NCBI GenBank assembly: GCA_009691045.1
Contig: SHWC01000014.1
Span: 1-38,446, forward strand
Source of the DNA: Alphaproteobacteria bacterium
GTDB lineage: Bacteria > Pseudomonadota > Alphaproteobacteria > UBA828
Length of the DNA: 38,446 nucleotides
Direction: 5' to 3'
Position numbers and translations under genes: made by a program. The notes beneath the pieces are model-generated. The model was not told the DNA's origin, did no database searches, and saw nothing but the letters and a program-made list of their open reading frames with translations. Positions 1 to 38,446 of this stretch are shown one piece after another. Each line of letters opens with the position of its first letter. Position 1 is the first letter of the stretch.

Positions 1-64
1 CGCGGCAAATGTCCTTCAGGACCTGTTCAGCCGGGGCTTTCGAACTCACGGGTTTTGCTCTCAT
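1..64 (-). CDS. IS3-family transposase OrfA, N-terminal fragment
   Basis: The first 21 codons of an OrfA-type transposase, cut by the window edge. The frame begins MRAKPVSSKAPAEQVLKDI, which I recognise as the usual start of one subgroup of IS3-family OrfA proteins; the helix-turn-helix domain would lie further left, outside the window. In IS3 elements OrfA and OrfB are joined by a programmed -1 frameshift into the active DDE transposase, but the frameshift region is not in view. The call rests on a short stretch of protein plus the adjoining terminal inverted repeat. Confidence 0.65.
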   Translation of the reverse strand, partial: MRAKPVSSKAPAEQVLKDICR

Positions 65-130
65 CTTCGTTCCTTCGTCACTGCGATGAGACCAAAACCC
101 TCCTCTAATCAATACCCCAATTCTGTCTCA
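1..130 (-). mobile_element. IS3-family insertion sequence, orfA end (cut by window edge)
   Basis: The outer end of an insertion sequence that continues to the left, out of the window. Positions 98-130, read on the minus strand, form a terminal inverted repeat starting TGAGACAGAATTGGGG. It matches, with a few mismatches and one gap, the repeat at the right window edge, which starts TGGGACAGATGGGG. Inside the repeat begins an orfA transposase reading frame. The two edges hold opposite ends of elements of one family in the same orientation, so the contig probably stops at two IS copies. No target-site duplication can be checked because the far ends are missing. Confidence 0.7.
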
Positions 131-275
131 TAGGCGCTGACGGCGTACACTCGGCCTCGGTGAGACTGTCCCGCTGTGACCGCGCCGCGCGCCAAGTGGC
201 GACGATGATCTCTGGCGTGCGCAGTAGGCTGCGCACCTGATCGATCATTGCGGCTTCGATCTAGGCGGCTGGTAC
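131..275 (-). pseudogene. Decayed C-terminal fragment of a large serine recombinase
   Basis: One minus-strand frame reads VPAA, a TAG stop, then IEAAMIDQVRSLLRTPEII and VATWRAAR...LTEAE. This resembles the segment after the recombinase and zinc-ribbon domains of large serine site-specific recombinases, from memory roughly EIEAAVIDQVRALLR...EIVVATWRAAR...TEAEVR. The TAG sits where a Glu codon is expected. The frame slips by one base after LTEAE, and the homology ends exactly at the IS terminal repeat. An upstream TGA also interrupts the frame. It is therefore a dead remnant, later cut by the IS3 element. It lies about 225 bp beyond the 3' end of tRNA-Lys, a typical place for old integrations. 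The match is from memory of the family. Confidence 0.5.
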
Positions 276-499
276 GGCGCATCAAACCCATGTTCGCCTA
301 TGCCGCCTACGAACCCCGTGGATGCGCGCGGGCTCCGAGGGCTAAAACCGACACCCTCCCTACACAATCGCGCGAATCCTGAGCGGCGGCAGGCGCCTGG
401 GCGCCCTGAAAAGTGGTGCATGAATGGCGCACGACGGTAGTTACGATAGTTAGCAGGTCGGGCGGTTCAGTTCTAAGATACTGTTTTATTTTGAAGTTT
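276..499. other. Non-coding stretch between recombinase remnant and tRNA-Lys
   Basis: I see no supportable gene here. Short open frames exist but none has a ribosome-binding site or a recognisable product. The segment is probably further debris of the old integration next to the tRNA. I found no duplicated tRNA 3' end that would mark an attachment site. Confidence 0.5.
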
Positions 500-575
<76 letters not shown>

Positions 576-589
576 GCGCGAGGGGGCAC

Positions 590-618
590 GGTATCGCAGA
601 GGGCCCCGGCTTTGTCAA
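590..618 (-). promoter_or_regulatory. Putative sigma-70 promoter of tRNA-Lys
   Basis: On the minus strand a perfect -35 box TTGACA (613-618) is followed after 17 bases by GATACC (590-595), a weak -10 box. Transcription would start just upstream of the tRNA 5' end at 575. The strong -35 and the correct spacing and position support it; the -10 matches only three of six consensus bases. Confidence 0.5.
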
Positions 619-690
619 CCGAACAGCGGCCGCGAAAGGGCCAGAAATTCGGGGCTGGCGGGCCTTGCGAGCAAGCTCCAGCGCGACGCT

Positions 691-1329
691 TCAGCCCGCG
701 TTGAGCGTGCGCGCCGTGGCCTCGGTCCGGTTCGCGACGCCAAGCGCCTTCAAGATGGCCGATACGTGGATCTTGACCGTCCCTTCGGCCAAGCCGAGCG
801 CCTGTGCGATTGCCTTGTTGGAGCGCCCGAGCGAGAGCAGGTCCAGCACATCGCGCTGACGCCGCGTCAGCTCGCGCTTGACACCCGCCACAGGCTCCAG
901 ACTAGGGTCCTGGTTATCGGAACGGCGCGCCCGCTGGCGCAACAGGGTTGCCGGTAAATAATTACCGCCAGACATCACCAGCCTGATTCCACCAGCGATT
1001 ACGTCGCGGCTCGACGATTTGGGCAAATAGCCGAGCGCACCAGCCGCCATGCAGGCTTCGACGCCTTGCGCATCGTCCTGCTCGGCGACGACCACCAGAG
1101 GGACCTTGGCATTGCTCCCGGTCAAGGTCTTAAGACCGGCAACGCCCTGCATTTGCGGCAATTCAAGATCGATCAACAACAGATCGAACGGTCCGCGCTG
1201 TTCCAGCGCCCGAACGGCCTGCTCGAAATCGACCGCCTCCGTGACCACAGCGCCCGGCTCCAGCGTTTTTAACACCTGGCATAGACCGGAACGGATCAAA
1301 GCGTGGCTATCAGCAATCAACGCGCGCAT
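691..1329 (-). CDS. Orphan NarL/LuxR-type response regulator
   Basis: A 212-residue two-domain response regulator. The receiver domain (about 1-120) has acidic residue D7, phosphoacceptor D54 in the segment LLLIDLELP, and conserved K104 in LPKSS. The C-terminal LuxR/GerE helix-turn-helix (about 150-203) starts LTRRQRDVLDLLSLGRSN and includes GTVKIHVSAILKALG. It probably binds DNA as a phosphorylation-controlled dimer. The position that normally holds the switch Ser/Thr (about 82, in VVVAEQDD) is Ala. No histidine kinase lies nearby, so its partner and target genes cannot be inferred. The gene stands alone between tRNA-Lys and rodA, with an AT-richer upstream gap that may hold its promoter. 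Confidence 0.88.
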   Translation of the reverse strand: MRALIADSHALIRSGLCQVLKTLEPGAVVTEAVDFEQAVRALEQRGPFDLLLIDLELPQMQGVAGLKTLTGSNAKVPLVVVAEQDDAQGVEACMAAGALGYLPKSSSRDVIAGGIRLVMSGGNYLPATLLRQRARRSDNQDPSLEPVAGVKRELTRRQRDVLDLLSLGRSNKAIAQALGLAEGTVKIHVSAILKALGVANRTEATARTLNAG

Positions 1330-1633
1330 GGGTGGCCATAATCTTGAATGTCGATCGCGTTTCCGAGAACTCGCTAAGCGCTGTGATTACACCCAGCCGC
1401 CAAGCCTATATACACTAGACCTATGGAACAGGGCTGCGAAATATGTACGCCTAACGCAACGCAACCTCGCCGAACCCGGCGGGCAGCCGATCCATCGGAT
1501 GCTCCAGTTCCGCCGCTCCATATAACTAACTGGAATATATATCGAATACCTGGCTACATCCAGCGCATCGTCGACAAACTATCGGCTGGAAGCGAGCCAA
1601 ATCGGCCCGCCCCTTTGGGAGGTGGTGAAGGCT
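1330..1633. other. Intergenic region between response regulator and rodA
   Basis: About 300 bases with no convincing gene. Parts (around 1405-1425 and 1520-1550) are clearly more AT-rich than the surroundings and contain TATA-like stretches. They would suit a promoter for the response regulator transcribed leftward. I could not assign clean -35/-10 boxes, and I see no clear terminator after rodA. Confidence 0.4.
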
Positions 1634-2779
1634 CTAAGCCCCGTCCGCCCTACGGCTGAGTTGGGCCTCGCGAAAAATGTGCACATTGAGGATCAACCCA
1701 AAGCCGACCATGAGGGTAAGCATGGCACTTCCACCATAGGAGATCAGCGGCAAGGGCACGCCGACCACCGGCACCAACCCGGTCACCATCGCGACATTGA
1801 TGAAGGCATAGAAAAAGAACGTGGAAGCGACGCCCATCGCCAGCAAACGGCCAAATTGGTGGCGCGACCGCAGCGCGATGATGAGGCCCGCGCCGATGAT
1901 CAGGATGTAAAGACCGAGGAGACCGACACTGCCGACCAGGCCGAATTCCTCGGCCAGCATCGTGAAGATGAAGTCGGTCTGTTTTTCGGGCAGAAAATTG
2001 AGATAGCTCTGACTGCCCTGCATATAGCCCTTCCCCGTCAGGCCGCCGGAGCCCAGCGCGATCTTCGATTGCAGAATGTGATAACCCGTACCCAGCGGAT
2101 CGCTTTCCGGATCGAGGAACGAGAAAACGCGCTGCCTCTGATAGTCGTGCAAAAATTGCCACGCGATCGGCATGGCGCCGAGCACGAGCGCAAATCCGAG
2201 GCCCAATATCCAAAGCGGAATACCGGCGAGGATGAGCATGGTCGCGCCCCCGAAAGAGAGCAGCGCCGCCGTGCCTAGGTCCGGTTGCTTCAAAACGAGC
2301 CCGGCGGGTAGCGCGATCATGCCGATCGGCAGAATAAGGCGAACAGGTCGACGAATTTCCTCGATCGGCAGGCCGTGGAAATAACGGGCGAGTGCCAGGA
2401 CGAACGCGATCTTCATGAGCTCGGATGGTTGCAACTGGACAAATCCGACATCGATCCAGCGTTGCGCGCCCATCGCTATGTCGCCCATGATCTCGACCGC
2501 CAGCAATAGGACAAACGCGATGGCGTAAATGATATAGGCCATGCGCAGCCAGAATTTGATATCGACCAGCGCGACGATGAACATAAGGACGGCGCCAAGG
2601 CCAAAGCGCATGAGCTGGCGCGATGCCCAGGGGTCGAACGATCCGCCCGCCGCCGAATACAAGGTCGCGATGCCGACCGCGACCGGCAGGCAGACCAGAA
2701 AAATGAAGCCCCAATTGAGATGAAACACGCGCTCGATCAGGCGGTGGTCGAGGCGAAGCTGCTCGGTGGCTCGGGCCAT
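1634..2779 (-). CDS. rodA: Rod-shape SEDS peptidoglycan polymerase RodA
   Basis: A 381-residue polytopic inner-membrane protein of the SEDS (FtsW/RodA/SpoVE) family, which polymerises lipid II into glycan strands during lateral cell-wall growth together with PBP2. About ten hydrophobic segments are visible. Family hallmarks are QRWIDVGFVQLQPSELMKIA (about 106-125), the loop PEKQTDFIFTMLAEEFGLVG with its conserved acidic residues, and GVPLPLISYGGSAM near the C terminus. The length is normal for RodA. It is the last gene of the mreB-mreC-mreD-mrdA-rodA run and starts 4 bases after the mrdA stop, so translation is probably coupled. RodA rather than FtsW is chosen because of this context. Confidence 0.96.
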   Translation of the reverse strand: MARATEQLRLDHRLIERVFHLNWGFIFLVCLPVAVGIATLYSAAGGSFDPWASRQLMRFGLGAVLMFIVALVDIKFWLRMAYIIYAIAFVLLLAVEIMGDIAMGAQRWIDVGFVQLQPSELMKIAFVLALARYFHGLPIEEIRRPVRLILPIGMIALPAGLVLKQPDLGTAALLSFGGATMLILAGIPLWILGLGFALVLGAMPIAWQFLHDYQRQRVFSFLDPESDPLGTGYHILQSKIALGSGGLTGKGYMQGSQSYLNFLPEKQTDFIFTMLAEEFGLVGSVGLLGLYILIIGAGLIIALRSRHQFGRLLAMGVASTFFFYAFINVAMVTGLVPVVGVPLPLISYGGSAMLTLMVGFGLILNVHIFREAQLSRRADGA

Positions 2780-2783
2780 CCCC

Positions 2784-4673
2784 TTACTCCGTGTCGATCA
2801 CGCGGCTGGGCGCGGGCCGTTTGGCTTCCGAACGCCGCGCCGAATCACGCCGTTGCGCCTCACGCAAAACGTCGCGTGCGATCGGCGCCGCGGTCACCGA
2901 ACCGCCGCCGCCGTGTTCAACCACCACCGATACCGCATAGCGCGGTGCCGAAATCGGTGCATAGCCGACAAAGAGCGCGTGGTCGCGATCCTTCCACGGC
3001 CGGTCTTCGTTCTTGATCACGCCGCGATCGCGTTCCGCCTTCGAGATGCGCTTGACCTGAACGCTACCGGTCTTGCCGGCCATCGCGAATTCAGGTTCTT
3101 CGATGCGCGCGCGATAGGCCGTACCCCGGCTGTCATTGGTTACCCGGATCATGCCTTCACGAATCAGCGCCATGTGTTCGGGGCTCAGGCCCAAGGACGG
3201 AAATTCGCGCGCCGCCGGCACCGTCGTGCCATCGCGGTGCTGTATTTGGTGCACCAATGTTGGGCTCACCGCATAGCCGCCATTGGCGATCCGCGCCGCC
3301 ATGACCGCAAGCTGCAAGGGAGTCATCAAAATATAGCCCTGGCCAATGCCGACCACCACGGTATCGCCCTTTTGCCAAGCCACGCCATGGGTCGCCATTT
3401 TCCACTTCGCGGTCGGCACCAACCCCGGCTTCTCGCCGGGCAGACCTACGTTCGTGATCTCGCCCAACCCGAACCGGCGGCACATCGCCGCGATATTGTC
3501 GACACCCAGACGCCGAGCGACTTCATAAAAATAGATGTCGCACGACTGCATGATGCCCTCGACCATGGCGACCGAGCCGTGCCCACCCTTTTTCCAACAA
3601 TGAAACTGAATATTGCCCATGCGCATGAAACCCGGGCAGAACACCTGCTCGGTCATCGGCATGACGCCGTTTTCTAGCGCGGCAAGAGCCACGATCATTT
3701 TGAAGGTCGATCCCGGCGTATATTGGCCGGAACACGCCTTGTTGATCAGCGGCACGCGCGGATTGCGAATAAGCTCATCCCACTCGGCGTTGCTGACGCC
3801 GCGGGCGAACACGTTGGAGTCATAAGAAGGCACGGACGCAAGCGCCAAAATTTCGCCGGTCACCACATCGATCACCACACAGCTTGCGCTGTAATCCTCG
3901 AGCCGCGCGCAGACATATTCCTGCAGACCCATATCGATGCTTAGAACGTGGTCGTCGCCCGGCACGCCGTTGTCGCGGGCCAGTTCGCGGATCACGCGAC
4001 CATAGGCATTGACCTCCACCTGGCGCGATCCCGCTCGGCCGCGCAACGCAGGCTCGAGCGTTCGCTCGCAACCATTCTTGCCGATACGAAATCCCGGCAA
4101 GGAGAGCACCGGGTCGGAATTGCCCTCGATGTCCTTCTCGGAAACCGCGCCGACATAACCGACGACATGCGACGCGAGCGCGCCATAGGCATAATACCGC
4201 CGCTGCCCGACCTCGACCGAAAGGCCGGGAAGATCGGGCATGTTGACTTCGATCCGCGCGACTTCATCCCAGGTCAAGTTTTCGCGCACCGTGATCGGCA
4301 TGAATTTCCGGTTGCGCTTGGCTTCATGCCGAACGCGTTCTTCTTCTGCGGGCGACAACGGCATGAAGCTGCGCAAGGCCGCGAGTGTCTCGGTCATGCT
4401 GACGGTCTGCTCAGGCACCAACACGAGGCGATAATTCAATTGATTGGCCGCTAGCGGCTGGCCAAAGCGATCAAAGATCCGTCCGCGCTCAGGCGGCAGA
4501 AGTTGAAGATTGATCCGGTTCTCGTCCGCCAACATGGCGTAACGGTCGGCCTCCACCACTTGCAATTGGTAGAGGCGCCCGGCTAACGCAGTAAACGCGG
4601 CGGCCTGAAGCCCACCGAGGACCAAAGCCCGCCGGGTAAATAACCGGCTCCGAATGGCGGCGTTTCCCTTCAT
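2784..4673 (-). CDS. mrdA: Penicillin-binding protein 2 (elongasome transpeptidase)
   Basis: A 629-residue class B penicillin-binding protein that crosslinks peptidoglycan in the elongasome with RodA. A short cytoplasmic tail and one membrane anchor (about 14-32) precede the dimerisation/pedestal domain, which includes ERGRIFDRFGQPLA. The transpeptidase domain has all three active-site motifs: S322-T-F-K325 with the acylating serine, S377-C-D, and K534-T-G. The gene overlaps the mreD stop by 4 bases and is followed 4 bases later by rodA. Length and motif spacing fit PBP2 (MrdA) rather than division-specific FtsI, and the mre context agrees. Confidence 0.97.
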   Translation of the reverse strand: MKGNAAIRSRLFTRRALVLGGLQAAAFTALAGRLYQLQVVEADRYAMLADENRINLQLLPPERGRIFDRFGQPLAANQLNYRLVLVPEQTVSMTETLAALRSFMPLSPAEEERVRHEAKRNRKFMPITVRENLTWDEVARIEVNMPDLPGLSVEVGQRRYYAYGALASHVVGYVGAVSEKDIEGNSDPVLSLPGFRIGKNGCERTLEPALRGRAGSRQVEVNAYGRVIRELARDNGVPGDDHVLSIDMGLQEYVCARLEDYSASCVVIDVVTGEILALASVPSYDSNVFARGVSNAEWDELIRNPRVPLINKACSGQYTPGSTFKMIVALAALENGVMPMTEQVFCPGFMRMGNIQFHCWKKGGHGSVAMVEGIMQSCDIYFYEVARRLGVDNIAAMCRRFGLGEITNVGLPGEKPGLVPTAKWKMATHGVAWQKGDTVVVGIGQGYILMTPLQLAVMAARIANGGYAVSPTLVHQIQHRDGTTVPAAREFPSLGLSPEHMALIREGMIRVTNDSRGTAYRARIEEPEFAMAGKTGSVQVKRISKAERDRGVIKNEDRPWKDRDHALFVGYAPISAPRYAVSVVVEHGGGGSVTAAPIARDVLREAQRRDSARRSEAKRPAPSRVIDTE

Positions 4674-5194
4674 TGCGGTGTCTGCAACGCCTTTTGCTGA
4701 ATCCAGCCGAAGACGCCTCCGAATACCGGATAGAGCAGCACAGTCACGACGGTTTGCGCGACCACCGGTAAGACAGGAACAAACCCATCACGCAGGATCG
4801 AGGCGATCGCCCATGAAAGGGCCGCGCTGAGCGGGGCGACGATGGCAAACCCCCACCAAACCACCCTGAACGGCTTGGCGATAAAGAAACGCCGCTGCGA
4901 GACCACGAGCCCTTGGATCAGGAGCAGCCCAAGGGCCGCCTGCCCAACCGGCATGCCAAGCAAAAGATCCTGCAGCACCCCGATCAGAAACGTGACCCAG
5001 AAGGGCAGACGATGCGGCTGATAGATGCTCCAAAAATAGACCGCGATCAGCGGGTACGCCGGCGTGATCATGGCAAGGCTGGGCAAATGCCAGGGAATCA
5101 AGCCGACCAGCAGCAAAAGCACTGTCGTAACCACCGGCAGGAGGCCACGGATCTGAAGATTGAGCCGCTGAAAAAACGGCGTCTCCCCTCTCAT
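4670..5194 (-). CDS. mreD: Rod-shape-determining protein MreD
   Basis: A 174-residue integral membrane protein with about five hydrophobic helices, the standard MreD architecture. It contains the family's loop around FLIGVLQDLLLGMPVGQAAL (about 90-109). MreD links MreC and the cytoplasmic MreB filament to the elongasome synthases. The sequence is poorly conserved, as usual for MreD, so the call leans on topology and on its place between mreC and mrdA. It overlaps both neighbours by 4 bases, a sign of tight translational coupling. Confidence 0.93.
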   Translation of the reverse strand: MRGETPFFQRLNLQIRGLLPVVTTVLLLLVGLIPWHLPSLAMITPAYPLIAVYFWSIYQPHRLPFWVTFLIGVLQDLLLGMPVGQAALGLLLIQGLVVSQRRFFIAKPFRVVWWGFAIVAPLSAALSWAIASILRDGFVPVLPVVAQTVVTVLLYPVFGGVFGWIQQKALQTPQ

Positions 5195-6072
5195 GGCAAG
5201 GCCCCAACGCGCCCGGCGCGGCGTGTCTCCGGCAGCGGCGCGGGCAGCTCGAAGTCGAGCACGCTGACGAACTCGAGCCGATCCCAGGCGGCATAGGGAC
5301 GCACGGTCACGGGCCCTTCGCCAACCGCCGCGATCGTGCCCACGGGCAGACCCGGGGGAAACACCCCGCCCTCGCCCGACGTCACGATCCGATCACCCGG
5401 CACAATCTTGGCCTCGGCACTCAGGAATTCCAAAATCGGGGTATCCGAATTGTCGCCCGCCAAAACCGCGCGAACGCGCTGAGCCCCGATGAAGACCGGC
5501 ACGCGCGAATTGAGATCGCTGATCAGGAGCACGCGGGCACTGCCGCCACCGACATCGACAATACGACCGATCAAACCATGTCCGCCGATAACCGCCTGCC
5601 CCTTCTTGACGCCATCGCGTTCGCCCGCACCCAAGAGCGCAGTGCGCAGAAACGGACCGCCTGCTTCGCCGACAATGCGCGCGGTCACAAAGCTCGCACG
5701 CGGATCGGGAACAACCTTGAGCGATTGACGCAATTCGTCGTTCTCGCGTTGCAGGCGAAGCGCCAGCGTCTGCCAACGCATCAGCCGCTCATTGGCCACG
5801 CGAAGCGACGCGTTCTGTTCCCTTAAAGCGGCGAGCGATTCGACGTTTTCCACCACATCGACGATCGTGGCACTCGGCCGCGAGAAAAACGCGACCACCG
5901 GGGTGACGGCATCCGTCACCCCAGCGCGAAGACGATCAAACGCCCCTGGCTCCGATTGGCTGACGATCATGAGAGCGATTGCGGCGCCGATCAATAACGC
6001 GAAGGCAAATCGCTGAAGCAGCGCCCGAGCGGGAAGGATAAAGGAAAACGGGTGTGCGCGGTTAAACCTCAC
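5191..6072 (-). CDS. mreC: Rod-shape-determining protein MreC
   Basis: A 293-residue bitopic protein: a short basic cytoplasmic N terminus, one transmembrane helix (about 16-38), a periplasmic coiled coil (about 70-115, with NASLRVANERLMRWQTLALR), and two beta-barrel-like domains with the family motifs VIGGHGLIGRIVDVG and VTSGEGGVFPPGLPVGTI. MreC forms a periplasmic scaffold that activates PBP2-RodA. It overlaps mreD by 4 bases. A gap of 181 bases containing a strong hairpin separates it from mreB, so mreB and mreCD-mrdA-rodA may be expressed at different levels. Confidence 0.96.
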   Translation of the reverse strand: MRFNRAHPFSFILPARALLQRFAFALLIGAAIALMIVSQSEPGAFDRLRAGVTDAVTPVVAFFSRPSATIVDVVENVESLAALREQNASLRVANERLMRWQTLALRLQRENDELRQSLKVVPDPRASFVTARIVGEAGGPFLRTALLGAGERDGVKKGQAVIGGHGLIGRIVDVGGGSARVLLISDLNSRVPVFIGAQRVRAVLAGDNSDTPILEFLSAEAKIVPGDRIVTSGEGGVFPPGLPVGTIAAVGEGPVTVRPYAAWDRLEFVSVLDFELPAPLPETRRAGRVGALP

Positions 6073-6217
6073 CGTCGTCTCACTGGTCCGCGATTTCGAG
6101 GCGTGATCGCCCGATTGCCCTGGCGCCGCGGCCCCGCGTCGGCGCCTGCCCGATCGAGCGGCGCCGTCTCAAACTCGGGTCGCCTCGTCACCGCTCGTTG
6201 TTATTCCCTAGCCTAGA

Positions 6218-6237
6218 CCGGCGCTCGCAAGCGCCGG
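6218..6237 (-). terminator. GC-rich hairpin in the mreB-mreC gap (attenuator or processing element)
   Basis: An 8-bp perfect inverted repeat CCGGCGCT / AGCGCCGG with a 4-base loop begins 17 bases after the mreB stop. There is no following U-run on the minus strand, so it is not a classic intrinsic terminator. A partial terminator, an RNA-stability hairpin or a processing site that gives more mreB than mreC mRNA are all possible. Its position right after the stop of the most abundantly needed product is suggestive only. Confidence 0.4.
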
Positions 6238-6253
6238 CCGTGATCTCCCACAA

Positions 6254-7297
<1,044 letters not shown>

Positions 7298-7391
7298 CTA
7301 TGGCATCCCCTCGCCAGGAGAACAGAGCGTCGGCGCAGTTCCTGGCTTTGACTGCGCCACCCTTGAATTGGCCTTGAAGATCACGTTGCGC

Positions 7392-8945
7392 CTAGGCCGA
7401 TAGCGCAGCGGGAGCGGTTTTTTGTCTCTTCGTCAAAAGCTTGTTGAGCCCGTGAACATAGGCACGCGCCGATGCCACGAGCGTGTCGATATCGCTGCCT
7501 TGGCCATTGACCGTGCGCCCGTTCTCTTCGAGCCTCACCGTCACTTCGGCCTGCGCATCGGTGCCCTGCGTCACCGCGTGCACCTGATAGAGCTGCAATT
7601 TTGCCTCATGCGGAAAGAGCGCCTTGATGGCGTTAAACGTGGCGTCCACCGGGCCATTGCCGGTCGCGGTCGCTTCCACCGTCTTGCCATCGATCTCGAG
7701 CGTCAATTCAGCCCGCTGCGGCCCCTTCGAGCCGCATTGAATGCCGAGTGAGACGACGCGAATCCGTTCGCTGGTTTCCGCGACCGTCTCATCCAGAAGC
7801 GCGACGATATCTTCGTCGAACACTTCCTTCTTTTTGTCGGCCAAATCCTTGAAGCGGGCGAAAACCTGCTGAATCGTGTTGTCACCCACTTCGCCATAGC
7901 CCAATTCCTTGAGCTTTTCGCGAAAGGCATGGCGGCCCGAATGCTTGCCCATAACCAGCTTTGAGCGGCCGAGACCGACCGATTCAGGGGTCATGATCTC
8001 ATAGGTCTGTGCGTTCTTGAGCATGCCGTCTTGATGGATGCCCGATTCATGCGCGAAGGCATTGGCGCCGACGATTGCCTTGTTGGGCTGAACCGAAAAC
8101 CCGGTAATCGAGGAGACCAGCCGCGAGGCCCGCGTGATCGATTCGGTCTTGATGCCGGTCGTGAACGGCAACAGGTCCTGCCTCGTCTTCAACGCCATGA
8201 CGATTTCTTCGAGCGCCGCATTGCCGGCGCGCTCGCCAAGACCATTGATCGTGCATTCGACTTGGCCAGCACCCTTCTGCACCGCGGCCAATGAATTCGC
8301 CACCGCGAGGCCAAGATCATTGTGGCAATGCACCGAGATCGTCGCCTTGTCGATATTCGGCACGCGGTTGAACAACATCTCGATCAACGCCGCGAACTCG
8401 GTCGGGATGGCATAGCCGACCGTGTCGGGAATATTGATCGTGCGCGCGCCCGCCGCGATTGCCGCTTCAACGCAACGGCACAGAAAATCATGGTCGGTGC
8501 GCGAGCCGTCTTCCGGGCTCCACTCGACGTCATCGGTGAATTTGCGCGCATACGACACGCTGTCGATCACCGCGCGATAAACCTGCTCCGGCTCCATCTG
8601 AAGTTTGAACTTCATATGCAGCGCGCTGGTCGAAATGAAGGTGTGGATACGCTTGGATGCCGCCGGCTCCAGCGCCTCGGCCGCGCGATCGATATCGCGC
8701 CGTCCCGAGCGGGCGAGGCCGCACACGGTTGAATTCTTGATTTTGCTCGCGACAAGACGCACCGCCTCGAAATCGCCATTCGAGGCAATTGGGAAGCCGG
8801 CTTCGATCACGTCGACGCCCATTTTCTCGAGAACCTCAGCGATTTTGAGTTTCTCTTCGAGATTCATGGAAGCGCCGGGGGACTGCTCTCCGTCCCTCAA
8901 CGTGGTGTCGAAAATCTTGATGCGACGAGGTTGTTGCGCGTTCAT
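7392..8945 (-). CDS. leuA: 2-isopropylmalate synthase
   Basis: A 517-residue enzyme that condenses acetyl-CoA with 2-oxoisovalerate to 2-isopropylmalate, the committed step of leucine synthesis. The TIM-barrel catalytic domain starts with FDTTLRDGEQSPGASM (about 12-27; the Arg-Asp pair binds substrate and metal). It also contains SVHCHNDLGLAVANSLAA with metal-binding histidines and the conserved GERAGNAALEEIVMAL. The C-terminal LeuA allosteric domain (about 390-500) would mediate leucine feedback inhibition. The length is typical of the full regulated form. Its substrate comes from the ilv genes just upstream. The long 5' gap holds a candidate attenuation leader. Confidence 0.97.
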   Translation of the reverse strand: MNAQQPRRIKIFDTTLRDGEQSPGASMNLEEKLKIAEVLEKMGVDVIEAGFPIASNGDFEAVRLVASKIKNSTVCGLARSGRRDIDRAAEALEPAASKRIHTFISTSALHMKFKLQMEPEQVYRAVIDSVSYARKFTDDVEWSPEDGSRTDHDFLCRCVEAAIAAGARTINIPDTVGYAIPTEFAALIEMLFNRVPNIDKATISVHCHNDLGLAVANSLAAVQKGAGQVECTINGLGERAGNAALEEIVMALKTRQDLLPFTTGIKTESITRASRLVSSITGFSVQPNKAIVGANAFAHESGIHQDGMLKNAQTYEIMTPESVGLGRSKLVMGKHSGRHAFREKLKELGYGEVGDNTIQQVFARFKDLADKKKEVFDEDIVALLDETVAETSERIRVVSLGIQCGSKGPQRAELTLEIDGKTVEATATGNGPVDATFNAIKALFPHEAKLQLYQVHAVTQGTDAQAEVTVRLEENGRTVNGQGSDIDTLVASARAYVHGLNKLLTKRQKTAPAALSA

Positions 8946-9004
8946 ATCCTGATCCTCAGACTAAGCGGTTGACGATAGTGACCCCTCGAAGCTCCCCCAG
9001 ACGA

Positions 9005-9110
9005 ACGGCGCATCACGCACCGTCGCGCCTAGGGGCGACTAAGCAGAAGCCGGCCGAGACCACCATCCATCGCAACGCGCACAAGCACGACCGGCCGAAT
9101 TTCTTTCGGC
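9005..9110 (-). promoter_or_regulatory. Candidate leucine/valine attenuation leader hairpins upstream of leuA
   Basis: Three hairpins occur in the leuA leader, read on the minus strand. The first is GCCGAA/TTCGGC at 9094-9110. The second, GTCGC/GCGAC at 9022-9039, holds the stop of a small Leu/Val-rich ORF in its loop. The third, ACGGTGC/GCGCCGT at 9005-9023, overlaps the second by two bases, so the two exclude each other. Mutually exclusive stems governed by ribosome position on a leader peptide are the hallmark of attenuation. The third stem lacks a U-run, so control of translation or of Rho access is also possible. Confidence 0.4.
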
Positions 9111-9145
9111 TGGTTTGTTGTGCAGTTGCGGCGTTCGGTCGTCAT
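9029..9145 (-). CDS. Candidate leader peptide upstream of leuA
   Basis: A 38-codon frame starting MTTERRNC; an internal ATG at 9070 would give a 13-residue version, MDGGLGRLLLSRP. The last 20 residues, VVLVRVAMDGGLGRLLLSRP, hold five leucines and four valines, including Leu-Leu-Leu near the stop. That is the composition expected of a ribosome-stalling leader for branched-chain amino acid control. The stop lies inside one of two competing hairpins. No strong ribosome-binding site is evident for either start, and the peptide is not one I recognise by sequence. A longer upstream-extended frame exists but looks fortuitous. Confidence 0.35.
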   Translation of the reverse strand: MTTERRNCTTNQPKEIRPVVLVRVAMDGGLGRLLLSRP

Positions 9146-9204
9146 CGTCGTCAAACGTTGCGTCCCAAGGATTTGAGTTCGCAGGGAGTTTGCCCTATGG
9201 CGGG

Positions 9205-9221
9205 TTAACCCAAGGTTAACC
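9205..9221. promoter_or_regulatory. CtrA-box-like site TTAA-N7-TTAACC
   Basis: The sequence TTAA, seven bases, TTAACC matches the full CtrA recognition motif (TTAA-N7-TTAAC) exactly. The same arrangement can be read on the other strand, because both half-sites are palindromic GTTAAC. A third TTAA lies at 9255-9258. The site is 260 bases upstream of leuA, in its likely promoter region. CtrA is the essential cell-cycle regulator of many alphaproteobacteria. Whether this genome encodes CtrA cannot be seen here, and a palindromic operator for another regulator would look the same. Confidence 0.4.
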
Positions 9222-9370
9222 ACGTAAAGAACTCCCTTCGGCGACCCCGGATGGTTAATGTCTACTTTGACTCTGGCCGAGTCCGCAACAGCGATGAGGC
9301 GGGCGTTGCCGCAATTCACGACAATTCTACGTGACGGCTATTCAGATAGCTCGATCGCGGGCCCAACCAA

Positions 9371-9400
9371 CCCCTCCGCCCTTGCGCGAGGCCGGAGGGG
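9371..9400 (-). terminator. Possible terminator hairpin after ilvC
   Basis: An inverted repeat CCCCTCCG / CGGAGGGG (9371-9378 with 9393-9400) starts 17 bases beyond the ilvC stop. The stem is strong and GC-rich, but the sequence that follows on the minus strand is GGTTGG rather than a U-run. It may therefore be a weak or Rho-assisted terminator that separates ilvC from the leuA leader. Confidence 0.45.
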
Positions 9401-9417
9401 GATATTCGGTATATTCT

Positions 9418-11017
<1,600 letters not shown>

Positions 11018-11039
11018 GGCGCCAGCCCTTGGCGCATCC

Positions 11040-12830
11040 TCATACCAGCACCATGCCTTTGTCGGTCGTTTCCTTGAGCTCGCCATGATCGGGCCCGAGC
11101 TTCATTTCGTAATGCGCCGCGCCGCCCGGGATCATTGGATAAACATTCTCCGCTTGATCTACCAGAATATCGGCCAACACCGGGCCCGGCGTTTCGATCA
11201 TGGTGCGGATCGCCTGATCGACCTCCTCGGGCTTGGTCGCCCGCACGCCATGCGCGCCGAACGATTCCGCCAGCTTCACAAAATCTGGCAAGGAATCCAT
11301 GTAACTCTCTGAATAACGGCCGCCATGGAAGAATTCCTGCCACTGCCGCACCATGCCCATATAGCGGTTGTTCAGGATGAACGCCTTCACCGGCAGGCGG
11401 TACTGCATCATGGTCGAGAGCTCTTGCATGTTCATCATGAAGGAGGCCTCGCCCGCCACATCGATGACCAGCGCCTCGGGGTGGGCGACCTGCACGCCCA
11501 TCGCCGCCGGGAAGCCATAGCCCATCGTGCCAAGACCGCCCGACGTCATCCAGCGTTTGGGTTCCTCGAATTTGAGGAACTGCGCCGCCCACATCTGATG
11601 TTGGCCGACTTCGGTGGTGAAATAAACGTCCTTGCCCTTGGTCAGCTCATAGAGCCGCTGCAACGCATATTGCGGTTTGATCACCTCGCCGCTCTGCCGA
11701 TAGCGCAGGCAATCCTTGGCGCGCCACGTGCTGATGGTGTCCCACCAGGCCTTCAACGCCGTGGCATCGGGCTTGCACCGACGCGCCTTCCATTGCTCGA
11801 CCAGCGCATCGAGCGCGCGACCGCAATCGGCCACGATGCCGAGCTCGACCCGCACGTTCTTATTGATCGATGAGGGATCAATATCGATGTGAATCTTCTT
11901 GGAACCCTTAGAAAAATCGGCAAGGCGCCCGGTCACGCGATCATCGAAGCGCGCGCCCACCGCGATCATCACGTCGCACTCGGCCATGGCCAAATTGGCC
12001 TCATAGGTGCCGTGCATGCCGAGCATGCCGAGGAACTGCTTGTCGGAGGCCGGAAAGCCACCCAAGCCCATCAACGTATTGGTGATCGGATAACCACTTA
12101 GCTGCACCAGCTCACGTAATTTTTGAACTGCCTGCGGGCCCGAATTGATGATCCCGCCGCCGGTATAGAAGAGCGGCCGCTTGGCATTCGCGATCAACTC
12201 GATCGCGGCCTCGATCTTGGCGCGCTCCGGCTCCATTTGCGGCCGATAGGAGCCATGGCGCGGCGCATCGAGATCGGACGGCGTGGTGTACTCCCCTTCC
12301 GCCATCACGACGTTCTTCGGCAAATCGACCACGACTGGACCCGGCCGCCCCGAGCGCGCGATATAAAACGCCTCGTGCACCACGCGCGACAGATCGCCGA
12401 CTTGTTTGACGAGATAATTATGCTTCGTGCAGGGGCGCGTAATGCCAATCGTATCAGCCTCTTGGAACGCGTCATTGCCAATCATGTGCGTCGGCACTTG
12501 GCCGGTCAGGCAAACGAGCGGCACGCTATCCATCAAGGCATCGGTGAGGCCGGTCACGCAATTTGTGGCGCCAGGACCTGAGGTCACCAACACAACGCCA
12601 ACCTTGCCGGTCGAGCGCGCATAACCTTCGGCGGCATGCACCGCGCCCTGTTCATGGCGCACTAGAATGTGGCGCACCCGGTTCTGGCGAAACAGCGCGT
12701 CATAAATCGGCAGCACCGCGCCGCCTGGATAACCAAAGACGACCTCAACGCCCTGATCCGCGAGCGCCTGGACGAGGATCTCGGCGCCGGTCATGGCGCG
12801 GCTCTCGGTCTTGGTCGGGTCGGTTGTCAC
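11040..12830 (-). CDS. ilvB: Acetolactate synthase large (catalytic) subunit
   Basis: A 596-residue thiamine-diphosphate enzyme that makes acetolactate from two pyruvates, or acetohydroxybutyrate from pyruvate and 2-oxobutyrate. The three ThDP-enzyme domains are present. E60 in LVRHEQGAVHAAEGYARS is the cofactor-activating glutamate, the central FAD domain contains GLGGFPASD, and the C-terminal PP domain contains ILNNRYMGMVRQWQ. The cofactor-metal motif, usually Gly-Asp-Gly-Ser, reads GEAS here (in VIDVAGEASFMMN); I believe this variant is frequent in alphaproteobacteria. It heads the ilvB-ilvH-ilvC operon, 110 bases downstream of miaA. The symbol ilvI would be equally valid. Confidence 0.97.
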   Translation of the reverse strand: MTTDPTKTESRAMTGAEILVQALADQGVEVVFGYPGGAVLPIYDALFRQNRVRHILVRHEQGAVHAAEGYARSTGKVGVVLVTSGPGATNCVTGLTDALMDSVPLVCLTGQVPTHMIGNDAFQEADTIGITRPCTKHNYLVKQVGDLSRVVHEAFYIARSGRPGPVVVDLPKNVVMAEGEYTTPSDLDAPRHGSYRPQMEPERAKIEAAIELIANAKRPLFYTGGGIINSGPQAVQKLRELVQLSGYPITNTLMGLGGFPASDKQFLGMLGMHGTYEANLAMAECDVMIAVGARFDDRVTGRLADFSKGSKKIHIDIDPSSINKNVRVELGIVADCGRALDALVEQWKARRCKPDATALKAWWDTISTWRAKDCLRYRQSGEVIKPQYALQRLYELTKGKDVYFTTEVGQHQMWAAQFLKFEEPKRWMTSGGLGTMGYGFPAAMGVQVAHPEALVIDVAGEASFMMNMQELSTMMQYRLPVKAFILNNRYMGMVRQWQEFFHGGRYSESYMDSLPDFVKLAESFGAHGVRATKPEEVDQAIRTMIETPGPVLADILVDQAENVYPMIPGGAAHYEMKLGPDHGELKETTDKGMVLV

Positions 12831-12940
12831 GGCACACCTCCGAAAAAAGGCAGGCGTCTCCGTCGGCTAAGCCGCACCCGGCCGCCGGCGAACCCGCATT
12901 AATGCCTCGCAAGCGAAGCTGTGCAGCCTAATCCTGCGCT

Positions 12941-13885
12941 CTAGCCTTGGTCAAGACCGAGAGCCAATGCCAGGCGACTCGAAATATCGTTAATCAGCTC
13001 AGGGGCATAGAGTGCCGCGATGCGCTCGGCGCCGGGTAGTTGGTGGCGAAACCAGGTCTGTTGGCGCTTGGCATATTGGCGCGTGGCGGCCTGGGCATCG
13101 CGGATCGCGTGTTCGAGCGAGCAGCGCCCAGCCAAATAGGCGCCGAGCTCGCGCACCCCAACCGCCTTCATGGCGGGCAAAGCGGAATCGAGGTCAAGCG
13201 CAAACAGGGCCTCAACCTCGTGGAGCGCCCCTTGCTCGACCATTGCTAAGAGGCGGGCATCGCAGGCGGCGCGTAGCGCCTCCCGCGGCGGCTCAAGCAC
13301 CAACCGGATGACCGTACCCGGCAAAGGCGCGGGCGCCCCTTTGGTCTGAAAGCTAGCGAGCGAACGCCCCGTCGCCTCGATCACCTCAAGAGCGCGGATA
13401 TGGCGCTGTGTATCGCTGGGGTTGAGCTTTGCCGCCATGTCGGGGTCGCGCGCGGCAAGGCTCGAACGAATGGCGGCGAGCCCGCCCGCCTCCCACAGGG
13501 CCTGCACCCTGGCCTTGGCGCTCGGGGCAATGTCGGGAATCTCCAACAGGCCGTCGAGCAACGCGCGGAGATAAAGCCCGGTGCCGCCAACCAGGATTGG
13601 CAGGCGCCCGGCCGCGCGCGCCGCGCCGATCGCCTCGAGCGCGGCCAAGCGCCAACGCCCGGCGCTGCACCGCTCGCCCGCCGAAATAAAGCCGTAAAGC
13701 TGATGCGGCACCCGCCGGAGGGCCGCGTCGTCGGGCCGCGCCGTCAAAATTTTGAGCTCGGCATAGACCTGCATGCTATCGGCATTGATCACCGTGCCGC
13801 CAAAGCGCTCGGCCAGGTCCAGCGCCAAGGCTGATTTGCCGCTCGCGGTCGGCCCGCCAATCACAATCAACGCATCGTCGATCAT
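12941..13885 (-). CDS. miaA: tRNA dimethylallyltransferase MiaA
   Basis: A 314-residue enzyme that adds the dimethylallyl group from DMAPP to N6 of A37 in tRNAs reading UNN codons. The P-loop GGPTASGKSALALDLAERFG is at the N terminus. It is followed by NADSMQVYAELKILTARPDD, with the substrate-binding DSxQvY motif, then VGGTGLYLRALLDGL, and RQYAKRQQTWFRHQL near the C terminus. The start at 13885 (MIDDALIVIGG) has a GAGG ribosome-binding site and matches the family; an ATG ten codons upstream is possible. It is divergent from serB, whose start is 41 bases away, so the two promoters must overlap each other or the 5' ends. Confidence 0.96.
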   Translation of the reverse strand: MIDDALIVIGGPTASGKSALALDLAERFGGTVINADSMQVYAELKILTARPDDAALRRVPHQLYGFISAGERCSAGRWRLAALEAIGAARAAGRLPILVGGTGLYLRALLDGLLEIPDIAPSAKARVQALWEAGGLAAIRSSLAARDPDMAAKLNPSDTQRHIRALEVIEATGRSLASFQTKGAPAPLPGTVIRLVLEPPREALRAACDARLLAMVEQGALHEVEALFALDLDSALPAMKAVGVRELGAYLAGRCSLEHAIRDAQAATRQYAKRQQTWFRHQLPGAERIAALYAPELINDISSRLALALGLDQG

Positions 13886-13926
13886 TCGATTGTCAGCCTC
13901 ATGCGACACCGCCAAGATCGCGCGCC

Positions 13927-14826
13927 ATGCAAACCTGCCTCACGCTGATCACAAATCCCGCCGGCCCGCCCCTCACGCACAGCCATATGAGGGCGGCCGG
14001 CGCCGCGCTTGAACGAGCCGGCGCGGCGCTGGGCGAACCCGATTGGCTCGCACCCGATATCGCCTGCGACCTGCCCTTCAACGGGCCATCGCCGAGCGAG
14101 GCGGCGCTGATCGCGCGCGCGGCCTTGGCCGGCTGGCCGATCGACCTCTTTGCCCAACACACCACAAACCGCCGCAAGCGCGTCCTGGTCGCCGATATGG
14201 ATTCGACCATGATCAATGTCGAATGTATCGATGAACTGACCGACCAGCTCGACATCAAGCCCCGTATCGCGGCGATCACCGAGCGCGCCATGAGAGGTGA
14301 GCTCGATTTCGCCAGCTCGCTCAAAGAGCGCGTCGCGTTGCTGGCCGGTCTGTCGGAGCAAGTCATCGAGGTGGTCTGGCGTGACCGCGTGAGGCTCAAT
14401 CCGGGGGCACGCGAATTGGTGCAAACCATGCGCGGCCATGGCGCCCAGACCCTGCTCGTGTCCGGCGGCTTTACCCACTTCACCACGCGCGTGCGCGAGG
14501 CCGCCGGCTTCCATGAGGACCACGCGAATAGGCTGATCATGAAGGATAGTTGTTTGACCGGCGAGGTGGCCCAGCCGATCCTCGGCGCCGAGGCAAAACT
14601 CGAAACGCTCAAGGCCGCCTGCGCCGCCGCCAATGTTGGGCTCGAGGCCGCACTTGCGGTTGGTGACGGGGCCAATGACGCCGGCATGATCAAGGCCGCT
14701 GGCCTTGGCGTTGCCTATCACGCGAAGCCCATGTTGAAATTCATCGCCCGGGCCGTGATCGACCATGGCGACCTCACGGCATTGCTTTACTTGCAAGGCT
14801 ACCGTCGGACGGAATTCCGCGCCTGA
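13927..14826 (+). CDS. serB: Phosphoserine phosphatase
   Basis: A 299-residue haloacid-dehalogenase-type phosphatase that catalyses the last step of serine synthesis. An N-terminal regulatory-like region (about 1-80) precedes the catalytic core. The core contains ADMDSTMINVECIDEL with nucleophile D90 and acid/base D92, the substrate motif LLVSGGFTHFT, and the metal-binding GDGANDAGMIKAAG. The two-part layout and length fit alphaproteobacterial SerB. It is transcribed alone on the plus strand between miaA (divergent) and degP (convergent). The serB and degP stops are only 2 bases apart, with no terminator hairpin visible. Confidence 0.97.
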   Translation: MQTCLTLITNPAGPPLTHSHMRAAGAALERAGAALGEPDWLAPDIACDLPFNGPSPSEAALIARAALAGWPIDLFAQHTTNRRKRVLVADMDSTMINVECIDELTDQLDIKPRIAAITERAMRGELDFASSLKERVALLAGLSEQVIEVVWRDRVRLNPGARELVQTMRGHGAQTLLVSGGFTHFTTRVREAAGFHEDHANRLIMKDSCLTGEVAQPILGAEAKLETLKAACAAANVGLEAALAVGDGANDAGMIKAAGLGVAYHAKPMLKFIARAVIDHGDLTALLYLQGYRRTEFRA

Positions 14827-14828
14827 TC

Positions 14829-16439
14829 TCAACCCTGGGGCGGAGCTTGGTTCGGCTCGATGACAACGAACTCGCGCTCCTCGGCGCGCTGCCTGAGCAC
14901 AACGACCGGCCGATCGGCCTCGCGCCCGTTGAGCGCCGCGCGGAGGTCGATCAAATTCGAAATCGCCTGACGATCGAGCTCGACGATGACATCGCCCGGC
15001 GTGAGTGCTGCCGCGCCTGCGCCTGCGGCATCAACCGCGGTCACCACCACGCCGGACACATCCGGTCCCACGCCATAGCGCGCACGATTGGCGGGATCGA
15101 GCTCGGCCAAGGTGACGCCCAATATGCCATTGGCCTCGGCCATGGTTGGCGGTGGGGCCGGTTCAGGCTGAGCAGGCGCAGCTTGTTCACTAGGGCTCGC
15201 GGGCGCACTCAGCGCGGCCTTGGTTTTTTCATAGTCCTCAAGGCGCGCCACCGCGAGCGTTAAGGTCACTTCCTTTTTTTCCCGCCAAACGACGAGCTCG
15301 ACCGTGCGCCCGATCTCGGTATCGGCGGCGAGGCGCGGCAAGGTCCTCCGGCTATTGATCATCTTGCCATCGAATTTGATAATGACATCGCTGATCTTCA
15401 CGCCCGCCGCTTCCGCCGGTCCCTGCTCGATAACGCCAGCCACCAACGCGCCGGTCGCCGGGGCGAGCCCCAATTTGTTCGCCAGTTCGTCGGACACGGT
15501 TTGAATGCGCACACCGATCCAACCGCGCCGCGTCGCGCCATATTTCTTGAGCTGTTCGATCACCGGTTTAACGATCGCCGCCGGCGTGGCGAAGCCGATC
15601 CCCACACTGCCGCCCGAGGGCGAATAGATCAGCGTATTCACGCCAATCACTTTGCCTTCCAGATCGAACATCGGGCCGCCCGAATTGCCGCGATTGATCG
15701 GCGCGTCGGTCTGCAAGAAATCATCATAGGGCCCGGCATTGATATCCCGCCCGCGCGCCGAAACGATGCCGGCGGAGACCGAATTCCCGAGGCCAAAGGG
15801 ATTGCCAACCGCGATGACCCAATCGCCGACACGTGCACCATCGCTATCGCCGAACTGCACATGGGCGAGCGGCCGGCCGGCCTCGACTTTAAGCAAAGCG
15901 AGATCGGTCTTGGTGTCGCGCCCAATGACCTTTGCCTTGAGGCGACTGCCATCATCGAGCACCACGCTGATATCTTCGGAATCGGCGATCACGTGATTGT
16001 TCGTCACCACATAACCTTCTTCATCAATGATGAAGCCTGAACCGAGCGAGGCCGCTTGAGGCCCCTCGGCGCCGTCCTCGAACGGCAGACTGCCTTCCGG
16101 CTGCTCTGGCGGCGGACCGCCGAAATGGTCGAAAAATTCCTCGCCCGGCGCACCAGGTGGAATGTCTTTGAGCTGCGAGCCTTTGTCGTCGCCACCGCCG
16201 GCGGACTTCAACGTCGAGGCAATGTTGACCACGGCCGGCGTCAAGCGCTCGACTAGATCGGCAAACCCTTGTGCCGGCGGCGCCTGACCGGCCAGAGCCG
16301 GCGAAGCGGCAAGCGCAACCAAAACCGGCGAAGCGGCGAGCGCAACCAAACCCGCCAAGGCAATGGCGCGTACATCCGCGCGGAGGCTGCGGCGCCGGCT
16401 CCTTTGGCGACCAGACGAGATACTCACGACCAAGGACAT
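14829..16439 (-). CDS. degP: Periplasmic DegP/HtrA-type serine protease
   Basis: A 536-residue Do-type protease and chaperone that clears misfolded envelope proteins. An N-terminal signal/anchor region (about 20-50, with AIALAGLVALAASPVLVALA and ending ALAGQA) directs export. The trypsin-like domain has the full triad: H149 (TNNHVIAD), D179 (KTDLALLK) and S253 (RGNSGGPMFD). Two PDZ domains follow (about 330-420 and 455-530). A Pro/Ala/Gln-rich linker between them contains PAQPEPAPPP. The start at 16439 is chosen because a signal peptide follows it; an in-frame ATG 24 codons upstream has no signal-like start. It is the third gene of the hflK-hflC-degP run, in line with joint envelope protein quality control. 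Confidence 0.95.
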   Translation of the reverse strand: MSLVVSISSGRQRSRRRSLRADVRAIALAGLVALAASPVLVALAASPALAGQAPPAQGFADLVERLTPAVVNIASTLKSAGGGDDKGSQLKDIPPGAPGEEFFDHFGGPPPEQPEGSLPFEDGAEGPQAASLGSGFIIDEEGYVVTNNHVIADSEDISVVLDDGSRLKAKVIGRDTKTDLALLKVEAGRPLAHVQFGDSDGARVGDWVIAVGNPFGLGNSVSAGIVSARGRDINAGPYDDFLQTDAPINRGNSGGPMFDLEGKVIGVNTLIYSPSGGSVGIGFATPAAIVKPVIEQLKKYGATRRGWIGVRIQTVSDELANKLGLAPATGALVAGVIEQGPAEAAGVKISDVIIKFDGKMINSRRTLPRLAADTEIGRTVELVVWREKKEVTLTLAVARLEDYEKTKAALSAPASPSEQAAPAQPEPAPPPTMAEANGILGVTLAELDPANRARYGVGPDVSGVVVTAVDAAGAGAAALTPGDVIVELDRQAISNLIDLRAALNGREADRPVVVLRQRAEEREFVVIEPNQAPPQG

Positions 16440-16534
16440 AAAGGAGAAACCTCGTTGCCGGGGCACACCACACCCAGGCTCACCGCGAAACCATAGGTCA
16501 CGCCTTACCACCTGGAAAGAGCCGCGCGACCGCT

Positions 16535-17428
16535 CTACTTCAACGCAGCTCCCGGCGGCGTGCTGCCGGCGCGGCCGAAATACTGGAAAAACTCGCTGTC
16601 AGGCGACAACACCAACGTCGTATCGCCTTGCTTCAGCGCTTCGCGATAGGCTTGGAGCGAACGGAAGAATGCGAAGAACTCCGGGTCGCGCTTAAACGCG
16701 TCGGCAAAGATCCGCGCCGCAGTGCCATCGCCTTGACCGCGCGCGATTTCGGCATCGCGCTTGGCCTCGGCCAGCAAAATGGTTCGTTCGCGCTCGGCCC
16801 GCGAGCGAATGATTTGCGCCTCTTGTTCGCCTTGAGCGCGAAACTCCTTGGCCTCTCGCTCGCGCTCGGTCTGCATGCGGCGAAAGATCGCCTGGCTGTT
16901 TTCTTGCGGCAGGTCGGCGCGGCGAATCCGCACGTCGATCACTTGAATGCCCCAACCTTTGCTATTTTGGTTGACCTGTGCGCGAATATTTCGCATCAGG
17001 GCCGCGCGCTCGCCCGAGAGCACAGTCACCAGTGGCACCTGGCCAAGCACTTGGCGAATACTGCCGTTCAAGACCGCCTTCAACCGAGTGCCAGCGACAT
17101 TTTCGGTACCCAGGCTTTGGAAGAATTGAAGCGGATCGGTAATCCGATAACGCAGGAACGCATCGACCACGAGGCGTTTCTGATCGCCCAGGATGACCTC
17201 TTCGGAATCGCCATAGAATTCGAGCACGCGCTTGTCGAGATATTCGACGTTCTGCACGAACGGCGTCTTGAAATAGAGCCCGGGTTTATCGACCACCGCG
17301 CGCGGCTCACCAAATTGCAAAAGAATCGCCTGCTCCTGTTCCTTGACCTTGAAGGTCGAGGCGAGCAGCAAAATAATCGCGACGAGGATCACACCGCCCG
17401 CGATCAACAATTTGGTACGGGCGCTCAT
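16535..17428 (-). CDS. hflC: HflC, SPFH/prohibitin modulator of FtsH
   Basis: A 297-residue inner-membrane protein with one N-terminal helix (about 7-25) and an SPFH/band-7 domain facing the periplasm (about 28-190; FKVKEQEQAILLQFGEPR at its start). A long charged helical region follows (QTEREREAKEFRAQGEQ and nearby). With HflK it forms the large vault around the membrane protease FtsH and tunes its access to substrates. It overlaps the hflK stop by 4 bases. degP follows after 95 bases. The length and the conserved GWGIQVIDVRIRRADLP segment are typical. Confidence 0.97.
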   Translation of the reverse strand: MSARTKLLIAGGVILVAIILLLASTFKVKEQEQAILLQFGEPRAVVDKPGLYFKTPFVQNVEYLDKRVLEFYGDSEEVILGDQKRLVVDAFLRYRITDPLQFFQSLGTENVAGTRLKAVLNGSIRQVLGQVPLVTVLSGERAALMRNIRAQVNQNSKGWGIQVIDVRIRRADLPQENSQAIFRRMQTEREREAKEFRAQGEQEAQIIRSRAERERTILLAEAKRDAEIARGQGDGTAARIFADAFKRDPEFFAFFRSLQAYREALKQGDTTLVLSPDSEFFQYFGRAGSTPPGAALK

Positions 17429-18597
17429 TTCACGCCTCCCACGGCGCTTTCTTCGCGCCGCTTGATCTCCGGAAGCGGCAAATAGGGCACCACCCCCTGC
17501 CCACCACCGGCCCTCGGATCGATCAATACCTTGTTCATGCCGGACAGGATCTGTTCCATCGTTTCGAGATAGAGGCGTTTCCGCGTGACATCGCTGGCCA
17601 ACCGATATTGCTCATAGACCGCGGTGAAGCGCTGGGTTTCGCCATTGGCGCGGGCGACGACTTCCTCGCGATAGCCGGCGGCCTCTTGCAAAAGCCGTTC
17701 GGACTCACCCTTGGCGCGCGGCAAAATATCGTTGCGATAGGCTTCCGCTTCATTCTTTGCGCGCTCTTGGTCGGCGCGCGCCGCTTGCACATCGCGAAAG
17801 GCGTCAATCACCGCATCGGGCGGATCGATCTTCTGCAGTTCGACCTGGTCCACCTCAATGCCTGCGCGATATTCATCGAGAATGCGCTGGGTGAGCTCCA
17901 AGGCCTGCGCCGAGATCGTCACCCGACCTTCGGCGAGTGCGCTCTGCAGTGTCGATTTGCCGATCACCTCGCGCATCGCGCTCTCGGCTACGTCCTTCAC
18001 CATCTGATCCGGGTTCCGCACATTAAACAGATACGGCCCAGGATCCTTGATTTTCCAGAACACGGTGAAGTGGATATCGATGATGTTTTCATCGCCCGTC
18101 AACATCAAATTCTCGGTCGGCATCGGGCGGACCGGCGCGCTGCGCGCGGCACTGCCATCGAGGACGCTCCTGAAGCCGACTTCCGCACGGTTGACGCGTT
18201 CGGTATTGACCTTCAGCACAGCCTCGAACGGACCAGGCAAGTGATAATTGAGGCCGGGGTTCGTCTTTTCGGTCCATTTCCCAAAGCGCATGACAACGCC
18301 CTGCTCCCCAGGCTGCACGCGATAAAACCCGCTGGCGAGCCAGATCGCGATCGCCACCAAAATAAGAAGCAAAATACCGCGCGTGCCCCTGAGGCCCGGC
18401 ATCCATTGCTTGAACCGATCTTGGCCGCGCCGGATCAAATCCTCGAAATCGGGCGGCATACCGCCGCCCCCACCGCCACCGGAGCCACCACCGCCACCGG
18501 ATCCGCCGCCGCCACCGCTCGGCGGACGACCCCAAGGGCCTTGGCCACCGCCGCCCCGCCAGCCGCCTCCGCCGCCGGCCTGATTAGACCAAGGCAT
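17425..18597 (-). CDS. hflK: HflK, SPFH/prohibitin partner of HflC
   Basis: A 390-residue inner-membrane protein. The cytoplasmic N terminus (1-50) is extremely Gly-rich and lies before the membrane helix (about 73-90, ILLLILVAIAIWLASGFY). The SPFH domain starts VQPGEQGVVMRFGKWTEK, and a helical C-terminal region follows that assembles with HflC around FtsH. The start MPWSNQAGGG is typical of HflK and has a strong GGAGG ribosome-binding site. It is the first gene of hflK-hflC-degP and divergent from mrp, with a good promoter in the 154-base gap. The poly-Gly tract is longer than I recall for most relatives but is a known tendency of the family. Confidence 0.97.
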   Translation of the reverse strand: MPWSNQAGGGGGWRGGGGQGPWGRPPSGGGGGSGGGGGSGGGGGGGMPPDFEDLIRRGQDRFKQWMPGLRGTRGILLLILVAIAIWLASGFYRVQPGEQGVVMRFGKWTEKTNPGLNYHLPGPFEAVLKVNTERVNRAEVGFRSVLDGSAARSAPVRPMPTENLMLTGDENIIDIHFTVFWKIKDPGPYLFNVRNPDQMVKDVAESAMREVIGKSTLQSALAEGRVTISAQALELTQRILDEYRAGIEVDQVELQKIDPPDAVIDAFRDVQAARADQERAKNEAEAYRNDILPRAKGESERLLQEAAGYREEVVARANGETQRFTAVYEQYRLASDVTRKRLYLETMEQILSGMNKVLIDPRAGGGQGVVPYLPLPEIKRREESAVGGVK

Positions 18598-18655
18598 CGT
18601 CTTTATCCTCCGCCGTCATCGCTCGGACCGACACTTCCCAAGCGGCCGGCACAGC

Positions 18656-18685
18656 CTTATATGTCACGCCAACACGCGCGTGCAA
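18656..18685 (-). promoter_or_regulatory. Putative promoter of hflK-hflC-degP
   Basis: On the minus strand TTGCAC (18680-18685) is followed after 18 bases by TATAAG (18656-18661), a good sigma-70 pair. It ends about 60 bases upstream of the hflK ATG and points away from mrp. No heat-shock sigma motif is obvious, though alphaproteobacterial RpoH boxes are hard to exclude by eye. Confidence 0.45.
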
Positions 18686-18751
18686 TGCGCGGCGCTTAGA
18701 AATTCGCCATTGCCCCACCATCGAGCCCCTTCAGCGTAGGACATTCCGGCC

Positions 18752-19879
18752 ATGGCCGAGCCGAGCCGCGACGATATTCTTGCCGTACTTTCGCGCATCA
18801 TCGACCCCGACAAGGGGCGCGATGTCGTATCGCTCGGCATGGTCCAGGGGCTCGTCGTTAGAAACGGCCATGTCGGCCTTTCGCTTGAAATCGAGCCGAA
18901 AGAGGCCGGGCGCAAGGCCCCCTTGCGCCAAGCCTGCGAGGAGGCGGTCGCCAAACTAGAGGGCGTGCTATCCGCCACTGTCGTCCTGACCGCCGAACGC
19001 GCGCAAAGAGCTGGCCCCACTCCGCCGGCCCCGCACGGCCGGCCGGCCGCCGCGCCCGGGGCCCGACCGTCGCGCCCCGAATTGCCTGGCATCGGCGCGG
19101 TGATCGCGGTCGCCTCGGCCAAGGGCGGTGTCGGCAAATCCACCACCGCCGTCAATCTCGCGGTCGCCATGGCGCAGCTTGGCCTTCGTATCGGCCTTCT
19201 GGACTGCGACATCTATGGGCCGTCGATCCCGCGCATGATGGCGCTCTCTGGCCGGCCTGAAACGGCCGATGGCAAAACCATGATCCCGATGGAGAATCAT
19301 GGCGTGCGCGTCATGTCGATCGGCTTTCTGGTCGATGAGGACACGCCAATGATCTGGCGCGGGCCGATGGTGATGGGCGCGATCGAGCAAATGCTGCGCG
19401 ATGTGCGCTGGGGCGAGCTTGACGTGTTGGTGTGCGATCTGCCACCGGGCACGGGCGATGCCCAGCTCACCATGGCGCAACGCGTGCCTCTATCTGGCGC
19501 GGTGATCGTATCAACGCCGCAAGACATCGCGTTGTTGGATGCCGTGCGCGGCATCAACATGTTCCGCAAAGTCGATGTGCCGGTGCTCGGCCTGATCGAG
19601 AACATGAGTTATTTCATTTGCCCGCATTGCGGCGAACGCAGCGACATTTTCCATCATGGCGGCGCCAAGACGACCGCGGCGAAACTCGGCGTTGAATTTT
19701 TTGGCGAGATCCCGCTCGATATTGAAATCCGCACGACTTCGGATGAAGGCCGCCCCATCGTGGTTTCCAACCCCAAGGGCGCCCACGCCAAGGCCTATTT
19801 AGCGATCGCGAGCCGCTTACTCGACACGCTCAAGGGCCCCGCCGCCAACCGCAAACCGCCCAAGATTGTGATCGTGTGA
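18752..19879 (+). CDS. mrp: Mrp/ApbC-type Fe-S cluster carrier ATPase
   Basis: A 375-residue scaffold/carrier for iron-sulfur clusters. The N-terminal FSCA/MIP18-like domain (about 5-85) includes RIIDPDKGRDVVSLGMV. A Pro/Ala-rich linker (about 86-110) leads to the ParA/MinD-like ATPase. The deviant Walker A AKGGVGKSTTAVNLA carries K124 and K129, and the partner site CDLPPGTGDAQLTMAQ follows. C290 and C293 in the CPHC motif bind the cluster at the dimer interface. The length is typical. It is divergent from hflK and stands alone on plus, followed by an intergenic palindromic repeat. Confidence 0.96.
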   Translation: MAEPSRDDILAVLSRIIDPDKGRDVVSLGMVQGLVVRNGHVGLSLEIEPKEAGRKAPLRQACEEAVAKLEGVLSATVVLTAERAQRAGPTPPAPHGRPAAAPGARPSRPELPGIGAVIAVASAKGGVGKSTTAVNLAVAMAQLGLRIGLLDCDIYGPSIPRMMALSGRPETADGKTMIPMENHGVRVMSIGFLVDEDTPMIWRGPMVMGAIEQMLRDVRWGELDVLVCDLPPGTGDAQLTMAQRVPLSGAVIVSTPQDIALLDAVRGINMFRKVDVPVLGLIENMSYFICPHCGERSDIFHHGGAKTTAAKLGVEFFGEIPLDIEIRTTSDEGRPIVVSNPKGAHAKAYLAIASRLLDTLKGPAANRKPPKIVIV

Positions 19880-19924
19880 GGAACGTTTTCGGGACGGTTG
19901 CCCGGTCAGGCCCATCTTCCTTTT

Positions 19925-20000
19925 CGTCATGCCCGGACTTGATCCGGGCATCCAGGCTTCATCAAAAGACTGGATTGCCGGGTCAAGCCCGGCAATGACG
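19925..20000. repeat. Dispersed alphaproteobacterial palindromic repeat
   Basis: A 76-base element bounded by CGTCATGCCCGG and CCGGCAATGACG. It consists of two small hairpins (CCCGGACTTGATCCGGG and GCCGGGTCAAGCCCGGC), joined by a short spacer flanked by ATCCA / TGGAT, and the whole is also an inverted repeat. This matches the intergenic cgtcattgccgggcttgaccc-type repeats common in alphaproteobacterial genomes. It sits in the convergent gap between mrp and thyX, where it may fold as a bidirectional terminator or mRNA 3'-end protector. Only one copy is in the window. Confidence 0.75.
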
Positions 20001-20035
20001 GCAGTGGAGGGCCGAGTGCTTCCCGTGCCCCGCCC

Positions 20036-21058
20036 CTAATCCTCCCGCCCTAACCGGTCCATCAGCTCACGCCATTCGCGCGCCGAAAGGCCGCTGTCCT
20101 TTTGCGTGATTGGTTCGCCCGCGATGAGCCGTTTGATCACTGAAAGATCGAGCGCGGAAAGCCGCGTGCCCCCCATCACATAATCCTCGAACGCCTCGAA
20201 GGTGAGCGGCACCCACCGCTTCACGATATCGGCGATCACCGCGGCATAGACGCGAATTTCATATTGCGCATGAGCATCGGCGCGCAGGCTCAAAAAGTGC
20301 AGCAAATTGTGCAGATCGGTCTTCCAATACCACTCGGTATAAAAATTGGTCGGCAGCACCATGCGCGCGAGCTCGCGCGCGAGGCCCTTGGCCTCAGGCT
20401 CGATCGGCTCGCCCGCGTGTTCGTTCAAGAGCTTTTCGTAATTCGTATAGGCGCGACGACTTTCCGCGCGAATCAAGCGAACCGCCTCGGCCGCCTCTTC
20501 GGGTGGCAAGCGTTCGGCCCGCCCCTGCTTGTTCGAGCGCGATTGCGCCGCCAAATGGGGCGCCTCGCGCTCCCGCCATTCATCGCCCAATAAATCGTTC
20601 TGGCCGGACTCCTCTCGCAATTTGGCGAGCCGCGTGTCGATGCTTTGCTCATCGGGCACATAAAATTCGCGGCTTAAGATCGAATAGCGCCCGGAATATT
20701 CGTTCACATTCGCGGTGCGGTGGCGGATCCATTGGCGTGCGACGAAGATCGGCAATTTGACGTGCAGCTTTATTTCGCACATCTCGAAGGGCGTGGTGTG
20801 CCGATGGCGCATCAAATAGCGGATCAGGCCCCGATCGCCTGACACATGGCTGGTGCCCTTGCCATAGGAGACGCGCGCCGCCTGCACCACGGCGCCGTCA
20901 TCGCCCATATAGTCGATCAAGCGCACGAAGCCGCGATCCAGCACGGGCTGAACAGTATAGAGAATATCCTCGAGCGCCGGCACCGTGGCCCGGCGGGTCG
21001 GGCTCTGGGCCTCGCGCAGCGCGTCGGTCTCGGCCTGTTCGTCGCGCTCTTCCGCCAT
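20036..21058 (-). CDS. thyX: Flavin-dependent thymidylate synthase ThyX
   Basis: A 340-residue FAD enzyme that methylates dUMP to dTMP with methylene-tetrahydrofolate and NADPH, an alternative to ThyA. The signature RHRX7S is present as R112-H113-R114 to S122 ([15 protein letters not shown]). [20 protein letters not shown] (about 74-93) holds the FAD/dUMP-binding segment, and [20 protein letters not shown] is also typical. The N terminus (1-30) is polar and family-variable, so a shorter start is possible. It is divergent from the tmRNA gene and convergent with mrp. Whether thyA also exists in this genome is not visible. Confidence 0.97.
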
Positions 21059-21114
21059 GCTCCCCCCCGAATCGCGAGGCGGACTCTACCCCTCAGGCCC
21101 CCGCTTCGAAACCC

Positions 21115-21143
21115 TTTCAACCGGGCCGGCGCGTCCCTATATT
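21115..21143 (+). promoter_or_regulatory. Putative promoter of the tmRNA gene
   Basis: TTTCAA (21115-21120), 17 bases, then TATATT (21138-21143), which matches five of six -10 consensus bases. Transcription would start near 21150, exactly where the structured 5' hairpin of the acceptor RNA begins. The -35 is only moderate. Confidence 0.5.
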
Positions 21144-21149
21144 GGAGGG

Positions 21150-21430
21150 GCCGGCGGGCAACCGCCGGCTATGGCGATAAACGCTTCACGGAATAGGCGT
21201 AACGGACCCGGGGGCAGTGCCCGGCGCCTCCACCATCCCTTCGGGGCGGCTTCAGGGCCGATTATGGGGGCGACACAGGCTCGACGTGCGCAATAAAGGT
21301 GTAGTTTTTGCCCGGCATGGTTCCGCCGTTATCGGGCCGTTCTAAAAGTGCCAACGATAATGAGATGGCGCTCGCTGCCTAGTCTCTAGGTAAGCGCGGT
21401 CCGGGGGGCACCGGGCAACAGAAGCCCCCC
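21150..21430 (+). ncRNA. ssrA: Circularly permuted two-piece tmRNA
   Basis: This is the alphaproteobacterial permuted tmRNA, which rescues stalled ribosomes and tags the unfinished protein. The acceptor RNA comes first (about 21150-21235). It begins with a perfect 8-bp hairpin, carries the non-standard T-arm CCGGG-GGCAGTG-CCCGG, and ends CGCCTCC-A-CCA. After a spacer, the coding RNA begins GGGGGCG at 21266, pairing with the acceptor strand with one G-U. The resume codon is GCC at 21350, and the frame GCC...TAG (21350-21382) encodes ANDNEMALAA; with the charged alanine the tag is AANDNEMALAA. A 7-bp GC hairpin (GGGGGGC/GCCCCCC) lies near the 3' end, whose exact position is uncertain. sspB follows directly. 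Confidence 0.92.
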
Positions 21431-21465
21431 ACTCTATATAGAGAGCGTGCCCGACAGAGGGGCGC

Positions 21466-22008
21466 ATGGGGTGGCGGGGCGTGAGCAAGGATTTGATCGG
21501 TTATGACGGCTTGGTTGACGCGGCGCTGCGCGGCGTCGTACGCCAGGCCCTTCGAGATGTTGCCGAGCGCGGTCTGTTGGGCGCGCATCACCTTTATATC
21601 TCATTCCACACCGGCGATCCGGGCGTCGATATTCCCGACTTCCTGCGCGAGCGCTATCCGGACGAGATGACCATCGTGCTTCAACATCAATATTGGGGGC
21701 TCGACGTACGCGACGATGCGTTTTCGATCGGCCTCTCGTTCAACAAAGCGAAGTGCATGTTGACGATCCCCTATAAGGCGATCACCCGCTTCGCCGACCC
21801 CGGCGTGAAGTTTGGCCTGCAATTCACCGGGCCTGAAAGTGGCGTTGGCGCCGTGCAAGGCGGGCTCAATTTGCCCGAGGCCTTGCCGCCGGCCTCGCGC
21901 TCAAACACGGCAGCCCCAACCCCACCGGCCGCGCCCGCCCCAGCAAGTGCGTCTTCCGAAACGCCGACCGAGAAAGTGATTCGGCTCGATAGTTTCCGCA
22001 AGAAATGA
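21466..22008 (+). CDS. sspB: SspB, adaptor delivering ssrA-tagged proteins to ClpXP
   Basis: A 180-residue stringent-starvation-protein-B family adaptor (alpha type). The N-terminal dimerising substrate-binding domain (about 5-125) includes LYISFHTGDPGVDIPDFLRE and MTIVLQHQYWGLDVRDDAFS, which form the groove that holds the ssrA tag. A long Ala/Pro-rich flexible linker (about 130-165) ends in the short C-terminal module EKVIRLDSFRKK, which binds the ClpX zinc-binding domain. The gene begins about 35 bases after the tmRNA that encodes the tag. The ATG follows AGAGGGG; a GTG five codons in is an alternative start. Its stop overlaps the next start (ATGA). Confidence 0.95.
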   Translation: MGWRGVSKDLIGYDGLVDAALRGVVRQALRDVAERGLLGAHHLYISFHTGDPGVDIPDFLRERYPDEMTIVLQHQYWGLDVRDDAFSIGLSFNKAKCMLTIPYKAITRFADPGVKFGLQFTGPESGVGAVQGGLNLPEALPPASRSNTAAPTPPAAPAPASASSETPTEKVIRLDSFRKK

Positions 22009-22421
22009 AAACGAAGACACCGCGCAAGCGCCGCCCGGTCTCCCCGGCCCATCGCAAGGTGATGCCGCCGCCGATCGTGATCAAAATGGTCAGCCGGCTG
22101 GCGCCGCTCGGCGCGGTGATGGCGCGGCCGATGTTTGGCGGCCACGGCCTGTTTCTCGATGCGCTGATGTTCGGCCTCGTTTGGTCCGACACGGTCTATT
22201 TCAAGGTCGATGACGAGACCCAGGGCGATTATGAAAACGCCGGCATGAAGCCGTTCAAGCCCTATGCGGACCGCGAAACCTCGTTCTCCTATTTCGAAGT
22301 GCCGCCGGCGGTGCTTGAGAAGGCGGAGATTCTGGGCAAATACGCCATCAAGGCCCACGCCGCCGCGCGGCGCGCTCAAGCAAAAAAGAAACCAGCCCGC
22401 CGAAGCCCACCCGGCCGCTAA
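22005..22421 (+). CDS. TfoX/Sxy N-terminal-domain protein
   Basis: A 138-residue protein consisting of one TfoX_N domain (about 28-120; APLGAVMARPMFGGHGLFLD and TVYFKVDDETQGDY are the signature parts) between basic N- and C-terminal tails (MKTKTPRKRRP and KKKPARRSPPGR). The full TfoX/Sxy of gammaproteobacteria activates competence with CRP, but it has an extra C-terminal domain missing here. The function of single-domain versions in alphaproteobacteria is unknown, and I do not infer competence. It overlaps sspB by 4 bases and the next gene by 1 (TAATG), so it is translationally coupled to both. Confidence 0.88.
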   Translation: MKTKTPRKRRPVSPAHRKVMPPPIVIKMVSRLAPLGAVMARPMFGGHGLFLDALMFGLVWSDTVYFKVDDETQGDYENAGMKPFKPYADRETSFSYFEVPPAVLEKAEILGKYAIKAHAAARRAQAKKKPARRSPPGR

Positions 22422-23089
22422 TGCCGCTCGATCTCACGCTTTATATCGGCTTCCTTGTGGCGGCCGCGTTGATCGTCGTGTTTCCCGGCCCCGACACGAT
22501 GCTCATTCTCCGCTACACCATGTCTGGCGGACGACGCGTGGGCTTCACCACGCTCGGCGGCGTGCAACTCGGCATCCTCGGTCACATCACGGCCGCGGTG
22601 CTCGGCCTTTCGGTCTTGATCGTCTCGGTGCCGATCGCCTTCAAGGCCGTGGCCATCGCGGGCGCGGCCTATCTCGCCTTCCTCGGCGTTCAAAGCATCC
22701 GTGCCGGTTCGCTGCGCCTTCCGGCGGAGGCCCAGACCGGCGCGCTCGCCATCACTTATCGCCGTGCGATCCGCGATGCGATCATTACGAATCTGCTCAA
22801 CCCCAAGGTGATTATGTTGTTCGTCGCATTGATGCCGAATTTCGTGGCGCCCACACGCGCCTCGGTGCCGCTTCAACTTGCGCTTCTTGGTATCACCTTG
22901 ATCGTGATCAACGTCGCTTGGCAGACCGGGCTCGTGCTGGCCGCCGATCGCTTGCGGCGCTGGCTCGCGCGCCTATCGGTCCAGCGCGCGATGGCCATGG
23001 TCACCGGCATTGTCTTCATCGCTTTTGCGGCGTTGTTGTTGGTCGATCATGTGCTGACCGATGGCCAATGGCACGCGGGCACACCGTGA
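22421..23089 (+). CDS. LysE/RhtB-family amino-acid exporter
   Basis: A 222-residue inner-membrane protein with about six hydrophobic helices. It has the family's N-terminal signature VFPGPDTMLILRYTMSGGRR (about 20-39) and the central ITNLLNPKVIMLFVALMPNF. LysE/RhtB proteins export amino acids or their analogues by proton exchange; the substrate cannot be read from sequence. Translation starts within the tfoX-like stop codon and ends overlapping the GTG of rlmD. Why an exporter sits inside this RNA/proteolysis operon is unclear, and coupling may be historical. Confidence 0.92.
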   Translation: MPLDLTLYIGFLVAAALIVVFPGPDTMLILRYTMSGGRRVGFTTLGGVQLGILGHITAAVLGLSVLIVSVPIAFKAVAIAGAAYLAFLGVQSIRAGSLRLPAEAQTGALAITYRRAIRDAIITNLLNPKVIMLFVALMPNFVAPTRASVPLQLALLGITLIVINVAWQTGLVLAADRLRRWLARLSVQRAMAMVTGIVFIAFAALLLVDHVLTDGQWHAGTP

Positions 23090-24381
23090 CCCGACCGTCC
23101 AATAGCGCTCTGGGGACAACGCTCGAACTGACCATCGATTCGCTCGGCGCGCGGGGCGATGGCGTGGCGCGCCTCGGCAACCGGCGCGTGTTCGTGCCGC
23201 TGGCTCTGCCTGGCGAATTCGTGCGTGTCGCGATCGAGGACGAGACCGCCGACGGCCTCCGTGCGCGCCTGATCGAGCGACTCGCCACGGCACCTGATCG
23301 TGTCGAACCACCCTGCCCGCATTTCGGCGTTTGTGGCGGCTGCGCGCTCCAGCATTTGTCCGAGCCATCCTATGCCGCGTTCAAAACCGCGCGGCTGGTC
23401 GATGCGCTGGCCGATCGCGGCCTGCACGACATCGCCATGGCACCGCTTATTCGCATACCGCCAAACTCAAGGCGACGTGTGCGCTTTGCCGTTGAGGTTC
23501 ATCGCGGCGTCGTGCACCTTGGCTTTCGCGCGGCGCGCGGGCGCGCCATCGTCGATCTGACGTCGTGCCCAGTCACCGCCCCGGCGATCGTGGCGGCGCT
23601 TGCCCCCCTCCGTACGGCGCTTGCCCGCCTGCTCCGAAACGGCGCCGAGCTCGAACTTGCCATCACCGAGACTGACAACGGCCTCGATCTGGTGTTGATC
23701 GGTTCTGAGGCCGGCTCGGCCGAACACCGCGTCATGCTCGCTTCGCTCGCCCGCGATCTTAATCTGGCGCGCCTCTCCATCAGCAGCGGCGCGAATCGAC
23801 CGGCCGAGCCGATCGTCGTCCTTGCCGAGCCGGTCATCCGCTTTTCGGGCGTGCCAGTAACGCTACCGCCTGATGGCTTCGTTCAGCCCAGTGCGGCGGG
23901 CGAAGCGGCCATCGTTTCGGTCCTGGCTGAAGCGGCGAAGGGCGCCAAACGGGCGGCCGATCTTTTTTGCGGACTGGGCGCGCTTGGGCTCGCTCTGACG
24001 GCGGCCGGGATCAGGGTTGAGGCCTTTGATTCGTCGGCAGAATCAATTGTGGCACTCGATGCCGGCGTGCGCCGCGCCGACCTTTCGGGCCGCCTCACCG
24101 CCACGCGGCGCGACCTCAATCGCGTACCACTCGATGGGGCGGCCCTGCGCAAATTCGACCTTGTGGTGTTCGATCCCCCACGACCAGGAGCCACAGCCCA
24201 AGCCGCCAAACTCGCGGCCTCGCGCGTGCCCTGCATCGTCGCGGTCTCATGCAACCCGGCAACCTTCGCCCGCGACGTGCGCGCTTTGGTCGATGGCGGC
24301 TATCAAATCGACCGTCTGATACCGCTGGACCAATTCCTCTGGTCACCCCATATCGAAATCATCGCCGTGTTTCGGCGCTGA
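23086..24381 (+). CDS. rlmD: 23S rRNA (uracil-C5) methyltransferase, RlmD/RumA type
   Basis: A 431-residue SAM-dependent RNA methyltransferase. A TRAM domain (about 10-65) is followed by a 4Fe-4S site with C77, C83, C86 and C161, the same pattern as E. coli RumA. The Rossmann motif [14 protein letters not shown] and the catalytic loop VFDPPRPGA...[13 protein letters not shown] follow, with nucleophile C389 in the E. coli position. It most likely forms m5U in 23S rRNA; the exact uracil is inferred. The GTG start at 23086 overlaps the upstream stop (GTGA). The reading frame stays open for over 800 bases upstream, but that part overlaps two real genes and is not similar to the family. Confidence 0.93.
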
Positions 24382-24389
24382 GGCGGGCG

Positions 24390-25826
24390 ATGGCCAAACG
24401 GGCGACGCGAACGGAGACTGATTCGCTCGGCGCGATCGAGGTGCCGGCGGGCGCCTATTGGGGCGCGCAGACCCAGCGCGCCTTTGAGAATTTCATGATT
24501 GGCGACGAGCTGATGCCGCTCGCGCTCATTCACGCGTTGGCGTTGGTGAAAAAAGTCGCGGCTCGGGTCAACGCACGGTTCGCCGTCCTGCCCCAAAAAA
24601 TTTCCCGCGCCATTGAAACCGCCGCCGATGAAGTCATTGCCGGCCAGCACGACGATCACTTTCCGCTTGTCGTTTGGCAAACGGGCTCGGGCACGCAAAC
24701 CAACATGAACGTCAATGAGGTGATTGCGAATCGCGCCAATGAAATTCTTGGCAAACGACGCGGTCTCAACGCACCGGCACACCCGAACGATCACGTCAAT
24801 CTCGGTCAATCCTCGAACGATAGTTTTCCGAGCGCGATGCACATCACTGCCGCGCTGAGCGCACGACACACGCTCCACCCAGCGCTGCTCCATTTACAAA
24901 AGTCGTTGGACGCCAAGGCGCGTGAATTCCGCGCCATCGTCAAGATCGGCCGCACCCATTTGCAAGACGCGACGCCCATAACATTGGGCCAGGAATTCTC
25001 GGGCTATTCGGCGCAAATACGAAACGGCATCGCGCGGCTCGATGCCGCCATGCCCCGCCTTTATTGGCTCGCCCAAGGCGACACGGCGGTCGGCACCGGG
25101 CTCAATACGGTCAAGGGCTTCGATCGCGCGTTCGCGTCTGAAATCGCGCGTCTGACGGGCCTGCCGTTCAAAACCGCGCCCAATAAGTTTTGGGCACTCG
25201 CGTCCCACGACACAATGGTCGAGCTATCCGGCACCCTCAACACCATCGCCGTCAGCCTATCCAAGATCGCGAATGATATTCGCCTGCTGAGCTCGGGCCC
25301 GCGCGCCGGGCTTGGCGAGTTGATCCTGCCGGCCAATGAACCGGGTTCCTCGATCATGCCGGGCAAGGTCAACCCAACCCAGGCCGAGGCGCTCACCATG
25401 GTGTGCGCCCGCGTCATGGGCAATCACGTCACCATCACCATCGCCGGCGCCAATGGGCATTTGGAGCTCAACGCCTTCAAGCCGGTGATCGCCGACGCAT
25501 GCCTGCAATCGATCCGCTTATTGGCCGATGCCGTGCGGAGTTTCGCCGATCACGCCGTCCGCGGTATCGCGCCCAACCGAATAAGGATCGATGAATTGCT
25601 GCATCGATCGCTCATGCTGGTCACCGCACTGACACCCGCGATCGGTTATGACAAGGCAGCGAGGCTGGCACAAAAGGCGCAGCGCGAGGGCACCACATTG
25701 AAAGCGGCCGCCCTTGATCTTAATTATGTTTCCGAAGCGCTATTCGATCATTTGGTCGAGCCATCGCGCATGCTTGGTCCCGAGCCCGCGTCAAAGCGGC
25801 GGACCAAGCGACGCACGAAACGATAG
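24390..25826 (+). CDS. fumC: Fumarate hydratase class II
   Basis: A 478-residue iron-independent fumarase that interconverts fumarate and malate in the TCA cycle. Superfamily motifs are all present: [20 protein letters not shown] (about 104-123), [37 protein letters not shown], and the mobile signature loop [16 protein letters not shown] with S320/S321 as catalytic base candidates. Asn and Thr in GSGTQTNMN fit fumarase rather than aspartase. The start [10 protein letters not shown], 8 bases after the rlmD stop, is chosen over longer in-frame options that overlap rlmD. The C-terminal tail is very basic ([11 protein letters not shown]). Confidence 0.96.
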
Positions 25827-25835
25827 GGCAAATCG

Positions 25836-26060
25836 ATGCCCGGCATTCAGAAACACTCGGTCGTCCTCGACGGACACAAAACCTCGGTCTCTCTCGAGCC
25901 TGAATTTTGGCAAGCCCTGGCCGCGATCGCGGCCGAGGAAGGCCGCTCGCTCAATGCCCTGATCGCTGACATCGACAAAGGCCGGAGCGGCAATTTGTCG
26001 AGCGCGTTGCGGCTCTACGTGCTGAATCACTTCGAGCAGCGCCTGAAGACACCGCGCTAA
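25836..26060 (+). CDS. RHH_4-type ribbon-helix-helix protein
   Basis: A 74-residue single-domain protein. The strand QKHSVVLDGHKTSVSLEP is followed by two helices (FWQALAAIAAEEGRSLNALI and SGNLSSALRLYVLNHFE), which fits the RHH_4 family found across alphaproteobacteria. It starts 9 bases after fumC and is probably in that operon. Its end overlaps the convergent asmA-family stop by 4 bases. RHH_4 proteins are presumed DNA-binding, but targets and function are unknown. No toxin partner is adjacent, so I do not call it an antitoxin. Confidence 0.85.
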   Translation: MPGIQKHSVVLDGHKTSVSLEPEFWQALAAIAAEEGRSLNALIADIDKGRSGNLSSALRLYVLNHFEQRLKTPR

Positions 26061-29000
26061 TTCTTCTTCGAGAGCTCCGGAATCACTTGCTTGAGTAGAT
26101 CGAGCAATTCTGGCTTTTCCGCCGGGGCCAGTTCGGGCGCAGGCGCGGGTGCCGGCACGGCCTCTGGCAGCGTGTCGAACTCCGGCTCCGCACTAGCATC
26201 GGGGCTCGGCAAGGGTTCTGGCGGCGGCGCACCTTCGATTGGTGCCGGGATGTCATCCCCCGTTGCCGGCGCATCAGGATCGCCCAGCACATCGCGCAAC
26301 ACCTTGTCGGTCAAAGTGCCGGGCTCAGCCTTCGCGCCCTTGCGTAACTTTAATTTGAGGCGTTCATCGTTGAGCAGGCGCTCCTTGAATTTATCACCAA
26401 TCGACGCCATCAACGGGTCGATCGCGAATTGGCGGGTCGGCTTGTCGATCGGGCCGACGAGGCGCACGCCAAAAGGCGGCGTGCCAGGCGGTTGATCGAC
26501 CGTGAAGGTCGCGGTCATGTCGAGCCGCCAACGCGGCAGATCGGCCTCGCCCACAATAGCACCTAAGCCGGCATCGGCGACCACGCGAATATCGTCGGCA
26601 CGACCCACGCCTTTGACGAAGCGCACCGTGCCATCGATCGACTTGATTTGCGTGCGGCCCTTGGAGAGGCCGCCCTGCACCAAGCCGCCCGCATCCGCGA
26701 GACTACCGAGATCGCTAAGGCTACCGAGCGCGCCGACCACGGCACCGAGGTCGACACCCTCGATCGTCCCGTCGCGACCATGCATCGCGACGTCGCCACC
26801 AAGCGAATTGACGATCGCGTGTTCGCTATTGCCCGTGGCGTTGAACTCACCCTCGACCGTGACGCGCCCGGTCGCGGCATCGGCTTTGCCGGTGGCCCGC
26901 AAAAGCGCATCGATATCGGCATCGGCCAGCGCGAAATTAATGGCGTAACTAGGCTGCTCGCCGCCGTTCACGCGTCCATGGCCCGATAGCGCGCCGTCGA
27001 ACAACCGGCCATCGAGGCGCGTAATATCGAGGACAGCGTCTTTCAACGTGGCCTCAACCGAAAATTGCTCGGCCATCCATTTGCCGAGCAACAGGCGCTC
27101 GGCCTCGATTTTGAATTCGCCGTCGACTTGGCTGAGCACGGCGAGATCGAACGGCTCACGCGACCAACGCGCCGCGCCCGTTGGCTCTGCGCCACCATCC
27201 GCGCGGCCGCTCTTGCCGCTTCCGCCGCGGCCAGCGGCCTCGCCCGTCGATGAAGCGGCATCGTCTGGCGCCAATGCACCCTCACCGCTTGGCGCGGCCA
27301 TGTGTGGGCTCTTCAGCGCAGCGCTCACGAACGGCCGCTTGCCCCCGAAACGAACACCGATATCGCCCGCCAATTCGGTCTCGCCATAGGCGAGCGATTG
27401 CGCGGCGAAGGCAAGCGCGTTCTGATCGCCGCTCAGGCGCCCGCGTAACCAAACGGGTTTGGCGGCCTCGGCCCCGCGCGCCGAACGCGAACCGAACAAC
27501 GCGCGGATCGATTCTTCGGTCGCGTTCGCGAGGTCGAGATCGAGCGCAATGCGCGGCTCGGTGCTGATCGACCCCACATCGCCCTTGAAGTTGAGCCGAC
27601 CAGCCTTGGTCGACATTTGTCCGTCAAGCACCAGCGCTTCGGGTGTGCCTGAAATTTTGAGATTCAACTCCGATCGGCCCAGCGCCTCAAATCGAATGTC
27701 CTCACCCAAATCAAGCGCGCGGGCGAGCGGCGCCAATGAGGCCGTATTCACCTCGATCGCGGCTGAGAACTGCGGTGCCTCGCTCTCAAGCGCACGCCCT
27801 TCGCCGCGCGCCGCCAGCGCGACGCCCGCGACATCGGCGATGTTAAGCGCGCCAATCTTGAGCACGCCGTCGCGTAACTCTGGTTTCACCTCGATGCCGG
27901 TGAATTTGAGATCGCGATAGCTCAGCGTATCGATGCGGACCGTGCCGGCGATGTCATAGTCGCTGAGCACGCTGCCCCCGCTCGACCCCGCGCGCGCCGA
28001 TTCTTTTTCGGCTCTATCGGCCTTCTTGCCGTCGCCCTTTTCTGGGGCAGCCGTGCCTTCCGGAGGCGTGGCATCGGGTGCGCGCCTATAGGCGTCAAGC
28101 GCCAGCCGATCGAGCGAGAAATTCGCCGTGATCTGGGGGCGCCCTGTCTCGGCCGCCTTGGCGAGGGCGAACGATCCATTGAGCGTCGAATTGTCGAATT
28201 TGGCGGTGAGCTTCGGGATCACAACATTGGCATCGCTCGCCTTGAACGAGGTCGAAAGCGCGAGCCGGCGCAAGCGATCGGCTGGCACATCGGCCAGATC
28301 GATGCCGAGCCAAGCGGCGAGTGTTCGCAAATCATCGGTGCGAATCTCAAGCGCGCCATCAAATGCGGCCTGCCCTTTGGGCATGGTGAATTTGCCGGTC
28401 AATGAGGCCGCGGCCCCGCCAGGCAATTCGGCCCGCGCCTGTTGAACCGTAACCACGCCCTTTTCGAGCAAAAAGAGTACCTCCGCCGCGCGAATGACCG
28501 AGGCGCGATATTTGACCGCCTCGATCGTCAAATTGATCGAGGCATTCAAATCCATTGGCAGGCCAGTGCCGGCTTCCTCGGCAGCCTTTGGGCCGGCGGC
28601 GGGAGCGATCTCCGCCTCCGGTACCCCGGCCTTGCTCTTATTATTCGTCTTCGCCTTGTCCGTCTTCACTGCGGGCTCAGCCCCGGTCAGCAGATCGAGA
28701 TCGAGACTATTCAAAACGAGCACAAGGTCGAGTTGATCGGGTTTGCCCGACACATAAGAGGCCGCGCCCGTAGCCGACGTTTCGCCCACGCGAATTTTCA
28801 ATTCCTTGGCGTCGAACCGCTTGGCATCGCCGGAGATCGCGCCGGACAATACAAAGGGTTTGGCAAGATCGGGCGTGGCATCAGGCAAAGCGATATTAAA
28901 GCGCTCGAGGGCCATGGCGAAATTCTTACCCTCGACGCTGAGCGTGCCGGCGCCCTTTGCGGCCTCCGCTTCGAACGCACCGTCAAAGCCGAGCCGCGCG

Positions 29001-29746
29001 GCCGTTTCGTCTAATGTGATTTTAAGGCTCAGCGGTGTCGGCGCACCGCGCGTGGTTCGCCCGAGCACGCCTTCGAATTCAATGGGCCGTTCGCGCAATG
29101 TCATCACGCCGCGCGCCTGATAGGGGCCGCCTTCTTCGCGCGCGCTCAGCGTTGCGTCGATATCATGCAAATACTCGACATGTTTGGAACGGGCATCGCG
29201 ATAGACCACCGTGCCATTGCGCAATTCGAGCGCCTGAATGGCCGATGTGCCAAGGCCGCCACCTTCGGCGTCCGACTTTGCCGCCTCCTCCATTTTGCTA
29301 TCCGGCGTTGCCGGCTTGGCCTTGGGGTCCGCCGGTGTCGAGTCGGCGGCCGGCGCAGCCCTGGGCTCGAACTGCCAATTGGCCTGACCGCTCGCCAAGC
29401 GCTCAAGCTCGATGACAGGGTCGACCAGCACGATCTTGACCGGCACGATATCGCCACCGAGCAGCGGGCCGACCGCGAGATCAAGGTCGAGCCGCTTGGC
29501 CCTGGCCATATCGGCGACATTGGCGCCCGGCAAATTGGCCAGCCTGACGTCGCTGACCGAGACCTTGGGAATCGGCAGAAAACTGACCTCGATCGGACCA
29601 TCGATCGCCAATTTCCGCCCCAAACGAACCTCGGCGCGTTCGATGATGGAGGGCTTCAAGCCATCCCAATCGATTAAGATCGGGGCGACGAACAACGCGA
29701 TCACGATCAAAACGATCAGCGCGCCAACGCCGTAAAGGATCTTCAT
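26057..29746 (-). CDS. Large AsmA-family envelope protein
   Basis: A 1229-residue protein with one N-terminal membrane anchor (about 3-24, ILYGVGALIVLIVIALFVAP) and a long periplasmic part. The AsmA N-terminal signature is clear: ILIDWDGLKPSIIERAEVRL, then PIEVSFLPIPKVSVSDVRLA. The AsmA C-terminal domain ends near 1150, followed by a Pro/Glu/Ala-rich tail (about 1160-1215). Low-complexity linkers (for example TKAKTNNKSKAG-like and GKSGRADGG segments) separate beta-rich blocks. AsmA-like proteins form hydrophobic grooves thought to move phospholipids to the outer membrane; the role here is inferred. The start at 29746 is chosen because the anchor follows directly. Confidence 0.9.
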   Translation of the reverse strand: MKILYGVGALIVLIVIALFVAPILIDWDGLKPSIIERAEVRLGRKLAIDGPIEVSFLPIPKVSVSDVRLANLPGANVADMARAKRLDLDLAVGPLLGGDIVPVKIVLVDPVIELERLASGQANWQFEPRAAPAADSTPADPKAKPATPDSKMEEAAKSDAEGGGLGTSAIQALELRNGTVVYRDARSKHVEYLHDIDATLSAREEGGPYQARGVMTLRERPIEFEGVLGRTTRGAPTPLSLKITLDETAARLGFDGAFEAEAAKGAGTLSVEGKNFAMALERFNIALPDATPDLAKPFVLSGAISGDAKRFDAKELKIRVGETSATGAASYVSGKPDQLDLVLVLNSLDLDLLTGAEPAVKTDKAKTNNKSKAGVPEAEIAPAAGPKAAEEAGTGLPMDLNASINLTIEAVKYRASVIRAAEVLFLLEKGVVTVQQARAELPGGAAASLTGKFTMPKGQAAFDGALEIRTDDLRTLAAWLGIDLADVPADRLRRLALSTSFKASDANVVIPKLTAKFDNSTLNGSFALAKAAETGRPQITANFSLDRLALDAYRRAPDATPPEGTAAPEKGDGKKADRAEKESARAGSSGGSVLSDYDIAGTVRIDTLSYRDLKFTGIEVKPELRDGVLKIGALNIADVAGVALAARGEGRALESEAPQFSAAIEVNTASLAPLARALDLGEDIRFEALGRSELNLKISGTPEALVLDGQMSTKAGRLNFKGDVGSISTEPRIALDLDLANATEESIRALFGSRSARGAEAAKPVWLRGRLSGDQNALAFAAQSLAYGETELAGDIGVRFGGKRPFVSAALKSPHMAAPSGEGALAPDDAASSTGEAAGRGGSGKSGRADGGAEPTGAARWSREPFDLAVLSQVDGEFKIEAERLLLGKWMAEQFSVEATLKDAVLDITRLDGRLFDGALSGHGRVNGGEQPSYAINFALADADIDALLRATGKADAATGRVTVEGEFNATGNSEHAIVNSLGGDVAMHGRDGTIEGVDLGAVVGALGSLSDLGSLADAGGLVQGGLSKGRTQIKSIDGTVRFVKGVGRADDIRVVADAGLGAIVGEADLPRWRLDMTATFTVDQPPGTPPFGVRLVGPIDKPTRQFAIDPLMASIGDKFKERLLNDERLKLKLRKGAKAEPGTLTDKVLRDVLGDPDAPATGDDIPAPIEGAPPPEPLPSPDASAEPEFDTLPEAVPAPAPAPELAPAEKPELLDLLKQVIPELSKKN

Positions 29747-29908
29747 CAAAGACGAACCTCGAACGGACGACCAGGGTGGGCCGCGATGCCAGCCCAAGCG
29801 GAGAAGCGGGTTAACACGGTACGGTGTTTCAGCTAGCCTATTGTAACGATCCGGGCGCGTTGGGAACAGTCAGGCGAGCCGACGAGGCAAACGGAAGGCG
29901 ACGTCGTC

Positions 29909-30121
29909 ATGGGTGATGTGGTCAATCTGAATCAGTTTCGTAAGAAGGCCGAGCGCGCCGAAAAGGGGCCACGCGCGGCCGCCAATCGTGCGCGCACGGG
30001 CCGCACTAAGGCGGAGCGCCTTGCCACCCGGCAGGAGACCGAACGGCAAGACGCCGGCCTCAAGGGCAAAAAACTCGACCGTCGCAAAGACCGCCCGGAT
30101 GACGATCCGGAGCCTGCCTAG
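29909..30121 (+). CDS. DUF4169 family small protein
   Basis: A 70-residue, very basic and charged protein with the DUF4169 pattern: start [19 protein letters not shown], centre [20 protein letters not shown], and end [18 protein letters not shown]. The family is restricted to alphaproteobacteria as far as I recall and has no known function. Most of it is predicted helical with no membrane segment. It has a GGAAGG ribosome-binding site, is divergent from the asmA-family gene and lies close to the RHH_4, fumC and sspB genes. In my recollection these often sit together in this class, which suggests a shared but unknown role. Confidence 0.88.
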
Positions 30122-30216
30122 GTGCGATCAAGCCCAAGATTGCCATTCGTCGTTGGTATTTTGTTCGCCACGCGGCATCGCGCCTTTGCCGAGAGCGTAA
30201 GAAGGTCGGTGCGAGT

Positions 30217-30732
30217 ATGACGCGTTATTGGCACCGCATCGTCGGTGGCGGTCTTTTGCTTGGGTTTCTGCTTTGGGTCACGATCAACGGCGCCATGGCC
30301 GCTTGCTCTGATGCGCCAACACCCGGCGTCAATTGGCAGCGTTGCCTGCTTGATGGCGTCGACCTCAAAAGCCACGACCTCAAAGGCGCGAATTTGCGTG
30401 AGGCGTTCTTCACCGGAGCCGATCTTTCTGGCGCCGACCTCAAGGGGGTCGACGCGCGGCGCGCCAGATTTGTCGGCACGAACCTAGCCAACGCGAATTT
30501 CGAGAACGCGCGCCTCTATGAAGTCGATTTCACCAAAGCGAGCCTCGCCGGCGCGAATTTAAGTGGCGCCGATTTGCGCAGCGCCGTCTTTTTTCGTGCC
30601 AATTTGCGCGCGGCGAATCTGACCGGCGCACAGATCGGCCGCACCGTGTTCCAAAAGGCCAATCTAAGCGGGGCCCTTTGGATCGACGGCAAAACAGTGT
30701 GCGCGGAGGGTTCAATCGGCCAATGCGGGTGA
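30217..30732 (+). CDS. Exported pentapeptide-repeat protein
   Basis: A 171-residue protein with a signal peptide (about 1-29, [19 protein letters not shown] then ACSD). About twenty A(D/N)LXX-type pentapeptides follow (about 45-155, for example [13 protein letters not shown] and [16 protein letters not shown]), which should fold as a right-handed quadrilateral beta helix. Two cysteines precede the repeats ([15 protein letters not shown]) and two close them ([11 protein letters not shown]), so disulfide-clamped caps in the periplasm are plausible. Function is unknown. It is not similar to the cytoplasmic gyrase-protecting Qnr/MfpA type, which lacks a signal peptide. The antiporter gene starts 29 bases after the stop. 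Confidence 0.9.
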
Positions 30733-30760
30733 ACGGACGAGCACCTGGCCGGTTCTATTA

Positions 30761-32317
30761 TTGTTGCTCGGCGTCGCCGTAGTCCTCGCCTGGGGCGCGC
30801 GACGGATTCACGTGCCGGTCCCGATCGTTCGCGTCATTGGCGGCCTCGCGCTCGCTTTTATTCCCGGCCTGCCGGTGATCGAGATTGACCCGCACCTGAT
30901 TCTTCTTCTGGTGCTGCCGCCGGTTCTCTATCACGCGGCCATTTTCACCCCATGGCGCGAATTCAAAGCGAATATCCGACCGATTTCCATGCTTGCGATT
31001 GGTCTTGTGGTGGCGACCACCGGCGCCGTTGCGATTGTCGCGGCAACCTTGATCCCAGGCTTTGGTTGGGGCGCCGCCTTCGTACTCGGGGCGATCGTCT
31101 CGCCGCCCGATGCGGTCGCCGCGACGGCGGTGTTCAGCCGTCTCCGTATCAATCGGCGCACCGTCGTCGTGCTCGAAGGCGAAAGCCTGGTCAATGATGC
31201 GACTGGACTGGTTGTTTATAAATTCGCGGTCGCTGCGGTGGGTACCGGTGCGGTTTCGATCGGCCACGGGATCGTTGAATTCCTCGCTTTGGCCGCCATC
31301 GGAATCGCGACTGGCGTTGTCCTCGGTTACATCTTCATTTTGATCCATCGCCGCATCGGCGATCCGGTGATTGAAATCGTGATCTCGATTTTATCGGCCT
31401 ATGCGATCTACATGGCGGCGGAATATGCCCATGGCTCGGGCGTGCTCGCGGTCGTGGCGGCCGGTCTGATGCGCGGCTGGCACGCGCCGGCGGTATTCTC
31501 CGCGCAAAACCGCATGCAAGGCACAGCGGTTTGGGACACCCTTCTATTTCTACTCAATGGTTTTGTCTTCATTTTGATCGGCCTTCAAATGCGACAGGTG
31601 TTTGACGGCTTGATCGGCTATGCTTGGCATGAGCTGCTGCTCTATTCGCTGGCGATTGGCGGCGCCGCGATCGCGGCGCGCTTGGCCTCGGTGATGCCGA
31701 GCGCCTATATCCCGCGCCTCTTCTCACGGAAACCACATGAGAATGAAACGCCGCTCGATTGGCGCAACGCCCCGGTCATGGGGTGGTGCGGTATGCGCGG
31801 CATCGTTTCGCTGGCCGCCGCGCTCGCTCTGCCCTATGTCACCAACGCGGCGGTCTATTTCCCCAACCGCGACCTGATCATCTTTCTGACCTTCGTTGTC
31901 ATCATGATTACCCTGGTGTTTCAGGGCCTGACTCTGGCGCCACTCATTCGTTGGCTCGGCGTTGGACTCAAAACGCAGGAATGGTCCGAAGAGCATTTGG
32001 CGCGCCTCAAAATCGCCCATGCCGCGATCGAGGAGATTGACCGTCACAGCAAAGAGGCCGGGCTCGATCCTGAATTGGTCGAGCCGGTGCGCGCGGAATA
32101 TGCCGCGCGTCTGAAACAGGAACGCCTGGTTGGATTGACCGCGGGCGGGCTCGATGAGGTGACTAAGCGGCTTCGCCTCGCGGCCGTCACGGCCGAACGT
32201 CGTCGGTTGGTCAAGCTCCACCGCGAAAAGCAGATCGGCGATGAAGTGCTGCGTCGCGTCCAGCATGAGCACGACATCGAAGAGGTGCGGCTTACCCCGC
32301 CAAGCGGGCAGCATTAG
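30761..32317 (+). CDS. CPA1-family Na+/H+ antiporter (NhaP/YjcE type)
   Basis: A 518-residue protein with about twelve transmembrane helices (1-400) and a helical, charged cytoplasmic tail (about 405-518). The ion-binding core is recognisable: GAIVSPPDAVAATAVFSRL and EGESLVNDATGLVVYKFAVA with the Asn-Asp pair, and later WCGMRGIVSLAAALALPYV. It exchanges cytoplasmic Na+ or K+ for protons; ion preference is not readable. No ATG fits the start. The TTG at 30761 is used, and the family N terminus may lie a few codons upstream (TWPVLLL is in frame). It is probably cotranscribed with the pentapeptide gene. Confidence 0.92.
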   Translation: MLLGVAVVLAWGARRIHVPVPIVRVIGGLALAFIPGLPVIEIDPHLILLLVLPPVLYHAAIFTPWREFKANIRPISMLAIGLVVATTGAVAIVAATLIPGFGWGAAFVLGAIVSPPDAVAATAVFSRLRINRRTVVVLEGESLVNDATGLVVYKFAVAAVGTGAVSIGHGIVEFLALAAIGIATGVVLGYIFILIHRRIGDPVIEIVISILSAYAIYMAAEYAHGSGVLAVVAAGLMRGWHAPAVFSAQNRMQGTAVWDTLLFLLNGFVFILIGLQMRQVFDGLIGYAWHELLLYSLAIGGAAIAARLASVMPSAYIPRLFSRKPHENETPLDWRNAPVMGWCGMRGIVSLAAALALPYVTNAAVYFPNRDLIIFLTFVVIMITLVFQGLTLAPLIRWLGVGLKTQEWSEEHLARLKIAHAAIEEIDRHSKEAGLDPELVEPVRAEYAARLKQERLVGLTAGGLDEVTKRLRLAAVTAERRRLVKLHREKQIGDEVLRRVQHEHDIEEVRLTPPSGQH

Positions 32318-32374
32318 TTCCTCGGCCTCCGCCACCCCATGTTATAAAGACACCGAATCGCGTAGCTCGAGCCC

Positions 32375-34672
32375 ATGTCCGACCCTTTCGACCTTTCAGA
32401 CCTGTCCAGCATCGCCGAGGTGCCACCTCTGGCCACCGCCCCCATGCGCCCGGCGCCCACCTATTTGGAGACGCTCAACCCCGAGCAGCGCGCGGCAGCC
32501 GAGGCGACCGAGGGGCCGGTTCTGGTCCTCGCCGGCGCCGGCACCGGCAAGACGCGCGTCTTGACCACGCGCCTCGCGCATATCATCGATCAGGGCCGCG
32601 CCTATCCGAGCCAGATCCTCGCGGTCACCTTCACCAACCGCGCCGCGCGCGAAATGGTCGAACGTGTCTCGAAGCTCTTGGGCCGTCCGGTCGAGGGCAT
32701 GTGGCTCGGCACCTTTCACGCCATGGCCGCCCGCATTTTGCGCCGCCATGCCGAGGTGGTCGGCCTGCGCGCCGACTTCACCATTCTCGACGCCGACGAT
32801 CAGGTGCGGCTCTTGAAGCAGCTTTTACAGGCCGGCGACATTGACGAAAAACGGTGGCCCGCGCGCACACTCTCGATCGTCATTCAACGCTGGAAGGATC
32901 GCGGGCTCGAGCCCTCGCGCGTTGGCGATACCGATGGCGCCGAGTTCGCCAATGGCCGCGGCCAAAAACTTTATTACGCGTATCAAGAGCGCCTGAAGAC
33001 CGTAAACGCGGTCGATTTCGGCGATCTCCTCTTGCACAACCTCACGCTGTTCGCGAAGCAGCCCGATGTGCTCGCCGACTATCAACGGCGCTTCCGCTAT
33101 ATCCTGGTCGACGAATATCAGGACACCAACGTCTCGCAATATCTGTGGCTCCGTTTGCTCGCCCAAGGGCTCAGCAATATTTGCTGTGTCGGCGATGACG
33201 ACCAATCGATCTATGGCTGGCGCGGCGCTGAAGTCGGCAACATCCTGCGCTTCGACGCCGATTTTCCTGGCGCCACGGTGGTCAGGCTCGAACGCAATTA
33301 TCGTTCGACCGGTCATATTCTTGGCGCCGCCTCTGGCCTGATCGCGCACAATGCCGGCCGGCTCGGCAAAACCTTGTGGACCGAAGGCGCCGAGGGCGAG
33401 CCCGTCAAAATCAGCGGCGTGTGGGATGGCGATGCCGAGGCGCGTCGCGTCGGCGAGGAAATCGAGCGCCTCTCGCGCAAAGGCGATCGGCGCAGCCAAA
33501 TGGCGGTCTTGGTCCGCGCCGGTTTTCAAACCCGCGCCTTTGAAGAACGCTTTCTGGCGATCGGCCTGCCCTATCGCGTCGTTGGTGGCTTGCGCTTTTA
33601 TGAGCGTCAGGAAATCCGCGACGCCATCGCCTATATCCGCGTGCTGATGCAACCTGATGATGACCTCGCCTTCGAGCGCATCGTCAATCTGCCAAAACGC
33701 GGCCTCGGCGACATCGCCTTGCAGGCCGCTCACAGCCTAGCTCGCGCACGTAATGGTTCGCTCTATCGCGCCGCCGAAGCGTTGATCGAAACCGATGAGT
33801 TGAAGCCGAAACCGCGCCAAGCCTTAGCGGATCTGCTCGCCTCCTTCGCGCGCTGGCGTACCGCCCTGGCTGCGATGACTCACGTCGAACTGGTCGAACG
33901 CATGCTCGATGAATCGGGCTACACCGAAATGTGGCAAAAGGATAAATCGCCCCAAGCGCCGGGCCGGCTCGAAAATCTGAAGGAATTGGTCGCCGCGCTG
34001 GAAGATTTCGAAACTCTCGGCGCGTTTTTAGAGCATGTCAGCCTTGTGATGGACCGCGATGACGGCGCCTCGACCGATATGGTCAATGTCATGACGCTGC
34101 ATAGCGCCAAGGGGCTCGAATTCGATACCGTGTTCCTGCCCGGCTGGGAGGAAGGCTTGTTCCCGCACCAACTCGCGCTCGACGAAAAAGGCGCGGCCGG
34201 GCTCGAAGAGGAACGCCGCCTCGCCTATGTCGGCCTGACGCGCGCGCGACGCCGCGCCCATATTCTCTTTGCCGCCAATCGTCGGGTCTACAATCAATGG
34301 CTGAGCGCGATTCCCTCGCGCTTTGTCGATGAATTGCCGCCCGATCATGTCGAAGCCGACAATGAATTATCCGCGCGTGGCGCCGCTCGTGCGCAGGCCA
34401 ATCACGATACCGCCTCTGGCTGGCGCGCCGATCGCCAAATCGGGCCCGAAACCGCCGAACGCTTCGGCCGCAGCCGCGCACCGCAAATCGCGCTCCAAGC
34501 GCGCCCGGTGCATGCGACGTTAGAGGCCGCCGCCTTCAATGCCGGCACCCGCGTGTTCCACCAAAAATTCGGTTATGGCCGCGTGCGAAACGTCGATGGC
34601 AATAAGCTCGAAATCGCCTTCGATAAGGCCGGCACGAAGAAGGTGATCGACAGCTTTGTCGTCGCCGCCTAA
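32375..34672 (+). CDS. pcrA: UvrD/PcrA-type superfamily 1 DNA helicase
   Basis: A 765-residue 3'-5' helicase with all SF1A motifs. Walker A is VLAGAGTGKTRVL (about 50-62), then motif Ia AVTFTNRAAREM. Walker B is ILVDEYQDTN, followed by motif III GDDDQSIYGWRGA and motif IV RLERNYRST. Motif V is VMTLHSAKGLEFDTVFLPG, and motif VI is EERRLAYVGLTRARRRA. The C-terminal Tudor-like domain (about 710-765, GTRVFHQKFGYGRVRNVDG) is the part that binds RNA polymerase in PcrA/UvrD. It acts in nucleotide-excision and transcription-coupled repair. The N terminus carries a 25-residue acidic extension typical of alphaproteobacteria. uvrD is an equally valid name. Confidence 0.96.
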   Translation: MSDPFDLSDLSSIAEVPPLATAPMRPAPTYLETLNPEQRAAAEATEGPVLVLAGAGTGKTRVLTTRLAHIIDQGRAYPSQILAVTFTNRAAREMVERVSKLLGRPVEGMWLGTFHAMAARILRRHAEVVGLRADFTILDADDQVRLLKQLLQAGDIDEKRWPARTLSIVIQRWKDRGLEPSRVGDTDGAEFANGRGQKLYYAYQERLKTVNAVDFGDLLLHNLTLFAKQPDVLADYQRRFRYILVDEYQDTNVSQYLWLRLLAQGLSNICCVGDDDQSIYGWRGAEVGNILRFDADFPGATVVRLERNYRSTGHILGAASGLIAHNAGRLGKTLWTEGAEGEPVKISGVWDGDAEARRVGEEIERLSRKGDRRSQMAVLVRAGFQTRAFEERFLAIGLPYRVVGGLRFYERQEIRDAIAYIRVLMQPDDDLAFERIVNLPKRGLGDIALQAAHSLARARNGSLYRAAEALIETDELKPKPRQALADLLASFARWRTALAAMTHVELVERMLDESGYTEMWQKDKSPQAPGRLENLKELVAALEDFETLGAFLEHVSLVMDRDDGASTDMVNVMTLHSAKGLEFDTVFLPGWEEGLFPHQLALDEKGAAGLEEERRLAYVGLTRARRRAHILFAANRRVYNQWLSAIPSRFVDELPPDHVEADNELSARGAARAQANHDTASGWRADRQIGPETAERFGRSRAPQIALQARPVHATLEAAAFNAGTRVFHQKFGYGRVRNVDGNKLEIAFDKAGTKKVIDSFVVAA

Positions 34673-34691
34673 CCCGTCCTCGGTGCCCCTC

Positions 34692-35603
34692 ATGCAATAT
34701 CAAGTCACCATCGCGCTGCGCTATCGCGCGCTGCCGGCGCTCGAAGCCGCGCTCGAACCTTTGGCCGATGCCTTGCTGTCGGAAGCCATCGCCGAGGACC
34801 ACCCGCTTGAAAACCGGCCCGACGATCAATGGCAACTCTGCGCCATCGCGCCTGACCAATCAACCGCCCATCGATTGGCGGACGAAGCGCGCCGCGCCCT
34901 CGCCGTTCAAGGCCTGCCCGACGACAGCGTCGTTGTCGAGCCGGTGCCGGCGCTTGATTGGATCGCCCATGTCGAACGCGACGCACCGCCCATCGCGCTT
35001 GGGCGCTTTCTGATCCATGCCGCGCACCACGACATTGATCCGCGCGGCCGCGTCGCGCTGCGTATCGAGGCGGGTCTGGCGTTTGGCTCAGGCCGTCACG
35101 CCACGACGCAGAGTTGTCTGCGCTTGATCGAACGCGCACGTCGCCGTGGCCATGTCGTTGAACGCGCGCTCGATGTCGGCGCGGGCTCAGGGATTTTGGC
35201 CATCGCCATCGCGCGCCTATGGCGCGGCCCGGTCATCGCCGCCGACATCGAAAAGTTGTCCGTCATCGCCAGTCGCGCAGCGGCCAAAATCAATCAGGTC
35301 GGCGCTCTGGTCCAGGCGGTTGAGAGCCAGGGCCTCGCCGCGCGCGCCGTGGCCCAAGGCGGTCCCTATGACCTGATTTGCGCGAATATCTTGGCCGGGC
35401 CCCTTGTCGCGCTGGCGCCAAAACTCCGCCATGCCTTGGCGCCACGCGGGCTTTTGGTTTTGTCGGGCATATTGGTTCGCCAGGAGGCCAGCGTGCTCGC
35501 GGCCTATCGGGCGCAAAGGCTTTCGCTCAAGGGCCGTTTGGTCGATGGCGATTGGACCACTGTGGCGCTGGCGCGAGGGCCCCGCCGCCTGGGCTGGCCG
35601 TGA
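34692..35603 (+). CDS. prmA: Ribosomal protein L11 methyltransferase PrmA
   Basis: A 303-residue SAM-dependent methyltransferase that modifies lysines and the N terminus of ribosomal protein L11. An N-terminal L11-recognition domain (about 1-60) is joined to a Rossmann catalytic domain. Visible signatures are RIEAGLAFGSGRHATTQSCL, the SAM motif ALDVGAGSGILAIAIARLW and YDLICANILAGPLVALAPKL. The start at 34692 lies 19 bases after the pcrA stop. A longer start 12 codons upstream would overlap pcrA and adds no recognisable sequence. The pair pcrA-prmA is probably one transcript, with pepP next. Confidence 0.94.
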   Translation: MQYQVTIALRYRALPALEAALEPLADALLSEAIAEDHPLENRPDDQWQLCAIAPDQSTAHRLADEARRALAVQGLPDDSVVVEPVPALDWIAHVERDAPPIALGRFLIHAAHHDIDPRGRVALRIEAGLAFGSGRHATTQSCLRLIERARRRGHVVERALDVGAGSGILAIAIARLWRGPVIAADIEKLSVIASRAAAKINQVGALVQAVESQGLAARAVAQGGPYDLICANILAGPLVALAPKLRHALAPRGLLVLSGILVRQEASVLAAYRAQRLSLKGRLVDGDWTTVALARGPRRLGWP

Positions 35604-35643
35604 GTCTAACCAAACATTAGAATGAGCAGCCTAGGATAGGCCC

Positions 35644-37734
35644 ATGCAAACACGATCGATCAAGAGCCTGGCCAAAGAGGCGGCGCTTGTTGGAGCGCTC
35701 GATAAAGCCGGGATTCTGCTCGGCGGCGCGGCCGCGCTCGCCTTGATCAAGGGTGTCGCCGCCTCGGCCGATGAAAAGCATGACGCGGCGTGGCTCGCGC
35801 AAATCGCGCCAACCCGCTCGGCCGCGCTCGACCGGCAATTGATCGCGCTAAAAAATACGCTCCGCATTGCCATGGATCGCGGCGATGAAAAAAATGTCGC
35901 GCCGGCCCGGCTCGCCGCCCTTCGTTCCGAACTACGTCGGCAATCGCTCGATGGCTTTTTGGTGCCGTTGGCCGACGAACATCAAGGCGAATATGTCGCG
36001 CGGCGCGCGCGGCGGCTCGCTTGGTTGACCGGCTTCACCGGCTCGGCCGGCATCGCGATCGTGCTGGCAGAGCGCGCCGCGATTTTTGTCGATGGGCGTT
36101 ATACCTTGCAGGCCGCGGCGCAGGTCGATGGCACGCTCTATGAACGTCATCATTTGACCGAAGTGCCCCCCGATCGCTGGCTTGCCGAACATCTGAGGTC
36201 GGGCCTTCGCCTTGGCTATGACCCCTGGCTGCACACCGAAGATGGTCGCGCGCGTTACCTCAAAGCGTGTAAGGCAGCGGGTGCCGACCTTATCGCCCGC
36301 GCGGCCAACCCTCTCGATGCCGTGTGGCATGATCAGCCGCCCCCGCCTCTCGCGCCCATCGTGCCGCATGCGCTCGAATTCGCCGGTCGCGCGGCCGATG
36401 AAAAGCAGGCCGAGATCGCCGCGCTGATCAAAACTGCGAAAGCCGACGCCGCGATCCTGAGCGCGCCCGATTCGATCGCCTGGCTCTTGAACGTGCGCGG
36501 TGGCGACGTGGCCTGCACGCCATTGCCCCATGGTTTCGCCATTGTCGGCGCCGATTCGTCGGTCGCGCTCTTTGTCGATCCAAGAAAAATTTCGCCCGAT
36601 TTGCGTGGTCATCTCGGCCATCAAGTTTCGCTCGCCGCGCCCGATGGCTTCGGCCCTGCGCTCGATGCGCTCGGCGCGTTACGCCGCGCGGTGTTGATCG
36701 ATCCGCAAGGCGCGCCCTGCTGGGCGGTCGATCGTCTAACCATGGCTGGCGCCACCATCATGCGCGGCGCCGACCCGTGCGCGCGGCCGAAAGCGTGTAA
36801 GAACGCGATCGAGTTGGATGGCACGCGCGCCGCGCATCGGCGCGATGGTGCCGCGCTCGTGCGCTTTCTCGCCTGGCTTGAGCGCGCCGCGGCGAAGGGC
36901 CGCTTGAAGGAAAGCGCCGCCGCCGATCGCCTGCTCACCGAACGTCAAAAAAATGACCGCTTCATGGGCCCGAGCTTCGAAACCATTTCGGGCGCCGGCC
37001 CGAATGGCGCGATCGTGCATTATCGCGTGACGCCGGCGACCGACCGGCGGCTCGAGCCCGGCATGCTCTATCTTTTGGATTCAGGCGGGCAATATCTCGA
37101 CGGCACGACCGATGTCACGCGCACCATCGCGGTCGGCAAGCCCTCGCCCGAGCAACGCGATCGCTTCACCCGCGTGCTCAAGGGCCATATCGCGCTCGCG
37201 CTCGCGCGCTTTCCTTCCGGCACGTCGGGCTCACAGCTCGATGCGCTGGCACGGCAACATCTCTGGCAGGCCGGTCTCGATTTCGATCATGGCACCGGCC
37301 ATGGTGTTGGCAGCTATCTCGGCGTGCATGAAGGGCCGCAGCGTATTTCGAAATTGCCCAACACGGTGGCGCTCGAGCCCGGCATGATCGTGTCGAACGA
37401 GCCCGGCTATTACAAAACCGGCGCGTTTGGCATTCGGATCGAGAACCTTGTGGTGGTGCAGGCGCTTGAGGGGCTCAAGGGCACCGAGCGGCCGATGCGC
37501 GGCTTCGAAACGCTGACCCTGGTGCCGATCGATCGGCGTTTGGTCGATACCGCCTTGATGAGTGCCGACGAACTCGCCTGGCTCAACACCTATCACGCCA
37601 TGGTGCGCGAGCGGCTTTCGCCCTTGCTCAAGGGCACGCCCGAGGCAATGCGCTATCTCCGCCGCGCGACGCTCGCCCTCAAGCCACCGAAAAAATCTAC
37701 TCGCGCGCCGAAGCGGCGGCGAGATAAGCGATGA
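35644..37734 (+). CDS. pepP: Xaa-Pro aminopeptidase (M24B) with N-terminal extension
   Basis: A 696-residue metallopeptidase that removes an N-terminal residue preceding proline. Two creatinase-like domains precede the pita-bread catalytic domain (about 385-620). The five metal ligands are visible: D479 (LLDSGGQY), D490 (TTDVTRTI), H553 (GTGHGVGSYLGVHEGP), E586 (SNEPGYY) and E600 (RIENLV). Canonical similarity starts only near residue 87 (RLAALRSELRRQSLDGFLVP). The first 76 residues are unusual, with a hydrophobic patch (AGILLGGAAALALIKGV). An ATG at 35872 would give a standard 620-residue enzyme but lacks a ribosome-binding site, while AGGA precedes the upstream ATG. It overlaps the convergent cytochrome gene by 38 bases. 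Confidence 0.93.
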   Translation: MQTRSIKSLAKEAALVGALDKAGILLGGAAALALIKGVAASADEKHDAAWLAQIAPTRSAALDRQLIALKNTLRIAMDRGDEKNVAPARLAALRSELRRQSLDGFLVPLADEHQGEYVARRARRLAWLTGFTGSAGIAIVLAERAAIFVDGRYTLQAAAQVDGTLYERHHLTEVPPDRWLAEHLRSGLRLGYDPWLHTEDGRARYLKACKAAGADLIARAANPLDAVWHDQPPPPLAPIVPHALEFAGRAADEKQAEIAALIKTAKADAAILSAPDSIAWLLNVRGGDVACTPLPHGFAIVGADSSVALFVDPRKISPDLRGHLGHQVSLAAPDGFGPALDALGALRRAVLIDPQGAPCWAVDRLTMAGATIMRGADPCARPKACKNAIELDGTRAAHRRDGAALVRFLAWLERAAAKGRLKESAAADRLLTERQKNDRFMGPSFETISGAGPNGAIVHYRVTPATDRRLEPGMLYLLDSGGQYLDGTTDVTRTIAVGKPSPEQRDRFTRVLKGHIALALARFPSGTSGSQLDALARQHLWQAGLDFDHGTGHGVGSYLGVHEGPQRISKLPNTVALEPGMIVSNEPGYYKTGAFGIRIENLVVVQALEGLKGTERPMRGFETLTLVPIDRRLVDTALMSADELAWLNTYHAMVRERLSPLLKGTPEAMRYLRRATLALKPPKKSTRAPKRRRDKR

Positions 37735-38162
37735 TATCCGCACGCGCCGCCGCATCGGGCAGCGGTTTCAAGACCATCGTGGTGCCGGGAAGATTGGCTT
37801 TCGGATCACGCAAGAATTCATCGAGCCGCGCTGCGCTCCAAATGAAATCCGCCGCTTGCAGCGCCGCTGAATAGCCATAGCCGTCGGCGCTGCCGGCCTT
37901 TCGGCCGATCACACGATAGAGATTGGGCCCCCAGCTATTGTGCTTGCCGGGCTTCAGCGGATGACAGCCCTGGCACTTCTTAAGAGCACGCCGCGCCACG
38001 CGCCGCATCGCCCGCAGGCTCGCCGGCTGTGGCCGGAAGAGCCGCCATGGCCATGATCCCGAGCACGGCAACAGCCCCTGCCCAGCCGCCCTGTTTTCGA
38101 CGCGGGCGTCGAATTAGGCTAACTCTCGGTGAACGCACGCTTGACCGCTCCAGGCAACACAT
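37697..38162 (-). pseudogene. Frameshifted class I c-type cytochrome
   Basis: Two frames together make one small periplasmic cytochrome c. The first (38162 down to 37980) carries a signal peptide ending in the region MAALPATAGEPAGDAARGAA and then hits TAA. The second frame continues with LKKCQGCHPLKPGKHNSWGP, which holds the haem-attachment CXXCH. It then shows NLYRVIGRKAGSADGYGYS and NLPGTTMVLKPLPD with the axial methionine. A single-base change at about 37979-37992 explains the break. As read, no haem-binding product is made. A sequencing or assembly error is a real alternative, because the rest shows no decay. The true start is uncertain: the upstream part overlaps the tRNA promoter. Confidence 0.8.
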
Positions 38163-38168
38163 TAGGGT
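38141..38168 (+). promoter_or_regulatory. Putative promoter of the CAT-anticodon tRNA
   Basis: TTGACC (38141-38146), 16 bases, then TAGGGT (38163-38168). The -35 matches five of six consensus bases and the -10 three of six, and the predicted start lies about 14 bases upstream of the tRNA. It is divergent from, and overlaps, the 5' part of the cytochrome gene. Confidence 0.45.
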
Positions 38169-38188
38169 GCGCCGAGCTTGGTCGATCC

Positions 38189-38265
38189 GGGCCCGTAGCT
38201 CAACTGGTTAGAGCCGGCCGCTCATAACGGTCTGGTTGCAGGTTCGAGTCCTGCCGGGCCCACCA
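38189..38265 (+). tRNA. tRNA with CAT anticodon, probably tRNA-Ile2
   Basis: A complete 77-base tRNA with encoded CCA. The acceptor stem is GGGCCCG / CGGGCCC with discriminator A. The anticodon arm is GGCCG / CTCATAA / CGGTC, so the anticodon is CAT. This could be elongator methionine or isoleucine-2, whose C34 is changed to lysidine by TilS to read AUA. C4-G69 and C5-G68, the pairs TilS is known to recognise, are both present, and the body resembles alphaproteobacterial isoleucine tRNAs. I therefore favour Ile2. It is not initiator tRNA, because the first pair is a Watson-Crick G-C. Confidence 0.9.
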
Positions 38266-38317
38266 ACCTTTCACCTATAGAAATTTACCTCAGTCCGTTG
38301 TGCGTCGTCAGATCATT

Positions 38318-38446
38318 TGGGACAGATGGGGTTGTAAATTAATGGAGGGTTGGCCTCATCTGGTTGGTTGATCTTATGCGGCGAGTTTGCGGTGAAGCAA
38401 GCGGCGCTGTTCGATGGTTTTCTGTTTGATGCGGTGTCTTTCCTGC
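38318..38446 (-). mobile_element. IS3-family insertion sequence, orfB end (cut by window edge)
   Basis: The other end of an IS of the same family and orientation as the one at the left edge. From 38318 inward the plus strand reads TGGGACAGATGGGGTTGTAA, which is the partner of the left-edge repeat. The transposase stop lies about 56 bases inside. It begins 52 bases after the CAT-anticodon tRNA. The rest of the element is outside the window. Confidence 0.7.
38374..38445 (-). CDS. IS3-family transposase OrfB, C-terminal fragment
   Basis: The last 23 codons and TAA stop of an OrfB transposase. The tail ends KTIEQRRLLHRKLAA after a basic stretch, the usual C-terminal style of IS3-family OrfB proteins (a short basic region after the last integrase-core helix). 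The DDE catalytic residues lie outside the window. The call depends on this tail, the matching terminal repeat and the OrfA start at the other edge. Confidence 0.6.
   Translation of the reverse strand, partial: QERHRIKQKTIEQRRLLHRKLAA

Follow-up and report, generated by a model that had tools for sequence, protein, structure and literature searches.

The ssrA gene of the window, the 38,446-nucleotide stretch of DNA analysed here, stands directly in front of sspB, and this locus is one ordinary instance of the ancient ssrA-sspB pair found across the alphaproteobacterial class. The case being ordinary for its class, its value comes chiefly from losses and duplications among relatives, where the docking motif of the tag follows the presence of the protein that reads it. 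In the explanation that we hold to be very probable, the pair is ancestral and was passed on vertically, read-through from ssrA into sspB is likely, and selection on the docking contact would keep tag motif and reader together whether or not their genes are adjacent. Under this scheme, ssrA would encode a tmRNA in two pieces, which frees stalled ribosomes and adds ANDNEMALAA to unfinished proteins; SspB would dock the tag by its ANDN end and pass the protein to ClpXP, which would hold the ALAA end. Transcription of sspB would most likely come at least partly from ssrA read-through, with processing of the tmRNA 3′ end releasing the sspB message. The features of the locus are as follows.

20036..21058, − strand: thyX, divergent from ssrA and upstream of it, belonging to the conserved neighbourhood
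21111..21433, + strand: ssrA, permuted two-piece tmRNA gene (Rfam extent; 21143-21473 by ARAGORN)
21143..21235, + strand: acceptor piece, encoded first (5′ boundary that of ARAGORN; sequence reading)
21236..21265, + strand: intervening segment, predicted to be removed by processing as in known alphaproteobacterial tmRNA (review PMC3985003)
21266..21433, + strand: coding piece, starting GGGGGCGACACAGG and pairing with the acceptor piece (sequence, Rfam)
21350..21382, + strand: tag frame ANDNEMALAA and stop (ARAGORN; codons GCC AAC GAT AAT GAG ATG GCG CTC GCT GCC TAG)
21403..21430, + strand: last hairpin of the coding piece, GGGGGG...CCCCCC (sequence)
21434..21480, + strand: spacer of 47 nt, no + strand terminator-like or promoter-like match
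21481..22008, + strand: sspB, alphaproteobacterial SspB (preferred start GTG; ATG 21466 is an alternative)
22005..22421, + strand: TfoX N-terminal domain gene, its ATG overlapping the sspB stop by 4 nt

Both gene calls are backed by strong and independent matches. ARAGORN, run on the window, reported a permuted tmRNA with the tag ANDNEMALAA, and an Rfam search matched RF01849 (alpha_tmRNA) at 235.1 bits against a gathering score of 50 (E = 3.8e-67), covering the model in full (1-355), with RF04321 (tmRNA_permuted) as the second Rfam model matching the RNA. The ORF downstream carries the SspB domain PF04386 at 130.6 bits against a curated cut-off of 27 (Pfam, E = 6.7e-38). Two-piece ssrA followed by sspB on the same strand, as described in the initial annotation of this DNA, is confirmed by these matches. 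Since the same calls recur in hundreds of relatives, we see practically no chance that the ORF is something other than SspB or the RNA something other than tmRNA, and we rejected both misidentifications. Each gene is single-copy in the genome, a MAG that is 67% complete.

The permuted order of the RNA and the acceptor stem between its pieces can be read directly. The acceptor piece ends in an encoded CCA (21233-21235), the 3′ side of its acceptor stem is CGCCTCC (21225-21231), and the stretch CGCCTCC-A-CCA (21225-21235) pairs with GGGGGCG (21266-21272) at the start of the coding piece; the transcript would be cleaved into two pieces that act in trans-translation. Two-piece alphaproteobacterial tmRNA has been described in Caulobacter (Keiler et al. 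2000, as cited in PMC3985003), and the window RNA is like that form (RF01849) in encoding the acceptor piece first, in its encoded CCA and in the ANDN start of its tag. At 10 codons the tag is short, the usual range being 9-15 for most sampled tags.

We prefer GTG 21481 (MSKDLIGYD) as the sspB start because it is kept in a same-genus relative in which ATG 21466 has no counterpart. A gap of about 35 bases, as first estimated, would hold for a start at ATG 21466, which lies 32 nt from the end of the RNA model, but the preferred GTG widens it to 47 nt. The solved structures nearest to the window SspB (E about 1e-31) are 2nys (AGR_C_3712p) and 2qas/2qaz, the latter carrying the record labels ‘Hypothetical protein’ and ‘SspB Protein’; we take 2qas/2qaz to be Caulobacter SspB. 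Similarity to the Caulobacter and Agrobacterium proteins extends over the whole domain and includes a conserved LDxFRKK tail, the differences being those of ordinary divergence only. The C-terminus, VIRLDSFRKK, fits the class consensus VVSLDAFRKK and presumably tethers ClpX, and by analogy the protein would bind its cognate tag and speed degradation by ClpXP. Given the 4-nt overlap of its ATG with the sspB stop, the TfoX-domain gene is probably part of the sspB transcript. Among the loci searched, TfoX-type genes lie beside sspB in the window's own family only (L063/L241, L235, L247).

A scan of genome contigs with a single protein had returned only three relatives, and the linkage was therefore surveyed by genome search, in which 142 alphaproteobacterial genomes, about one per family, were searched with PF04386 and RF01849. 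A pair was called linked when the tmRNA lay directly 5′ of sspB on the same strand and at most 1.5 kb from the SspB domain. By this definition 92 of the 124 genomes having both genes are linked, 85 of them within 300 nt, and in the window's own family sspB is immediately downstream of the tmRNA in all 19 genomes with a detected tmRNA. In at least two genomes (G045, G080) the genes sit at contig ends, oriented as in a pair split by the assembly, and these were counted as linked in later tests. The order is therefore the class norm, not an unusual arrangement, and the distance survey proposed in the initial annotation found it present in close relatives, where its absence was to have counted against it. 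Outside the class, none of the 83 genomes of the phylum's other classes with both genes has them linked, the nearest pair being 59 kb apart (Fisher P about 2e-31 for 92/124 versus 0/83, a value that ignores shared ancestry). Parsimony on the SspB tree places the linked state at the ancestor and needs about 19 changes, against a mean of 22 after shuffling; the separations are therefore scattered, not clustered.

In E. coli, ssrA and sspB are unlinked. The window genes are adjacent, whereas they lie apart in E. coli as in all 83 other-class genomes, and the linkage corrects a view based on E. coli: in one whole class, the genes that write and read the tag were side by side ancestrally. A survey of the genes next to smpB found ssrA to be the commonest (PMC4131195), and that pair resembles the present one in setting the tmRNA gene beside the gene of a protein partner; the partner there is the ribosome-loading SmpB, while here it is SspB, the downstream reader of the tag. 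The literature we searched, with Lessner et al. 2007 outside it, holds no report of ssrA-sspB linkage; whether the linkage itself is new is uncertain, and we make no such claim.

Vertical inheritance of the gene order is favoured by its setting, since the pair lies within an older conserved block in which a divergent thyX or thyA is followed by ssrA, sspB and fumC, with thyX or thyA upstream in many relatives. For the same reason, adjacency alone becomes a weaker argument for a special bond between the two genes. The slot upstream of ssrA holds thyX in 40 loci and thyA in 21, some genomes being counted twice (window 20036-21058; L207-L223, L235-L252, L048, L053, L162), which suggests that these unrelated thymidylate synthases have been swapped in place.

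The tags themselves were read in 118 SspB-bearing genomes and compared with 16 tags from seven families in which neither PF04386 nor a class-specific profile finds SspB. A frame scan recovered 22 tags missed by ARAGORN; the tag of G063, mis-called by ARAGORN, reads ANDNFAGEYAVAA by eye from the RNA, and those of G005 and G108 are uncertain. The SspB-less count leaves out G151, G202, G254 and G188, single incomplete genomes whose sisters have SspB, and the incomplete G002. A docking motif of the form [ACS]NxN is present in 116 of the 118 tags with SspB as against 3 of the 16 without, and the ANDN start in 106/118 as against 1/16 (P about 1e-11 by genome) or, counted by family, in one of the seven SspB-less families (P = 2.5e-5), shared ancestry being not fully removed from either P. 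The tags of the SspB-less families are as follows.

f50: AKSDYAEYALAA, AKRDYAEYALAA, AKSDYAEYSLAA, ANDDYAELPLAA
f98: ANESYAIAA (twice), ANESYALAA (twice)
f118: ANNKYALAA
f24: ANDKLAIAA (twice)
f31: ANDNELALAA, ANNNELALAA, AKNNQLALAA
f134: ANQNNAFVVACNDNAPIAIAA
f154: GNNNVNYESYAAAA

Lineages without the reader thus appear usually to have lost the SspB-docking part of the tag as well. In E. coli, SspB reads AANDENY and ClpX reads ALAA of the tag (PMC8512704), and Caulobacter SspB is a tmRNA-tag adaptor (Lessner et al. 2007, as cited in PMC3985003 and PMC8138137). Loss of the motif without SspB is what would be expected if the first half of the tag were maintained for SspB docking, as in E. coli, and the same split of the tag between SspB and ClpX makes ANDN the predicted docking motif of the window tag and ALAA its predicted ClpX-binding end. 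Two of the families retain the old surroundings of the gene (f50, L207-L210; f24, L218): fumC follows ssrA directly, at about 37-81 nt in f50 and about 310 nt in f24, thyA or thyX still lies upstream, and no sspB remnant is visible between ssrA and fumC. The reader is therefore gone from its ancestral slot in both. The SspB-less families are mostly small-genomed, and part of the tag erosion could reflect general genome decay.

Adjacency makes no such difference to the tag. ANDN starts are equally frequent in linked (84/94) and separated (22/24) pairs (P = 1), which led us to reject linkage as a condition for the match between tag and reader. Nor does any well-conserved SspB column differ in the 12 lineages with a tag start other than ANDN, so compensation in the SspB groove was likewise rejected; in most of these lineages the motif is shifted inward or duplicated within a longer tag. 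Because separated pairs keep ANDN equally and no conserved SspB column tracks the tag, adjacency is unneeded for matching; judged from these comparisons, what matches the tag to its reader is selection on the contact through which they dock. The coevolution of tag and reader proposed in the initial annotation is thus borne out in that the tag motif tracks the presence of SspB, but not in that any conserved column follows changes of the tag. Its wider functional idea, that linkage allows tag and groove to change together, appears half supported: the matching looks real, and linkage seems unneeded for it.

These results bear on the possibility that the linkage is functional, having been selected either for a balance of tag and reader brought about by shared transcription or for the matching that co-inheritance would provide. 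We regard this as unlikely, even though roughly three quarters of families retain the pair, its spacer is short (median about 79 nt among linked pairs, taking the most upstream plausible ATG) and the window spacer is free of a terminator. The linkage has been lost many times, as the parsimony changes indicate, without loss of ANDN, and insertions between ssrA and sspB are tolerated, for example in G009, G022 and G004. Conserved SspB columns stay constant whatever the tag, and the tag varies so little in its docking half that there is little to match between the two.

A passive leftover, in which an old gene order persists with separate promoters and no shared regulation, is possible, though we doubt it. 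The whole block from thyX or thyA through ssrA and sspB to fumC is conserved, even in genes that have nothing to do with tagging, and 20 of the 92 linked genomes have a run of at least four T no more than 16 nt from the tmRNA end, compared with 6 in the next 16 nt. This excess right after the tmRNA makes it likely that in some lineages, chiefly at lower G+C, transcription partly ends after its hairpin; in the window no U-run follows the last tmRNA hairpin. Against separate expression, many spacers are too short to hold both a terminator and a promoter (37/85 at most 60 nt), and the 47-nt window spacer, for which the initial annotation had named a strong terminator and an independent promoter, with no correlation of tag and SspB variation, as refuting its proposal, has no + strand terminator-like and no sigma-70-like promoter match in a scan limited to the sigma-70 consensus. 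A terminator-like match at 21446-21424 was set aside, being on the minus strand and dependent on G-U pairs. In the window, ssrA and sspB have the marks of an operon, namely a common strand, a short spacer and no + strand terminator, which makes expression by read-through plausible, and read-through from ssrA would be the simplest source of the window's sspB message. We accordingly retain the reading of an ancestral pair held together by descent, with its docking contact under selection.

Among tags of at least 18 residues, 7 of 14 have the [ACS]NxN motif at least twice, although in A+T-rich genomes the reading frame of some long tags is uncertain. Shuffling the tag middles gives an expectation of 1.1, and none of 10,000 shuffles reached 7. 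A pattern search at the DNA level detected ANDN...NDN doubles in tmRNA genes from four families (G136, G237 and G319; G304; G110; G055). ANDNVAFVAANDNTVVEVAVAA is an example of a double-motif tag, and tags with the motif duplicated or moved inward include ANDNVAFVAANDN..., ANDNAQFVAANDN... and ANSN...ANFN. Doubled motifs are listed for Anaplasma and Ehrlichia tags too. Taking losses and duplications together, the balance tips modestly towards a docking half that exists for SspB, with ANDN decaying on deletion of sspB and long tags duplicating or moving the motif, perhaps as two docking sites. For E. coli SspB, doubling the tag artificially did not clearly improve the KD (PMC8512704). Lineages in which the reader was deleted or the motif duplicated are natural experiments on the division of labour within the tag, and the SspB-less and double-motif tags are ready-made variants for binding and degradation assays. 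Long tags with two or three ANxN copies occur at L258-L260 (G136, G237, G319), L262 (G304), L263 (G110), L265 (G055), L182 (G085) and L080 (G020).

Two further genomes, G083 (L227) and G275 (L228), have standard non-permuted tmRNA with the tags ADDNFEYAMAA and AEDNFEYALAA and are without an SspB match; their families, though placed in the class, may branch outside the two-piece lineage. Many of the non-alphaproteobacterial genomes (f181 and others) have weak PF04386 matches only (E 1e-12 to 1e-4), from which the first 25-30 profile positions are missing, and these may represent a divergent SspB-like group.
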